The position numbers were made by a program, and so were the translations under genes. DNA of 64,000 nucleotides from Ureibacillus sp. (GTDB lineage Bacteria; Bacillota; Bacilli; Bacillales_A; Planococcaceae): positions 1 to 64,000 of the forward strand of contig JAPSJC010000001.1 of assembly GCA_031178355.1 (NCBI GenBank), in the 5' to 3' direction. A model generated the notes under the pieces. It ran no database searches, was not told the DNA's origin, and saw nothing but the letters and a program-made list of their open reading frames with translations. Each line of letters begins with the position of its first letter. Position 1 is the first letter of the stretch. Positions 1 to 64,000 of the stretch are shown here, piece by piece.

Positions 1-43
1 TAGCGCTGTAACGGAAATCGACAATCTCTATATGATTGTATAA
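1..43 (+). CDS. C-terminal end of an unidentified upstream gene
   Basis: The second frame is open from the window edge and reads 13 residues (SAVTEIDNLYMIV) to a TAA at 41-43. An intrinsic terminator follows about 50 nt later, which fits the end of a gene. The fragment is too short to assign to a family. In related genomes a transporter or secDF-type gene lies upstream of recJ, but nothing here identifies it. Confidence 0.3.
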   Translation, partial: SAVTEIDNLYMIV

Positions 44-96
44 AGAGAAAAAGACCGTAAACAATCTCATAATTCTTTGAGTTTGTCTACAGTCTG

Positions 97-130
97 ACCC
101 AAAGACGTATTAGTCCTTGGGTTTTTATTT
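97..130 (+). terminator. Intrinsic terminator upstream of recJ
   Basis: The stem ACCCAA (97-102) pairs with TTGGGT (117-122). The pairing continues inward as GAC/GTC after one mismatch, with a 6-nt loop, and is followed by the T-rich tract TTTTATTTTT. It probably ends the transcript of the gene left of the window. Confidence 0.75.
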
Positions 131-248
131 TTAACAAAAGAAAGTATAGTAGACAGTCTGTTCAATTTACATATAGAATTAGCTGTATTTTTTTACTTCT
201 ATAAATCTTAAAAATTAATTGAAAACAACTTATTTACTAGTTTTTCGG

Positions 249-254
249 TATAAT
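249..254 (+). promoter_or_regulatory. Probable -10 box of recJ
   Basis: A perfect TATAAT stands 25 nt before the proposed TTG start of recJ. No good -35 box is found 16-18 nt upstream; the nearest TTGAAA (219-224) is 24 nt away, so only the -10 element is claimed. Confidence 0.35.
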
Positions 255-279
255 AGACTTATGTAAGGAAGTGAGTAAA

Positions 280-2613
280 TTGATTAAATCCAAAAAGAAG
301 TGGGTTGTTCAAAATGCAAATGAACAGCTTATTAAGCAATTACAAAAAGAATTAGGTTTATCATCGATTGCGTCAAAAATCCTTATTTCTAGAGGGTATG
401 AAAATGCAAGGGATGCCAAGTCTATTTTAAAAATGGATGATAGCAATTTACATGATCCATTTTTATTATATGGAATGAAAAGAGCGGTAGAAAAAATAAA
501 CCAAGCGATAGATAATAGAGATAAAATTTGTATTTATGGGGATTATGACGCCGATGGAATTTCAAGTACAACGGTTATGTTAAAAACTCTTCAAGATTTG
601 GGTGCTGATGTTAGTTTTATCATCCCAAACCGTTTTACACATGGCTATGGTCCACACGAAGAATTATTTCGTGAAGCACATCAATCTGGCGTAAAATTAA
701 TTATTACAGTCGATAATGGTATTAGCGGATTCGAGCCAATTGGTGTCGCAAAAGAACTTGGAATGGATGTAATTGTTACAGATCATCACGAAGCGGGTGA
801 AGAATTACCAAATGCTGATGTAATTATTCATCCAAGAGTACCGGAAGGTCATTATCCATTTGGTGAGTTAGCCGGTGTAGGTGTTGCCTTTAAATTAGCA
901 CATGCATTGTATGGATATATACCAACACATTTATATGAATATGTTGCGATAGGAACCGTTGCGGATTTAGTACCACTAGTTGATGAAAATCGTTATTTAG
1001 TGCAACAGGGCATAAAATATATGAGAAAGTCAGCAAACCCGTGGGTTCGTGCTCTATGTGAAGCATCAGGAGTAAATCAGTTTGAGATTGATGAAGAAAC
1101 TATTGGATTTTACTTCGGTCCAAGATTAAATGCGATAGGTCGTTTAGGTAGTGCTACTCCTGGTGTAGATTTTTTAATGAGCGAAAACACTATGCAAGCA
1201 ACAGAAGGGGCGAAATTGCTTCAAAATAAAAATGTTGAGCGAAAAGAAATCGTCAATACGATTACCGATGAAGCCATTGCAATGATTGAAAGTAATGAAA
1301 AAATCTCAAACTCATTAGTAATTGTCATTGCAAAAGAAGGATGGAACCCAGGTGTAATAGGAATTGTAGCATCACGACTAGTTGAACGATATTACAAGCC
1401 AACGATTGTTTTATCACTGGACTATGAAAAAGGTACCGCGAAGGGTTCAGCTCGAAGTATTGAAGGCTTCCATATGTATAACGAATTAGCTAAAAATCGC
1501 GAAATCTTACCTCATTTTGGAGGTCACCCTATGGCTGCTGGTATGACATTCTCTTTAGAATATGTAGATGAGCTTCGCCACCGACTGCATACCCAAGCGG
1601 CCAATTGTTTAAACGATGAGTTATTAACGCCTAAGTTACAAGTGGATGTTCCATTAGAATTAGCTGAGATTACGGTAGAAGCAATCCAAGAGATTAAAGA
1701 GTTAGGGCCTTTTGGAACAGGATTCTCCAAACCAACTTATGCAATTCAAGATGTTAACGTACGGTCCATGAAGAAAATAGGTGCGAATGAAAACCATATT
1801 AAAATGGAATTGGAAGACAATTATGGGTTATTAGATGCCATTGGTTTTGATAAAGGTTATCTACATGAAGAGATTTCTTACGGAGTAAAGTTATCACTTG
1901 TTGGAGACTTACAAATTAATGAATGGCAAGGTAAGAAAAAACCACAATTTATGATAACGGATGTACAAACCAATGAATGGCAACTATTTGACCTACGTGC
2001 TAAAGTACAATCTGATCGTTGGCTACAGTTAATGCCAAACTCTGATGTTCAATATATTGCATTTCAAAAAGGGACGATTACTAAGTATCAATCTACACTA
2101 AAAGAACCTATCTATTTATTTGAACAAAAACCTAAAAGCACTAATCAGCCTTTCATCGTATTATTAGATTTACCTGTTTCGATTAAAGATCTAGAGCATG
2201 TTCTTAACGAAGTGAAACCTAAAAGAGTGTATGCAGTATTCCATACGCCAAACTCACAATACTTCTCAGGGATGCCTAATCGAGAACATTTTGGTTGGTA
2301 CTACAGTTTTCTAAAACAAAGACCATTATTTAACCTTGATGCATCGATTCAACAATTAGTTCAACATAGTGGATTAAATATAGAAATTGTTAAATTTATG
2401 ACAACGGTGTTTTTTGAGCTAGGATTTGTTACAATAAGTAATGGTCTAATTTCTGTTGTTGAAGGAGCTCTGAAGCGCTCTCTTGAGGATGCACCTTCAT
2501 ACAAATTACGTGTACAACAATTAGAAATTGAGCAAATTTTACTATATTCAAACTATCAGGATTTAAAGCAATGGTTTGACAATGTTTTGCAGAAGTCACT
2601 CGTCTTTAATTGA
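280..2613 (+). CDS. recJ: Single-stranded-DNA-specific exonuclease RecJ
   Basis: RecJ degrades single-stranded DNA 5' to 3' in the cytoplasm during recombination and excision repair. The 777-residue product shows the DHH-family phosphoesterase motifs in order: DYDADG at about 88-93, DHH at 168-170 and the DHHA1 motif GGHPMA near 414, followed by the C-terminal extension typical of Bacillales RecJ. A longer frame opens with GTG at 271, but that codon is part of the ribosome-binding site (AAGGAAGTGAG, 265-275). The TTG at 280 is better spaced. The gene is followed by apt and rel in the same order as in Bacillus subtilis, so a common repair/nucleotide/stringent-response cluster is conserved. Confidence 0.96.
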   Translation: MIKSKKKWVVQNANEQLIKQLQKELGLSSIASKILISRGYENARDAKSILKMDDSNLHDPFLLYGMKRAVEKINQAIDNRDKICIYGDYDADGISSTTVMLKTLQDLGADVSFIIPNRFTHGYGPHEELFREAHQSGVKLIITVDNGISGFEPIGVAKELGMDVIVTDHHEAGEELPNADVIIHPRVPEGHYPFGELAGVGVAFKLAHALYGYIPTHLYEYVAIGTVADLVPLVDENRYLVQQGIKYMRKSANPWVRALCEASGVNQFEIDEETIGFYFGPRLNAIGRLGSATPGVDFLMSENTMQATEGAKLLQNKNVERKEIVNTITDEAIAMIESNEKISNSLVIVIAKEGWNPGVIGIVASRLVERYYKPTIVLSLDYEKGTAKGSARSIEGFHMYNELAKNREILPHFGGHPMAAGMTFSLEYVDELRHRLHTQAANCLNDELLTPKLQVDVPLELAEITVEAIQEIKELGPFGTGFSKPTYAIQDVNVRSMKKIGANENHIKMELEDNYGLLDAIGFDKGYLHEEISYGVKLSLVGDLQINEWQGKKKPQFMITDVQTNEWQLFDLRAKVQSDRWLQLMPNSDVQYIAFQKGTITKYQSTLKEPIYLFEQKPKSTNQPFIVLLDLPVSIKDLEHVLNEVKPKRVYAVFHTPNSQYFSGMPNREHFGWYYSFLKQRPLFNLDASIQQLVQHSGLNIEIVKFMTTVFFELGFVTISNGLISVVEGALKRSLEDAPSYKLRVQQLEIEQILLYSNYQDLKQWFDNVLQKSLVFN

Positions 2614-2698
2614 TGAGTTAGAATTAGAAGTAAAAGTAGAAGTAAGAATTGATGTATAGGAATATTATTATTCCTTATTTTAGGAGGATATTATTAAA

Positions 2699-3211
2699 AT
2701 GGATTTAAAGCAATATGTGACAACCGTAGAAAACTGGCCAAAAGAAGGGATCAGTTTTAAAGATATCACGACAATTATGGATAATGGTCCTGCTTTTAAA
2801 TTTGCTGCAGATGAAATTGTAAAGTATGCAAAAGAAGTAGGAGCAGAAATTATTGTTGGTCCAGAGGCGCGTGGATTTATCATCGGGTGTCCTGTAGCCT
2901 ATGCCCTTGAAGTCGGTTTTGCACCTGTCCGTAAAGAAGGGAAATTACCACGTGAGGTTGTTCGTATAGAATACGGCTTAGAATATGGCATGGATGTATT
3001 AACGATGCACAAAGATGCAATTAAACCAGGTCAAAAAGCCTTAATCGTAGATGATTTATTAGCTACAGGTGGTACAGTTAATGCAACAATTCAATTAATT
3101 GAAAAATTAGGTGGAGTAGTTGCTGGTTGTGCATTTATCATAGAGTTAGAAGACTTAAATGGCCGCGAAAAAATCGGGAATTATCCAGTTAAAACGTTAA
3201 TTTCTTATTAA
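2699..3211 (+). CDS. apt: Adenine phosphoribosyltransferase
   Basis: Apt converts adenine and PRPP to AMP in purine salvage. The 170-residue protein has the usual family length and carries the PRPP-binding loop [10 protein letters not shown] at about residues 117-126. The EARGF element that contacts the base lies near residue 59. The ATG is preceded by a perfect AGGAGG (2682-2687) 11 nt away. It lies 85 nt behind recJ with no terminator between them, so co-transcription is likely. A strong terminator follows the gene, separating it from rel. Confidence 0.96.
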
Positions 3212-3215
3212 TCCT

Positions 3216-3261
3216 AAAAATACCTCTTTTATCTATAAATGAGATAAAAGAGGTATTTTTT
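3216..3261 (+). terminator. Intrinsic terminator of recJ-apt
   Basis: A long stem of about 17 bp (ATACCTCTTTTATCT with its complement at 3242-3257) with a short loop is followed by a T tract. It begins 5 nt after the apt stop codon. Confidence 0.9.
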
Positions 3262-3355
3262 CATATAAATCAGGGTGAAAATATGAAGAAAAACGACAAA
3301 AAGTTCGAATTTTCTTCAAAATGTTATGATTTCTTAAAGTTATTCGTTACTTATC

Positions 3356-3383
3356 TTTACATTCTATACACACTTTTTATACA
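3356..3383 (+). promoter_or_regulatory. Candidate promoter of rel
   Basis: TTTACA (3356-3361) and TATACA (3378-3383) are separated by 16 nt. A second TATAAT at 3398-3403 is an alternative -10. Either would give rel its own transcript after the apt terminator. Confidence 0.4.
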
Positions 3384-3431
3384 ATTAAATTTATATATAT
3401 AATGAAAAATTATTAGCAAGGTGGACAACTA

Positions 3432-5627
3432 ATGGCGAAAGAGCAAATTTTGACGCCCGAGGACGTATTTTCGAAAGTCAAATCGTATATGAATGATGAA
3501 CATGTGGATTTCGTAAAGAAGGCCTACGAAGTTGCAAAAGAAGCACATAAAGAGCAATTAAGAAGTTCAGGTGAACCTTATATCATACATCCCATTCAAG
3601 TAGCTGGTATTTTAGCCGAACTACAAATGGATCCAGAGACTGTAGCTGCAGGGTTTCTTCATGACGTAGTTGAAGATACACCAGTAACACGAGAAGACTT
3701 AGTTAGTGAGTTTAATGAAGAAGTTGCGATGTTAGTAGATGGTGTTACAAAACTAGAAAAAATTAAATACCGATCTAAAAAAGAACAACAAGCTGAAACG
3801 CATCGTAAAATGTTTGTTGCTATGGCACAAGACATTCGTGTAATTCTAATTAAACTTGCAGACAGACTTCATAACATGCGTACACTAAAGCACCTTTCCT
3901 CTGAAAAACAACGTAGAATTTCAAATGAAACATTAGAGATATTCGCACCACTCGCTCATCGCCTTGGGATTTCAAAAGTTAAATGGGAACTAGAAGATAC
4001 AGCATTACGATATTTAAATCCTCAACAATATTACCGCATAGTTAGTTTAATGAAAAGAAAACGAGTTGAACGCGAGGCATATCTTGAAGATGTTATGAAT
4101 GAGATTAGAAGCCAGCTGCAATTAGTCGAGATTAATGCTGATATCTATGGTCGTCCAAAACATATTTACAGTATTTATCGCAAAATGATTCTTCAAAATA
4201 AACAATTTAATGAGATATATGATTTACTTGCGGTTCGAATTTTAGTAGATAGTATTAAAGATTGCTATGCTGTCCTAGGTATCGTTCATACTCTATGGAA
4301 GCCAATGCCTGGTCGTTTTAAAGATTATATTGCCATGCCAAAACAAAATTTGTATCAATCTCTTCATACAACTGTGATTGGTCCTTATGGAGATCCATTA
4401 GAAGTTCAAATACGAACAAGAGAAATGCACGAAATTGCTGAATACGGGATTGCAGCTCACTGGGCATATAAGGAAGGGAAAACGGTTAAACAAAATAAAG
4501 AGAATATTGATCAAAAATTAACATGGTTCCGTGAAATTTTAGAATTCCAGAACGAATCTTCGAACGCTGAAGAATTTATGGAATCGTTAAAATTTGATTT
4601 ATTTTCTGATATGGTTTACGTATTTACACCTAAAGGTGAAGTAATTGAATTGCCTGCTGGTTCTGTTCCAATTGATTTTGCGTATCGTGTCCATTCTGAA
4701 GTTGGGAATAGAACAATTGGTGCGAAAGTTAATGGGAAAATGGTTCCTTTAGATACCGTATTGAAAACAGGAGATATTATCGAAATACTTACCTCTAAGC
4801 AATCATTTGGTCCAAGTCGCGATTGGTTGAAAATTGCACAAAGCTCTCAAGCGAAAAATAAAATAAAGCAATTTTTTAAGAAGCACTTGCGTGAAGAAAA
4901 TATCTTAAAAGGGAAAGAGCTTGTAGAAAAAGAAATAAAATCCCAGGATTTTGATATTAAAGATGTGTTATCGGCGGAAAATGTAAAACGTGTATTAGAT
5001 AAATTAAACTTTACCAATGAAGAAGATTTATATGCGGCAGTAGGTGTTGGTGGAATCACAGCACAACAACTGGTAAATCGTCTTGCGGAAAAGAAACGTC
5101 GTGAGCGAGAGAAAGAAGAAGCCCTTGAAAAGCTTGTGAAAGAAATGCAAAATCCAACGGTTAATAATAAACGTACAGAAACAGGCGTGATTGTAAAAGG
5201 GATTGATAATTTGCTTATACGCTTATCCCGTTGTTGCACACCTGTTCCAGGAGACGAAATTGTTGGATTTATCACAAAAGGACGAGGTGTATCTGTTCAC
5301 CGTGAGGATTGTCCAAATGTAAATGACGGTGACCGTGAAAGGTTGATTGATGTTGAATGGGAACATACTGAAAGTCAATCTAGAAAAGAATATCCAGTTG
5401 ATATTGAAGTTTATGCGTATGACCGACCTGGTATTCTAAATGACGTTATGCATGCTGTAACAGATACAAGAGTGAATATACTAGCTGTAACAGGGAAGGC
5501 AGATTATAACAAAATAGCAACACTTCATTTAACAATTTCAATCTCAAATATTACTGCATTGCACAAAGTAGTTGAGAAAATAAAACAGCTACCAGATATT
5601 TACTCGGTACAGCGTGTTATTAATTAA
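3432..5627 (+). CDS. rel: Bifunctional (p)ppGpp synthetase/hydrolase Rel
   Basis: This protein makes and degrades the alarmone (p)ppGpp in the stringent response. The 731 residues follow the full-length Rel layout: an N-terminal HD hydrolase with H77-D78 and E81-D82 intact, the synthetase domain with RFKD at about 295-298, a TGS domain from about 395 and a C-terminal ACT domain from about 655. The basic RxKD form (not ExDD) and the intact HD site mark a bifunctional enzyme rather than a synthetase-only RelA. The ATG follows AAGGTGG (3418-3424). dtd starts 21 nt after the stop, so the two are probably one operon. Confidence 0.96.
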
Positions 5628-5648
5628 ATTTTATATAGAGGTAATAGG

Positions 5649-6089
5649 ATGAGAGTAGTTATTCAACGAAGCAAAAAAGCATCAGTTACTGTTGATGGAA
5701 ATGTAACTGGCTCAATTGAAAAAGGTTATGTATTATTAGTTGGTTTAACTCACACGGATACAATTGACGATGTTAAATACGTAGCTCGAAAAATTTCAGA
5801 AATTCGATTATGGGAAGATGAAAACGGAAAAATGAATCATTCTATTTTAGAACATGGAGGAGACATTTTATCTGTTTCACAATTTACCCTATATGCGGAA
5901 ACTAAAAAAGGAAGAAGGCCAAGCTTTATTGAAGCAGCAAGACCTGAAGTGGCACTTCCTTTATGGGAAGCCTTTAATGATACTTTAAAAGAATACGGAC
6001 TAAAAGTTGAAACAGGTGTATTTGGTGCTATGATGGACGTTTCGCTTATAAATGATGGTCCTGTTACTGTTATTGTTGAATCTAAATAA
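5649..6089 (+). CDS. dtd: D-aminoacyl-tRNA deacylase
   Basis: Dtd hydrolyses D-amino acids mischarged onto tRNA, keeping D-residues out of proteins. The 146-residue protein has the family length and both signature motifs: SQFTLYA near residue 78 and the Gly-cisPro motif in NDGPVT near residue 136. The ATG follows TAGAGG by a short spacer. It lies 21 nt behind rel, the classic Firmicute rel-dtd pair. No terminator precedes it. A hairpin with a T8 tract downstream (6148-6199) probably ends this operon. Confidence 0.95.
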
Positions 6090-6147
6090 CACATTTCACC
6101 AAGATGATTTTGGTTTAGTTTATCAATTGAATAATTATCTAGAATAT

Positions 6148-6199
6148 ACACCTCCTTCCAGTCATATCTTACAAATGACAATTTGGAGGTGTTTTTTTT
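6148..6199 (+). promoter_or_regulatory. Terminator-like hairpin that contains the Mn-catalase ribosome-binding site
   Basis: ACACCTCC (6148-6155) pairs perfectly with GGAGGTGT (6185-6192). An inner GTCAT/ATGAC stem (6161-6165 / 6175-6179) stacks inside, and eight Ts follow (6192-6199). The right arm is the Shine-Dalgarno sequence of the next gene, and the T tract runs into its TTG start. The element looks like the terminator of rel-dtd and would also bury the catalase ribosome-binding site in read-through RNA. Confidence 0.6.
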
Positions 6200-7094
6200 G
6201 TTTCAACGAGTGAATAGATTGGCAATTGAATTACCAGAGGTAGAGTACGGTGATGTTAATGCTGCATCCGCTGTACAAGAATTACTTGGTGGCAAATTTG
6301 GTGAAATGAGTACTTTAAATAATTACATGTATCAGTCGTTTAATTTTCGTGAAAGAGTAAAATTAAAACCCTTCTATGATCTAGTCGCAAGTATTACTGC
6401 TGAAAAATTCGGTCATGTTGAACTAGTATCAACAACCATTAATTTATTGAATAAAGGCGCATCATTTTCTGCCTCGCCTGATTTAAGTCAACTTCAAAAT
6501 GGAAAAAACATGAGAAATGCGAAAGCTATCATTACAACTGCACAAACATCTTCTCCACACGATTCTATGGGATTGCCATGGACCGGTGAAAATGTTTTCA
6601 CAAGCGGAAATTTAGTTTTAGATTTACTACACAACTTCTTCTTAGAATGTGGTGCAAGGACACATAAGATGAGAGTATATGAGATGACAGACCATCCAGT
6701 TGCTAGAGAGATGATTGGATATTTATTAGTCCGTGGTGGAACACACATTGTTGCTTATGCTAAGGCACTTGAAATGGCAACAGGTGCGGATGTTACAAAA
6801 ATGCTACCAATTCCAAACTTTGATAATCGGGTATTTGATGCTGCTAGAAAATATGAAGATCGTGGATACGGGAATGTATTATTTACTTGGAATTATGTTG
6901 GTGACTATACTGATATCAATAAAATATGGAAAGGTCAGCATCCTATAACAGGGGACAAGCTTATTGTCAAAGAAGGAATTCCTGAAGAATCTGGGGAAGT
7001 TCCTAACTTGGACCAACTCCCTGAAGAATCTTCACCTGGAATTGGACCTAAGGAGTTTCAGGCAATAGCAAAAAGATTATTATTAAAAATGTAA
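6198..7094 (+). CDS. Manganese catalase family protein
   Basis: Non-heme (di-manganese) catalases disproportionate hydrogen peroxide. The 298-residue product has the four-helix ferritin-like ligand pattern: E36, H73, and a later Glu/His pair 33 residues apart (the E of FLECGA and the H of GGTH), matching the spacing known for characterised Mn-catalases. One expected ligand, a Glu three residues before H73, is Lys70 here (AEKFGH). A longer frame from 6183 starts inside the GGAGGTG ribosome-binding site, so TTG at 6198 is preferred. Its ribosome-binding site lies in a terminator-like hairpin. It is convergent with the amidase gene. Family assignment is firm; activity is less so because of the Lys70 change. 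Confidence 0.88.
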   Translation: MFQRVNRLAIELPEVEYGDVNAASAVQELLGGKFGEMSTLNNYMYQSFNFRERVKLKPFYDLVASITAEKFGHVELVSTTINLLNKGASFSASPDLSQLQNGKNMRNAKAIITTAQTSSPHDSMGLPWTGENVFTSGNLVLDLLHNFFLECGARTHKMRVYEMTDHPVAREMIGYLLVRGGTHIVAYAKALEMATGADVTKMLPIPNFDNRVFDAARKYEDRGYGNVLFTWNYVGDYTDINKIWKGQHPITGDKLIVKEGIPEESGEVPNLDQLPEESSPGIGPKEFQAIAKRLLLKM

Positions 7095-7125
7095 AAAGAC
7101 GGGTAACGATTCCCGTCTTTTTACT
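7093..7125. terminator. Bidirectional terminator between the catalase and amidase genes
   Basis: AAAAAGACGGG (7093-7103) pairs perfectly with CCCGTCTTTTT (7112-7122). The T and A flanks let it act on both convergent transcripts. Confidence 0.9.
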
Positions 7126-7127
7126 TA

Positions 7128-8681
7128 TTAAAGTTGTGAATCGAAGTAATTAATGATCCCTTGATAAATTCCAAGTGTCGCTTGTTCTCTATAAAAATCT
7201 GTTGTGATTACACGTTCCTCAATTGGATTACTTAAATACCCTAACTCGATTAGTATGGCATTTTGGTAATTTTCACGTAAAACCAAATAATCTCCAGGCT
7301 GTGCCCCTCTATTCCTCAATGTAACTTTTTTTCCAATATGATTATTGATATACTCTGCAAGTTTTTGTTGGTAATCATGATAATAATAGGTTGTAAAACC
7401 AGAAATACTGGTATCTTCTGTTGAGTCATAATGGATACTGATAAATGCATCTGCTGCATAGTTATGGGATATTAATACTCGTTTTCTTAAGTCTACATAT
7501 ACATCAGATTCTCGAGTTAAGTAAACAGTTGCTCCGGCATTTTGTAGTTTCGCTTGCAACATTTGAGCAGTAAGTAGTGTAATATCCTTTTCAATTGAAC
7601 CTCTATAACCAGAAGTGCCTTGGTCATTACCACCATGTCCAGGATCTAAAACAATTGTAACACCATTTAAAGTTCCTTTTTTGCGTTCAATTTTTTCTAC
7701 ATCTTTGGAGTTATTTTCATGATTTAGGGTAGCGGAAACTACCCATTTAGCTACATATGCTGTTTTGTTTGGATTAATGGCTACCTCGTACCATTCACCT
7801 TCAGTAGATAAAATCTCAAAGGTTTCACCAATATCTGCACGTTTTACAACGGGTGAAGATGTTGTAGGAGATTCCCTTAAATTGGTTCCACCATAAAGAA
7901 TCGTTACTTGATCTACACCATTATTGGTGGTTTTTGAATTTTCATATATCCCGTAAAATCGATAAAGCCAACCGACTTTATCTTGACTTAATTGAATTTT
8001 TATCCAATTATTGTTTTGTTCAATAACTTCAAATGTATCACCCTGATAAGCTGTACTAACAATGTCTGATGATAAATTTGGCTGTTCTCGGACATTTACA
8101 GATTTTACTTTAATAATAAAATGCGATTGTTGCTGTTCCAAATTAGGATTAAATGATACTTCAATTTCTTCACTGGACCTCTCATTGATTGTAATAAATT
8201 CTTTAGCTACCCAACCTGTCGTTCCAGTACGATCATCAATCTTAACCCATTCGTTTTCCTCTTTTTCAACAATTACCTCAACACCAATACTTAGTTGTGT
8301 TAATACTGCTGCAGAGGTAGTCGGCTCTGCTCTTACATTCAACCCATTTACATTTGAAACAGCTATTTTTAACTTCGTTGTATGTTCCATCTCGTCAGTA
8401 TTTATCAGCCATGCAGGAATCCAACCTTCTTCGTGCTCAGTTACAACTTTTATCCATTCTCCTTGTTGCTCTATTTGTTCTATTGCTTGGCCTTCTTTTG
8501 CTCGTTTTAAAATTGGATAGGATAGTCCCGGTCCTTCACGGATATCTAAATTTTTATTCAAAATAATTAAATGATCATTATCGGTTTTTGAATTTGAAGG
8601 TTTCTTACCTGTAAATTGTGTAGAAATTAGTAAAACTAAAATAATGAATGTAATAACAATATATATCAAGTACTTTTTCAA
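7128..8681 (-). CDS. N-acetylmuramoyl-L-alanine amidase with four SH3b domains
   Basis: This is a membrane-anchored or secreted cell-wall hydrolase that cuts the amide bond between muramic acid and the stem peptide. An N-terminal hydrophobic segment (about residues 4-23) is followed by four bacterial SH3 repeats (each with an LNVRxxP/LxIRExP-like signature) and then a C-terminal Amidase_3 domain. Zinc and catalytic residues are visible: H in DPGHGG (near 347), E in SIEKD (near 361), H in SIHYDS (near 415) and E in IELGYLSN (near 478). The longest frame begins with GTG at 8693, but AGGTGG (8691-8696) overlaps that codon. TTG at 8681, giving MKKYLIY, is better spaced. Its position beside dtd and hisS matches B. 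subtilis yrvJ. Confidence 0.9.
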   Translation of the reverse strand: MKKYLIYIVITFIILVLLISTQFTGKKPSNSKTDNDHLIILNKNLDIREGPGLSYPILKRAKEGQAIEQIEQQGEWIKVVTEHEEGWIPAWLINTDEMEHTTKLKIAVSNVNGLNVRAEPTTSAAVLTQLSIGVEVIVEKEENEWVKIDDRTGTTGWVAKEFITINERSSEEIEVSFNPNLEQQQSHFIIKVKSVNVREQPNLSSDIVSTAYQGDTFEVIEQNNNWIKIQLSQDKVGWLYRFYGIYENSKTTNNGVDQVTILYGGTNLRESPTTSSPVVKRADIGETFEILSTEGEWYEVAINPNKTAYVAKWVVSATLNHENNSKDVEKIERKKGTLNGVTIVLDPGHGGNDQGTSGYRGSIEKDITLLTAQMLQAKLQNAGATVYLTRESDVYVDLRKRVLISHNYAADAFISIHYDSTEDTSISGFTTYYYHDYQQKLAEYINNHIGKKVTLRNRGAQPGDYLVLRENYQNAILIELGYLSNPIEERVITTDFYREQATLGIYQGIINYFDSQL

Positions 8682-8865
8682 GCTTAGATCCACCTGCTTT
8701 TCTTTAAAACTGAATAAATTAGCGGAATTGTGTACAACAATAGTAGTATTGAATCTATTGTAAAAGGAAATAGTTGATGAAATCTATATTTTTCTCTCGT
8801 GACTAATAAATTGAATGTCCAGGTAACATAATACCATTTTGTACACTAAATTGCCTTTAAAATAG

Positions 8866-8895
8866 TTGACAATTCTAATTCGCTACACGTAATAT
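8866..8895 (+). promoter_or_regulatory. Promoter of the hisS-aspS T-box transcript
   Basis: A consensus TTGACA (8866-8871) is separated by 18 nt from TAATAT (8890-8895). Transcription would start near 8902, just before the T-box leader. Confidence 0.75.
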
Positions 8896-8901
8896 AAGTA
8901 G

Positions 8902-9190
8902 TAATGTTAAGATAAGTAAATTGCCATTGACCAAGGAAGTAACTATTACCGATGCTGAAAAGAGAGGGAAAGACCACGGCTGAAATCTTTCCTACAGTAT
9001 GTATGTGTGAAAAACGCTTGCGAGGCTTTCCCTCGAACATTTAGTAATTAGTAGGGGGAAACGGAATCGGCCGTTATCCGATTAGAGAGGGTGTGCTCTG
9101 TTTTTTGCACATCAACTAGGGTGGAACCGCGGAAGTTACAGCTTTCGTCCCTTGCAGTTAATGCAATGGACGGAAGCTTTTTTATTTATT
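8902..9190 (+). ncRNA. T-box leader of hisS-aspS
   Basis: This leader RNA senses uncharged tRNA and controls read-through into hisS. The T-box sequence AGGGTGGAACCGCGG lies at 9118-9132. The competing terminator follows: AGCTTTCGTCC (9140-9150) pairs with GGACGGAAGC (9168-9177), extended by an inner TTGCA/TGCAA pair, and a T tract runs from 9178. Stem I shows AGTA at 8938-8941 and the apical hairpin with GGCTGAAA (8967-8992). On the opposite strand the specifier loop reads GAAA-AAC-G (9009-9016), flanked by CAAG/CTTG (8932-8935 / 9017-9020). Neither a His nor an Asp codon lies in that loop; AAC (Asn) occupies the position where the alaS leader in this window has GCT. Confidence 0.93.
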
Positions 9191-9280
9191 TAAATACTAT
9201 ATTTCTTGTGAGGAATCCCTAAAAGTACATCAAACAACTTATATAATTCTAAAAATTTTAGAAAGGAAGGAGCAAAATAT

Positions 9281-10549
9281 ATGTCTTTTAAAGTACCTAG
9301 AGGAACACAAGATATTTTGCCTGAACAAACGCCAAAATGGCAAAAAGTTGAATCAATATTAAGAGATTTATCACGTGTGTATCGATATAGAGAGATTAGA
9401 ACTCCAATGTTTGAACAAACAGAATTGTTCCAACGTGGTGTAGGAGATACGACAGATATCGTACAAAAAGAAATGTACACATTTGAAGATCGTGGAGGTC
9501 GTTCTTTAACATTAAGACCAGAAGGAACTGCATCAGCTGTACGTTCTTATGTAGAACATAAAATGTTTGGTTCACCAGATCAACCAGTAAAACTGTCCTA
9601 TATTGGACCAATGTTCCGTTATGAAAGACAGCAAGCAGGCCGTTATCGTCAATTTGTACAATATGGAGTTGAAGCGATCGGTTCAGCAGATCCAGCTATT
9701 GATGCAGAAGTGATTTCACTGGCAATGGATGTTTATCAATCAGTAGGGCTAAAAGATTTAAAACTACACCTGAATTCTTTAGGTGATAAAGAAACACGAG
9801 ATGCACATCGTACAGCTCTAATTAATCATTTTAAACCGTCTATTGGCGAGTTTTGTTCGGATTGTCAGAATCGTTTGGAAAAAAACCCTTTACGAATATT
9901 GGATTGTAAAGTCGATCATGAACACCCATTAATGCAATCAGCACCAAAATTAACGGACTATTTAACAGAACAATCATCTGTTTATTTTGATAAGGTAAAA
10001 TCATATTTAGATGTTCTTGGTATTGACTATGAAGTGGACCCAAATTTAGTACGTGGTTTAGACTACTACAATCATACTGCATTTGAAATTATGAGTACTG
10101 CAAGTGGTTTTGGTGCAATTACAACGCTTTGTGGTGGTGGTCGATATAATGGGTTAGTTGAAGGCATTGGTGGACCAGATGTTCCAGGTATAGGTTTTGC
10201 CCTGTCCATTGAAAGATTGCTATTAGCATTGGAAGCAGAGGGTATTGAACTTGAAGTGGAAGATGCTTTAGATATCTATGTCGTTGCAATGGGTGAGGAA
10301 GCGAAGAAAAAGTCAGTAGAATTATTAAGTTCATTCCGTGCAAAAGGAATTTCTGCTGATATGGATTATATTGATCGTAAAATGAAAGCACAAATGAAAT
10401 CAGCAGACCGTCTTGGAGCAAAATTCGTTATTGTTATTGGTGAAACAGAACTTGAAAATGGTTCGGTGAAAATTAAAAACATGCACACTGGTAATGAGGA
10501 AAATCTGCAATTTGAAGAGTTAGTAAATTACCTATTAGAAAATAAGTAA
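9281..10549 (+). CDS. hisS: Histidyl-tRNA synthetase
   Basis: This class II synthetase charges tRNA-His with histidine. The 422 residues include motif 2 around [14 protein letters not shown] (near residue 110), the histidine-specific motif [14 protein letters not shown] (near 255), motif 3 [12 protein letters not shown] (near 305) and the C-terminal anticodon-binding domain. AAGGAG (9267-9272) lies 8 nt before the ATG. Expression is controlled by the T-box leader just upstream, and the gene forms an operon with aspS, 29 nt downstream. Confidence 0.97.
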
Positions 10550-10578
10550 AATAATATTGTCACAATGGAGGAAAAAAC

Positions 10579-12339
10579 ATGGCACAAAGAACACATGCTT
10601 GCGGTGAATTAAGTGAACAGCAAGTAGGTCAACAAATTGTAATTAAGGGATGGGTACAACGACGTCGCGATTTAGGTGGATTAATTTTCGTTGATGTACG
10701 TGATCGTACGGGGATTGTGCAAGTTGTATTTGGTGATTCAGCACCTGAGAGTTTAAAAATTGCAGAGAGAATTCGCAATGAATATGTTGTTGAAATCCAA
10801 GGTGAAGTTATATTACGTGATGAAAGTCAAATAAACCCAAATATACAAACTGGTAAAATTGAAATCGTTGCTTCTAATATCACAATAATTAATGAAGCAA
10901 AAACACCACCGTTCTCTATTGAAGATAAAGTAGAAATTGGTGAAGAAACACGTTTAAAATATCGTTACTTAGACTTACGTCGTCCAGTGATGTATAACAC
11001 TTTTAAATTGCGTTCTGATATAACTCGTTCGATTCGAAACTTTTTACAAAATGAAGGGTTTTTAGAAGTTGAAACACCAATTCTAACGAAATCAACGCCT
11101 GAAGGAGCTCGTGATTACTTAGTTCCATCACGTGTGCATGAAGGAGAATTTTATGCATTACCTCAATCACCACAATTATTTAAACAATTGTTAATGGTCT
11201 CTGGATTTGAAAAGTACTTCCAAATTGCTCGTTGTTTCCGAGATGAGGATTTACGTGCTGACCGTCAACCAGAGTTTACACAAGTTGATATTGAAACGTC
11301 ATTTATGTCTATGAACGAGATTATAGAAATGAATGAGCGATTATTATATACAGTTATGAAAGAAGTAAAGGGAATTGAGATTCAATTACCGTTACAACGA
11401 ATGACGTATGCTGATGCAATGAGCCGTTATGGTTCTGACAAACCGGACGTTCGTTTTGGTTTAGAATTAACACAAATGTCTGAAATTGTGAAAGAATCTT
11501 CATTTAAAGTTTTCGCACAAACAGTAGAAAACGGTGGAGAAGTAAAAGCAATCAATGTTAAAGGTGGTAATGATAAGTATTCACGTAAGGATATTGATGC
11601 TTTAACTGAATTCGTTGCTATTTATGGTGCTAAAGGTCTCGCTTGGATTAAAGTAACTGAAGAAGGATTTACTGGACCGATCTCTAAATTCTTTGAAGGC
11701 GCAATCGTAGAACGTATGTCGAAACAATTGAATGCAGAACCAGGAGATTTATTATTATTTGTTGCGGATAAATCATCTGTTGTCGCAGCTTCTTTAGGTG
11801 CATTACGTATGAAATTAGGGAAAGAATTAGGGTTAATTGATGAATCTCAATTTGCATTCCTTTGGATTACAGACTGGCCATTATTTGAATACGATGAAGA
11901 TGCTGACAGATACTCAGCTGCTCACCATCCATTTACTCGACCATTTGATGAAGATATAGAAAAAATGGCTACAGATCCATCTTCAGTTCGTGCCCAAGCG
12001 TACGATATTGTTTTAAATGGTTATGAACTAGGTGGTGGATCACTACGTATTTTCGAACGTGATTTACAGGAAAAAATGTTTGAAGTGCTTGGGTTCTCAC
12101 AAGAAGAAGCACAAGAACAGTTTGGGTTCCTATTGGATGCATTTGAATATGGAGTTCCTCCACATGGTGGCTTAGCATTTGGACTAGATCGTTTTGTTAT
12201 GATTCTTGCAGGAAGAACAAACCTACGTGATACAATTGCATTCCCTAAAACAGCTACAGCTAGTTGCTTATTAACAGATGCTCCAAGTGAAGTAGCTCCA
12301 GCACAATTACAGGAACTACATTTAAAAATTAATAAATAA
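10579..12339 (+). CDS. aspS: Aspartyl-tRNA synthetase
   Basis: This class IIb synthetase charges tRNA-Asp. The 586-residue length is that of bacterial AspRS with its GAD insertion. It shows an N-terminal OB anticodon-binding domain, motif 2 [14 protein letters not shown] near residue 220 and motif 3 GLAFGLDRF near 531. RRRDL in the OB domain carries Leu where non-discriminating bacterial AspRS enzymes have His, which suggests a tRNA-Asp-specific enzyme (inference from published specificity work). GGAGG precedes the ATG by 7 nt. It shares the hisS T-box transcript. No clear terminator follows before the 6S RNA promoter. Confidence 0.97.
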
Positions 12340-12427
12340 TAAAATATTCTTGGATAATCATTTTTACGAAGAGAAATCTAAGTTTTGTTATTTCCTTGTA
12401 AGGAAGTCGTTTATTGAAGGTGTGTAA

Positions 12428-12490
12428 ATGCTAAAGCATTTCCTCCCCAGTAGAAAGAACAACAGATTACTAAAAAAGAAAAAAAATTAA
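12428..12490 (+). CDS. Possible 20-residue basic peptide
   Basis: An ATG with a well-placed GAAGGTG (about 6 nt upstream) opens a 20-codon frame, MLKHFLPSRKNNRLLKKKKN, ending in TAA just before the 6S RNA promoter. The peptide is strongly basic (K/R-rich C terminus). There is no independent evidence of translation. It could be an accident of A-rich sequence in this otherwise gene-free stretch (12340-12508). Confidence 0.15.
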   Translation: MLKHFLPSRKNNRLLKKKKN

Positions 12491-12508
12491 TAAATTTCGT
12501 AATATCGT

Positions 12509-12537
12509 TTGAAAATTCAGACTATTTATGTTATGAT
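12509..12537 (+). promoter_or_regulatory. 6S RNA promoter
   Basis: TTGAAA (12509-12514) and TATGAT (12532-12537) are 17 nt apart, and a TG one base before the -10 makes it an extended -10 promoter. The predicted start falls at the closing stem of the 6S RNA. Confidence 0.75.
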
Positions 12538-12547
12538 AAAACCAATA

Positions 12548-12741
12548 CGAATCCTGAAATGTATTCACATACAAGTAAACTAGTTTTGACCGAACAATAT
12601 TATGTCGGGAGCTCATATTTCTACTCAGCAAACAAGCCCGCCCGTGACGGGACGTTTAATTAGTAGTTTAGGGCACCCCCCTACGCAGTTAGCGCGGGTT
12701 CAAAACTAATATTTGTATCGTTCACTATATTTCAGGATTCG
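12548..12741 (+). ncRNA. 6S RNA (6S-1/BsrA type)
   Basis: 6S RNA mimics an open promoter and binds sigma-A RNA polymerase holoenzyme, damping transcription in stationary phase. About 190 nt are closed by a perfect 13-bp terminal stem, CGAATCCTGAAAT (12548-12560) with its complement at 12729-12741. Further pairing such as GTTTTGA/TCAAAAC and a central unpaired region build the long rod with a bubble typical of the family. The gene lies between aspS and tcdA, exactly where B. subtilis carries bsrA (6S-1). It has its own extended -10 promoter and an intrinsic terminator. Confidence 0.85.
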
Positions 12742-12767
12742 TCAATTCCTAAACTCCTTGCTGTTCT

Positions 12768-12790
12768 CCCTTCTATTGAAGGGTTTTTTT
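12768..12790 (+). terminator. Terminator downstream of 6S RNA
   Basis: CCCTTC (12768-12773) and GAAGGG (12778-12783) close a TATT loop and are followed by seven Ts. Confidence 0.88.
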
Positions 12791-12887
12791 GTATAGATTC
12801 TAAAATTATTTTACAGACTAATGTCGCTACATAATTTAAATTATGATATAATTCCGACTAGACAAATATAGATTGAGAGGATTTAAC

Positions 12888-13649
12888 ATGTTACACCAGT
12901 TTTCACGAAATGAATTAGCAATTGGTAAAGAAGGATTAGAAAAACTTAAGAATACAACGGTTGCAATACTTGGGGTAGGGGGAGTTGGCTCTTTTGCAGC
13001 TGAAGCTTGTGCTAGAAGTGGTGTAGGACGGATAATATTAGTGGACAAAGATAATGTCGATATTACAAATGTAAACCGTCAACTCGTTGCATACCTTTCA
13101 ACAGTTGGAAAGTCCAAATCAGCAATTATGAAAGAGCGTATTGCTGATATTAACCCAGAATGTGAAGTAATTGATATGCATATGTTTTATACAGAAGAAA
13201 CGTATGAAGCATTTTTTGAGCAAAATATTGATTATGTCATTGATGCGTCTGATACAGTGATGTATAAAATACATTTGATGAAAGAATGTTTAAAACGAAA
13301 TATCCCGATTATCTCTAGTATGGGTGCAGCAAACAAGATGGATCCAACGAGGTTTCGAATTGCAGATATCTCTAAAACTCATACAGATCCTTTAGCAAAA
13401 GTTATTCGTACAAAGCTAAAGAAAGAGGGAATACGTAAAGGCGTAATGGTTGTCTTTTCTGACGAATCACCAATTATTACACGTCCTGAAGTTGTTGAAG
13501 AAGTTGGAAATCCAAATGCTCAAATTCGTAAAGCGAAAATGCCACCTTCATCAAATGCTTTCTGTCCTTCTGTAGCAGGTTTAATTGCAGCTAGTTGGGT
13601 CATTAATGATATATTGAAAGATATAAAAATTAATCGTGTTAGCGACTAA
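12888..13649 (+). CDS. tcdA: tRNA threonylcarbamoyladenosine dehydratase
   Basis: TcdA is an E1-like, ATP-dependent enzyme that dehydrates t6A37 of tRNA to the cyclic form ct6A. The 253-residue protein has the ThiF/MoeB fold: nucleotide-binding GVGGVGSFAAE near residue 31, VDKDNVDITNVNRQ near 53-66 and C-terminal CPSVAG. A frame opening at TTG 12873 starts inside AGAGG, so the ATG at 12888 is chosen; this also gives the MLHQFSRNELAIG N terminus common to the family. It sits after 6S RNA as in B. subtilis (yrvM) and ends at its own terminator. Confidence 0.93.
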   Translation: MLHQFSRNELAIGKEGLEKLKNTTVAILGVGGVGSFAAEACARSGVGRIILVDKDNVDITNVNRQLVAYLSTVGKSKSAIMKERIADINPECEVIDMHMFYTEETYEAFFEQNIDYVIDASDTVMYKIHLMKECLKRNIPIISSMGAANKMDPTRFRIADISKTHTDPLAKVIRTKLKKEGIRKGVMVVFSDESPIITRPEVVEEVGNPNAQIRKAKMPPSSNAFCPSVAGLIAASWVINDILKDIKINRVSD

Positions 13650-13658
13650 TAATACAGA

Positions 13659-13706
13659 GGTTGATGTAATGGATTATCTTAATCCCATTATATCAACCCT
13701 TTTTTA
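13659..13706 (+). terminator. Terminator of tcdA
   Basis: GGTTGATGTAATGG (13659-13672) pairs with CCATTATATCAACC (13685-13698) with one G-U pair. A T7 tract follows. Confidence 0.88.
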
Positions 13707-13987
13707 TTTTTTCCTATACTTATAGCATCTTGATATGTTAGCGATTATTTACTTCGTATCTACTTGCATTACTGGCATCATTCAGATTTTATTCAATATA
13801 CGCTTTATTACCAGGATTTAAGATTCAGCCAAAATAGTTATTTAAAAAAAACAAATAATTCTATTAAAAAGCTGTAACCGAATATAGAAATTTGTTAAAA
13901 ATGAATAAATCCGCCGATTATATTGCATTATTTTGTTAGTTTTTATTTTCTAAAAAAAGTAAACGTTTTTATTGGTATATTAATGTT
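13707..13987. other. Gene-free AT-rich intergenic region
   Basis: No open frame with a ribosome-binding site and no further hairpin was seen in this 281-nt stretch. Its only recognisable element is an extended -10 (TG-G-TATATT, 13973-13981) without a -35. It would start transcription near 13988 and supports the ATG at 14015 as the start of the next gene. Confidence 0.5.
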
Positions 13988-14014
13988 ATGCCTGGGATAA
14001 AAAGGGGGATGAAA

Positions 14015-14539
14015 ATGTTCACTCAAATTGAAGTGAAAAAAGGACTTATCAATGTTGCACAGCTACAAGGAAAAGTTGATGAACTTATTTTTGATTATAT
14101 TGATACTTCAAAAAATTATGGCAAAGCGTTTAAGGGGTTAAATAACTTATTTCAGCAAACGGTTAAATTTTATGTAAGTTATATTAATGAACATAAAGGT
14201 TCTATACCAGAAGGAAATGTTTATTGGACTTTGTTTGCAGATGTAACAGCGAGACTGATTTATTTCAAATGTATATCTGAAAAACAATTAACGAATTTAC
14301 AAACAGACGAAGATGTTGAAAACACACTAGAAGGTTATCTTGTTGCAGCAAATTGTTTGCCAAACACAGGCTCAATTACTGAGCGTTTTTTACTTGACGA
14401 AATTAGTGAAAGTTATGAGGAGATTATACTTCTTGATGGCGTAAAAGGGAGATTTAAACAGTCAATTATTGAGAAAAATAACTCCATTCGTAACAATTTA
14501 ACACATCTGTATCAGTATGCTGTAAATTTTACTGAATAA
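14015..14539 (+). CDS. Hypothetical protein (174 aa)
   Basis: I do not recognise this protein. It has no signal peptide, membrane segment, Cys/His metal motif or nucleotide-binding loop. It is rich in long amphipathic stretches and looks cytoplasmic and mostly helical. GGGGG (14004-14008) lies 6 nt before the ATG at 14015. Upstream in-frame ATGs at 13988 and 14009 are rejected because the first lies at or before the likely transcription start and the second touches the ribosome-binding site. The gene is a single unit between tcdA and the convergent rarA, bounded by terminators on both sides. It may be a lineage-specific insertion into the conserved yrvM-yrvN interval. Confidence 0.8.
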   Translation: MFTQIEVKKGLINVAQLQGKVDELIFDYIDTSKNYGKAFKGLNNLFQQTVKFYVSYINEHKGSIPEGNVYWTLFADVTARLIYFKCISEKQLTNLQTDEDVENTLEGYLVAANCLPNTGSITERFLLDEISESYEEIILLDGVKGRFKQSIIEKNNSIRNNLTHLYQYAVNFTE

Positions 14540-14550
14540 TTTTGAATCAG

Positions 14551-14587
14551 AAAGCTCGCATCATTTAGTATAATGCGAGCTTTTTTT
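14551..14587. terminator. Bidirectional terminator
   Basis: AAAGCTCGCAT (14551-14561) pairs perfectly with ATGCGAGCTTT (14573-14583), followed by Ts. It separates the convergent 174-aa gene and rarA. Confidence 0.9.
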
Positions 14588-15872
14588 ATTTATTTGATTT
14601 AAAGGATTTTAATCTTTCATATATAGCAGCCAGTCGTTTTTCTTCACCAGCATGTACTGGTTGGTAAAACTCAGTACCCTCAATTTGATCTGGCAAATAT
14701 TGTTGATCGACCCAACCTCCAAATGTTCCAATAGGAGAATCATGTGGATATTTATAGCCAACATGTCCTAATATAGCTGCTCCAGCATAATGGCTATCAC
14801 GTAGATGGGAAGGAATTTCACCAGTTTTACCTTCATGGATAGCCTTAATAGCAGCATCAAGAGCTGAATAAGCGGAATTTGATTTTGACGATAAGCACAT
14901 TTCAATGACGGCAGTCGCTAACGGAATTCTAGCTTCTGGTAATCCTAGCCTTTTTGCAGATTCTGTTGCAGCGAATACGTGTGCGCCTACACTAGGATTA
15001 GCTAAGCCAATATCTTCATAGGCCATGACTAACAACCTTCTACATACTGCAACTAAATCACCGGTTTCGAGCAAGTGAGCTAAATAATATAAAGCTGCAT
15101 TAGTATCACTACCTCGAACGGATTTTTGTAAAGCAGACAATAAGTTATAGAAATGGGTACCACCTTTATCGCCATATACACCTATACGTTTGGCTAGGTG
15201 TTCAATAATATCATCTTTAACAATTGCTTTTCCGTCAACTTCATCAGAAGAAAAATATACTGACTCAAGTAATGTTAGTGCTTTTCGTGCATCTCCATTA
15301 GCACTAGTAGCGATTTGTAATAACTGATGATTAGAAATCTCAATTCCAACATTACCTAAACCGCGTTCCTCATCTTCTAATGCATTTTTTAATAACTGAA
15401 CAAGATCTTCTATCGTAAGACGTTTTAACTGTAAGATTTCACCACATCGTGAACGAATAGCTGGATTCACATCATGAAATGGATTTTCAGTTGTAGCACC
15501 TATTAAGACAACTGAACCATTTTCAACATGGGGAAGTAGTGTATCCTGTTGTAATTTGTTAAATCGGTGGATCTCATCTAAAAATAAAATAACTTTTCCA
15601 ACGAGTCTCGCTTCTCCTACAATCTGTTCAACATCTTTTTTACCAGCATGGGTTGCATTTAACGAGAAAAATGGTAGTTTCGAACTTCCTGCAATGGCAT
15701 TGGCAATTGATGTCTTACCGATTCCAGGTTCCCCATATAAAAGAATAGAGGGAATATGTCCATTCTCAATCATTTTATATAAAGCTGTACTTTTTCCTAT
15801 AATATGCTGTTGGCCAACAACCTCATTTAAATTGCGAGGACGCATACGGAATGCTAATGGTTCATTATGCAT
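14586..15872 (-). CDS. rarA: Replication-associated recombination protein RarA (MgsA)
   Basis: RarA is a clamp-loader-like AAA+ ATPase acting at stalled replication forks. From ATG at 15872 it has 428 residues: Walker A GEPGIGKTS near 47, Walker B LFLDEIHRF near 96, the sensor-1 region GATTENPF, and the C-terminal tetramerisation and lid domains. The longest frame adds 16 residues, but GGAGG lies 8 nt before the internal ATG, giving the family N terminus MHNEPLAFRMRPRNL. It is divergent from cymR. In B. subtilis the homologue yrvN has the same neighbour. Confidence 0.94.
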   Translation of the reverse strand: MHNEPLAFRMRPRNLNEVVGQQHIIGKSTALYKMIENGHIPSILLYGEPGIGKTSIANAIAGSSKLPFFSLNATHAGKKDVEQIVGEARLVGKVILFLDEIHRFNKLQQDTLLPHVENGSVVLIGATTENPFHDVNPAIRSRCGEILQLKRLTIEDLVQLLKNALEDEERGLGNVGIEISNHQLLQIATSANGDARKALTLLESVYFSSDEVDGKAIVKDDIIEHLAKRIGVYGDKGGTHFYNLLSALQKSVRGSDTNAALYYLAHLLETGDLVAVCRRLLVMAYEDIGLANPSVGAHVFAATESAKRLGLPEARIPLATAVIEMCLSSKSNSAYSALDAAIKAIHEGKTGEIPSHLRDSHYAGAAILGHVGYKYPHDSPIGTFGGWVDQQYLPDQIEGTEFYQPVHAGEEKRLAAIYERLKSFKSNK

Positions 15873-16012
15873 TTTGTAATCCTCCGAACTAATTAATTTG
15901 ACGTAATTATAATTTATCACATTTTGTCAAATTAGACCTTTTCCAAGTGGAATAAAAGGTGTTATGGTATACTTGAGCTTATATATGGACAAGTAAAATA
16001 GAGGTGTTTATA

Positions 16013-16432
16013 ATGAAAATTTCTACAAAAGGTAGATATGGACTAACAATAATGATAGAACTTGCGAAACATTATGGTGAAGGACCTGTTCCACTACGTC
16101 AAATCGCTGAAGAGAAAGGTTTATCTGAAGCGTACTTAGAACAACTAGTGTCTCCACTTCGAATTGCAGGGCTTGTGAAAAGTGTGCGCGGAGCATATGG
16201 TGGGTATTTACTTGCACAATCACCAGAAACAATTTCTGCTGCAGATGTTATTAAAGTGCTAGAAGGTCCAATCCAACCCGTTGAAGGTATTGAAGAAGAG
16301 GAATCTCCTCAACGTGAGTTATGGATTAGAATCCGAGATGCAGTAAAAAATGTACTAGATACAACTTCTCTACTAGATTTGGCTAACTATAAAGATGAAA
16401 AGGAATATGACGGTTACATGTTTTATATTTAA
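16013..16432 (+). CDS. cymR: Rrf2-family regulator, CymR type
   Basis: CymR represses cysteine-uptake and sulfur-metabolism genes in Bacillales, working in a complex with O-acetylserine thiol-lyase. The 139-residue protein has the N-terminal Rrf2 winged helix (recognition region SEAYLEQLVSPLR at about 37-49) and contains no cysteine, which separates it from the Fe-S regulators IscR and NsrR. An upstream GTG at 16004 lies in the GAGGTG ribosome-binding site, so the ATG at 16013 is used. It is followed 66 nt later by the cysteine desulfurase gene, a context conserved in Bacillales. Confidence 0.88.
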   Translation: MKISTKGRYGLTIMIELAKHYGEGPVPLRQIAEEKGLSEAYLEQLVSPLRIAGLVKSVRGAYGGYLLAQSPETISAADVIKVLEGPIQPVEGIEEEESPQRELWIRIRDAVKNVLDTTSLLDLANYKDEKEYDGYMFYI

Positions 16433-16498
16433 ATGTTCTATAATAAGTCATTACCTTGATTGAACATATCCGTCATTTAAAGGAGTTATAGAATAACG

Positions 16499-17647
16499 AT
16501 GAACACAATTTATCTAGACCATGCAGCCACTTCTCCTATGCATCCAGAAGTAATCGAGGTTATGACGAAAGCAATGTCTGAAGTATATGGCAATCCTTCA
16601 AGCATCCATACTGTTGGTAGGTCAGCGCGAAAAGTTTTAGATGATGCCAGGCAGATCCTCGCAACCGCAATTGGTGCAAAAGATAATGAAATCATTGTAA
16701 CAAGTGGTGGTACAGAAGCGGATAATACAGCTATCTTTGGTACTGCATATGCTCTAAAAGAAAAGGGTAAGCATATTATTACGACACAAATTGAGCATCA
16801 TGCAGTTATGCATGCTTGTGAGAAGCTTGAAAAAGAAGGCTTCGAGGTTACTTATTTATCAGTAGATCGATCTGGGCGTATTTCACTTGATGAACTTAAA
16901 AGTGCATTAAGAAGCGATACAATTCTAGTAACAATTATGTATGGAAATAATGAAGTGGGAACAATTCAGCCAATTGCAGAAATCGGTCATATTTTAAAGG
17001 ACCATCAAGCTTCCTTTCACACAGATGCAGTGCAGGCTTTTGGAATAGAAAGACTTAATGTAAATGAATTAAACGTAGATTTATTAAGCGTTTCAAGTCA
17101 TAAATTAAATGGTCCTAAGGGTGTTGGTTTTCTATATCAACGTACAGGTACACCTTTACTTCCTACTTCATATGGTGGTTCGCAGGAGAAAAAAAGAAGA
17201 GCAGGAACTGAAAATGTACCGGCTACTGTTGGCTTTGCTAAAGCTGTCATGATTTCTCAACAGGAAATTGAATCGAAAATCGAGATATTCAAAAATTACC
17301 GTAAGCTATTTATTGATAGATTAAATAATGAGAACATCATCTTTGAGTTAAACGGAAATCAAGAACATACCTTACAACATGTATTAAATATTAGTTTCAC
17401 AGGAATGGAAGTTGAATCATTCTTAGTGAATCTTGATATGTCAGGAGTCTTTGCTTCAAGTGGTTCGGCATGTACCGCAGGTTCTATAGACCCTTCACAC
17501 GTACTTGTTGCAATGTTCGGTAAAGATGCGGATGAATTAAGAAATTCTATACGCTTTAGCTTTGGTTTAGGATTATCTGAAGAACTTATAATAGAGGCTG
17601 CTAATCGAACAGCTAAGATTGTTAAAAGACTTGCGAATTCGAATTAA
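16499..17647 (+). CDS. Cysteine desulfurase (IscS/NifS family, YrvO type)
   Basis: This PLP enzyme removes sulfur from cysteine as a protein persulfide. The 382 residues include the PLP-binding lysine in SSHKLNGPKG (about K202) and the mobile catalytic Cys in SGSACTAGS (about C325). Its position directly before mnmA (20 nt) matches B. subtilis yrvO, which hands sulfur to MnmA for 2-thiolation of wobble uridine, so that is the likely role here. AAAGGAG lies a rather long 13 nt before the ATG. The alternative, a general Fe-S-cluster desulfurase, is less likely given the neighbour. Confidence 0.93.
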   Translation: MNTIYLDHAATSPMHPEVIEVMTKAMSEVYGNPSSIHTVGRSARKVLDDARQILATAIGAKDNEIIVTSGGTEADNTAIFGTAYALKEKGKHIITTQIEHHAVMHACEKLEKEGFEVTYLSVDRSGRISLDELKSALRSDTILVTIMYGNNEVGTIQPIAEIGHILKDHQASFHTDAVQAFGIERLNVNELNVDLLSVSSHKLNGPKGVGFLYQRTGTPLLPTSYGGSQEKKRRAGTENVPATVGFAKAVMISQQEIESKIEIFKNYRKLFIDRLNNENIIFELNGNQEHTLQHVLNISFTGMEVESFLVNLDMSGVFASSGSACTAGSIDPSHVLVAMFGKDADELRNSIRFSFGLGLSEELIIEAANRTAKIVKRLANSN

Positions 17648-17661
17648 TATAGAAAAGGTGA

Positions 17662-18789
<1,128 letters not shown>

Positions 18790-18791
18790 TT

Positions 18792-18824
18792 AATAGACGG
18801 CTGTGCAATTTACAGTCGTCTATT
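18792..18824 (+). terminator. Weak terminator or processing hairpin after mnmA
   Basis: AATAGACGGCTGT (18792-18804) pairs with ACAGTCGTCTATT (18812-18824) through 13 bp with one G-U. The following CATTTGTTTA is a poor T tract, so partial read-through to the TPR gene is likely. Confidence 0.55.
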
Positions 18825-18850
18825 CATTTGTTTAGTTGAGGTGAATAGTA

Positions 18851-19510
18851 ATGGATTATAACGAAATAGGAATTAAGGCGTTTCAAGAAAAACGTTATGA
18901 AGATGCTGCAAAAGCATTTACTGAGGCGATTGAAAACAATCCAGATGAAGCGATTGGTTATGTGAATTTTGGCAACTTACTTGCCGCAATGAATGATATC
19001 GAACGAGCGGAACGCTTTTTCCAAAAGGCAATTGCTGTAGATGAAAAAACAGCAACAGCCTTTTACGGACTAGCAAATCTTTATTACAATTCGGAACGAT
19101 ATATCGAAGCTGCGAAATTATACCAAAAATCAATTGATTTTGGTATTCAAGGTGCAGATGCATATTTTATGTTAGCGAAATCCTTTGAAAGAGATGAAAA
19201 ACATAAATTAGCATTGCCCTATATGCAAAGAGCAGCTGAGTTAGCTCAAAATGATTTACAAATACGACTTTCTTATGGTATTTTATTATGTGCCCTTGAA
19301 ATGTTTGACAAAGCAAAAGATGAGTTACAATTTGTTGTTGAGAACGATGAAAATAATGCAGATGCACATTATAATCTAGGAGTCCTTTATGCAGTCTCAA
19401 CCGAAAATATTGAAGCGGCATTATATCACTTAAAAAAAGCATACACGATCGCACCTGAGTTCGATCAAGCAAAATATATTTATGATATGGTTAGACAGCG
19501 CTATAACTAA
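18851..19510 (+). CDS. Tetratricopeptide-repeat protein (YrrB type)
   Basis: This 219-residue soluble protein consists almost entirely of TPR units of 34 residues. Repeats are visible from about 2-35, 36-69, 70-102 and onwards, with the A/G-x2-Y-x2-G/A-x4-A pattern (for example GNLLAAMNDIERAERFFQKA). TPRs mediate protein-protein contacts; no enzymatic domain is present. GAGGTGAA lies 7 nt before the ATG. It follows mnmA as yrrB does in B. subtilis, where a role with the thiolation or recD2 neighbours has not been settled. Its partner cannot be read from the sequence. Confidence 0.9.
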   Translation: MDYNEIGIKAFQEKRYEDAAKAFTEAIENNPDEAIGYVNFGNLLAAMNDIERAERFFQKAIAVDEKTATAFYGLANLYYNSERYIEAAKLYQKSIDFGIQGADAYFMLAKSFERDEKHKLALPYMQRAAELAQNDLQIRLSYGILLCALEMFDKAKDELQFVVENDENNADAHYNLGVLYAVSTENIEAALYHLKKAYTIAPEFDQAKYIYDMVRQRYN

Positions 19511-19524
19511 ATAGTCTAAAGTTC

Positions 19525-19550
19525 ACGACCTAAATTTTAGGTCGTTTTTT
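19525..19550 (+). terminator. Terminator of the cymR-mnmA-TPR unit
   Basis: ACGACCTAAA pairs with TTTAGGTCGT and a T6 tract follows. Confidence 0.88.
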
Positions 19551-19612
19551 ATTTTGTTTTCTGTATGAAACTCAAGAAGTGAAGAAAAATAGTAAGTGAA
19601 GAGGGTGAAGAT

Positions 19613-20824
19613 TTGAATATTATTTGGGGTATATTCGGAATAGTTATTGTATTAGGTATTGCTTTTTTGTTGTCAAATCATCGTAGGAATATTAAGTGGA
19701 GAACGATCATTGCAGGATTAATCATTCAGCTATTATTTGCTTTTATCGTACTGAAATGGGAGTTTGGACGAGAAGCACTTAACAATTTATCAAACGGTGT
19801 GCAACGTTTAATTTCTTATGCGAATGAAGGTATTAGCTTTTTATTTGGTCCTTTGGCTGACACTCAATTAAATGGATTTGTATTTGCAATCCATGTATTA
19901 ACAGTCATTATTTTCTTCTCATCCTTAATATCAGTTCTTTATTATTTAGGAATTATGCAATTAATCATTCGCTTTATTGGTGGGGGATTATCAAAAGTTC
20001 TTGGGACGAGTAAAGCGGAATCGATTAATTCAGCTGCTAACATTTTTGTTGGCCAAACAGAAGCTCCATTAGTAATAAGACCGTTCTTAGGTAGATTGAC
20101 AAAATCTGAAATGTTTGCTGTAATGACAGGTGGTTTAGCATCGGTTTCGGGTTCGGTTTTAATCGGGTATTCTTTACTTGGAGTACCATTAGAGTATCTA
20201 TTAGCAGCAAGTTTCATGGCTGCACCTGCTGGTTTAATCTTGGCAAAGTTAATGATTCCAGAAACTGAAAAAGTGGATGATTCAGAATTCTCACTTGAGA
20301 AAGATCGCGACTCTGCAAATGTAATTGATGCTGCAGCGCGTGGTGCAGGTGATGGATTGAGACTGGCAGTAAATGTTGGTGCAATGTTATTAGCGTTTAT
20401 TGCTTTAATCGCTTTAATTAATGGTATTTTAGGTGGTCTATCAGGTCTAATTGGTTTTGAAGGAGTTACATTAGAATCCTTAATTGGGTACGTATTTTCA
20501 CCATTGGCATTTGCTATAGGCGTGCCGTGGGAAGAGGCTGTTAAAGCTGGGTCGTTTATAGGACAAAAACTGATCTTAAATGAATTTGTAGCATATTCAA
20601 ATTTCGCTCCTGAAATCCCAGATTTAGCTCCAAAAACAGTCATCATTGTAAGCTTTGCATTATGTGGTTTTGCTAATTTAAGTTCGATGGCAATTTTAAT
20701 TGGTGGTTTAGGTTCTATGGCTCCAAGCAAACGACCTTTGATTGCTAATTTAGCAATAAGAGCAGTAATTGCAGGAACATTAGCATCACTATTAAGTGCT
20801 TCAATCGCAGGGATGTTTTTATAA
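19613..20824 (+). CDS. NupC-family nucleoside transporter
   Basis: This concentrative nucleoside transporter (CNT family) imports nucleosides with H+ or Na+. The 403-residue protein is highly hydrophobic, with about ten membrane segments. It carries the CNT signatures around FVGQTEAPL (near residue 145) and the C-terminal ALCGFANLSS (near residue 346). The TTG start follows GAGGGTGA at a good distance. Substrate preference (pyrimidine versus purine nucleosides) cannot be read from the sequence. It stands alone between two terminators, convergent with the HisA-like gene. Confidence 0.93.
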   Translation: MNIIWGIFGIVIVLGIAFLLSNHRRNIKWRTIIAGLIIQLLFAFIVLKWEFGREALNNLSNGVQRLISYANEGISFLFGPLADTQLNGFVFAIHVLTVIIFFSSLISVLYYLGIMQLIIRFIGGGLSKVLGTSKAESINSAANIFVGQTEAPLVIRPFLGRLTKSEMFAVMTGGLASVSGSVLIGYSLLGVPLEYLLAASFMAAPAGLILAKLMIPETEKVDDSEFSLEKDRDSANVIDAAARGAGDGLRLAVNVGAMLLAFIALIALINGILGGLSGLIGFEGVTLESLIGYVFSPLAFAIGVPWEEAVKAGSFIGQKLILNEFVAYSNFAPEIPDLAPKTVIIVSFALCGFANLSSMAILIGGLGSMAPSKRPLIANLAIRAVIAGTLASLLSASIAGMFL

Positions 20825-20830
20825 AAATAA

Positions 20831-20864
20831 GGCATACGATTTTTATAAATCGTATGCCCTTTAT
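20831..20864. terminator. Bidirectional terminator between nupC-like and hisA-like genes
   Basis: GGCATACGATTT (20831-20842) pairs perfectly with AAATCGTATGCC (20847-20858), with a T-rich flank on the + side and an A-rich flank on the other. Confidence 0.88.
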
Positions 20865-20865
20865 T

Positions 20866-21633
20866 TTATTTATTTAAACAGAATGAAACAACATCTTTGT
20901 AAGGCAGAGTGCCTCCAAAAATATCAAGAGCGCTTCCAATAGTTACATGGAGTTTCCCGTTAGAAAGCTCTTCAAATTTTCTTAAGTCCTCCAAAGAGCG
21001 AACTCCACCGGCGTATGTAGTAGGGATGGAAGTCCAATTAGCTAAGTCGCGAACTAATTCTTCTTGCATACCACTACGTTTACCCTCAACATCCACTGCG
21101 TGAATTAATAACTCATCACAATATTGTTCGATATAAGGTATAGTTTTTTCATTTACCTCAAAATCGCTAAATTTTGTCCATTTATTAGTGACAACAAACC
21201 ATTTACCGTCACGTTTACGGCAACTTAAATCAATCACAATGTGTTCTTTTCCAACAGCTTCAATTAATTTGTCTAATCTGTCCATATCTAATTGTCCATC
21301 GTGAAATATGTAAGAGGTAATAATAATATGAGAAGCTCCTGCTTCAATATATTTTTTTGCATTTTCAGCGGTGATGCCCCCACCAACTTGTAAACCGCCT
21401 GGAAAGGCTTTTAAGGCTAAGAGTGCAGCATCCTCATTTCCAGACCCTAACATGATAACATGTCCACCGGTTAAACCATCCTCTTTAAACAACTGAGCAT
21501 AGTATGCTGAATCATATTCCGAAATAAAATTCTCAATAACAGTCTGATCTTTGTGCCCTAAAGTACTACCAACAATTTGTTTAACTTTCCCATCATGTAG
21601 ATCGATACATGGTCTAAATTCCAAAATACTCAC
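20866..21633 (-). CDS. Eukaryote-type ProFAR isomerase (HisA/HIS6-like)
   Basis: HisA isomerises ProFAR to PRFAR, the fourth step of histidine synthesis, on a TIM barrel. The 255-residue protein resembles fungal and plant HIS6 rather than the bacterial form: CIDLHDGKVKQIVGSTL at the N terminus, LQVGGGI, VIDLSCRK, NKWTKFSD and TIGSALDIFGG all follow the eukaryotic pattern as I remember the yeast protein. The catalytic Asp pair (in CIDLH and VDVEG) is present. No other his gene is in the window. The start is GTG at 21633, with AAGGG only 3-4 nt upstream; TTG three codons later is an alternative. It is probably acquired by transfer. Confidence 0.85.
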   Translation of the reverse strand: MSILEFRPCIDLHDGKVKQIVGSTLGHKDQTVIENFISEYDSAYYAQLFKEDGLTGGHVIMLGSGNEDAALLALKAFPGGLQVGGGITAENAKKYIEAGASHIIITSYIFHDGQLDMDRLDKLIEAVGKEHIVIDLSCRKRDGKWFVVTNKWTKFSDFEVNEKTIPYIEQYCDELLIHAVDVEGKRSGMQEELVRDLANWTSIPTTYAGGVRSLEDLRKFEELSNGKLHVTIGSALDIFGGTLPYKDVVSFCLNK

Positions 21634-21786
21634 AAGCCCTTCATTTATCTTTATATTAATAATATCATTGTCCCCTTTTCATGAGAAAGAATATATATTA
21701 TAAAGAACAATATTTATGAAAAGGACAGTACGCCTTGGATATGATAAAATCGAAGATACGAGAAAAATGTAAGGGAGGTTGACATA

Positions 21787-24291
21787 ATGGTAAGTAACTT
21801 TGATTTATTTGAAGTGAATAAATTATTCGTACTTGGTCGACCTATTGTTTCAATTTATCATAATCCCTCCAATATGTATTCTGTAGTTAGAGTAAAAATA
21901 CAAGAAACGAACCTTCAATATGAAGATAAAGAAATTATGGTCATTGGTTATTTTCCTCAGCTTGTTGAAGATGAATTATACCGTTTTACAGGTGTTGTTA
22001 AAAACCATCCAAAATATGGCCAGCAATTTCAAGTAGATACTTTTGTTAAAGAAGTTCCTGCTACGGAAACAGGTGTCATTCATTATTTATCTAGTGATTT
22101 ATTTCCAGGAATTGGTCGTAAAACTGCAGAAATTATTGTAGATAAGCTAGGTGTAGAGGCTATTAAAAAAATAATGGAAGATCCTAGTGCCTTGGATATT
22201 GTACCAAGGTTAAATGACGATAAAAAAATAGCGATTCGTGAAACTCTTGAACAAAACCTAGGGTTAGAACGTATTATTATTCAATTAAATCAGTGGGGTT
22301 TTGGTCCACAAATTGGGATGAAAATCTATCAAACATACCGTGAAGATACGATTTCGATTATTACGGAAAATCCATACCAACTAATAGAAGATGTAGAAGG
22401 AATTGGTTTTGGACGAGCAGATGAACTAGGGGCCAGGCTTGGAATTACAGGAAATCATCCTGATCGTATAAAAGCAGGAGTATTACATGTATTAAACAAT
22501 GCTTCCTTATCAGATGGACACGTTTTTTTAGATGCTGAGTTTGTGTTGCCTGAAGTTAAGACAATGCTAGAGCGAAGTCAGCCTGTAGAAATTCCATATG
22601 AAGCAATTTCGAAGTCAATTATTGAAATGAGAGAAGAAAGTAAAATTTGTGGTGAAGAAACGAGACTTTACTTACCTTCGTTATATTTTAGTGAAATTGG
22701 TATCGCTTCAAAAATTGTAGACTTACTTTCGAAAAATAAAAATCAACAACGTTTTTCTAAAGATGAAATTCGAAAAGCCATTGGTGAAGTGGAAGAACGA
22801 TTTGAAGTAACATATGCTGAAACGCAAGCAAATGCAATTGAATGTGCACTAAATTCCTCCGTTATGATTTTAACAGGGGGACCAGGAACAGGAAAAACAA
22901 CCGTTATTCGAGGCTTGGTTGAAGTCTATGCAGAGTTAAATGGACTCTCCTTAAATCCAAAGGAGTATGCTAAAAAAGAAGAGGCATTTCCTATTGTTTT
23001 AGCAGCGCCAACTGGACGAGCTGCTAAACGATTAGCAGAGTCGACGGAACTACCTGCGATGACAATACATCGCTTACTAGGATTTAATGGGCTAGAAAAA
23101 GAAGAAGAAACAGAACGTGAAATTGATGGAAGACTGATTATTATTGATGAAATGTCAATGGTGGACACATGGCTTGCACACCAATTATTAAAAAGTATAA
23201 ACGAGGATGCACAAGTCGTTTTTGTAGGTGACCAAGATCAGCTCCCGCCAGTGGGACCTGGACAAGTCTTAAAAGATTTATTGGCATCGAAACAAATACC
23301 AACAGTGGAATTAACCGATGTGTATAGACAGGCTGAGGGTTCGACGATTATTGAACTTGCACACCAAATTAAAAAAGGTGATATACCTAATGAATCGAAA
23401 GTAATTGAAAAAACTGTTGATCGATCCTTTATTAAAGCTTCTGCAGACCAAATTCCAAGTGTCGTTACACAAATAGTGAAAGGTGCTATTGCGAAAGGTC
23501 AGTCTATTAAAGATATTCAAGTACTTGCACCAATGTATAAGGGTCCTGCTGGAATTGATTCATTAAACAAAAAAATACAAGAATTTGTTAATCCTAATAT
23601 AGATGGATCAAGAAAAGAATTAGCATACGGTGATGTTGTGTATCGTATAGGAGACAAAGTCTTACAACTCGTTAATCAACCAGAAAGTAATGTTTTTAAT
23701 GGTGATATGGGTGAAGTAATTGCAATTATAAAAGCAAAAGAAACCGTAGAAAAACAAGACTTATTGGTTGTATCTTTTGATGGTAACGAAATTACTTACC
23801 AAAGAGCAGACTTGAACCAAATTACACTGGCATACTGTTGCTCAATTCACAAATCTCAAGGAAGCGAATTCCAGACAGTGATCATGCCAATTGTACGTGG
23901 CTATTCTAAAATGCTTCGTCGCAACTTATTATATACTGGTATCACAAGAGCTAAAAACTACTTAATCCTCTGTGGAGAACCAGAAATTCTTACGATGGGA
24001 TTAAATAAAACGGATGATTTACAAAGATTAACAAGTCTCCGTGCCAGGTTAAACCCAATGGATCAAGATGAAGTGTTTATTCAAGAAGAAGAATCTATTT
24101 TGAAACCAAATCAGAGTGTAAAGTCGAAATCAAAAGAAAAAGATTTGAATTTAGTTAAGGAACAGCAAGAAATATTTACTGTGTTGGGTGAAGCTGTAAT
24201 ACCAGCATTAACAAATGAAACAGTTCATACCATTCACCCATTGATTGGAATGAATGGCATATCACCATTTGATTTTATGGTAGATGATTAG
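21787..24291 (+). CDS. recD2: RecD-like 5'-3' DNA helicase RecD2
   Basis: RecD2 is a superfamily 1B helicase without RecBC partners, implicated in replication-fork maintenance and repair. Its 834 residues include an N-terminal OB-like domain, helix-hairpin-helix repeats (around GIGRKTAEIIVDKLG and VEGIGFGRADELG), Walker A GGPGTGKTT near 364, motif II DEMSMVD, and the C-terminal UvrD-like motif HKSQGSEF. GGGAGG lies 9 nt before the ATG. In B. subtilis (yrrC) it follows yrrB; here the nucleoside transporter and hisA-like gene are inserted between. A terminator follows. Confidence 0.95.
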   Translation: MVSNFDLFEVNKLFVLGRPIVSIYHNPSNMYSVVRVKIQETNLQYEDKEIMVIGYFPQLVEDELYRFTGVVKNHPKYGQQFQVDTFVKEVPATETGVIHYLSSDLFPGIGRKTAEIIVDKLGVEAIKKIMEDPSALDIVPRLNDDKKIAIRETLEQNLGLERIIIQLNQWGFGPQIGMKIYQTYREDTISIITENPYQLIEDVEGIGFGRADELGARLGITGNHPDRIKAGVLHVLNNASLSDGHVFLDAEFVLPEVKTMLERSQPVEIPYEAISKSIIEMREESKICGEETRLYLPSLYFSEIGIASKIVDLLSKNKNQQRFSKDEIRKAIGEVEERFEVTYAETQANAIECALNSSVMILTGGPGTGKTTVIRGLVEVYAELNGLSLNPKEYAKKEEAFPIVLAAPTGRAAKRLAESTELPAMTIHRLLGFNGLEKEEETEREIDGRLIIIDEMSMVDTWLAHQLLKSINEDAQVVFVGDQDQLPPVGPGQVLKDLLASKQIPTVELTDVYRQAEGSTIIELAHQIKKGDIPNESKVIEKTVDRSFIKASADQIPSVVTQIVKGAIAKGQSIKDIQVLAPMYKGPAGIDSLNKKIQEFVNPNIDGSRKELAYGDVVYRIGDKVLQLVNQPESNVFNGDMGEVIAIIKAKETVEKQDLLVVSFDGNEITYQRADLNQITLAYCCSIHKSQGSEFQTVIMPIVRGYSKMLRRNLLYTGITRAKNYLILCGEPEILTMGLNKTDDLQRLTSLRARLNPMDQDEVFIQEEESILKPNQSVKSKSKEKDLNLVKEQQEIFTVLGEAVIPALTNETVHTIHPLIGMNGISPFDFMVDD

Positions 24292-24305
24292 AATTTTGTA
24301 TGTTT

Positions 24306-24332
24306 ACCCCTGCATAAAATGTAGGGGTTTTT
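24306..24332 (+). terminator. Terminator of recD2
   Basis: ACCCCTGCAT (24306-24315) pairs with ATGTAGGGGT (24319-24328) and is followed by Ts. Confidence 0.88.
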
Positions 24333-24401
24333 AATTATTTAGTTCAATATTAAGTAAACCATGCATATGTTGATGTAAAAACAAGTTAAGGGTGTGCTTT
24401 G

Positions 24402-24854
24402 TTGGAAACCATTCAAAAGATGTATGAACATTTAATTTGGGCAAATAAACGAATACTTGCTACTTTGCATACTATAAACGAGGATCAGCAAGAAGTAATT
24501 CGTTTATTTTCCCATATTTTATTTTCGGAAATTATATGGATGGCACGATTGCAAGGAATTGATAGTTCAAAACTACCTCTATGGGCAAATGTTGATATTA
24601 GCGTATGTGAACAATTAGTTAAGAGAAATGAAGAAAACATAATTTCATATTTATTAAATTTGTCTAAAGAAGATCTCGAAAAAAGTGTAACTTACAAAAA
24701 TAGTAAGGGACAGGAATTTCAAAACACCATTCGTGAAATATTAACACATGTATCTTTACATGGTCACTATCATAGAGGACAGATTAATACTAGGTTACGA
24801 TTACAAGATGCTGAACCTATTATGTTAGATTTTATCCATTATGTTAGAACATAA
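24402..24854 (+). CDS. DinB-family putative metalloenzyme
   Basis: This is a four-helix DinB/YfiT-like protein of 150 residues. Members bind a divalent metal through three histidines and include thiol-dependent transferases. Candidate ligands are the His of LFSHILF (near 39) and two in the HVSLHGHYHRGQ motif near 121-132. The actual reaction is unknown. Two adjacent TTG codons (24399, 24402) can start it; the second is 7 nt from AAGGGTG. The next gene follows after a few bases, so the two probably share a transcript. Confidence 0.8.
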   Translation: METIQKMYEHLIWANKRILATLHTINEDQQEVIRLFSHILFSEIIWMARLQGIDSSKLPLWANVDISVCEQLVKRNEENIISYLLNLSKEDLEKSVTYKNSKGQEFQNTIREILTHVSLHGHYHRGQINTRLRLQDAEPIMLDFIHYVRT

Positions 24855-24868
24855 GGAAGGTGAATAGG

Positions 24869-25516
24869 TTGGATCACTCAAATCGTCATGTGAAGAAACC
24901 GTACCGAATTATCACGACAATTGGTAATGGTGAAGTAAGTGTTGAACCTAACTATGCCGAGTTAAGAATTGAAGTTGTAACACAATCAAGGGATATAAAC
25001 GAAGCGCAACGTGAAAATGCTAACATTATGAATCAAGTAATACTTGCGCTACTTCAGCTTACTATTACACAAGAAGATATTCAAACGGCATCCTTTAATA
25101 TTTTCCCACAATATGATTATGTCGAAGGTCGTCAAATATTTCGTGGGTATGAAGTAACAAACGCAATTACAGTGAAAGTAAGAAACGTTCAAGAAGTTGG
25201 AAGGGTCATTGATGTGGCTGTACAAAGTGGTGCAAATCGCATTTCTTCTATAGAATTTAAATTAGAGAATGAAAATAGGTATTACCATCAATCATTACAA
25301 ATTGCTTTGTTGGATGCAATATCAAAAGCTAGGACAATTGCGGAAACGTTAAAATTACCCTACGCCCCTCAGCCTATAGAAATAATAGAGGGCGATACGG
25401 AAGAACCCCCTGTATTATATAGAGCGGTCGCGATGACCCAAGAATCAGTCCAAACGCCTATTGAAATTGGATTAATTACAATCAAGTCAAAAGTAACAGT
25501 AAATTTCCAATACTAA
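24869..25516 (+). CDS. SIMPL (DUF541) domain protein
   Basis: The 215-residue product is a single SIMPL/DUF541 domain (family of oxidative-stress and signalling-associated proteins of undefined biochemistry). Typical features are the GNGEVSVEPNYAELRIEV strand near the N terminus, QDI-type loop, YEVTNAITVKV and the C-terminal SKVTVNF strand. No signal peptide is visible, so it may be cytoplasmic, unlike many family members. A GTG at 24860 lies in the AAGGAAGGTG ribosome-binding site; TTG at 24869 is preferred. It is probably translated with the DinB-like gene. Confidence 0.82.
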   Translation: MDHSNRHVKKPYRIITTIGNGEVSVEPNYAELRIEVVTQSRDINEAQRENANIMNQVILALLQLTITQEDIQTASFNIFPQYDYVEGRQIFRGYEVTNAITVKVRNVQEVGRVIDVAVQSGANRISSIEFKLENENRYYHQSLQIALLDAISKARTIAETLKLPYAPQPIEIIEGDTEEPPVLYRAVAMTQESVQTPIEIGLITIKSKVTVNFQY

Positions 25517-25525
25517 TTCTAAAAG

Positions 25526-25566
25526 CTGTCTTAAAAGTATAAACTTTTAAGGCAGTTTATTATTTG
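25526..25566 (+). terminator. Terminator after the SIMPL gene
   Basis: CTGTCTTAAAAGT (25526-25538) pairs with ACTTTTAAGGCAG (25543-25555) with one G-U, followed by a moderate T-rich tract. Confidence 0.75.
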
Positions 25567-25601
25567 AGTGGTGTTTTCACTTTTCTTCTTCACAAGGACA
25601 T

Positions 25602-25610
25602 TGGTATAAT
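25602..25610 (+). promoter_or_regulatory. Extended -10 promoter before the DUF1801 gene
   Basis: TG-G-TATAAT is a perfect extended -10 located 33 nt before the proposed GTG start. No good -35 was found. Confidence 0.45.
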
Positions 25611-25642
25611 TTTTCCAGATGACTACAATGGAGGATAGAAGT

Positions 25643-26083
25643 GTGACAAAGTATGAAGCTAAAACGAAAATGACGGACCAAAGTGTAATTGAATTTATTG
25701 AATCCGTTGAGAGTGAAAAGAAACGCGAAGACGCTTATAAACTATTAAAAATCTTTGAAGAAACTTCGGGATACGAAGCAAAGATGTGGGGTCCAAGTAT
25801 TATTGGTTTCGGCTCTTACCATTACAAATATGCTTCCGGTCACGAGGGAAATGCGGCATTAGTAGGTTTTTCACCAAGAAAAGCAAAAATCAGCCTCTAT
25901 TTTGCACCTGGTGATCATCGTAGAGAAGAGTTGCTTTTACGCTTTGGTAAACACACAACTGGAAAAGCTTGTGTTTACATAAATAAAATTGCAGATATTA
26001 AAGAAGACGTTTTGAAAGAATTGATTACTCAATCGATTGATTTTCTACAGAAATTGTATCCAAATAATAAAGAAACTTTTTGA
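25643..26083 (+). CDS. DUF1801 domain protein
   Basis: The 146-residue protein matches the DUF1801 (YdhG-like) fold, with the GFGSYHYKYASGHEG core and the ISLYFAPG strand. The family's function is not established, though some members are near iron or frataxin-like proteins. The longest frame starts at ATG 25619, but GGAGG (25630-25634) lies inside it and 8 nt before GTG 25643, which is therefore chosen. It overlaps no neighbour; spo0M starts 50 nt downstream and may share the transcript. Confidence 0.8.
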   Translation: MTKYEAKTKMTDQSVIEFIESVESEKKREDAYKLLKIFEETSGYEAKMWGPSIIGFGSYHYKYASGHEGNAALVGFSPRKAKISLYFAPGDHRREELLLRFGKHTTGKACVYINKIADIKEDVLKELITQSIDFLQKLYPNNKETF

Positions 26084-26133
26084 GAGTTCAATCCGTAGTA
26101 AAGAGGTATTCACTATGCACAGGAGGAGATAAT

Positions 26134-26904
26134 ATGTCTTTTTTTAACAAAATGTTAGCTAGTATTGGAATCGGATCGTCAAAAGTTGATACAAAATTAG
26201 AGAAATCTTCATACGAAGCTGGGGAACTAGTTCGGGGAGAAGTAGAGATTATTGGTGGTAATGTGGAGCAAAAAATTGATGCTATTTATTTAACATTGTT
26301 CACAACTTACATTAAAGAAATAGATGACACAAAATACAATTCAAAAGCACCAATTGAAAATTTTAGGGTGAGCGAACCATTTGTTATTCAACCAAATGAA
26401 AGAAAGTCTATCCCGTTTTCGTTTCAATTACCACTTGATATACCGGTTACTGTAGGTAGTACTCGTGTATGGGTCAAAACGGAGTTAGATATTCGGAGTG
26501 GTGCTGATTCGGAAGATAAGGATTATATTGAGGTTCGTCCATCAAAGATAGCTGCACGTGTGTTAGATGAAGTGCAAAACCTTGGATTCACGCTTCGTAA
26601 AGCAGAGTGCGAACAAGCTTCGAACCGATATCGTAGAAAATATCCATTTATACAAGAATTTGAATTTGTACCAGTCAGAGGATTGTTCCGTGGTAGACTT
26701 GATGAGTTAGAAATCGTATTTCTTTCGCAAACAGAGAGTTCCGTTGATCTATTAATGCAAGTCGATCGTAAAGCTAGAGGTTTTGGCGGCTTTTTAGCTG
26801 AAGCATTAGATGCAGATGAAAGTCATGTGCGTTTAACTATTTCGGTACAAGACTTACCAAACCTCCAAAATAAACTGGAACAAACGATATCAAGATATTC
26901 TTAA
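26134..26904 (+). CDS. spo0M: Sporulation-control protein Spo0M
   Basis: Spo0M is an arrestin-like cytoplasmic protein that influences sporulation onset and cell shape in Bacillus. The 256-residue product begins MSFFNKMLASIGIGSSKVDT, typical of the family, and continues through two beta-sandwich halves (for example the WVKTELDIRSGADSEDKDY segment). A perfect AGGAGG lies 7 nt before the ATG. The longest frame adds 18 upstream residues that include the ribosome-binding site and is rejected. A strong terminator follows. Confidence 0.92.
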   Translation: MSFFNKMLASIGIGSSKVDTKLEKSSYEAGELVRGEVEIIGGNVEQKIDAIYLTLFTTYIKEIDDTKYNSKAPIENFRVSEPFVIQPNERKSIPFSFQLPLDIPVTVGSTRVWVKTELDIRSGADSEDKDYIEVRPSKIAARVLDEVQNLGFTLRKAECEQASNRYRRKYPFIQEFEFVPVRGLFRGRLDELEIVFLSQTESSVDLLMQVDRKARGFGGFLAEALDADESHVRLTISVQDLPNLQNKLEQTISRYS

Positions 26905-26914
26905 TACACATTTG

Positions 26915-26947
26915 AAAGCTCAGGATTGTAAAACCTGAGCTTTTTTA
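26915..26947 (+). terminator. Terminator of spo0M
   Basis: AAAGCTCAGG (26915-26924) pairs perfectly with CCTGAGCTTT (26934-26943), followed by Ts. Confidence 0.9.
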
Positions 26948-27079
26948 TTATTTTTCGAATATTACATCATTTTAAAAAAGTATAAAAATTTCATATTTAA
27001 CATGATATTATGTTTTATGTTCTTATAAAAATTATTCTTGCTAAAGAACATATTAAACATGATGAAGTGGGGTCATTTT

Positions 27080-28108
27080 ATGAAATATAGTTTTCGAAAT
27101 GATTATAGTGAACTATGTCACCCGGCGTTACTCTCGGCATTACTTCAAGCTAGTAATGAACAAAATAAAGGCTATGGAATGGACAAACATTCTGACAATG
27201 CAAAACAATTAATAAGACAAAAACTTGAAACTGAAAATTGTGATATTCATTTTGTAACGGGTGGAACACAAGCGAATGCCACGGTAATCTCATATATATT
27301 ACGTCCCTATGAGGCTGTACTAGCTTGCAGTACGGCACATATCAATGTATATGAAACGGGTGCAATTGAAGCAACTGGACATAAAATAGTGACTGTAGAA
27401 GGAACTGATGGGAAACTAACACCTTCTGATGTTGAACATGCATTAAAATTACACTATGACGAACATATGGTGAAAATAGGGATGGTCTACATTTCCCAAT
27501 CTACTGAATTAGGAACTGTATATAGCTATACTGAACTACAAGCAATTTATAATTATTGCAAGGAACAAAATTTATATTTATTTATCGACGGTGCAAGACT
27601 TGCAAGTGGGCTCGCTGCAAGTGATGTAACATTAAATATGTTTAAAGACTTATGCGATTGTTTTTATATTGGTGGAACGAAAATCGGTATGTTAAGCGGA
27701 GAAGCCATTGTTCTATTTAATGATCGACTAAAACCATATTTCAGACATCATATAAAAAATAAAGGGGCCTTGCTTGCAAAAGGATACGTTGTAGGCATTC
27801 AATTTGAAAGAATATTTCAAGACGATCTATATTTACAATTAGGTTACCAAATAAATGACCTCGCACGCTTCTTAACAAATCAATTAAAGGAGTTAGATGT
27901 TCCATTCTTTAGTGAATCTTCTACGAATCAGATTTTTCCAATATTCAGCAAAAAAGTTGTGGAACAATTAAGCGAATTGTATGATTTTGAAGTTTGGGAA
28001 GAAGTAACAGATGGATTTGCAATTCGTTTCGTAACTTCGTGGTTTACAACTAAAGAAATATGCGAAGAGTTGATAGAAGATATTAAGAATATTATGAATA
28101 AAATGTAG
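27080..28108 (+). CDS. Low-specificity threonine aldolase-like PLP enzyme
   Basis: This fold-type I PLP enzyme of the beta-eliminating lyase group probably cleaves threonine or allo-threonine to glycine and acetaldehyde. The 342 residues show FVTGGTQANATV (cofactor phosphate region, near 62), LFIDGARLASGL with the PLP-ring Asp (near 167) and the Schiff-base lysine in IGGTKIGML (near K197). The ATG at 27080 is preferred to one 14 codons upstream because of the family N terminus (MKYSFRNDYSE); the ribosome-binding site (GTGGGG) is weak. It is a single-gene unit. Confidence 0.87.
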   Translation: MKYSFRNDYSELCHPALLSALLQASNEQNKGYGMDKHSDNAKQLIRQKLETENCDIHFVTGGTQANATVISYILRPYEAVLACSTAHINVYETGAIEATGHKIVTVEGTDGKLTPSDVEHALKLHYDEHMVKIGMVYISQSTELGTVYSYTELQAIYNYCKEQNLYLFIDGARLASGLAASDVTLNMFKDLCDCFYIGGTKIGMLSGEAIVLFNDRLKPYFRHHIKNKGALLAKGYVVGIQFERIFQDDLYLQLGYQINDLARFLTNQLKELDVPFFSESSTNQIFPIFSKKVVEQLSELYDFEVWEEVTDGFAIRFVTSWFTTKEICEELIEDIKNIMNKM

Positions 28109-28162
28109 ATTTTAACAGTAACTAGTACTATTATTTAATAAAATACGCTACTAGCATGGTTT

Positions 28163-28199
28163 GTCCATTACGCTAACGCTTTGCGTAATGGACTTTTTT
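28163..28199 (+). terminator. Terminator of the threonine aldolase gene
   Basis: GTCCATTACGC (28163-28173) pairs perfectly with GCGTAATGGAC (28183-28193), followed by six Ts. The MFS gene starts 24 nt after the stem. Confidence 0.9.
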
Positions 28200-28216
28200 A
28201 TTTGGAGGATAAACAA

Positions 28217-29365
28217 ATGAATAATCAACGTTGGCTTTCTCAAAATTTTTTCCTATTCTTCTTTACGTGGGGAGTATATCTACAGTATTGGTCTGGATGG
28301 TTAGCGGAAGGAAAAGGTCTTAGTGTGACAGAAGTTAGTTTCATTATGGGGATCGGTTTAGTAGCAAGAGCTATCGCTACTTTATTCGCGTTTCCTTTTG
28401 CATCAAAGTTTTTAAGTAACAAAAAACTAATCGTTATACTAGTGGTCATTTCTTTCATTATTACACTTTTTTATATCCCGGCGAATTCTTTTACATCACT
28501 ATTAATCATTACATTTATATTCAGTCTTTTTTATCCTTCATTGTTACCAGCAATTGAAAGTGGTGCTACTGCCCTTGTTCAGGAAGGAAACGTCAACTAT
28601 GGGAAGAGTAGATCTTATGGTTCTATAGGGTTTGTTGTTGCAGTATTAATCATAAGTGGGATTATCAGTTACTTTGGTGAGAATGTCATTCTTTGGTGTA
28701 TGATTATATCACTTTTAATATTACTGTTGGTGCAACTGATGCCAGCGCCTGTAACTTTATTAGAGAGCCCTTCTATTGAAGACCGTACTAGTGCATACTC
28801 AATGCGCGGCTTATTTAAAATAAAAGGTTTTCCGCTTATTTTATTTATTGTCATTCTATTACAGGGTGCTCTTGCGTCGTATTACAATTATAGTTATATT
28901 TATTTGCAAGATTTAGGTGTAAATCCACTGTACATAGGTATTATTTTAAATATTGCCGTTCTATTTGAAATCTTCTATTTAAGTAAAGCGGAATTGATGT
29001 CACATGTACGAACTTCAACATTACTATTAATTGCAGCAATTGGTTCAACACTGCGCTGGATTATTATTTGGTTATTTCCGAATGTGTGGGCGTTTATATT
29101 TTCTCAAACATTGCATTCACTTGCATTCGCAATGGCGCATTTTGCATTTATCCAGTATATTACTAGAACTTTACCGAAACAGCAGTTATCGAATGCGCAA
29201 GGAATCTATTCAGCTTTAGCTATGAGTTTAAGTGCTGCTTTACTTACAATTTGGGGTGGTTTTCTATATAAGATTCAACCTGGATTATCATTTTTAGGGA
29301 TGATAATATTTACAATCCCAGCTATTCTACTAATTCTAGGAACTCGAAATAAATATCATTATTAA
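28217..29365 (+). CDS. MFS transporter (PPP/HcaT-like)
   Basis: This 382-residue membrane protein has about 12 hydrophobic segments and resembles the MFS_1-like/3-phenylpropionate transporter group: an N-terminal FFFTWGVYLQYWSGWL segment, then a PAIESGATALVQ and YGSIGFVVA region in the fourth and fifth helices. The substrate is unknown. GGAGG (28204-28208) precedes the ATG at 28217. The longest frame starts within the preceding terminator and is rejected. The gene is flanked by terminators and stands alone. Confidence 0.85.
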   Translation: MNNQRWLSQNFFLFFFTWGVYLQYWSGWLAEGKGLSVTEVSFIMGIGLVARAIATLFAFPFASKFLSNKKLIVILVVISFIITLFYIPANSFTSLLIITFIFSLFYPSLLPAIESGATALVQEGNVNYGKSRSYGSIGFVVAVLIISGIISYFGENVILWCMIISLLILLLVQLMPAPVTLLESPSIEDRTSAYSMRGLFKIKGFPLILFIVILLQGALASYYNYSYIYLQDLGVNPLYIGIILNIAVLFEIFYLSKAELMSHVRTSTLLLIAAIGSTLRWIIIWLFPNVWAFIFSQTLHSLAFAMAHFAFIQYITRTLPKQQLSNAQGIYSALAMSLSAALLTIWGGFLYKIQPGLSFLGMIIFTIPAILLILGTRNKYHY

Positions 29366-29372
29366 TAATAAA

Positions 29373-29400
29373 AGTCGTCTATTTTTGGCGATTTTTTTTT
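29373..29400 (+). terminator. Terminator of the MFS gene
   Basis: AGTCGTC (29373-29379) pairs with GGCGATT (29387-29393) using two G-U pairs, followed by nine Ts. Confidence 0.7.
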
Positions 29401-29556
29401 GGATATTCTAAAGATCATAACTGTTAGCAGGAATAGATTAAGAGATCCCTAACGCTAATAAAGCAAACCTAGATTTGAGGCTATTGGTTTTAGAATATGT
29501 AACTATTTGACGTAATAATGTATTGAACTTTTGTATTAAACTTCTTGTTGTTGTAA

Positions 29557-29585
29557 TTGACACATATCTTTCATTCACATATAAT
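29557..29585 (+). promoter_or_regulatory. Promoter of the alaS T-box transcript
   Basis: Perfect consensus TTGACA (29557-29562) and TATAAT (29580-29585) are 17 nt apart. Transcription would begin near 29592. Confidence 0.88.
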
Positions 29586-29591
29586 TTAGAA

Positions 29592-29846
29592 CAGAATATG
29601 ACAATACAATGATGGAAAGAGTAAGTTTTTGCTTAAACGGTACAGAAAGAGATTCCTTTGGCTGAAAGAATCTTACGAAAGCTTAACCGAAAGCTAATCC
29701 AGAGTGCAGCTAATACCTGCCGTTCACTTACGTTACAGTGCTCGAGATATGAAAATTGTATCGTTTTTGGGATCCAATTTTTATAACGAGGGTGGTACCG
29801 CGAGATAACAGTCTTCGTCCCTTATTGGGATGAGGGCTTTTTTTAT
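29592..29846 (+). ncRNA. T-box leader of alaS
   Basis: This RNA reads uncharged tRNA-Ala. The T-box AGGGTGGTACCGCG is at 29789-29802. It is followed by the terminator GTCTTCGTCCC (29811-29821) / GGGATGAGGGC (29827-29837) and a T tract. Stem I has AGTA (29620-29623) opposite GAAA-GCT-A (29689-29696), so GCT at 29693-29695 is the alanine specifier. The base pairing TGGA/TCCA (29613-29616 / 29698-29701) closes it, and the apical GGCTGAAA hairpin is present. Confidence 0.94.
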
Positions 29847-29987
29847 TTTCTTTAAACAGAAAATAGAATTGGCGGAAAAGCTTGCATTTTGGTTGATTCC
29901 AAAGAAGAATTGGCGGAATATCATATCTCTTTTAGCGGAAACAATTCGTCGCTAATCTCCATCAAAAAAATTAGGAGGAATATACAA

Positions 29988-32648
29988 ATGAAAGCATCAG
30001 ACATTCGACGCAAATATTTAGAATTTTTCATTGAAAAGGGGCACGCACAAGAACCTTCTGCTTCCTTAGTACCAATTAATGACCCTTCGTTATTATGGAT
30101 TAACTCAGGTGTTGCGACGTTAAAAAAATATTTTGACGGTCGTGTCATTCCAGATAATCCTCGTATTACAAACGCGCAAAAATCGATTCGTACAAACGAC
30201 ATTGAAAATGTAGGGAAAACTGCACGTCACCATACATTTTTTGAAATGTTAGGGAACTTCTCTATTGGGGATTACTTCAAAAAAGAAGCAATTCATTTCG
30301 CATGGGAATTCTTAACAGACTCTAAGTGGATAGGATTCGATCCAGAAAAGTTATCCATTACCCTTCATCCAGAAGACGAAGAAGCATATAACGTATGGAA
30401 AAATGAAATCGGAATTCCTGAAGACCGATTAATTCGAATCGAGGGTAACTTCTGGGATATTGGTGAAGGTCCATCTGGTCCAAACTCGGAAATATTCTAT
30501 GATCGTGGTCCTGAATATGGTAATGATGAAAGTGATCCAGAACTTTACCCAGGTGGAGAGAATGAACGTTACTTAGAAGTTTGGAACCTAGTATTTTCAC
30601 AATTTAACCATAATCCAGATGGTACTTATACTCCACTTCCAAAACAAAATATCGATACGGGTATGGGTCTTGAACGTGTGGCATCTGTAGTGCAAAATGT
30701 ACCGACAAACTATGATACAGATTTATTCATGCCAATAATTGGGAAAATCGAAGAATATGCAAACCGTTCATATAAACGACCAGGTGAAATCGATTTAAAA
30801 GAGATTTTCGGAAGTGCAGAAGATATTAACACACCATTTAAAGTAATAGCAGACCATATTCGTACTGTAGCTTTTGCAGTAGGGGATGGAGCTCTACCAT
30901 CAAATGAGGGACGAGGATATGTCTTACGTCGCTTGTTACGTCGTGCTGTTCGTTATGCTAAACAAATTGGTATTGAAAAGCCATTTATGTTTGAATTAGT
31001 ACCAACTGTTGGTGAAATTATGTCTGACTTCTATCCAGAAGTGAAAGAAAAGCAAGAATTTATTGCACGTGTTATTAAAAATGAAGAAGTACGCTTCCAT
31101 GAAACATTAGATGGAGGACTTTCGATTCTTTCAGAAGTCATCGAAAAGGAAAAAGCACGTGGCTTAACTGTTATTCCTGGAGAAGATGCATTTAAGTTAT
31201 ATGATACTTACGGTTTCCCAATCGAATTAACAGAAGAATATGCTGAAGAAGCTGGTATGACAGTAGATCACGAAGGCTTTGAAGTTGCGATGAATAAACA
31301 ACGTGAACGTGCAAGAGCAGCTCGTGCAGATGTGGATTCAATGCAAGTTCAATCAGAGGTTCTAGCAAGCTTAACGATGGAATCAAATTTTGTAGGTTAT
31401 GAAACATTACAAACAGAAACAACTGTTAGTGCAATGGTTTTAAATGGTCAAACCGTAGAAGTAGCTTCTGAAGGTGAAGAAGTTCTTGTAATTTTAGCAG
31501 AAACTCCTTTCTATGCTGAAATGGGTGGTCAAGTAGCAGATCACGGTACGATTTCAAATGATTTATTCAAAGCGTTCGTAAAAGATGTTCAAAAAGCGCC
31601 AAATGGTCAATCGTTGCACACAGTGATTATTGAATCAGGTGAAATGCATGTAAATGATCAAGTTATTGCAGTTGTAGATCGAGATGAGCGTAATCTAGTC
31701 GTAAAAAACCATACGGCCACACATATTATGCAAAGTGCACTAAAGGATGTATTAGGTCAACATGTAAATCAAGCAGGTTCATACGTAGGTCCAGATCGCT
31801 TACGATTTGACTTCTCTCATTTTGGTGCAGCAACAAAAGAAGAATTAGAGCAAATTGAACGTATCGTTAATGAAAAAATTTGGGAAGATATAAAAGTGGT
31901 TATTGAAGAAATGCCAATTGCAGAAGCAAAAGCGATGGGAGCAATGGCTCTATTCGGTGAAAAGTATGGCGACGTTGTTCGAGTTGTACAAGTAAGTGAT
32001 TATTCAGTTGAACTTTGCGGTGGTATTCATGTAAATCGTACTTCTGAGATTGGTTTGTTTAAAATTGTTTCAGAAGGCGGAATTGGTGCTGGTACTCGTC
32101 GTATTGAAGCGGTAACTGGAAAAGCTGCTTTTGAAGCAGTTAAGGAAGAACAACACGTGTTGGAACAAGCAGCTTCAGTTTTAAAAGCAAATCCAAAGGA
32201 TCTTATTCAGCGTGTGGAAAACTTACAACATGAGTTGAAAGAACTTCAACGTGAAAATGAATCATTATCTCAAAAAATTGCCAATGCACAAGCTGGTGAA
32301 GTACTTAGTGCTGCAGAAAAAATTGGAGAAGTAACGGTTTTATCTACTCGGGTTGAAGCAAAAGATAACAATCAACTTCGTCAAATGATGGATGATTTGA
32401 AAGAAAAACTAGATCGTGCTGTCATCGTGTTAGGTGCAATTGATGGAGATAAGGTAATGTTATGTGCAGGTGTAACGAAAGACTTAGTCGGTGGAAGTTA
32501 CCATGCTGGAAACATTGTAAAACAAGTGGCGGAACTTTGTGGTGGTCGCGGAGGCGGACGTCCAGATATGGCGATGGCTGGTGCAAAAGAAGTGTCTAAA
32601 CTTGATGAAGCTCTTGCAACTGTGTATGATTACGTTAAATCTATCTAA
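29988..32648 (+). CDS. alaS: Alanyl-tRNA synthetase
   Basis: AlaRS charges tRNA-Ala and clears mischarged Ser and Gly. The 886-residue protein has the class II catalytic domain at the N terminus, the editing-domain zinc motifs HTATHIM near 575 and CGGIH near 678, and the C-terminal C-Ala domain with [11 protein letters not shown] near 851. A perfect AGGAGG (29973-29978) precedes the ATG; the 33 extra codons of the longest frame lie in the leader and are rejected. Expression is governed by the T-box leader. Confidence 0.97.
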
Positions 32649-32728
32649 GTTTAATTTTTAAAATGTTTATTATTATCAAGTGGATTTGTTACACAAATAT
32701 AAAAACATTTTGATAAAGATAATTTCAT

Positions 32729-32757
32729 TTAACTATAGATGAAGAATGGGTTATAAT
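32729..32757 (+). promoter_or_regulatory. Promoter before the ireB-like gene
   Basis: TTAACT (32729-32734) and a perfect TATAAT (32752-32757) are 17 nt apart. The predicted start lies a few bases before the palindrome GGAGGATATCCTCC (32769-32782). Confidence 0.55.
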
Positions 32758-32810
32758 ATAAAAAATGGGGAGGATATCCTCCTCCTATCTTGGAGAGCGA
32801 GGTGCTGGTC

Positions 32811-33077
32811 TTGAGTTCGTTTGATCAAACAATGAAATTCAGTTTTCCAGAAGAATCGATGGAGCAAGAAGTGAAGCAAGTTTTGTTAAAGGTATACTCT
32901 TCTTTAGAAGAAAAAGGGTATAATCCTACTAATCAAATCGTTGGGTATTTATTATCAGGTGACCCTGCATACATCCCTCGCCATCAGGACGCACGTAATC
33001 TAATCCGTAAGCTTGAACGTGATGAAATTTTAGAAGAGCTCGTAAAATTTTATATTAGGAAGAATAACGAGGCATAA
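32811..33077 (+). CDS. IreB-family regulatory protein (UPF0297, YrzL)
   Basis: This small protein belongs to the family of IreB, a phosphorylation target of the IreK (PASTA) Ser/Thr kinase in Enterococcus. From TTG at 32811 it is 88 residues, [10 protein letters not shown]..., matching the family length and containing the highly conserved [20 protein letters not shown] block. The longest frame begins 7 codons earlier, at a TTG lying before GCGAGGTG, and lacks family support. It is the first gene of the conserved trio ireB-ruvX-DUF1292; ruvX follows after 8 nt. Confidence 0.9.
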
Positions 33078-33085
33078 TAGATATT

Positions 33086-33514
33086 ATGAGAAAAATGGGT
33101 TTAGACGTAGGTTCAAAGACAGTAGGTATCGCCATAAGTGATGCATTAGGCTGGACTGCACAGGGAATCGAAACGATAAAAATTAATGAAGACGAAGGCG
33201 AGTTTGGAATCGAGAGAATAAAAGAGCTCGTTAAGGAATATTCTATTACTGAATTTGTTGTTGGATTCCCGAAAAACATGAACAATACAGTAGGGCCACG
33301 TGGTGAAGCATCTGAAAATTATAAAAAACTGTTAGAAGAGACTTTCGAACTCCCGGTCATCTTATGGGATGAACGTTTAACAACAATGGCAGCTGAAAGA
33401 ATGTTAATTGAAGCTGACGTGAGTCGAAAAAAACGTAAAAAAGTAATTGATAAAATGGCGGCTGTCATGATCCTACAAGGATATTTAGATAGTAAAAGTA
33501 AATCTTTATTTTGA
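33086..33514 (+). CDS. ruvX: Holliday-junction resolvase-like RuvX (YqgF family)
   Basis: This RNase H-fold nuclease is proposed to act in pre-16S rRNA 5'-end processing and/or on Holliday junctions. The 142-residue protein has [12 protein letters not shown] with the first catalytic Asp (D7), the VGFPKNMN strand and the [14 protein letters not shown] motif with acidic residues near 93-94, then [14 protein letters not shown]. The ribosome-binding site is weak (AGG 13 nt away), so translation is probably coupled to the ireB-like gene. Confidence 0.92.
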
Positions 33515-33597
33515 TTGGCCTTTGTCCAGAATATGCATTAAGGTTGGAACACAGAATATAAGAGTTACAGGTTAAATAAATAGAAGAGGTGACCACT

Positions 33598-33909
33598 ATG
33601 GTACATGAACACGATCAAGAAAACGAACATCGTCACATTACAATTGTTGATGAAGACGGAAATGAACAACTATGCGAAGTAATTTATACATTTGATTCTG
33701 AAGAATTTGGGAAATCTTATGTTTTATACTCAATAATTGGTGCAGAAGAAGATGATGAAGGTCAAATTGAGATTTTTGCATCAGCTTTCACTCCTTCAGA
33801 AAATGGGGAAGATGGAGAGTTAGAACCAATTGAAACTGAAGCTGAGTGGGATTTAATCGAAGAAGTATTAAACACACTTGAAGATGATTTGGAAGACGAA
33901 GAAGAATAA
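33598..33909 (+). CDS. DUF1292 protein (YrzB family)
   Basis: This acidic protein of 103 residues carries one DUF1292 domain: [15 protein letters not shown], then [15 protein letters not shown] and the [12 protein letters not shown] helix. The function is unknown across Firmicutes, but the linkage to ireB and ruvX is widely conserved. AGAGGTGA overlaps a GTG (33589); the ATG at 33598 is chosen. The N terminus is His-rich ([11 protein letters not shown]), so weak metal binding is conceivable but unproven. A terminator follows. Confidence 0.87.
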
Positions 33910-33920
33910 TATTAATTACT

Positions 33921-33947
33921 AAGGTAGGCATGACGCCTACCTTTTTT
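33921..33947 (+). terminator. Terminator of the ireB-ruvX-DUF1292 unit
   Basis: AAGGTAGGC (33921-33929) pairs with GCCTACCTT (33935-33943), followed by Ts. Confidence 0.88.
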
Positions 33948-34040
33948 ACAGAAAGTCTTTAATTTTAGTTTCTGTTCATTACGCCGATTACTAATAAGGT
34001 TCAATGTGATTGGATTATTATAAAATGGAGGGTTGTCTAT

Positions 34041-34559
34041 ATGGAAGATCAATTATTTACAGTTGTAACTGACGATGGCCAAGAACAACAATGTAGAGTT
34101 GTATTTACATTCGATTCAGATGATCATTCTTATGTACTTTATTCAATAATTGATGAAAATGGAGAGGAAAGTACAGAAGTTTCTGCCCTCCGATATGAAT
34201 TGGATGAAGATGGGAAAATGACTGACTTTTCATCTTTAGAAACAGATGAAGAATGGGAAATGGTTGAAGAAGTATTAAATACCCTAATTGATGAATTTAC
34301 TGATGATTTAACTAATTATTTCACCATTACGAATGATGAAGATGAAGAAATCATTTGTGAGATTGTCCATAGATTTGAATTAAGTGACTTTGCGAAATCT
34401 TATATTCTTTACACTTACGCTGATGAAGAAGAGGTTTCAGAAATTTTTGCATCTGCTTACGTGGCTGGTGAAAATGGGGAAGTAGTTGACCTAATACCGA
34501 TTAATTCAGAAGATGAATGGGCAGCTGTTGAGAAAGAACTAGACCTTATTACTGGTTAA
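34041..34559 (+). CDS. Tandem DUF1292 protein (two domains)
   Basis: This acidic 172-residue protein contains two DUF1292 domains in a row. The first (about 4-84) has [16 protein letters not shown] and EEWEMVEEVLNTL; the second (about 91-170) has HRFELSDFAKSYILYT and EDEWAAVEKELD. It is a neighbour and paralogue of the single-domain gene 130 nt upstream, so it most likely arose by local duplication and fusion. GGAGG lies 10 nt before the ATG. It has its own downstream terminator. Function unknown. Confidence 0.87.
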   Translation: MEDQLFTVVTDDGQEQQCRVVFTFDSDDHSYVLYSIIDENGEESTEVSALRYELDEDGKMTDFSSLETDEEWEMVEEVLNTLIDEFTDDLTNYFTITNDEDEEIICEIVHRFELSDFAKSYILYTYADEEEVSEIFASAYVAGENGEVVDLIPINSEDEWAAVEKELDLITG

Positions 34560-34582
34560 CTAATTTTATGATAAAAATAAAG

Positions 34583-34627
34583 AGGTTGTCTGGAAAGTTT
34601 TGGTGCTTTCTAAGACGGCCTTTTTTC
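34583..34627 (+). terminator. Terminator of the tandem DUF1292 gene
   Basis: AGGTTGTCT (34583-34591) pairs with AGACGGCCT (34613-34621) with two G-U pairs, with an inner GGAAAG/CTTTCT stem. A T tract follows. Confidence 0.8.
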
Positions 34628-34665
34628 ATTTTATTAGGTGAATAGGGTATGATATCTATTTATGA

Positions 34666-34696
34666 TTGGGAATAGTAAAATTTGATATGTTATAAT
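34666..34696 (+). promoter_or_regulatory. Promoter of mltG
   Basis: TTGGGA (34666-34671) and TG-T-TATAAT (extended -10, 34688-34696) are spaced by 19 nt. Two small hairpins (AGGTA/TACCT-like at 34701-34714 and ATATAAG/CTTATAT at 34716-34737) lie in the leader. Confidence 0.5.
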
Positions 34697-34842
34697 CCAA
34701 TAGGTATTTTACCTAATATAAGCTTTGGAACTTATATATCTATTTTATAAAAGGGAACTTTAAAACCTAAACCCTATGAAAGATAATTTGAATATTTCAT
34801 AGATTCTTTGTATCATATTAAAAGATGTAAGGGGGGACACCC

Positions 34843-35967
34843 GTGGAAAAAGAGAAAGATAAATTGCAGCAGGAAATGTTTGAAAAAATTAAACAACGTA
34901 AACAAGAAGGAAGAACTGTGCGAAAAATTGTCGGAATAACTTCTTTAGTCATTATTCTATTCATTGGTATCGTGACACTATCTGGATATTTTTATATTAA
35001 ATCTGCACTTGAACCAGTAAATCCAAATGCAACAACTGAAATTGAAGTAGAGATACCAATGGGGTCTAATTTATCATCTATTGCAAATACTCTTCAAGAA
35101 AAGGGCATTATAAAAGACGCTCGAATATTCAAATATTATACAAAATTTAAAAATGAATCACAGTTTCAAGCAGGGAATTATACAATGAATCAAAGTATGA
35201 CTTTAGATGAAATTATTGAAAGTTTAAAGACAGGTAAAGTATATCGTGAACCTTTATTTACATTAACAATACCTGAAGGTTTAACCCTAGAACAAATTGC
35301 CAATATTATTGAGAAAAATACAGATTATACGGCCGATGAGTTTTTGAGTAAAGTGACAGATGAGAAATTTATCCAAAATATGATCGGTACATATCCGGAA
35401 ACAATTACCGAAGAAGTACTTGAAGGTAATATTCGATATGCACTTGAAGGATATTTATATCCGGCAACATACTCGTTCTATGAAGAAAAGCCAAGTTTAG
35501 AGGGAATTGTTACAACGATGATTTCGCAAACGGAAGAAGTTATGAAAGGTTATAGTGCTCTACTTCAAGAAAGACAATTGACTGTACATGAACTATTAAC
35601 ATTTGCGTCCCTATTGGAAGAAGAAGCAACAGCTCAGACTGATCGTGAAACAATTGCAAGTGTTTTCTATAATCGACTTAACATTGATATGCCGTTACAA
35701 ACTGACCCAACTGTCCTTTATGCTTTAGGTTCTCATAAAGATCAAGTTTTATATGAGGATTTAGAAGTCGATAGTCCATACAATACCTATGTGATTTATG
35801 GATTACCACCTGGGCCAATTGCAAATGCAGGAAAAACTTCGATTGAAGCGGCATTAAATCCAACTGATACAGAGTATCTTTATTTTTTAGCGGATAAAGA
35901 AGGAATTAACCATTTTGCAAAAACCTATGAAGAGCATTTGCAAAATATAGAGACGTATTTACGTTAA
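34843..35967 (+). CDS. mltG: Endolytic murein transglycosylase MltG (YceG family)
   Basis: MltG cuts nascent glycan strands at the membrane during wall synthesis. The 374-residue protein has a charged N-terminal cytoplasmic stretch, one transmembrane helix (about residues 27-48), a LysM-like region and a C-terminal YceG domain. The catalytic Glu lies in FASLLEEEA (near 250), followed by FYNRL and the TDPTVLYALG motif. The start is GTG, 6 nt after AAGGGGGG. It lies where B. subtilis has yrrL, directly before the trmR module. Confidence 0.93.
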   Translation: MEKEKDKLQQEMFEKIKQRKQEGRTVRKIVGITSLVIILFIGIVTLSGYFYIKSALEPVNPNATTEIEVEIPMGSNLSSIANTLQEKGIIKDARIFKYYTKFKNESQFQAGNYTMNQSMTLDEIIESLKTGKVYREPLFTLTIPEGLTLEQIANIIEKNTDYTADEFLSKVTDEKFIQNMIGTYPETITEEVLEGNIRYALEGYLYPATYSFYEEKPSLEGIVTTMISQTEEVMKGYSALLQERQLTVHELLTFASLLEEEATAQTDRETIASVFYNRLNIDMPLQTDPTVLYALGSHKDQVLYEDLEVDSPYNTYVIYGLPPGPIANAGKTSIEAALNPTDTEYLYFLADKEGINHFAKTYEEHLQNIETYLR

Positions 35968-36054
35968 TTGATAGGAGAACGGATATTTCACTATGGACTT
36001 ATGAAATTAGATCATAAGTAAGTGTTAGAGAAATATTCGCTTTCCTTTTATTTT

Positions 36055-36170
36055 CGTGGTATTATATATTTTGATTTTTTGTGCAACGCATCGTACATCT
36101 TTTCGTTGGTTTACTACGCAGATATGTCTGCATTACATTAACTCGACCTGAATGGTCGAGTTGTGTTTTT
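36055..36170 (+). ncRNA. Candidate structured RNA upstream of trmR
   Basis: An extended -10 (TG-G-TATTAT, 36057-36065) is followed by three successive hairpins. These are CAACG/CGTTG (36084-36088 / 36104-36108), GCAGA/TCTGC (36118-36122 / 36127-36131) and AACTCGACC/GGTCGAGTT (36140-36148 / 36154-36162), the last with GTGTTTTT. It could be a short sRNA with a terminator, or the leader of the trmR operon. The last hairpin alone could simply terminate mltG. I recognise no known riboswitch. Confidence 0.35.
36140..36170 (+). terminator. Terminator between mltG and trmR
   Basis: AACTCGACC and GGTCGAGTT close a TGAAT loop, followed by GTGTTTTT. Confidence 0.8.
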
Positions 36171-36217
36171 CCAATCTATAGATTTAAAAAAAAACAATTT
36201 GAAGGGAATCTAAAGTA

Positions 36218-36847
36218 ATGGAGTTTTCTGATACTTATATAGAATCCTTTATACAACCAAGAAATGATTTGCTCATTGAAATGGAAACTTTCGCAAGAGA
36301 TAACCATGTACCGATTATGCAATTGCCTGCAATTGATGTCCTAAATCAAATTCTAAGAATACAGAAACCTTCTAACATTTTAGAAATTGGGACAGCAATT
36401 GGTTATTCAGCAATCCGAATGGCATTAACATTACCTAAAAGTAATATTGTCACAATTGAAAGGGATGCGGATCGTGTTGTTTTAGCAAGAGATTTTATTG
36501 CAAGATCTGAAGTAGCAAATCAAATTACGGTGATTGAGGGAGATGCGTTAGAAGTGGATGTTGATTCAAAATCTACTTTTGATGCTGTTTTTATTGATGC
36601 GGCAAAAGGGCAATATATGCGCTTTTTTGAAAAGTATTCACCGCTCGTACCATCTGGTGGGGTTTTGTATATTGATAATATGTACATGCATGGTCTATCT
36701 GATCTAAATTTAAAAGACGTTCCGAGAAGAAAAAGAACCATGATACGTAATTTAAGGAACTTCGCCGACTGGATTATGAATCATGATGAATATGATTGTA
36801 CGTTTTTCCCTGTTGGTGATGGTTTATTAATCTGTTTAAAGAGGTGA
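36218..36847 (+). CDS. trmR: tRNA 5-hydroxyuridine methyltransferase TrmR (YrrM)
   Basis: TrmR methylates ho5U34 of tRNA to mo5U using SAM. The 209-residue protein has the O-methyltransferase fold with the SAM-binding stretch LEIGTAIGYSAIRMA (near 56), FDAVFIDAAKGQY (near 122) and a C-terminal GDGLLICLKR. On fold alone it could be a general catechol-type methyltransferase, but it starts the trmR-trhP1-trhP2-udk cluster known from B. subtilis, and this fixes the assignment. Its stop codon is 1 nt from the trhP1 start, implying coupled translation. Confidence 0.88.
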   Translation: MEFSDTYIESFIQPRNDLLIEMETFARDNHVPIMQLPAIDVLNQILRIQKPSNILEIGTAIGYSAIRMALTLPKSNIVTIERDADRVVLARDFIARSEVANQITVIEGDALEVDVDSKSTFDAVFIDAAKGQYMRFFEKYSPLVPSGGVLYIDNMYMHGLSDLNLKDVPRRKRTMIRNLRNFADWIMNHDEYDCTFFPVGDGLLICLKR

Positions 36848-36848
36848 C

Positions 36849-37784
36849 ATGATGAAAAAACCAGAACTTTTGGTTACACCAAAATCAGTTGAACATATTG
36901 AAGATTTAATTTCATCAGGCGCGGATGCTTTTATAATTGGGGAACAACAATTTGGTTTGCGTCTTGCTGGTGAATTTTCACTAAAACAAGTGAATGAAGC
37001 AACGAAAGTAATACATGCAGCAAATAAAAAAGTATATGTAGCTGTAAACGCCTTATTCCATAACGATCGTCTGGAGGCACTTGATGAATACTTAATGGAA
37101 TTGCAAAGAATAGGTGTAGATAGTATTGTTTTTGGTGACCCTGCAGTATTAATGGCTGTTCGTGAACTCAATATAACAATTCCACTTCATTGGAATCCAG
37201 AAACAACTGCAACAAATTGGTTCCAAGCGAATTATTGGGCTGAACGTGGGGCGAAAAGAGCGGTACTAGCTCGAGAATTATCATTAGATGAAATTATTGA
37301 AATTAAAGAAAATTCTCAGCCGGAAATAGAAGTCCAAATTCATGGTATGACATGTATGTTCCAGTCGAAAAGAAAGCTTTTAGGGAACTATTTCTTATTT
37401 CGTAAAGAGGCGATGGAAATAGAAAATCGTAAAGAGAATAAAAATATGTTTCTACACGATAAAGAAAGAAAAAACAAATACCCGATTTACGAAGATCTAA
37501 ATGGTACACATATCTTCTCACCTAACGATATGTGCTTAATAGATGAGTTAACTGAGCTATTTGAAGCAGGTATAGATTCATTGAAATTTGATGGAATATT
37601 GCAATCTGATGACTACATTACAACGGTTACTAATTTATATCGTCAAGCGATTGATGCATATTTTGATCAAGGCGAAGAAGCTTATGAAGCATTAAAAGAT
37701 GATTTACTAGAAAAGATTGAGGTCATCCAACCACCATTACGTCCACTTGATACAGGATTTATTTTCAAAGAAACAGTATATTAA
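36849..37784 (+). CDS. trhP1: Peptidase U32-family tRNA hydroxylation protein TrhP1 (YrrN)
   Basis: TrhP proteins use prephenate-dependent chemistry to hydroxylate wobble U34 to ho5U. This 311-residue member has the U32 TIM-barrel features LLVTPKSVEHIEDLI, ADAFIIGEQQFGLR and IEVQIHGMTCMF. It lacks the cysteine cluster seen in its neighbour trhP2: only one Cys lies in the corresponding region. It may therefore be a non-catalytic or accessory partner (inference). GAGGTGA in the end of trmR serves as ribosome-binding site; ATG 36849 or 36852 could start it. Confidence 0.88.
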   Translation: MMKKPELLVTPKSVEHIEDLISSGADAFIIGEQQFGLRLAGEFSLKQVNEATKVIHAANKKVYVAVNALFHNDRLEALDEYLMELQRIGVDSIVFGDPAVLMAVRELNITIPLHWNPETTATNWFQANYWAERGAKRAVLARELSLDEIIEIKENSQPEIEVQIHGMTCMFQSKRKLLGNYFLFRKEAMEIENRKENKNMFLHDKERKNKYPIYEDLNGTHIFSPNDMCLIDELTELFEAGIDSLKFDGILQSDDYITTVTNLYRQAIDAYFDQGEEAYEALKDDLLEKIEVIQPPLRPLDTGFIFKETVY

Positions 37785-37800
37785 GAAAGGAGCGTAACAA

Positions 37801-39078
37801 ATGCTTCAATTAATACAAAATGACAAAATTAGTGAATTAGTTAATGGAAAAAGAGTAATTACTAAGAAGCCAGAATTACTAGCACCAGCAGGTAGCTTAG
37901 AAAAGTTAAAAGTTGCAGTTCATTACGGCGCTGATGCAGTGTTTATCGGCGGACAAGAATTTGGTTTACGCTCCAATGCAGATAACTTCTCAATTGAAGA
38001 AATGCGAGAAGGTGTTGAATTTGCGAAACAATATGGTGCTGTTATCTATGTCACAACAAATATCTTTGCTCATAATGAAAATATGACAGGATTAGCGGAA
38101 TATCTACAAGCAATTGAAGGTGTTGGTGTACGAGGAATAATCGTTGCAGACCCATTAATTATTGAAACATGTCGTCGAGTTGCACCAAAATTAGAAATAC
38201 ACCTTTCGACCCAGCAATCCTTATCCAACTGGAAAGCAGTAAAGTATTGGAAACAGGAAGGGTTACATCGTGTTGTACTAGCACGCGAAGTAGGTGCACA
38301 AGAGATGCGTAAAATGAAGGAAGAAGTAGATATCGAAATCGAGGCATTTGTGCATGGCGCAATGTGTATCGCTTACTCCGGTCGTTGCGTATTATCTAAC
38401 CATATGACAGCGCGTGATTCAAACCGTGGTGGATGCTGTCAGTCATGTCGTTGGGACTATGACCTTTATGAAAATGTTGAAGGCGAAGAAATTGCTCTAT
38501 TTGAAGATGGCGACGCACCTTTCGCGATGAGTCCAAAAGACTTAAAATTAATAGAATCAATTCCTCATATGATTGAGCTTGGAATTGACTCATTAAAAGT
38601 TGAAGGACGAATGAAGTCAATTCACTACATTGCAACAGTTATATCTGTCTACCGTAAAGTAATTGATGCTTATTGTGCGGACCCTGAAAACTTCAAAATC
38701 AAAAAAGAATGGTTAGAAGAGCTGGACCGTTGTGCGAATCGCGCAACAGCATCTTCTTTTTTTGAAGGTGAACCAAGCTACAAACAACAAATGTTTGGTT
38801 TCCATGCACCTAAGATGAAATGGGACTTCGCTGGACTTGTATTAGATTATGATCAAGATACACAGATTGTAACTTTACAACAGCGTAATTACTTTAAAGT
38901 TGGGGACACTGTTGAATTTTTTGGTCCAAACATTGAAACGTTTACTATGCAAGTTGAACAACTATGGGATGAACGAGGCAATGAAATCGACCTTGCAAAT
39001 CACCCGCTTCAAATTGTTAAATTTAAAGTAAAACAACCATTGTTCAAATTCAACATGATGCGAAAGGAGAATAAATAA
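37801..39078 (+). CDS. trhP2: Peptidase U32-family tRNA hydroxylation protein TrhP2 (YrrO)
   Basis: This is the larger U32-family protein of the ho5U34 pathway (425 residues). It begins KPELLAPAGSLEKLKVAVHYGADAV in outline, contains FVHGAMCIAYSGRC (near 182-195) and DSNRGGCCQSCRW (near 203-216), giving several Cys residues suited to an Fe-S cluster, and ends in the C-terminal U32 domain. AAAGGAG precedes the ATG. udk begins directly after its TAA. Together with trmR it would give the mo5U wobble modification that helps tRNAs read U- and G-ending codons. Confidence 0.92.
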   Translation: MLQLIQNDKISELVNGKRVITKKPELLAPAGSLEKLKVAVHYGADAVFIGGQEFGLRSNADNFSIEEMREGVEFAKQYGAVIYVTTNIFAHNENMTGLAEYLQAIEGVGVRGIIVADPLIIETCRRVAPKLEIHLSTQQSLSNWKAVKYWKQEGLHRVVLAREVGAQEMRKMKEEVDIEIEAFVHGAMCIAYSGRCVLSNHMTARDSNRGGCCQSCRWDYDLYENVEGEEIALFEDGDAPFAMSPKDLKLIESIPHMIELGIDSLKVEGRMKSIHYIATVISVYRKVIDAYCADPENFKIKKEWLEELDRCANRATASSFFEGEPSYKQQMFGFHAPKMKWDFAGLVLDYDQDTQIVTLQQRNYFKVGDTVEFFGPNIETFTMQVEQLWDERGNEIDLANHPLQIVKFKVKQPLFKFNMMRKENK

Positions 39079-39717
39079 ATGCAAAGTCAGCGCCCTTTAG
39101 TTATAGGGATCGCAGGTGGTTCATGCTCGGGTAAAACGAGTGTGACAAAATCAATTTACGATGTTTTTAGAGAGCATTCTGTTGTTGTAATTGAACAAGA
39201 TTATTACTATAAAGATCAATCTCACCTTTCTTTTTCAGAAAGACTAGAAACAAACTACGATCATCCTTTAGCTTTTGATAATGATTTATTAATCAATCAT
39301 ATTCATCAATTGTTAGAACGAAAAGCAATTGATAAACCAGTTTATGATTATGTACAACATACACGTTCAAGTGAAGTAATCCAGGTTGAGCCGAAAGATG
39401 TTCTTATTGTGGAAGGTATATTAGTATTAGAGGACGAACGCTTACGTGATTTAATGGATATTAAACTGTTCGTTGATACAGATCCAGATTTAAGAATAAT
39501 CCGTCGCATTGAGCGAGATATTAAGGAACGTGGTAGAACAATTGATTCTGTCATAGAACAATATATCTCAGCTGTTCGACCTATGCATAACTTATTTATT
39601 GAACCAACTAAGAGATATGCAGATATTATTATCCCTGAGGGTGGAGAAAATGAAGTGGCTATCGATTTAATGGTAACAAAAATAAAAACTATCCTTGAAA
39701 GTACATCTATTCTATAA
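39079..39717 (+). CDS. udk: Uridine kinase
   Basis: Udk phosphorylates uridine and cytidine in pyrimidine salvage. The 212-residue protein has the P-loop [12 protein letters not shown] (residues 11-22), [12 protein letters not shown], the DHPLAFD substrate loop and the [12 protein letters not shown] lid. The ATG abuts the stop of trhP2 and uses AAAGGAG inside that gene. It ends the trmR-trhP1-trhP2-udk operon. It could supply uridine nucleotides but has no direct tie to tRNA modification apart from conserved linkage. Confidence 0.95.
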
Positions 39718-39801
39718 TATGATGAGTGAGTATTGGTATTATTTACAATTAATTAACAAATTTATAGTTCTAACATAAGAATATTCCATATACTGAAAAT
39801 T

Positions 39802-39883
39802 CGGTTATAAGATATGCGAATACAAATTTTCTCTTCTAGAAAGGGAATTTGTTTCATATGCTAATCTCTATAACCGGGTTTTA
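39802..39883 (+). terminator. Long hairpin between udk and greA (terminator or leader element)
   Basis: CGGTTATA (39802-39809) pairs with TATAACCG (39869-39876). Inside, ACAAATT (39822-39828) pairs with AATTTGT (39846-39852), extended through TCTCTT/AAGGGA around a CTAG loop. Only GGTTTTATA follows, so termination would be modest. It may end the udk operon or act in the greA leader. Confidence 0.5.
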
Positions 39884-39970
39884 TACTATGCGCGTCAAAA
39901 TTTTAATGAAAGAAAACGATTGCATAGAAAAAATTGTTTATTTATGTTAGGGATTAAGGAGTGAAGTACT

Positions 39971-40456
39971 TTGGCAAATGAAAAACAATATCCAATGACT
40001 TTAGCAGGGAAACAAAAATTAGAAGATGAATTAGAATACCTAATTTCGGTTAGACGTAAAGAAGTGGTTGAACGTATAAAAATCGCAAGAAGTTTCGGAG
40101 ATCTGTCTGAAAACTCTGAGTATGATTCAGCGAAAGAAGAACAAGGATTTGTTGAAGGCCGTATCTCAACTATTGAATCTATGCTACGTAATGCCATCAT
40201 TATTGAGGAAACTGAAGGAGCAAGTGATATTGTTACTTTAGGTAAAACTGTAAAATTTATTGAACTTCCTGATGGTGATGAGGAAGAATATACAATCGTA
40301 GGATCAGCTGAAGCAGACCCATTTGAAGGGAAAATTTCCAATGATTCTCCAATCGCGAGGGCTTTATTAGGACATAAAGTGGATGATGTTGTTAAATTAA
40401 CAACTCCTGGTGGAGATATGGAAGTACGCATCGTTGCGATTAGTGCAACTAAATAA
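39971..40456 (+). CDS. greA: Transcription elongation factor GreA
   Basis: GreA rescues backtracked RNA polymerase by stimulating transcript cleavage. The 161-residue protein has the N-terminal coiled coil with its acidic tip (near [14 protein letters not shown], residues 45-58) and the C-terminal FKBP-like domain with [13 protein letters not shown]. The start is TTG at 39971, with AAGGAG 8 nt upstream. It follows the udk operon as in B. subtilis and is closed by a strong terminator. Confidence 0.96.
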
Positions 40457-40515
40457 GTACAATTGTTGGCTAATTAAATACATAGCCTCCCATTGTTTGT
40501 TTTTTAAATGAATGG

Positions 40516-40556
40516 AAAAGTCGACAACATTTAACCAAAGTTTGTCGACTTTTTTA
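40516..40556 (+). terminator. Terminator of greA
   Basis: AAAAGTCGACAA (40516-40527) pairs perfectly with TTGTCGACTTTT (40542-40553), followed by Ts. Confidence 0.9.
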
Positions 40557-40662
40557 TATTTAATAAATATAAAAAGGAAATTAAAATTAGATTACAATTA
40601 AGTTTTTTATATTGGTAGCTGATAAAATAAAAATGAAGTATCAAGAGGGAGGATTTAATACG

Positions 40663-41382
40663 ATGTCTAGACGAGATCGGGATTTCTTAACGCGCTCTGA
40701 AAGTAAAAGAAGATCAAATCGAACAGAAGGTCGAAAAAAACTAGATCGTTTACTTAACGTACTCATTGCAATTGTAGCGGTATTAATTTTAATAAATTTA
40801 TATTTTGTATTTTCAAACAATGAGGAAAAGGTTCAAGATGATCATGAGTTACAATCATCAGAAAATGTAGCCCCTAATAACGAAAACGATACCGAAAATA
40901 GTAGTACAAGCAATGAAGAAGATGTAGATAATCCAAATACTGATTCAAATGTAAAGGATGAATCTAATACAGATATAAGTTCATCTTCGGAAGGTTCTAA
41001 CGAGTCGGAAAATATTTCTAATTTTGATTCTAAAACAATCATTGTTCAAGGTTCAAATGATCCAGTAGTGGAGCAAGTAATCATAGACCCAAACTGGCAA
41101 GTAACCTTAACAAAACAAACTGGTAAACATATTTCCACTTATGAAGAAGGACATATTGATTTTGAAGAGAAAAAAGAAACGATTCAAAATGCAGTCAATT
41201 TAACTTCAGATAATATTATTTTTTGGCGCATTCAAAATAATGGTAGTAGTGAAAATGCCATTGCAGTTGTTTCCTCAATGGATAAATTAGAAAAATATCG
41301 TGTAAGTATTGAATGGATTGAAAACCAAGGTTGGAAACCTGTTAAAGTGGAAATATTAAATGATATTGAAGGTGCATTTTAA
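40663..41382 (+). CDS. DUF1510 membrane protein (YrrS type)
   Basis: The 239-residue protein has a basic cytoplasmic N terminus (SRRDRDFLTRSESKRR), one membrane helix at about residues 29-48, a long Ser/Asn/Glu/Asp-rich extracellular linker (about 50-125) and a C-terminal DUF1510 domain with DPNWQVTLTKQTGKH and FWRIQNNG. In B. subtilis YrrS is associated with the penicillin-binding protein gene next to it; no PBP gene is here. GGAGG lies 10 nt before the ATG. The longest frame (TTG 40612) has no ribosome-binding site. Confidence 0.85.
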   Translation: MSRRDRDFLTRSESKRRSNRTEGRKKLDRLLNVLIAIVAVLILINLYFVFSNNEEKVQDDHELQSSENVAPNNENDTENSSTSNEEDVDNPNTDSNVKDESNTDISSSSEGSNESENISNFDSKTIIVQGSNDPVVEQVIIDPNWQVTLTKQTGKHISTYEEGHIDFEEKKETIQNAVNLTSDNIIFWRIQNNGSSENAIAVVSSMDKLEKYRVSIEWIENQGWKPVKVEILNDIEGAF

Positions 41383-41449
41383 TTCAAATTGCTCTTAAGT
41401 TTGTTATTTCACATTCATATACTTGATGTAATATATTGGAGGATATAAA

Positions 41450-42142
41450 ATGAAAATCGCAGTAATTGGAGCAATGGAAGAAGAAGTAGAACTATTAAGA
41501 AATGCCTTAACAAACTCAGAGGTAATTACGATTGCTAATACTGAATTTACGACAGGAACATATGATGACAAAGAAGTTGTACTTTTAAAAAGTGGGATTG
41601 GTAAAGTAAATGCTGCAATGGGTACTTCGATCTTATTATACGAATTTAAACCAGATGTTGTCATCAATACTGGTTCAGCCGGTGGATATGACCAAAATTT
41701 AGAGGTTGGTGCTGTTGTCATTTCAGATGAAGTACGACATCATGATGTTGATGTAACCGTCTTTAACTATGAAATGGGACAAGTACCACAGATGCCTCCA
41801 GCTTTTATATCAGATGAACGTTTAATGAGTTTAGCAAAAGAAGCTGTAACGGAAATTGGGAGTCACCAATATGATATAGGACTTATCTGTTCAGGAGATT
41901 CTTTTATGAATGATCCGGATCGTGTTGAATTCGTAAGAGGGCATTTCCCAGAAATGAAGGCAGTTGAAATGGAAGCAGCTGCAGTAGCACAAGTTTGCTA
42001 TCAATTTGGCACACCATTCGTTGTTATCCGTGCTCTTTCTGATATCGCAGGAAAAGAATCAAATATCAGCTTTGATGAATTTCTACCAGTGGCTGCAAAA
42101 CATTCTACCGAAATCGTCCTTAAAACAATTACTAAACTTTAA
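41450..42142 (+). CDS. mtnN: 5'-methylthioadenosine/S-adenosylhomocysteine nucleosidase
   Basis: MtnN (Pfs) splits MTA and SAH, recycling methionine and removing a methyltransferase inhibitor. The 230-residue protein shows [16 protein letters not shown] with the catalytic Glu near residue 12, [17 protein letters not shown] and the substrate-binding [11 protein letters not shown] near 172-182 followed by RALSDIAG with the catalytic Asp near 197. GGAGG lies 7 nt before the ATG. It sits downstream of the DUF1510 gene as in B. subtilis. Confidence 0.96.
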
Positions 42143-42167
42143 TGTCAAAGGTTATTCACATTACACC

Positions 42168-42195
42168 TTGACTATATGAAAATAAACAGTAATAT
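42168..42195 (+). promoter_or_regulatory. Promoter of the 30-aa membrane peptide gene
   Basis: TTGACT (42168-42173) and TAATAT (42190-42195) are separated by 16 nt, about 60 nt before the small gene. Confidence 0.6.
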
Positions 42196-42253
42196 ATGAG
42201 ACAGATGTTAAGATCATTTTATATACTGATTAACTTTTAAGGAGGTACTCTCT

Positions 42254-42346
42254 ATGGTATTTATAATGGCAGGTTCAGTTTGTATTACTGCAATCATTGG
42301 AATCGTAGTTTACTTTGGAGCGAACGAAAATACGGTAAATGAATAA
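42254..42346 (+). CDS. 30-residue single-helix membrane peptide
   Basis: ATG-to-TAA encodes 30 residues: a short N terminus, a hydrophobic helix (about residues 3-22, with AGSVCITAIIGIVVYF at its core) and a polar tail GANENTVNE. AAGGAGGT lies 7 nt before the ATG, about as strong as a ribosome-binding site can be. A promoter is found upstream and a perfect 18-bp terminator downstream, so it forms a complete transcription unit. I do not recognise the family. Small single-pass peptides of this kind often regulate membrane enzymes, but no partner can be named. Confidence 0.75.
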   Translation: MVFIMAGSVCITAIIGIVVYFGANENTVNE

Positions 42347-42349
42347 ACT

Positions 42350-42394
42350 AAATGGCTCATTTAAGACAAAAGGTCTTAAATGAGCCATTTTTAT
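42350..42394. terminator. Bidirectional terminator between the 30-aa gene and sigK
   Basis: A perfect 18-bp stem (42350-42367 with 42373-42390) surrounds a 5-nt loop, with As before and Ts after. It suits both convergent genes. Confidence 0.92.
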
Positions 42395-43131
42395 TGAACA
42401 TTATTTTTTTCTCTTTCTTTTTCTTTTTCTTGTTGAATTTGATTATGCTTAAATTGTTGATAAAGTTTAACAAGTGCTCTCTTCTCAATTCTAGATACAT
42501 AACTTCTTGAAATTTTTAATTTTTTCGCGATTTCTTTCTGAGTAAGAGGGTCATTTTGATTTAGTCCATATCTGTAAACAATAATTTCAAGTTCACGTGG
42601 TTCAAGTGTATTTAAATATTCGTATAATTGTTCAAAACTCTCCTTTTGTTCGATTACATCGATTGCTGGTTGATCATCCATTTGTAAAAGATCTCTAATT
42701 TGCAGTGATTGACCTTCCTTATCGACTCCTATCGGTTCAAATAATGAGACATCTTTTTGTACCTTTTTTTGAGCTCTTAAATGCATTAATATTTCATTTT
42801 CTATACATCTAGCTGCATAAGTTGCAAGTCTTGTTTTTTTATCGGGTGTGTAACTGCTAACTGCTTTCATTAACCCAATTGTTCCAATAGAAATATAGTC
42901 ATCTAGTTGTTCATGTGCTGGATGAAACTTTTTTACAACGTGAGCAACAAGCCTCATATTTCGCTCAATTAAATCAAGACGGGCTTGTTCGTCACCAGCC
43001 ATAAATCTCTCAATTGCTTTCGCCTCTTCTTCTTTAGTAAAAGGCTTGTGGAAAGCCTGACCCTTAAGATATCCAAGGAATGAAGGAATATCTAACCAAA
43101 GCTGCATGAGTGAAGCAAAGATTCCGCCCAG
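42391..43131 (-). CDS. sigK: Sporulation sigma factor SigK (pro-sigma-K)
   Basis: Sigma-K directs late mother-cell transcription after proteolytic removal of its N-terminal pro-sequence. The protein has sigma region 2 (RLVAHVVKKF, GLMKAVSSY, ATYAARCIENEILMHLR) and region 4 with the QKEIAKKLKISRSYVSRIEKRA helix-turn-helix. The first ATG (43107) has no ribosome-binding site. Reading eight codons further upstream to CTG at 43131 adds a stretch reading GGIFASL that resembles the pro-sequence of Bacillus pro-sigma-K, and AAAGGA lies 9 nt before that CTG; this gives 246 residues. A TAA immediately precedes the CTG. The gene is uninterrupted, with no skin-type element. Confidence 0.85.
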   Translation of the reverse strand: MGGIFASLMQLWLDIPSFLGYLKGQAFHKPFTKEEEAKAIERFMAGDEQARLDLIERNMRLVAHVVKKFHPAHEQLDDYISIGTIGLMKAVSSYTPDKKTRLATYAARCIENEILMHLRAQKKVQKDVSLFEPIGVDKEGQSLQIRDLLQMDDQPAIDVIEQKESFEQLYEYLNTLEPRELEIIVYRYGLNQNDPLTQKEIAKKLKISRSYVSRIEKRALVKLYQQFKHNQIQQEKEKEREKNNVQ

Positions 43132-43323
43132 TTACGTCATCCTTTCTACCTTTTTCGACATTATATGATTTTTGGTGTTGAAAAATGAAAATACTTAATG
43201 AAAAGAAGGAAAAATATTATACAACAAAATACACAGAATTCATGAAAAACATGAAAATTTTAATTCGATTACCTATAATATGCAAGAAATGACATGATGA
43301 CAATGGGACAACCTAATTCATTA

Positions 43324-43332
43324 TGATATAAT
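43324..43332 (+). promoter_or_regulatory. Extended -10 promoter of the yqeG cluster
   Basis: TG-A-TATAAT forms a perfect extended -10 34 nt before the yqeG start; a weak TGGGAC lies at the -35 position. Confidence 0.5.
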
Positions 43333-43365
43333 CAAATAATAAAATTTATTGAAGGGGTATCATCG

Positions 43366-43887
43366 TTGTATAATTTTTTATTACCAAAAGAGTTTATTAC
43401 ATCAGTATATGAAATAACTCCAGAAAAGTTAGAGAAATTAGGAATCAAGGGAATCATCACCGATTTAGATAATACATTAATCGAGTGGAACCGACATGAG
43501 GCTACAGAAGAAATAGCAAAATGGGTAAAAGAAATGGAGCGAGCAGGTATTAAAGTAATTATCGCTTCAAACAACAAAGAGGCAAGAGTTAAACGGTTTG
43601 CGGAACCATTAGGCATACCTTTTATATTTAAAGCTAGAAAGCCATTAGGAGCGGCTTATTTAGCTGCACTGAAGGAGCTTCAATTAAATCGTAACGAAGT
43701 AATAATGCTGGGCGATCAGTTGTTAACAGATATTATGGGCGCAAATCGTTTGAAACTATATACAATACTAGTTAAACCGGTTGCCGAGTCAGATGGAATG
43801 GTTACGAAGTTTAATCGCTTTGTGGAGCGTCGTGTTTTTAATGCACTAAAGCGAAAAGGTATTAAAACTTGGGAGGAAAAAGAATGA
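43366..43887 (+). CDS. YqeG-family HAD phosphatase
   Basis: This HAD superfamily IIIA phosphatase of 173 residues shows motif I DLDNTLIEWN (near 33), motif II IIASNN (near 66), a Lys in FKARKPLG and motif III GDQLLTD (near 117). The substrate is not established; the family is linked to phosphatidylglycerophosphate phosphatases and always clusters with yqeH. TTG at 43366 follows AAGGGG by 8 nt. Its stop overlaps the yqeH start (ATGA), so translation is coupled. Confidence 0.9.
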   Translation: MYNFLLPKEFITSVYEITPEKLEKLGIKGIITDLDNTLIEWNRHEATEEIAKWVKEMERAGIKVIIASNNKEARVKRFAEPLGIPFIFKARKPLGAAYLAALKELQLNRNEVIMLGDQLLTDIMGANRLKLYTILVKPVAESDGMVTKFNRFVERRVFNALKRKGIKTWEEKE

Positions 43888-44987
43888 CAGAAGTACTACA
43901 TTGCATTGGTTGTGGTGCGGTAATTCAAACAGCAGATAAAAATGAAGTAGGCTACACACCGCCATCTTCTTTAGACAAGGAAACAATCATATGTCAGCGT
44001 TGTTTTCGATTAAAAAACTACAATGAAATTCAACCTGTAAATCTTACTGATGATGATTTCCTACGCATCTTAAATGGTCTTGGTGAACAAGAAGGACTCA
44101 TTGTTAAAATTGTTGATATTTTCGATTTTAATGGCAGTTGGCTACCGGGTTTGCATCGGTTTGTTGGAAAAAATCCAGTTTTATTAGTGGCCAATAAAGC
44201 AGACTTATTGCCAAAATCTGTAAAGACTAATAAAGTGATTAATTGGTTGAAACGAGAGGCAAAAACCTTAGGATTACAACCTATAGATGTTTTATTGGTT
44301 AGTGCTCATAAAGGATTTGGTATTTCAGAAGTAGTAGAAGCTATCGAAAATTATCGAAATGGAAAAAATGTCTTCGTAGTAGGTAGTACAAACGTTGGTA
44401 AGTCAACATTTATTAACCGTATTATTAAGCAAGCAACTGGTGAAGGAAATGTTATCACGACTTCACATTTCCCTGGTACGACTTTAGATATGATTGAAAT
44501 TCCATTAGATGACGGCTCTGCACTTTACGATACTCCTGGTATAATTAACCATCACCAGATGGCGCACCATATTGACGCGAGCGAATTAAAATACATTACA
44601 CCTAAAAAAGAAATTAAACCAAAAGTGTACCAGCAAAATCCTGGACAAACGCTATTTATTGGTGCATTAGCTCGCTTTGACTTTATTCGTGGAGAACGCG
44701 CTGCTTTTTCCGTACATGTTGCAAATGATTTGCCAATACACCGTACAAAACTCGAAAAAGCTGATACTTTATACGATGAACATAAAGGTGAATTATTATC
44801 TCCCCCATCTTCAGAGTACATTGATAGACTGCCAGAACTAGTACGACATGAATTTTCAATTAAAGATAGTAAAACAGATGTCGTAATTTCAGGTTTGGGA
44901 TGGATTACTGTTCAACATGCAAATGTGGTTGTCGCTGTGCACGCACCTAAAGGAGTAGAAGTGTTTATTCGACCATCACTGATTTAA
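43884..44987 (+). CDS. yqeH: Ribosome-biogenesis GTPase YqeH
   Basis: YqeH is a circularly permuted GTPase needed for 30S subunit assembly. The 367-residue protein starts with a zinc finger (C7, C10, C37, C40). NKAD (G4) precedes the P-loop GSTNVGKST (near 166) and DTPG, the order that defines permutation. A C-terminal RNA-binding domain follows. GGAGG inside yqeG serves it; the longer frame from 43869 begins in that ribosome-binding site. The downstream gap of 160 nt before aroE holds no gene or terminator that I can support. Confidence 0.95.
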   Translation: MTEVLHCIGCGAVIQTADKNEVGYTPPSSLDKETIICQRCFRLKNYNEIQPVNLTDDDFLRILNGLGEQEGLIVKIVDIFDFNGSWLPGLHRFVGKNPVLLVANKADLLPKSVKTNKVINWLKREAKTLGLQPIDVLLVSAHKGFGISEVVEAIENYRNGKNVFVVGSTNVGKSTFINRIIKQATGEGNVITTSHFPGTTLDMIEIPLDDGSALYDTPGIINHHQMAHHIDASELKYITPKKEIKPKVYQQNPGQTLFIGALARFDFIRGERAAFSVHVANDLPIHRTKLEKADTLYDEHKGELLSPPSSEYIDRLPELVRHEFSIKDSKTDVVISGLGWITVQHANVVVAVHAPKGVEVFIRPSLI

Positions 44988-45147
44988 TCTTGTTAAATTG
45001 TATCGCCAATTAAAAAAATGGTTGGAAAATATGCTTGCTTCAATATTGCAGTAGTCAGTAAAGCCTATCTTGATTCTAGTTACTCGACTCTGCTTAATCG
45101 TATTGAGAAAAATGGATATACATTTATAGAGATGAGGTTATTGGGAA

Positions 45148-45981
45148 ATGAAGAAATGGTTCGCAGTTATTGGAGATCCAATTGCTCAATCAAAATCTCC
45201 AGAAATGCATAATACTTGGTATGAACAGGATGGGCTAGATGCTGCGTATGTGCCAATACAGGTAAAAGCAGAAGATTTAGAGAAAGCGGTTAACTCGTTT
45301 AAACTTTTAGGTGTGAGCGGATTTAATATCACCATTCCACATAAAACAACTATAATACCGTTTTTAGATGAGATAGATGAAACGGCAAAACATATGGGTG
45401 CTGTTAATACAGTTGTTCGATTACAAAATGGCAACTTAAAAGGATATAATACAGATGGCGATGGGTTTGTTCGTTCTTTAGAAGAAAAGATTGGACAAGA
45501 ACACCGTCATCAACCCCTTTTAATCATTGGTGCAGGTGGTGCCGCAAGAGGAATTGCTTATGCACTTAAAAAATCAGGGTATGAGGATATTACTGTAACA
45601 AATCGAACGATATCAAAAGCAGAGGATATCATCGATGCGTTAGGAAGTGGAAAGGTCATTACAAGTGATGAAGTTAGTAAAAGCTTAGGTCAATATAAAA
45701 TTCTAATTCAGGCTACACCAGCTGGAATGCAATATGGTGGTGAAGTTTCATTGCCTTTTTCAATTGAACAAATGTCTAAAGGCGTAATTGCTGCAGATAT
45801 AGTATATAATCCTTTAATGACTCCATTTTTAAGACATGCAAAGGCTATTGGTGGAACCGTTGTAACAGGTGTAGGAATGTTTGTACACCAGGGAGCAATT
45901 GCGTACGAGCATTGGTTAGGTCATTATCCGAAAACAGAGTTTATGATTGAAAGAATAACAAAACAATTGAATGAAGCGTAA
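45148..45981 (+). CDS. aroE: Shikimate dehydrogenase
   Basis: AroE reduces 3-dehydroshikimate with NADPH in aromatic amino-acid synthesis. The 277-residue protein has the substrate-binding GDPIAQSKSPEMHN (near 8), the catalytic Lys in NITIPHKT (near 65), the Rossmann motif GAGGAARG (near 129) and NTDGDGF. A GAGG is about 12 nt before the ATG. It lies in the yqeG to yqeM ribosome/NAD cluster as in B. subtilis. Confidence 0.95.
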   Translation: MKKWFAVIGDPIAQSKSPEMHNTWYEQDGLDAAYVPIQVKAEDLEKAVNSFKLLGVSGFNITIPHKTTIIPFLDEIDETAKHMGAVNTVVRLQNGNLKGYNTDGDGFVRSLEEKIGQEHRHQPLLIIGAGGAARGIAYALKKSGYEDITVTNRTISKAEDIIDALGSGKVITSDEVSKSLGQYKILIQATPAGMQYGGEVSLPFSIEQMSKGVIAADIVYNPLMTPFLRHAKAIGGTVVTGVGMFVHQGAIAYEHWLGHYPKTEFMIERITKQLNEA

Positions 45982-46024
45982 GGGTTAATTACGTTACTGA
46001 CATCTAGGAGGAAGTACATTATTT

Positions 46025-46330
46025 ATGTTAACAGGTAAACAAAAAAGATTCTTAAGAGCAGAAGCACATCATTTAACACCAATCTTTCAAGTAGGTAAAG
46101 GTGGAGTTAATGAGCAGATGATACGACAAATCAGTGATGCACTTGAAGCGCGTGAACTGATTAAAGTACGTATACTAGATAATTGTGAAGACGAAAAACA
46201 CGAAGTATCAGAAGCGTTGGCGGAAGGAACGAATTCTGAACTTGTGCAATTAATAGGTTTAACTGTAGTTTTATATAAGGAATCAAAAAATAATAAAAAG
46301 ATAATTTTACCAAAAGTCGATAAAAAGTAA
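46025..46330 (+). CDS. yhbY: Ribosome-assembly RNA-binding protein YhbY (YqeI)
   Basis: This CRM-domain RNA-binding protein is associated with pre-50S particles. The 101 residues form a single CRM fold: LTGKQKRFLRAEAHHL at the N terminus, then FQVGKGGVNEQMI (GxxG loop) and ALEARELIKVRI. TAGGAGGAAG lies 12 nt before the ATG. nadD starts 14 nt downstream, so they are co-transcribed. Confidence 0.93.
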   Translation: MLTGKQKRFLRAEAHHLTPIFQVGKGGVNEQMIRQISDALEARELIKVRILDNCEDEKHEVSEALAEGTNSELVQLIGLTVVLYKESKNNKKIILPKVDKK

Positions 46331-46344
46331 GGTGTTGTTAAATT

Positions 46345-46914
46345 ATGAAGAAAGTTGGCATTTTGGGTGGAACCTTTAATCCCCCACATATCGGTCATCT
46401 CATCATGGCAAATGAAGCACTATGTGCTTTAAATCTCGATGAAGTCCGTTTTATGCCAAATGCAATTGCACCTCATAAACAACTTGCAGGTGACGCCAAA
46501 ACAAATGAAAGACTTCGAATGGTAGAAATCATGGTAGAACCATACTCTAATTTTAAAGTAGAAAGAATAGAGGTTGAACGCGAAGGCGTATCATATACTT
46601 ATGAGACGATGTTACTTTTAAGCGAACGCGAACCGAACGTTCAATTTTACTTTATTATAGGTGGCGATATGATTGATAGCCTACATACGTGGTATAAGAT
46701 TGATGAATTAATCAATCTAGTTCAATTCGTTGGTTTAAGGCGACCTGGTTCGAATTCAAACTCAAGATATGATGTATTAATGGTCGATGCACCTGAAATA
46801 GATTTATCCTCAACTTTAATCAGGCAGAGACTCTCAACTGGTGGTACATTACAATTTTTACTTCCTGAAGGTGTCGAGGCATTTATTAGAAAGGAAGGTC
46901 TATATGGAACGTGA
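46345..46914 (+). CDS. nadD: Nicotinate-nucleotide adenylyltransferase
   Basis: NadD makes deamido-NAD from nicotinate mononucleotide and ATP. The 189-residue protein has the nucleotidyltransferase motif GGTFNPPHIGH (residues 8-18) and the C-terminal SSTLIRQRL (ISSTxxR family motif, near 153). AAGGTG precedes the ATG. Its 3' end overlaps yqeK by 11 nt, so the two are translationally coupled. Confidence 0.95.
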   Translation: MKKVGILGGTFNPPHIGHLIMANEALCALNLDEVRFMPNAIAPHKQLAGDAKTNERLRMVEIMVEPYSNFKVERIEVEREGVSYTYETMLLLSEREPNVQFYFIIGGDMIDSLHTWYKIDELINLVQFVGLRRPGSNSNSRYDVLMVDAPEIDLSSTLIRQRLSTGGTLQFLLPEGVEAFIRKEGLYGT

Positions 46915-47464
46915 TGATTATTTAACAGCCATTAAACCACGTATGCCAGAAAAAAGATTCATTCATACTATTGGTGTAATGGAAACAGCTAGCAAATTAG
47001 CAGAAAAGTATGGTGAAGACATCAAATCTGCTGAAACCGCTGCAATTTTACATGACATAGCAAAGTATGCTAATGAGACTTGGATGATTGAAATTGTAAA
47101 AGAACATGGACTTGACCAGAGGTTGATAGACTGGGGACCAGAACTTTTACATGGGCCAGTGGGAGCTTGGATTGCTGAAAAAGAATTTAATATCACAAAT
47201 AGTGATATTTTAAATTCAATTAGATATCACACTACTGGTAGAGCTGGTATGTCGAAATTGGAAAAAATCATTTTCATCTCTGATATGATTGAACCAAATC
47301 GCAACTTTGATGGTGTTGAGAAACTACGAAAAAAAGCGGAAGTAGATTTGAATAAGGCAATGCGAGCTTGCATACGTCATTCAATAAAATTTTTAGTAAA
47401 GACGAAACAAAAGATTTATCCCGTATCTATTGAATGCTATAACGATATAATTAAAATAGAGTGA
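46904..47464 (+). CDS. yqeK: YqeK-family HD-domain Ap4A hydrolase
   Basis: YqeK proteins hydrolyse diadenosine tetraphosphate symmetrically. The 186-residue protein has the HD pattern H in RFIHTIGV (near 20), HD in ILHDIAKY (near 50-51), H in LLHGPVG and YHTTGRAGM, and a later Asp in FISDMIEP. AAGGAAGGTC (46891-46900) lies just before the ATG at 46904; the longest frame begins 21 codons earlier inside nadD and is rejected. Expected partner of nadD in nucleotide economy (inference from linkage). Confidence 0.92.
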   Translation: MERDDYLTAIKPRMPEKRFIHTIGVMETASKLAEKYGEDIKSAETAAILHDIAKYANETWMIEIVKEHGLDQRLIDWGPELLHGPVGAWIAEKEFNITNSDILNSIRYHTTGRAGMSKLEKIIFISDMIEPNRNFDGVEKLRKKAEVDLNKAMRACIRHSIKFLVKTKQKIYPVSIECYNDIIKIE

Positions 47465-47521
47465 ATTTAAGATCGCAAAAGTCTAGAAAATTTTTTTAGA
47501 GAAGAGAGGAATAGGAAAAGA

Positions 47522-47872
47522 ATGACAGAAACTTTATTACAGGTTGCTTACAAAGCTATTGATGACAAACGTGCGGAAGATATTGTGGTATTAAATATGG
47601 AAAATATTTCATTACTCGCTGATTACTTTATTATTTGCCATGGGAATTCTGACCGTCAAATACAAGCAATTGCAAAGGAAGTACAAGAAAAAGCATATGA
47701 ACATGGCTTTAATGTTAGAAGAGTGGAAGGGTATGATTCTGCACGTTGGATTCTTGTAGATTTAGGTGATGTTGTAGTGCACATTTTCCATAAAGATGAA
47801 CGAGCATTCTATAACTTAGAACGTTTATGGGGCGATGCAGCTCAATTAGATGCACCAACTTTAGAGCAATGA
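47522..47872 (+). CDS. rsfS: Ribosomal silencing factor RsfS
   Basis: RsfS binds L14 of the 50S subunit and blocks subunit joining when nutrients are short. The 116-residue protein has the family core FIICHGNSDRQIQAIA and DLGDVVVHIFH with the ERLWGDA tail. GAGAGGAAT and GGAAAAG lie upstream. The TGA stop overlaps the following ATG (ATGA), so the methyltransferase gene is translationally coupled. Confidence 0.95.
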   Translation: MTETLLQVAYKAIDDKRAEDIVVLNMENISLLADYFIICHGNSDRQIQAIAKEVQEKAYEHGFNVRRVEGYDSARWILVDLGDVVVHIFHKDERAFYNLERLWGDAAQLDAPTLEQ

Positions 47873-48612
47873 GCAGCAGCTATGTAAAATTTGCAGAAGT
47901 ATATGATGTACTCATGCAAGATGTTCCGTATAACGAATATGTCGCTTGGGTGCAGAAATTTGCACCAAGTGATCAATACTCTAAACTATTAGATGTTGGT
48001 TGTGGAACAGGAAATCTCACATTAAAGTTTCAAAAAAATGGTTATGATGTAAGTGGTATTGACCTTTCAGTAGAAATGCTTTCTATCGCTAGTGAGCGTA
48101 TGTTACAGCAAGGTTTAGTAATCCCGCTCTATCAGATGTCAATGGACGAATTAGAGGGATTTCAAGATTATGATGTTGTCACGATACCGATTGATTCAAT
48201 AAATTATTTAGAAGATGAAAAATCAGTTATAGAAACATTAACCCGCATATATAATGCTCTTCGTAAAGGCGGACAATTGTTCTTTGATGTGCACTCACTA
48301 TTCAAGATGAATGAAATCTTCTTGCAAAGCCCATTCACGTATGATGATGGAACTACTTTTTACGTATGGCATACGGAAGAAGGACAAGAGGAACATTCAA
48401 TCTATCATCAAATAACATTCTTCCTAAAGGACGGAGTAACAGGAAAATATGAACGTTTCGATGAAGAACATTATCAACGTACATTTCCGGTAGAGTATTA
48501 TAAGGAATGGCTAAATCAAATAGGCTTTTCAGAAATAGAAATTACTGCTGATTTTAAAAATCACACTCCAACTTACGATAGCGAGAGAATTTTAATACGC
48601 GCGGTAAAATAA
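47869..48612 (+). CDS. YqeM-family class I SAM-dependent methyltransferase
   Basis: This class I methyltransferase of 247 residues shows SAM motif I LLDVGCGTGNLT (near 39), IDLSVEML at motif II and FDVHSLFKM near 140. The substrate is not known. The ATG lies within the rsfS stop (ATGA) without its own strong ribosome-binding site. It closes the yqeG-yqeM cluster; after it comes a large inverted repeat and then comEA. Confidence 0.88.
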   Translation: MSSSYVKFAEVYDVLMQDVPYNEYVAWVQKFAPSDQYSKLLDVGCGTGNLTLKFQKNGYDVSGIDLSVEMLSIASERMLQQGLVIPLYQMSMDELEGFQDYDVVTIPIDSINYLEDEKSVIETLTRIYNALRKGGQLFFDVHSLFKMNEIFLQSPFTYDDGTTFYVWHTEEGQEEHSIYHQITFFLKDGVTGKYERFDEEHYQRTFPVEYYKEWLNQIGFSEIEITADFKNHTPTYDSERILIRAVK

Positions 48613-48646
48613 AAAATAGTAAATTCTACTAGAAACATCTTTTCAA

Positions 48647-48697
48647 CAGAAGGTAAATTTATTAATATAGAGTTAACTCCATATGATTTACCTTCTG
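48647..48697 (+). repeat. Perfect 12-bp inverted repeat upstream of comEA
   Basis: CAGAAGGTAAAT (48647-48658) and ATTTACCTTCTG (48686-48697) are perfect complements, with the palindrome GAGTTAACTC (48670-48679) inside the loop. There is no T tract. It ends 5 nt before the comEA ribosome-binding site region and could be a transcript hairpin or a DNA site for a regulator. No clear ComK box (AAAA-N5-TTTT) was found. Confidence 0.6.
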
Positions 48698-48711
48698 GAA
48701 GTAGGTGTAGA

Positions 48712-49360
48712 ATGTTCCAGAATTTTATTAAGAAGTATGGTTTAAGTGTGCTACTCCCCAGGCATACTTAGTTTTGCTATCCTTTTTTTAATCCTTCAAC
48801 AAGACCACTCCAGTGATGAACAACTTGAGCCACTTACTATCATTCCCTTAGAAAACCAACAGTCTATTAACAATGATTCATTAAATTTGGAAGATCAGCA
48901 AAATAGTACACCAGAAAAAGTCTTTGTAGATATAAAGGGCGCAGTTAAATATCCGGGTGTCTATGAGCTTACATCGGAGAATCGTATTATCGATGTTATT
49001 GAAATGGCTGGTGGCTATACGAAAGAAGCAGATGCTCAGTTTATTAATCATGCACAAAAGCTACAAGATGAGATGGCGATATTCGTACCGACTATTGGTG
49101 AAATGGTTGAAGATATTCAACCGGAGTCTTTTGTATCTGTTAATACCAGTAATCATTTATCTGAGGATGTAGTGAATATTAACTTAGCCTCTGAAGCTGA
49201 ATTAGCGACATTGCCTGGTGTCGGCCCTTCCAAAGCAAGAGCAATTATCTCCTATAGAGACGAGAATGGACGTTTTCAAACAATTGAAGATTTAAAAAAT
49301 GTATCAGGAATTGGTGACAAAACATTTGAAAAACTAAAAGAATTCATCTCAGTGAACTAA
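48712..49360 (+). pseudogene. comEA: ComEA DNA receptor, reading frame shifted near the N terminus
   Basis: ComEA is the membrane-anchored DNA receptor of the competence machinery. The ATG at 48712 has a good AGGTG and reads MFQNFIKKYGLSVLLP, then runs to TAG at 48769. From 48760 the other frame continues GILSFAILFLILQQ, completing a signal-anchor helix, then an SLBB domain (VFVDIKGAVKYPGVYEL) and the helix-hairpin-helix DNA-binding domain (LPGVGPSKARA, VSGIGDKTFEKL). One C too many in the run 48756-48759 explains the break. An in-frame GTG at 48746 could give a shorter protein but lacks a ribosome-binding site and the basic N terminus. Restored length is 215 residues. Confidence 0.85.
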
Positions 49361-49433
49361 TAAAAATGGTCTATATTGAAACCTAACCAGTTTAGGGCTA
49401 AACTTAAGTTAGAAATAAAGCGGAGGTAATCAT

Positions 49434-50009
49434 ATGGAGCGTATAACTTGGGATCAATTTTTTATGGCACAAAGTCACCTATTAGCCTTAAGAAGCACAT
49501 GTACTAGACTAGCTGTAGGAGCAACAATTGTAAGAGAAAAACGAATAATAGCAGGTGGTTACAATGGCTCTATCTCTGGGGACGAGCATTGCATAGAACA
49601 AGGGTGCTATGTAATTGATAACCATTGTGTACGTACAGTCCACGCGGAAGTTAATGCACTATTACAATGTGCTAAGTATGGTACTTCTACAAATGGAGCA
49701 GACCTTTACGTAACACATTTCCCGTGTCTCCAATGTACAAAATCTATTATTCAAGCAGGGATTAAAAATGTATTTTATGCCAAAAGTTATAAAAATAGTC
49801 CTTATGCTTTAGAATTATTTGAAAAAGCAAATGTGAATGTTGTTCATATCTCTTTTGATGAAGCCAAAATTGACTTCTTGAAAGATGAAAAATTTGATTT
49901 AGCGTTAGAAATGTTAACGAAGCTTCGTAGTTTAGGAGCATCAAAAGACATTCTAAAACCTTTGGAAGAGAAGGTGAATGATTTATTTGGTAAACTCATT
50001 CAAGCATAA
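49434..50009 (+). CDS. comEB: ComEB, dCMP deaminase family
   Basis: This zinc-dependent deoxycytidylate deaminase family protein is 191 residues long. It has the metal motifs HAEVNALLQ (near 70) and PCLQCTKSI (near 99), preceded by TRLAVGATIVR. In B. subtilis comEB is part of the comE operon but is dispensable for transformation, so its likely role is nucleotide metabolism. GGAGGT is 6 nt before the ATG. comEC overlaps its 3' end. Confidence 0.93.
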   Translation: MERITWDQFFMAQSHLLALRSTCTRLAVGATIVREKRIIAGGYNGSISGDEHCIEQGCYVIDNHCVRTVHAEVNALLQCAKYGTSTNGADLYVTHFPCLQCTKSIIQAGIKNVFYAKSYKNSPYALELFEKANVNVVHISFDEAKIDFLKDEKFDLALEMLTKLRSLGASKDILKPLEEKVNDLFGKLIQA

Positions 50010-52287
50010 ATGGATTTTATATGCCTTGTCGGTTTTAGTAGCATCAGTTGCTGCTCATGAATCGATAAGGCTTTTATTATTATTGTTAGTTATAATATTC
50101 TGGTGTTTTTATAAACGTTTTACAATCGTACATTGCATTTTTATACTTTTCATAGGTATTGTTTCATATTTCTATTTTTCGTTTATGTTAACTAATATAA
50201 ATAAACCTTTAGAATTACCGATTACTCTGACATGGACAGATGAATTTAAAATAGATGGAGCAATGTTAAGGGGGTTTATGGAAGACCATAATGGTCGGAT
50301 AATTTATGTGACTTATAAATTTAAAAGTGAAAATGAAAAGAAACGATTTGAGGCATTCCCGCTCGTAGGTAAGAGATTTGAAGTTACGGGAGTGTTAGAA
50401 GAACCACATCTTCCAGCTCATGAATATGCCTTCAATATGGGGGGGTATTTAAAAAGCAAAGGTGCATTAGGTGTATTAAATATTACAGAATGGTCGTTTG
50501 TCGATACGATTTCAAACTTAAAACAAAAGATCAGTGTGCAAAGGTTCTATTTGACCAAACACATTGAGGAGACATTTCCAGATTCACTATTTGCTGAAGC
50601 CCAAAGTTTGTTAATTGGTTTTCAAGAAAATGTAGATTCAGAGACAACAAGGGCATATCAAAAATTAGGGATCACCCATTTATTTGCAATCTCTGGTTTA
50701 CATATTGCGATGCTATCCCTTTTATTATTTCAAGGGTTACTTCGAATCGGCATACGCAAAGAACTAGCCACTAACATCTTAATCGTTGCATTACCAATCT
50801 ATGCAATTATAGCTGGTGGGGCACCATCCGTATGGCGGGCTGTTTTAGTAGTAGAAATCATTTTAATTAGCCAAATGAAGAGGAAGTTAGCCATCGATGA
50901 TGCATTGGCCATTAGTTTAATATTCTTTGTTTATATGGAGCCGTGGGCAATATATCAAATTGGTTTTCAGCTTTCGTATTTGGCGACACTGAGCTTAATT
51001 TATACTGGTAAATTATTCGCTCGTTATCGTTCTTGGCTTGTCCAATCATTCTTAATTACCTTTGTATGTCAGTTAATTGTTTACCCGCTTCTATTATTTC
51101 ATTTTTATGAAATAAGTCTATCTTCGTTTATTGTCAACATCCTATTTGTTCCACTTTTCTCATTTATTATTTTACCTATTAACCTTACATTACTTTTAGT
51201 TTCCTATTTACCAGGTAATATTGTATCTGTCTTATTTTTAATCTATGAGCCCATTAGGGGATCCATTAGCCGCTTTATAATGTGGCTTCAATCAATTCCA
51301 AATCAAATGTGGATTCCAGGCAAACCTTCAGTTCTGCTAATGATTGTGGCTTTTCTAAGTGTATTTTACTTCTTCTATTTATTTAATAACAGATCTAGGT
51401 TTTGGAAGAGCTGCTTAGTGCTCGTAATCCCTATTTTATTGCTTCAATTTCAAACTAAATGGTTTCATACTATGAAAATATCGTTTATTTCTGTAGGGCA
51501 AGGAGACAGCGTATTAATAGAGCTACCATTTAGAGAGGAAACTTACTTAATTGATACAGGTGGAATATTAAGATTTGAACAAGAGGAATGGAAAAAAACA
51601 AAAGATTCATATGAGATAGGCAGGCAAATTGTTGTTCCTTACTTAAAGGGAAAGGGGATTCATACGATTGATAAGTTAATTATTACGCATGCTGATAGTG
51701 ATCATGTTGAGGGTGCTGAAGAAATATTAAAGGAAATAGCTGTAAAAGAAATTCATATAACACCCAATTCGTACCAAAAGGAAATTATGATAGAATTGAT
51801 TGAGGAAGCTCGGGAGAGAAAAATTCCAATAAGGGAGCAAAAAGAAGGATACTATTGGACATGTCATCATTACACCTTTCAATACGTTTGGCCAACTGAT
51901 TTAGTATACGAAGGAAACAATGATTCGCTTGTCTTATATGTAACAGACGGAAATTTTCAAGCACTACTTACAGGAGATTTAGAAGAGGTGGGTGAACGAA
52001 AAATTATTACGCTATTTCCCCAATTGCAAAATATTGATTTGCTCAAAGCCGGTCATCATGGAAGCAAAACATCAAGTAGTCAATCATTTATTGAAAAATT
52101 AAAGCCGAGGTTAACAATTTTTAGCACGGGAAGAAATAATCGGTATGGCCATCCATCACATGAAGTAGTAGAACGTTATGAATCACTTGGACTTAAAACA
52201 TTAAATACTGCAGAAGTTGGTACAATAGAGGTTACAATTTTTAATAATGAAATCAGAGTATCTAAAAGTAACTCACTCTTTAAATAA
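49987..52287 (+). CDS. comEC: ComEC DNA-uptake channel protein
   Basis: ComEC forms the membrane channel for single-stranded DNA uptake. The 766-residue protein has an N-terminal membrane part with an OB-like segment, the competence domain of many helices (HLFAISGLHIAM near 231), and a C-terminal metallo-beta-lactamase-like domain with THADSDHVEG near 567 and HHGSKTSSS near 690. The frame opens with ATG 49978, 1 nt after AAGGTG. TTG at 49987 (10 nt away) is the more plausible start. It overlaps the comEB end. A bidirectional terminator follows. Confidence 0.93.
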   Translation: MVNSFKHKWILYALSVLVASVAAHESIRLLLLLLVIIFWCFYKRFTIVHCIFILFIGIVSYFYFSFMLTNINKPLELPITLTWTDEFKIDGAMLRGFMEDHNGRIIYVTYKFKSENEKKRFEAFPLVGKRFEVTGVLEEPHLPAHEYAFNMGGYLKSKGALGVLNITEWSFVDTISNLKQKISVQRFYLTKHIEETFPDSLFAEAQSLLIGFQENVDSETTRAYQKLGITHLFAISGLHIAMLSLLLFQGLLRIGIRKELATNILIVALPIYAIIAGGAPSVWRAVLVVEIILISQMKRKLAIDDALAISLIFFVYMEPWAIYQIGFQLSYLATLSLIYTGKLFARYRSWLVQSFLITFVCQLIVYPLLLFHFYEISLSSFIVNILFVPLFSFIILPINLTLLLVSYLPGNIVSVLFLIYEPIRGSISRFIMWLQSIPNQMWIPGKPSVLLMIVAFLSVFYFFYLFNNRSRFWKSCLVLVIPILLLQFQTKWFHTMKISFISVGQGDSVLIELPFREETYLIDTGGILRFEQEEWKKTKDSYEIGRQIVVPYLKGKGIHTIDKLIITHADSDHVEGAEEILKEIAVKEIHITPNSYQKEIMIELIEEARERKIPIREQKEGYYWTCHHYTFQYVWPTDLVYEGNNDSLVLYVTDGNFQALLTGDLEEVGERKIITLFPQLQNIDLLKAGHHGSKTSSSQSFIEKLKPRLTIFSTGRNNRYGHPSHEVVERYESLGLKTLNTAEVGTIEVTIFNNEIRVSKSNSLFK

Positions 52288-52289
52288 CT

Positions 52290-52323
52290 AAAAGCTTTGC
52301 CTAAATAAAGGCAAAGCTTTTTG
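52290..52323. terminator. Bidirectional terminator between comEC and yqzM
   Basis: AAAAGCTTTGCC (52290-52301) pairs perfectly with GGCAAAGCTTTT (52310-52321), with Ts and As on the two sides. Confidence 0.9.
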
Positions 52324-52327
52324 GCCA

Positions 52328-52492
52328 TTATGCTACTGCGCCAATTATTGTTGCAATAATAAACATTACCGCAAAGAATAAAAATGACACGACAAAACCA
52401 ATACCAGCAGGAATTACTTGGTTGCCTTGCATTGCTCCATTGTCACCTTCAAATGGATTGTGTGTAACATAGTTTTCTGTATTATGTGCCAT
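52328..52492 (-). CDS. YqzM-family small membrane protein
   Basis: From ATG at 52492 this is 54 residues, with a polar N terminus (MAHNTENYVTHNPF) and one membrane helix (about 29-52, GFVVSFLFFAVMFIIATIIG). AGGAGGG lies 6 nt before the ATG; six codons added by the longest frame are rejected. YqzM is found in the same place, between comEC and holA, in B. subtilis. Function unknown. Confidence 0.88.
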   Translation of the reverse strand: MAHNTENYVTHNPFEGDNGAMQGNQVIPAGIGFVVSFLFFAVMFIIATIIGAVA

Positions 52493-52606
52493 ACTATCCC
52501 TCCTACTCAAACTTCATTATAAGTTAATGGTTATTAAAAATCTATATGAAAAGAAATAAAATCTATCATTTAACATTCCATATCATGTCACAGATTATAC
52601 ATAGAT

Positions 52607-52636
52607 TTTACCAAAACCTTTTAAAACGTGTATACT
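52607..52636 (+). promoter_or_regulatory. Promoter of holA
   Basis: TTTACC (52607-52612) and TATACT (52631-52636) are 18 nt apart, 33 nt before the holA ATG. Confidence 0.5.
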
Positions 52637-52668
52637 AGTAGTGCAAATATATGTAGGGGGCTATTTCT

Positions 52669-53679
52669 ATGTTTATAAAAGAGTGGAAGGAAATAAAAAA
52701 TGGGAACATTGCTCCTGTATACTGCTTAGTTGGGGAAGAATCTTATTTTATTGATGAGACCATAAACAATTTAAAAAAAGCATTAAGTACATCTGAAGAA
52801 GTAGAATTAATGACCTTTGACATGGAGGAATCTTCAGTAGATCTTGTTATTGATGAAGCAGATACATTTCCTTTGTTCACAGAACGCAAACTTGTCATTG
52901 CTAAAAATGCATCATTTTTAAAAGCAACCGAAAAAGGGAAAGAAAAAATAAATCATAATTTGGATAGACTTGAGAAATGGTTAAAGAATCCTTCGGAATT
53001 TGCAGTTACAGTCTTTATTGCTCCGTATGAAAAATTAGACGAGCGAAAAAAAATTACAAAACAAATCAAACAAAATAGTGTCATGTTAGTAGCGGAGCCA
53101 CTAAAAGAAAATGACTTAAACGTTTGGATACTAAGTATAGCCAAAAGTTATGGAAAAATAATTAATGACGATGCCATTGAGAAATTAGTTGAAATGGTTG
53201 GCGTCAATATGTTGCAATTACAAAAAGAAATTGAAAAGCTAGCCCTTTATCTAGGTAAGGAGGAAATAATTACAATTAAGCTTGTTGAGGACTTAGTAGC
53301 AAAAACATTAGAGCATGATGCATTTAAGATGTTAAATGCTTATTTGGCAAATAATATTTCAGAATCCATTCAAATTTATCATGATTTATTAAGACAAAAA
53401 GAAGAGCCCATTATGCTCGTTGGGTTACTTGCGTCTAATATTCGTACGATGAATAATGTGTTCTATTTACAAAGAAAAGGATATCATCCTACGCAAATAG
53501 CAAAACAATTAAAAGTCCACCCGTATCGAATTAAATTAATGCTAGAGCAAAAAAACAGACCTAGTGAACAAAGATTATTAAAAGCATTAAAGAAGTTGTC
53601 AGAAATCGATTTAATGTTAAAATCGCTTAGTGGCAATAGAGAAAGATATTTAGAAATGTTCCTTCTAAAAGCGCTGTAA
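52669..53679 (+). CDS. holA: DNA polymerase III delta subunit
   Basis: HolA is the clamp-loader wrench that opens the beta sliding clamp. The 336-residue protein has the delta features APVYCLVGEESYFIDE at the N terminus, the ERKLVIAKNASF region and a C-terminal helical collar domain with LLKALKKLSEIDLMLK. AGGGGG lies about 10 nt before the ATG. It is convergent with rpsT; two adjacent terminators separate them. Confidence 0.95.
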   Translation: MFIKEWKEIKNGNIAPVYCLVGEESYFIDETINNLKKALSTSEEVELMTFDMEESSVDLVIDEADTFPLFTERKLVIAKNASFLKATEKGKEKINHNLDRLEKWLKNPSEFAVTVFIAPYEKLDERKKITKQIKQNSVMLVAEPLKENDLNVWILSIAKSYGKIINDDAIEKLVEMVGVNMLQLQKEIEKLALYLGKEEIITIKLVEDLVAKTLEHDAFKMLNAYLANNISESIQIYHDLLRQKEEPIMLVGLLASNIRTMNNVFYLQRKGYHPTQIAKQLKVHPYRIKLMLEQKNRPSEQRLLKALKKLSEIDLMLKSLSGNRERYLEMFLLKAL

Positions 53680-53689
53680 ACCAAATTAA

Positions 53690-53730
53690 AAAGACAGAGA
53701 AAGAAATAGAATCTTTCTCTGTCTTTATTT
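53690..53730 (+). terminator. Terminator of holA
   Basis: AAAGACAGAGAAAGA (53690-53704) pairs perfectly with TCTTTCTCTGTCTTT (53712-53726), followed by a T-rich tract. Confidence 0.88.
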
Positions 53731-53741
53731 ATGGTGGAAAT

Positions 53742-53775
53742 AAAAAAACCACCCTTAACAAAGGATGGTTTTTTT
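53742..53775 (-). terminator. Terminator of rpsT
   Basis: Read on the minus strand, ACCATCCTT pairs with AAGGGTGGT through one G-U, followed by seven or more Ts. On the plus strand the same position is a mismatch, so it is oriented for rpsT. Confidence 0.85.
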
Positions 53776-53796
53776 GAAAAAAGGCATATTAAAAAC

Positions 53797-54048
53797 TTAG
53801 TTAGCTTTTTTAGCTAAACGAGACTTTTTACGGCTAGCCGCGTTTTTATGAATAAGGCCTTTAGTAGCCGCTGTATCAAGAGCTTTGTGTGCTGCTACAA
53901 CTAATTCTTGTGCGTTTTCTGCATTGTTAGCTAAAGCTTGTTCAGCTTTTTTCACAGTTGTACGCATTGCAGATTTTGCTTGAGAATTTGCAACATTTGC
54001 TTTCTCAGCAACTTTAACACGTTTGATTGCAGATTTAATATTTGGCAT
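53797..54048 (-). CDS. rpsT: 30S ribosomal protein S20
   Basis: S20 binds 16S rRNA early in 30S assembly. The 83-residue basic protein begins [18 protein letters not shown] and ends in the Lys/Arg-rich [13 protein letters not shown], both typical of the family. AGGAGGTGAAAG directly precedes the ATG at 54048; three codons added by the longest frame are rejected. Its place between holA and gpr, on the opposite strand, matches B. subtilis. Confidence 0.96.
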
Positions 54049-54163
54049 AACTTTCACCTCCTAAAAAAGGTACGAGATGATATCTTCTCACTAGTTTCTT
54101 TTGTCAATACAACAAAAATCATTCTACCAAAGTAAGTCTATAATTGCAATAGATAAACGCAAA

Positions 54164-54193
54164 GAATATTTACTTGACAGTTTGACCAATATA
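54164..54193 (+). promoter_or_regulatory. Forespore (sigma-G/sigma-F type) promoter of gpr
   Basis: GAATA (54164-54168; consensus GNATR) and CAATATA (54187-54193; consensus CANNMTA) are 18 nt apart, matching the sigma-G pattern. gpr is a known forespore gene. A TTGACA nearby (54174) is only 10 nt from its TATAAT and cannot be a sigma-A promoter. Confidence 0.65.
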
Positions 54194-54211
54194 ATAGTTG
54201 AGGTGATAATC

Positions 54212-55246
54212 ATGGCAGAAATAGAAGTCAACTGGAGTAGGACAGACCTAATTGACGAGGCAGAGGAAGTTGTTCAACACCATACCAAGCAACAAAAAGA
54301 AAAATTAGAGGATACCAGTGGTGTTGTCATTGAAGATTTTAAGGAAGGTCGAGTAAAAGTAACAAAAGTTACTGTGGATGAAAAGGGACAAGAAGAGATA
54401 GGTAAAAAAGAAGGAATGTATATCACTCTTTCCGTTCCAACCTTATATGTCGATGATAACAATGGGTTTGAACAACTTGAAAAAGCATTTGTTAAGTATT
54501 TAGATGAGATTCATAAAGATGTCGAAATTAATGCAGATAGTAAGGTGCTTGTGATCGGTTTGGGGAATAAAACCATTACCCCTGATGCTGTTGGACCATT
54601 TGCAATTGATGCTATGCAAGCAGAGAACTCAGAAAATCCAAGTGAACATTTTATTATGTACGCACCAGGAGTTACTGGACAAACTGGTTTCGAAACGAGC
54701 GACTTTATTCATGCGCTAGTACAAAAAATAAATCCTGCATTGGTCTTAGTAATCGATGCGTTAGCAACTCGTGGTTCTGAGCGATTATGTAAAACGATTC
54801 AGATTACAGATACTGGTATTCATCCTGGATCAGGGGTTGGTAATCAGCGTACCGAAGTTTCGAAAGAAGTATTCGGTGTACCAGTAACTGCAATTGGGAT
54901 TCCTACAGTAGTAGATGCTACTGTGATTATCGCAGACGCGGTTGAAAAGGTATTTCGTTCAATAGCTGCTAGAGTTCAGGAAAAAGGAAAGCCCTCTGGT
55001 AAATTATCGGTTTCATCATATACACCAGATCCTGAAGCTAGACTCGATATGAACGTTATCAAACCAATATTTGGAGAATGGTCAACTTGGTCATCAAATG
55101 ATCGATTGCAATTGTTCCAAGAGGTTTTATCTACTCATCCAGAAAGGTTAATTGTAACCCCGAAAGAGGTAGATGTTTGGATTACGAAATATTCATTGTT
55201 AGTAAGTAATTGTCTATTTAAGTGGATGAAGAAAAAAGTTAAATAG
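54212..55246 (+). CDS. gpr: Germination protease GPR
   Basis: GPR is made as a zymogen in the forespore and degrades small acid-soluble spore proteins at germination. The 344-residue product starts MAEIEVNWSRTDLIDEAEE, with the RTDL segment near the known self-processing site, and has the GLGNKTITPDAVGP core (near 111), YAPGVTGQTGFET and DALATRGSERL. TTGAGGTGA lies 7 nt before the ATG at 54212; the 37 extra codons of the longest frame would overlap the promoter. A forespore promoter precedes it and spoIIP follows. Confidence 0.95.
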   Translation: MAEIEVNWSRTDLIDEAEEVVQHHTKQQKEKLEDTSGVVIEDFKEGRVKVTKVTVDEKGQEEIGKKEGMYITLSVPTLYVDDNNGFEQLEKAFVKYLDEIHKDVEINADSKVLVIGLGNKTITPDAVGPFAIDAMQAENSENPSEHFIMYAPGVTGQTGFETSDFIHALVQKINPALVLVIDALATRGSERLCKTIQITDTGIHPGSGVGNQRTEVSKEVFGVPVTAIGIPTVVDATVIIADAVEKVFRSIAARVQEKGKPSGKLSVSSYTPDPEARLDMNVIKPIFGEWSTWSSNDRLQLFQEVLSTHPERLIVTPKEVDVWITKYSLLVSNCLFKWMKKKVK

Positions 55247-55263
55247 TTCATAGTTCTAAAAAA

Positions 55264-55296
55264 CCTCTCTTCCCCATATTGTAGTGGGAGGAGAGG
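55264..55296 (+). promoter_or_regulatory. Hairpin burying the spoIIP ribosome-binding site
   Basis: CCTCTCTTCCC (55264-55274) pairs with GGGAGGAGAGG (55286-55296) through 11 bp with one G-U and an 11-nt loop. The right arm is the ribosome-binding site of spoIIP (ATG at 55302). No T tract follows, so it is not a terminator. Confidence 0.7.
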
Positions 55297-55301
55297 ATGT
55301 C

Positions 55302-56153
55302 ATGTTAAAACAAATTCAAGTACTATCAGCTTTTCTAGTTTTCTTTTTCGTTTTACCGATCATTGCAGGACTTTTGCCACTTCCCAATAATGCTAAAATT
55401 GAATATCCAAAGGTAGATGAACCAAAGGTAGTTTATGCTGCAAGTAATGTAACTACAACACCGACTAGTCCAACTACTACGTCAACACCAACAACTACTG
55501 ACGTTTCTCAACCTTTAAATCCCTTCGATGTTTTAATCTATTTTACTCATTCACATGAAACGTATAAACCGTTTGTCGAGAGTGAAACTGGAACTGTAGC
55601 AGTATATGATAGTACGACAAATCTTTTTTCTATGCAGGACATGATTAAAAACTATTTTCAATTAAATGGGTTAACAACGAAAGTATTAGATGTTGATGTA
55701 CAGGGTGTTATGAAAGAAAAGGGGATAGCATTCCACCAAGCGTATGATGCTTCTCGTCAATATGTAGCTAAAGAATTAGAGCAAAACAAATATGATTTAG
55801 TATTAGATATTCATAGGGACTCTTTAAGTGCTGAAGCGACAACTGTTACTAATAATAACGTCAATTACGCCAAAATTGTCTTTGTAATTGGAGCAGAAAA
55901 CCCAAATTACAAATCAAATCTAGCTTATGCTAATGCTTTAAGTGAATCCTTAAATAAAATTATCCCTAACATTTCACGAGGGGTTATTATAAAAGAAGGT
56001 AAGGGTGTAGACGGAGTTTACAATCAGGATTTAGCGAAAGAATTATTAGTAGTTGAAATTGGTGGGATAGATAACACAGAAGATGAAGTTTATCGTACTA
56101 TTTCTATCTTGGCTCAGGCAATTTCAAAAACATTTGTTACGAATGAACTTTAA
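55302..56153 (+). CDS. spoIIP: Stage II sporulation protein P (SpoIIP)
   Basis: SpoIIP is a membrane-anchored amidase/endopeptidase that, with SpoIID and SpoIIM, thins septal peptidoglycan during engulfment. The 283-residue protein has an N-terminal signal anchor (about 7-24), a Thr/Pro-rich linker and the SpoIIP domain with FTHSHETYKPF (near 78), LDIHRDSL (near 163) and VVEIGGIDNTEDE. It is shorter than the roughly 400-residue B. subtilis protein because the linker is reduced. The ATG at 55302 is preferred over GTG at 55284. A stable hairpin covers its ribosome-binding site. It follows gpr as in B. subtilis. Confidence 0.9.
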   Translation: MLKQIQVLSAFLVFFFVLPIIAGLLPLPNNAKIEYPKVDEPKVVYAASNVTTTPTSPTTTSTPTTTDVSQPLNPFDVLIYFTHSHETYKPFVESETGTVAVYDSTTNLFSMQDMIKNYFQLNGLTTKVLDVDVQGVMKEKGIAFHQAYDASRQYVAKELEQNKYDLVLDIHRDSLSAEATTVTNNNVNYAKIVFVIGAENPNYKSNLAYANALSESLNKIIPNISRGVIIKEGKGVDGVYNQDLAKELLVVEIGGIDNTEDEVYRTISILAQAISKTFVTNEL

Positions 56154-56189
56154 ATGATCGTAACCCTGTAGTTTTCTTTAGTAGAAACA

Positions 56190-56219
56190 TTGCTAAAGTT
56201 TATGTCTGACTGCTATAAT
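56190..56219 (+). promoter_or_regulatory. Promoter of lepA
   Basis: TTGCTA (56190-56195) and TG-C-TATAAT (extended -10, 56211-56219) are separated by 18 nt. The transcript would carry a 150-nt leader with a strong hairpin. Confidence 0.6.
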
Positions 56220-56299
56220 TCAAATTAGTTAACCTAAGATAAGATTGAAATTTCTTATTAGATTAGAAATTATTGCAAATCATTGCATGAAAGGTTAAA

Positions 56300-56349
56300 G
56301 CCTCCGTTGAATGACCACACTCTAATGTGGGTCATTATTTCACGGAGGC
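56300..56349 (+). other. GC-rich stem-loop in the lepA leader
   Basis: GCCTCCGT (56300-56307) pairs with ACGGAGGC (56342-56349). Inside, AATGACC (56310-56316) pairs with GGTCATT (56330-56336), extended by CAC/GTG. It ends 24 nt before the lepA ATG and has no T tract, so it is more likely a leader structure (or a poor terminator of spoIIP) than a classical terminator. Confidence 0.6.
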
Positions 56350-56373
56350 GTATTTGATTAGGAGTGGACATAA

Positions 56374-58203
56374 ATGAATCGAGAAGAACGTTTACAACGT
56401 CAAAAAAACATTAGAAATTTCTCAATAATTGCCCATATCGACCATGGTAAATCAACACTTGCCGATAGAATCTTAGAACAAACGAAAACTGTTACGCAGC
56501 GAGAGATGAAATCTCAGCTACTAGATTCAATGGATTTAGAACGTGAACGTGGTATTACGATTAAATTAAATGCTGTTCAATTAAAATATAGTGCGAAAAA
56601 CGGCGAGCAATATACATTTCATTTAATTGACACACCTGGACATGTCGATTTTACATATGAAGTATCACGTTCGCTAGCTGCCTGTGAAGGTGCTATTCTA
56701 GTTGTCGATGCAGCTCAAGGTATCGAGGCGCAAACATTAGCCAATGTTTATTTAGCTCTTGATAACAATTTAGAAATACTGCCTGTAATTAATAAAATCG
56801 ACTTACCAGCGGCGGATCCAGAGCGCGTAAAACAAGAGATTGAAGATGTAATCGGTTTAGACGCTTCAGAAGCAGTACTTGCTTCTGCTAAAGCCGGGAT
56901 TGGTATTGAAGATATTCTAGAACAAATCGTTGAAAAAGTCCCTGCACCGACTGGGGATCCAGATGCACCACTGCAAGCACTTATCTTCGATTCCGTTTTT
57001 GACGCTTACAAAGGAGTTATTATTTCAATCCGTGTCATCAATGGTACCGTAAAACGCGGAGATAAAATCCGCATGATGGCAACGGGTGCTGAGTTCGAAG
57101 TAATTGAAGTAGGAATCCACACGCCTAAATCAATTCCTCAAGAGGAGCTAACAGTTGGGGACGTTGGTTATTTAACAGCTTCAATTAAAAACGTGGCAGA
57201 TACTCGAGTTGGGGATACTGTAACATACGCAGGAAGTAGAGCTGCTAAGGAACCATTGCCAGGTTATCGTCGTTTAAATCCGATGGTATATTGCGGGCTC
57301 TATCCAATAGATACGGCCAAATATAACGATTTACGTGAAGCATTAGAAAAGTTAGAGTTAAATGACTCTGCTCTTCAATTTGAAGCTGAATCTTCTCAAG
57401 CCTTAGGATTTGGATTCCGTTGTGGCTTCTTAGGATTGCTTCATATGGAAATTATTCAAGAACGTATAGAACGTGAGTTTAACATTGATCTAATTGCGAC
57501 AGCTCCTTCTGTTATTTACGAAGTATTTTTGACAGATGGAACGTCACTTAAAGTTGATAATCCTTCAATGATGCCCGATCCACAAAAAATTGATCGTGTT
57601 GAGGAGCCTTATGTTAAGGCTACTATGATGGTGCCAAATGATTACGTTGGAGCTGTTATGGAACTTTGTCAACAAAAACGAGGGTCTTTCATAGGTATGG
57701 ATTATCTTGATACAACACGTGTATCCATTCAATATGATGTCCCATTAGCTGAAATTGTTTATGATTTCTTCGATCAATTAAAATCGAGTACAAAAGGTTA
57801 CGCATCGTTTGACTATGAGCTAATTGGTTATAGACCATCAAAATTAGTGAAGATGGATATTCTGTTGAATGGTGAAACTGTTGACGCATTGAGCTTTATT
57901 GTACATCGTGACTTTGCCTATGAGCGTGGAAAAGTTATCGTTGAAAAATTAAAGGAACTCATTCCACGTCAGCAATTTGAAGTTCCAGTACAAGCAGCTA
58001 TTGGTCAAAAAATCGTTGCGCGTTCAACTATTAAATCTATGGGTAAAAATGTATTAGCTAAATGTTATGGTGGAGATATCTCGCGTAAACGTAAACTTCT
58101 TGATAAACAAAAAGAAGGTAAAAAACGTATGAAACAAGTAGGTTCTGTAGAGGTACCACAAGAAGCATTTATGGCAGTATTAAAAATGGATGATAAAAAA
58201 TAA
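56374..58203 (+). CDS. lepA: Elongation factor 4 (LepA)
   Basis: LepA is a ribosome-associated translational GTPase that is thought to promote back-translocation or 30S assembly. The 609-residue protein has the P-loop HIDHGKST (near 20), switch region [24 protein letters not shown], domain II and the LepA-specific C terminus with the KMDILLNGE and [21 protein letters not shown] blocks. AGGAGTGG lies 9 nt before the ATG. A structured leader and an extended -10 promoter lie upstream. Confidence 0.97.
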
Positions 58204-58211
58204 AGAACTTC

Positions 58212-58245
58212 AAACAGGGAAACAGATAACGTTTCCCTGTTTTTA
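58212..58245 (+). terminator. Terminator of lepA
   Basis: AAACAGGGAAAC (58212-58223) pairs perfectly with GTTTCCCTGTTT (58231-58242), followed by Ts. Confidence 0.9.
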
Positions 58246-58397
58246 TATTATGAATACTCGGAATAATTAGAAAATTATATTGCATCACCACTCATTTGTA
58301 GTACAATAGTTAATGAGGATTAAAACTTATTAAACTGATAGGTTTAAATTGTTACTTATATTAGTCTATATTACATAATCGAGGAGTGGCATAGAAA

Positions 58398-58706
58398 ATG
58401 TTAAAAGATTTAACTTTACCTAAGTTGTTTGAACTAGACGGATTAGAAGTAATACATATTATAAAGAGCTCAATCAATGAGAAAATAGGAATCTTAATTG
58501 CAAAAGAGAAAGTAAATCCCATAACAGCATATAAGCCAACAATACGATTATATTTGGTTGAACGAAATGATAATAGCACTGAAGTGACAAAAGAGCTGGA
58601 TGCATTGCATTTTAAAACTGATGAAGAAGCGGTTATTTTTTCAAAAAGGTTATCTAATTTATCCGCAACTGAATACATTCTTTCTAGTAATAAAATTAAA
58701 CTATAG
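58398..58706 (+). CDS. Hypothetical protein (102 aa)
   Basis: I do not recognise this protein. It is a soluble, mixed alpha/beta polypeptide of 102 residues with no Cys, no signal peptide and no membrane segment. Regularly spaced hydrophobic residues in IGILIAKEKVNP and TIRLYLVER suggest beta strands. GAGGAGTGG lies 9 nt before the ATG. It has its own 16-bp downstream terminator and lies between lepA and hemW, where B. subtilis has no such gene. No function is proposed. Confidence 0.78.
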   Translation: MLKDLTLPKLFELDGLEVIHIIKSSINEKIGILIAKEKVNPITAYKPTIRLYLVERNDNSTEVTKELDALHFKTDEEAVIFSKRLSNLSATEYILSSNKIKL

Positions 58707-58726
58707 TTTTTATTATTGAAATATTG

Positions 58727-58768
58727 AGGAATTGTACAAATGGCATTTCATTTGTACAATTCCTTTTT
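58727..58768 (+). terminator. Terminator of the 102-aa gene
   Basis: A perfect 16-bp stem (58727-58742 with 58749-58764) around a 6-nt loop is followed by five Ts. Confidence 0.9.
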
Positions 58769-58867
58769 AGTGAATTAAAAAAATTTTGTGTAAAATTGAT
58801 TTATTATTCCGAAGCTGTAAAATGAAGTGATAAAGGAAAGATGTAATTTAGAAAGAAGTGATCATAC

Positions 58868-60013
58868 ATGGCACGTGGTGTGTATATACATATTCCCTTT
58901 TGTCATCAAATCTGTAATTATTGCGATTTTAATAAAGTATTTTTTAAAAATCAGCCAGTTGATGAATATATAGAGGCAATAGGAAGAGAAATAGAATTAA
59001 TAAAAGAGCAGTCTCCTGATGTTTTTAATGACATTGAAACGATTTATTTAGGTGGTGGAACGCCAACTTCACTTTCTGCATCTCAAATAAATCGTCTGTT
59101 AGAAATAATTAATACCCACCTATCTACTAACCAACTAGTTGAGTTTGCTTCAGAAGCAAATCCTGATGAATTATCTATAGAAAAACTTAATGCATTAAAA
59201 TCAGGTGGGATTAACAGACTGAGTTTGGGGGTTCAATCATTTGACAATGAATTGTTAAAAAAATTGGGGCGTACCCACTCTAACGAACAAGTTTTAAAAA
59301 CAATTGAAAATGCGAGAGAAATAGGGTTATCTAATCTAAATATTGATTTAATGTACGGATTACCTGGACAAACTATGAATCAATGGGAAGATACTCTGAA
59401 TAAAGCACTTGCATTGAACCTACCACATTATTCAGCATATTCTTTAATTGTTGAACCAAAGACTATCTTTTATATCCAATATGCAAAAGGAAAATTACAT
59501 TTACCGACTGAAGATCTTGAGGCTGAAATGTATGATGTCCTTATGAGAGAAATGGAAAAAAACGGACTACATCAATATGAAATTAGTAATTTTTCTAAAA
59601 ATGGTCGAATTTCTACACATAATAAAATTTATTGGGATAATGACGAATATGTTGGAATTGGTGCAGGTGCTCATGGGTATGTTGAAGGAAAACGATATTC
59701 CAATATTGGTCCAATTCGAAAATATCTTGATGCAGTTCAAAAACATGAAAGACCAATCATTAATGAACATATCGTAACCTTTGAAGAAAAATGTGAAGAG
59801 CAAATGTTTTTAGGATTAAGAAAAACCGAAGGCGTTTCTTATGAAGGATTTAAATCAAAACTTGGTGTTTCATTGTTGGATCAATATGAGCCCATTATTG
59901 GAGATTTAGTTAAAAGTGGATTACTAATTCAAGACGAAGTAGGGATTCGACTGAGTAGAAAAGGTAGATTTCTTGGTAATGAAGTTTTTCAACAATTTTT
60001 ATTAGGTGAGTAG
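58868..60013 (+). CDS. hemW: HemW, radical SAM heme chaperone (HemN-like)
   Basis: HemW is a radical SAM protein that carries heme to membrane enzymes; it was long annotated as oxygen-independent coproporphyrinogen oxidase. The 381-residue protein has the CHQICNYC cluster (C12, C16, C19), GGGTPTSL (near 63) and a C-terminal HemN domain. It lacks the extra Cys before the cluster seen in true HemN, as expected for HemW. It is followed by the CIRCE-controlled hrcA operon, the same order as in B. subtilis. The ribosome-binding site (AAAGAAGTGA) is moderate. Confidence 0.93.
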   Translation: MARGVYIHIPFCHQICNYCDFNKVFFKNQPVDEYIEAIGREIELIKEQSPDVFNDIETIYLGGGTPTSLSASQINRLLEIINTHLSTNQLVEFASEANPDELSIEKLNALKSGGINRLSLGVQSFDNELLKKLGRTHSNEQVLKTIENAREIGLSNLNIDLMYGLPGQTMNQWEDTLNKALALNLPHYSAYSLIVEPKTIFYIQYAKGKLHLPTEDLEAEMYDVLMREMEKNGLHQYEISNFSKNGRISTHNKIYWDNDEYVGIGAGAHGYVEGKRYSNIGPIRKYLDAVQKHERPIINEHIVTFEEKCEEQMFLGLRKTEGVSYEGFKSKLGVSLLDQYEPIIGDLVKSGLLIQDEVGIRLSRKGRFLGNEVFQQFLLGE

Positions 60014-60052
60014 TGCGATTTCATTGACAGGAATATCGAGTTTTGATAACTT

Positions 60053-60058
60053 TATAAT
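60053..60058 (+). promoter_or_regulatory. -10 box of the hrcA-grpE-dnaK operon
   Basis: A perfect TATAAT lies 5 nt before the CIRCE element. The nearest TTGACA (60024-60029) is 23 nt away, too far for a standard promoter, so the -35 is uncertain. Confidence 0.45.
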
Positions 60059-60062
60059 AGTA

Positions 60063-60089
60063 TTAGCACTCTTTAATCATGAGTGCTAA
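60063..60089 (+). promoter_or_regulatory. CIRCE operator (HrcA binding site)
   Basis: The sequence TTAGCACTC-N9-GAGTGCTAA is a perfect CIRCE element. HrcA binds it and represses the dnaK operon until heat shock. It lies between the -10 box and hrcA. Confidence 0.97.
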
Positions 60090-60103
60090 CAGAGGTGATA
60101 AAA

Positions 60104-61138
60104 TTGTTAACATCCCGACAATTACAAATATTGCAAGTAATCGTTGACGATTTTGTTAGTTCAGCACAGCCTGTGGGATCAAGACAAATTTCTAAAAAAG
60201 AAGGGATTAATTACAGTCCTGCAACAATTAGAAATGAAATGGCTGATTTAGAGGAATTAGGATATTTAGAAAAAACGCATACATCATCCGGAAGAGTTCC
60301 TTCAGAAAAAGGTTATCGTTTTTATGTAGATCATTTATTACAACCGAAAACAATGGCTGGAAATGATATCGTTCTAATTCAATCATTATTTCAAAATCAA
60401 ATTATTGAGATGGAACAAATTATCCATGAATCTGCAAACATTTTATCTGATTTAACAACTTATACAACTATTTTACTTGGACCAAATGTTGGAAAACATC
60501 GAGTTAAAAAGTTTCAAATTGTGCCTTTATCAGATCAGGTAGCAGTTGCCATTATAGTTACAGATAATGGACATGTAGAAAACAGAATGATAAGTTTACC
60601 TTTAGGCTACGATGCATCTGATATTGAAAAGACTATAAACATCTTAAATGAACGTCTTGTTGGTGTACCAATATTAGAACTTCAATCGAAATTAGAACTA
60701 GAAACTCTTGAGGTACTTAGACAACATATTCATACAGCCGATTCGATGTTTCAATCATTAAAGAAGATTGCTTTGGTTGGAAACGAAAGCGAAGTTTATT
60801 TTGCTGGAAAATTGAACATGTTGAACCAACCGGAATTCAATGACTTAAACAAAGTGAGAATGTTAATGGATTTAATGGATAAGAAAAGCCAAGTGATCTC
60901 TCTATTCCATCCTGAGGATCAAAATATCCATATTCGAATCGGATCAGAGAATAACCATTTAGCTATGGAAGATTGTAGTGTAATATCTACAACTTATTCT
61001 ATAGGTAATGAACAAACCGGTTCTATAGCAATTATTGGACCTACACGAATGGATTATCAACGTGTCATATCATTAATTGATATTATGCGTAATGGGCTTT
61101 CAAGTGCACTAACAAAGAAAATGACGGATGGACTATAA
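60104..61138 (+). CDS. hrcA: Heat-inducible transcription repressor HrcA
   Basis: HrcA represses the dnaK and groE operons by binding CIRCE, with GroE as a modulator. The 344-residue protein begins MLTSRQLQILQVIVDDF, with a winged-helix N terminus (SPATIRNEMADLEELGYL and THTSSGRVPSEKGYRFYVD) and a GAF-like core. The start is TTG at 60104, after AGAGGTGA; the longer frame starting at 60083 lies in the CIRCE region. It autoregulates through the CIRCE just upstream. Confidence 0.96.
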   Translation: MLTSRQLQILQVIVDDFVSSAQPVGSRQISKKEGINYSPATIRNEMADLEELGYLEKTHTSSGRVPSEKGYRFYVDHLLQPKTMAGNDIVLIQSLFQNQIIEMEQIIHESANILSDLTTYTTILLGPNVGKHRVKKFQIVPLSDQVAVAIIVTDNGHVENRMISLPLGYDASDIEKTINILNERLVGVPILELQSKLELETLEVLRQHIHTADSMFQSLKKIALVGNESEVYFAGKLNMLNQPEFNDLNKVRMLMDLMDKKSQVISLFHPEDQNIHIRIGSENNHLAMEDCSVISTTYSIGNEQTGSIAIIGPTRMDYQRVISLIDIMRNGLSSALTKKMTDGL

Positions 61139-61150
61139 GGAGGTTTTGTT

Positions 61151-61765
61151 GTGTCTGAAACTACAGAGAATAAAGAACAATTGTCAGAAGAAATTCTAGA
61201 ACAAGAAAATACTAATATTGATGAAACAGCTGAATTAGCTACTAATACAAATGAGTCAGTAGAATCCAAAGAACAGCTAGAACAAGAAAAAGAACTATCT
61301 GTAGAAGAGCAGTATAAACAAAAGATTGCAGAACTTGAGGTAAAATTAGCAGAAGAAGAGAATCGCTTTTTACGCCTAAGAGCTGACTTTGATAATATGC
61401 GCCGTCGCACGCAACTTGATCGTGAGGCACAAGAAAAATACCGTGCTCAAAGCATACTGACAGAGTTATTGCCGGTAATTGATAATATTGAACGTGCACT
61501 TCAATTAGAAGTTACTTCAGAAGATGCTGTTTCTTTATATAAGGGAATTGACATGGTGTATAGATCATTAATAGATGCCATTAACAAGGAAGGTTTGGAA
61601 GTTATTCCAGCAGAAGGCGTTCAATTTGATCCAAATGTACATCAAGCAGTTATGCAAGAATCAGATTCCGCTAAAGAGTCTGGCATTGTGTTACGTGAAC
61701 TTCAAAAAGGGTATAAGTTAAAAGATCGCGTTATTAGACCATCAATGGTTTCAGTAAATGAATAA
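61151..61765 (+). CDS. grpE: Nucleotide-exchange factor GrpE
   Basis: GrpE drives ADP release from DnaK. The 204-residue protein has an acidic, disordered N terminus (about 1-55), the long dimerising coiled coil (about 55-110, with [15 protein letters not shown]) and the C-terminal beta domain with [17 protein letters not shown] and [21 protein letters not shown] at 61151 is 7 nt after AAGGAGG, which overlaps the end of hrcA. It is part of the hrcA-grpE-dnaK operon. Confidence 0.96.
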
Positions 61766-61807
61766 CTTTTAAAATTGTAAAAGCAAATTTTATGTGTTTA
61801 ATTATAG

Positions 61808-63664
<1,857 letters not shown>

Positions 63665-63683
63665 CTCGACAATGCTGTGAGAG

Positions 63684-63719
63684 AAAAAGTCAAAGCCGAT
63701 ACCGGACTTTGACTTTTTC
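63684..63719 (+). terminator. Terminator of hrcA-grpE-dnaK
   Basis: AAAAAGTCAAAG (63684-63695) pairs perfectly with CTTTGACTTTTT (63707-63718), with an inner CCG/CGG pairing. Confidence 0.88.
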
Positions 63720-63821
63720 ATTGTAATAATGCTACTAGTATAGTAAATAATAGGTTCCATGATATTTATCTTTTTTGGAAGACTTTATGGTATTAAACCT
63801 TAAGAAATTTTCTAAAAACTA

Positions 63822-63830
63822 TGCTACAAT
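63822..63830 (+). promoter_or_regulatory. Possible promoter of dnaJ
   Basis: TG-C-TACAAT forms an extended -10 located 33 nt before dnaJ, downstream of the dnaK terminator. Confidence 0.4.
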
Positions 63831-63862
63831 AAACGTTATGTATATAGAGCGGAGTGTGAACG

Positions 63863-64000
63863 ATGAGTAAACGCGATTATTATGAAGTGCTTGGTGTAAG
63901 CAAAAGTGCTAGTAAAGATGAACTAAAGAAAGCCTACCGTAAATTATCAAAGCAATACCATCCTGATATAAATAAAGAACCAGGTGCTGATGAGAAATTT
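63863..64000 (+). CDS. dnaJ: Chaperone DnaJ (5' part; runs off the window)
   Basis: DnaJ stimulates DnaK's ATPase and delivers substrates. Only the first 46 residues are in the window: the J domain with [20 protein letters not shown] and the invariant HPD near residue 33. The ATG follows AGCGGAGTG at a short distance. It continues beyond position 64000. Confidence 0.93.

Follow-up and report, generated by a model that had tools for sequence, protein, structure and literature searches.

The leader of the hisS-aspS operon in Ureibacillus sp. raises the question of which tRNA it reads. In the window, i.e. the whole 64,000 nt stretch analysed here (contig JAPSJC010000001.1, positions 1 to 64,000), hisS (histidyl-tRNA synthetase, 9281-10549, NCBIfam TIGR00442, 513 bits, cut-off 286.75) is followed by aspS (bacterial-type aspartyl-tRNA synthetase, 10579-12339, NCBIfam NF001750 902 bits and TIGR00459 856 bits, both above cut-off), both on the forward strand, as are all parts of the leader. 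A 6S RNA match (RF00013, 60.8 bits, gathering score 46.4) lies just 3' of aspS at 12548-12742 on the same strand. Annotation based on the first gene calls such leaders histidine T-boxes, as an excerpt on the S. aureus hisS-aspS operon illustrates (PMC7927825). Excerpts of other papers describe the class by a GACAC specifier loop, an Asp codon overlapping the His codon CAC (PMC5313534, PMC4342826; Gutierrez-Preciado 2009). The window leader agrees with these excerpts in operon, in leader position and, probably, in carrying a codon for a tRNA of the second gene's enzyme. It differs in reading AACGC where GACAC is described: with AAC for GAC and G for the following A, neither the Asp codon nor the His codon that overlaps it is left. 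The reading favoured here, and considered likely, is that of a transcriptional T-box sensing tRNA-Asn through AAC and raising hisS and aspS, with AspRS probably serving tRNA-Asn.

The leader spans 8918-9155 and aligns end to end with the complete Rfam T-box model (RF00230, model positions 1-219, cmscan 126 bits, E 1.5e-27, gathering score 93), which places it far above chance. A sigma-A-type promoter candidate, TTGACA and TAATAT separated by 18 nt, precedes it at 8866-8895 with 10 of 12 pattern matches; this site is weak when taken alone, as the pattern scan gave 2 promoter-type sites against 1.7 expected in shuffled sequence. Stem I is closed by a base helix of CAAG (8932-8935) and CUUG (9017-9020), with AGUA (8938-8941) on the 5' side of the specifier loop and GAAA-AAC-G (9009-9016) on its 3' side. 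A distal stem after AGAGA is also present. The T-box sequence AGGGUGGAACCGCG occupies 9118-9131, with UGGN at 9122-9125 and A9125 as N. It is followed by an intrinsic terminator at 9140-9183 (helix 9140-9178, then a U run, in the minimum-energy fold of 8918-9180), which overlaps the 3' side of the antiterminator and was not listed by a simple terminator scan. This strong hairpin and U run after the T-box give the layout of a transcriptional attenuator. Thus the leader has what defines RF00230 T-boxes, namely a score above the curated threshold, the base helix with a three-nucleotide specifier and following purine, UGGNACC with a competing terminator, and a position upstream of aminoacyl-tRNA synthetase genes. 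It departs from them in one respect: N and base 73 of the specified tRNA do not pair.

The initial annotation had drawn Stem I in this way and had taken AAC at 9013-9015 as the specifier, without GAC, GAU, CAC or CAU in the loop. The drawn layout matches the sequence exactly over 8932-9020, and none of the four codons occurs in the loop. In the Rfam register AAC-G aligns with the specifier column of the model ('uuc', then 'a'), and a hisS-specific Stem I covariance model (R1) places the same triplet. The alaS leader, to which the annotation had compared it, does have GAAA-GCU-A at the corresponding positions of the Rfam alignment; this T-box at 29600-29825 on the forward strand scores 85.2 bits, below the gathering score, and has GCU-A (Ala) with U as N. 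It is followed by a 919-aa ORF (29889-32648), taken as alaS.

Support for the Stem I drawing comes from covariation and covariance models, and none from thermodynamic folding. In 46 aligned hisS leaders, picked from those with confident automatic calls, AGUA is invariant and all four base-helix pairs have changed on both sides. Across the whole Stem I structure 89.3% of cells pair in these leaders, compared with no more than 56.2% after a shift of the 3' partners by 1-3 columns, a control that is partly biased toward the structure because the structure was derived from the same alignment; both-side changes number 163 cells versus 59.5 in shuffles. Free folding of Stem I alone was rejected as evidence for the register: the unconstrained minimum-energy fold pairs AAGU (8937-8940) with GCUU, engaging the conserved AGUA, and does not surpass shuffled sequence (z -0.17). 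The full leader does fold better than shuffles (z -3.18). The G after the specifier is normal in this genome, since several of its other T-boxes have G there (UCC-G, GUA-G, CUC-G, UGG-G and UAC-G). An assembly error at G9016 may nonetheless be present, the genome being 76% complete in 158 contigs.

Whether AAC is peculiar to this strain can be judged from hisS leaders across Bacilli. R1 was run on 200 hisS loci (80 chosen by HisRS similarity, 30 from the window's GTDB family, 60 hand-picked from family and class genomes, and 30 chosen for spread); 189 matched, leaving 178 after removal of identical leaders. AAC is the commoner specifier (125 of 178) and GAC accounts for the other 53, with no other triplet and none coding for His. 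The training set of R1 consisted of AAC and GAC leaders, so that its alignments lean toward these two and other specifiers could be missed or misplaced; R1 does find the CAC T-box of a Tetragenococcus hisS, weakly (20 bits, E 0.018). Eleven loci received no R1 assignment. Three of these were read by eye as AAC-A (L202, L203) and GAC-C (L224), six (L233, L241, L246, L247, L250 and L251) have no T-box motif within 800 nt, and the remaining two are L051, which ends before the leader, and L252. In the 178 leaders the specifier is followed by A (167), G (7) or C (4), and the AAC-G of the window recurs in two distant leaders (L232 and L234). Within this large class the window leader is unremarkable; the Asn form of the class has received little description in available papers. 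No publication stating an Asn specifier for hisS-aspS was found in a search that lay outside the surveys of Vitreschak 2008 and Gutierrez-Preciado 2009, so that novelty is not proven.

The distribution of the two codons bears on whether AAC is read as such. On a FastTree of 178 HisRS proteins the two codons require 13 interchanges, compared with a mean of 46 for shuffled labels, and branches with support of at least 95 force at least 11 of these changes; the tree is midpoint-rooted and does not give their direction. The clade that contains the window has full support; of its 66 leaders 64 have AAC and 2 GAC, and they include the 40 distinct leaders from sampled genomes of the window's GTDB family. 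Among 59 distinct leaders from sampled other families of the class, AAC is found in 16 and GAC in 43. The dominance of GAC outside the window's family, the frequent interchange of two codons one base apart and the identity of the second gene as aspS would all suit a leader for which tRNA-Asp is still the working ligand, AAC having drifted from GAC and the resulting A.C mismatch at codon position 1 being tolerated. Such tolerance is a rather improbable explanation: AAC has been kept in 64 of the 66 leaders of the window's clade, unlike drift from a codon in use, and tRNA-Asn matches AAC perfectly. As far as these sequences indicate, the specifier has alternated between codons for the two tRNAs in the range of a non-discriminating AspRS, and has never changed to His.

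Histidine enters the argument through the frame two bases on. In 156 of the 178 distinct leaders the A after the specifier and the C or U that opens the helix give CAY at +2, and four more leaders, gapped in that column, read CAY too. The loop could then be read as Asn or Asp in the +0 frame and as His in the other, sensing substrates of both enzymes; part of the text of PMC4342826 attributes to Gutierrez-Preciado 2009 a proposal of alternative structures sensing tRNA-His and tRNA-Asp. For the window such dual sensing is very doubtful, as AAC-G-C holds no His codon. The overlap is moreover a by-product of NNC followed by A and a pyrimidine: by the Rfam register it is shared by 4 of the 7 other NNC T-boxes in the window genome and by 5 of 8 in a relative with a complete genome (G106), counts that come from related, not independent, genomes and leave out one unclear leader in the former and two in the latter. 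Use of CAC would also break the first pair of the base helix, and an excerpt of PMC5313534 gives the suggestion that the GACAC loop binds mainly aspartyl-tRNA. Being present by construction and absent from the window, the overlap gives dual His sensing low weight for this leader.

True His T-boxes are available for comparison. That of hisS in the hdc cluster of Tetragenococcus plasmid pHDC resembles the window leader in the downstream hisS and in having A as N (two identical records), the latter a point that dual sensing could claim; it differs in its specifier CAC-A and in having no aspS in the annotated stretches examined. The hdc-cluster hisS of L. parabuchneri also has a true His T-box, according to an excerpt of PMC5313534. 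Unlike the Tetragenococcus gene, the hdc-cluster hisS on a Limosilactobacillus reuteri plasmid (L304, 1157-1486) gave no T-box match.

An observation on the other side concerns N. Base 73 is G in tRNA-Asn and tRNA-Asp and C in tRNA-His; A9125 cannot pair with G73 of tRNA-Asn, which counts against the reading of that tRNA. In the window genome N is Watson-Crick to base 73 in all six other T-boxes with a recovered tRNA (Ser, Val, Leu, Ile, Tyr and Gly). Of 12 T-boxes with a recovered tRNA in G106, where the tRNA search scored 150 of 275 candidates, 11 pair Watson-Crick and one by G-U. A thirteenth, for Thr (ACU, N = A), does not pair with the sole recovered tRNA-Thr (UGU, A73), which weakens the case for N = A as a unique violation. 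In an excerpt of PMC7778990, pairing of N with base 73 is described for the majority of T-boxes, and TBDB exempts His because base 73 can be paired there. As pairing is a majority rule, the T-box membership of the leader stands; standard acceptor pairing here does not.

The A is not a private feature of the window. N = A occurs in 67 of the 178 distinct leaders, i.e. all 66 of the window's clade, whichever of AAC and GAC they carry, and one of Metabacillus (L104); the other 111 have C or T. This fixation also bears on a partly decayed leader, or one that reads tRNA-Thr through ACG in the +1 frame, for which A as N would suit a tRNA with U73. Such tRNAs exist in G106 for Gly and Cys; the sole tRNA-Thr recovered there is the UGU species with A73 already mentioned. 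Moreover, the +1 frame has no conserved purine between codon and helix, all motifs are kept at 126 bits, and N = A is shared by all 66 clade leaders, with AAC and GAC alike. We know of no link between Thr and hisS-aspS, and this explanation is barely credible. An unlikely, family-wide alternative is that the contacts are split, Stem I naming tRNA-Asn or tRNA-Asp and N being fixed as the A of a true His T-box, a mismatch to G73 of those tRNAs. If so, either the 73 pair would not be needed for sensing of charging, or the switch would be tuned to weak acceptance of two tRNAs. With its overlapping His codon lost, the window genome would allow a natural test of which applies. The fixed A itself offers a cheap test of the importance of the 73 pair in a natural T-box.

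For sensing of tRNA-Asn to make sense at hisS-aspS, AspRS should serve tRNA-Asn, and the genomes of relatives point this way. AsnRS over the NCBIfam TIGR00457 cut-off is absent in 6 of 41 family genomes (these six being 98-100% complete and two of them belonging to the same genus), in 4 of 24 genomes of a second, overlapping list, and in 9 of 70 genomes of the class. Four genomes of the window's genus (G010, G029, G046 and G060), all 100% complete and two of them (G010 and G046) single contigs, have no AsnRS match over cut-off and all carry AAC leaders; most of their tested congeners have AsnRS. An AsnB-type match over cut-off, judged by the AsnB-type profile only, is also absent in four others of the AsnRS-less genomes (G002, G008, G027 and G039). 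GatB was found in 41 of 41 family genomes, including that of the window. In the AsnRS-less genomes AspRS must supply Asn-tRNA, together with GatCAB.

The RRRDL motif, at residues 28-32 of the window AspRS, had been taken in the initial annotation as a sign of a discriminating enzyme. That argument fails, since AsnRS-less genomes of the same genus have the same motif. The six AspRS motifs examined for AsnRS-less genomes are all RRRDL or KRRDL, and of 199 AspRS sequences 191 end the motif in L and 8 in F, so the motif cannot mark a discriminating AspRS, at least in this group. Given the AsnRS-less congeners with the same RRRDL, the window AspRS probably charges tRNA-Asn too. Excerpted literature is in line with such a route: S. 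aureus AspRS is treated as non-discriminating, with indirect aminoacylation as the sole asparagine route (PMC6523644), and asnS is dispensable in B. subtilis via an alternative route to Asn-tRNA (PMC12548448, citing Nair 2016). The tRNA-Asn of the window genome (anticodon GTT) has U1-A72, given as a requirement of the amidotransferase GatCAB on tRNA-Asn in an excerpt of PMC4206432. Two further tRNA-Asn genes without encoded CCA occur singly in the window genome, on contigs C118 (L027) and C152 (L028). In G106 three CCA-less tRNA-Asn genes stand in a row at about 239-base spacing (contig C1, 524400-525050, L310), possibly linked to a mobile element.

The suggestion in the initial annotation that an Asn signal is tied to asparagine supply remains plausible in itself; an association of AAC with loss of AsnRS across the tree was not found. 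Among AsnRS-less genomes with the leader, 8 carry AAC and 5 GAC, and a comparison of independent pairs gave no trend; the codon is thus not a simple consequence of AsnRS loss. In the window genome AsnRS, GatB and an AsnB-type match over cut-off are all present. Its tRNA-Asn accordingly does not depend on AspRS alone, and the indirect route would be a second one. T-boxes were clearly found at 18 sites in this genome, with a 19th match that is weak (E 0.00175); the hisS-aspS leader has the only Asn codon among those read. None of the 18 clear T-boxes lies on the asnS contig (C116) of this 76% complete assembly. A two-codon T-box of Clostridium acetobutylicum (Saad 2013, cited in PMC7778990) is reportedly also tied to tRNA-dependent Asn formation and to have two specifiers, compared with the single AAC here.

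From sequence comparison we infer that binding of tRNA-Asn, antitermination and use of two tRNAs by AspRS probably all take place in this organism. Stem I would read tRNA-Asn (anticodon GUU) through AAC, and the 3' end of the uncharged tRNA would stabilise the antiterminator at the T-box. RNA polymerase would then pass the terminator, and hisS and aspS would rise together. The additional AspRS would relieve a shortage of charged tRNA-Asn even without free asparagine, and HisRS would be carried along, as the +0 frame of the leader class keeps no His codon.

In sampled Bacilli the codon would thus reflect which tRNAs the enzyme of the second gene can charge, and Asp and Asn codons have replaced each other repeatedly. 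If this holds, T-box specifiers may help to spot synthetases of relaxed tRNA use from sequence alone, which RRRDL cannot. Other RNA elements were seen near T-boxes of these genomes. A PreQ1 riboswitch lies on the reverse strand about 0.7 kb from a Trp T-box in both the window genome (L007, 2442-2486) and G106 (L260, 2478-2522), and a Bacillaceae-1 RNA match (L011, 1754-1821, reverse strand) adjoins a Pro T-box.
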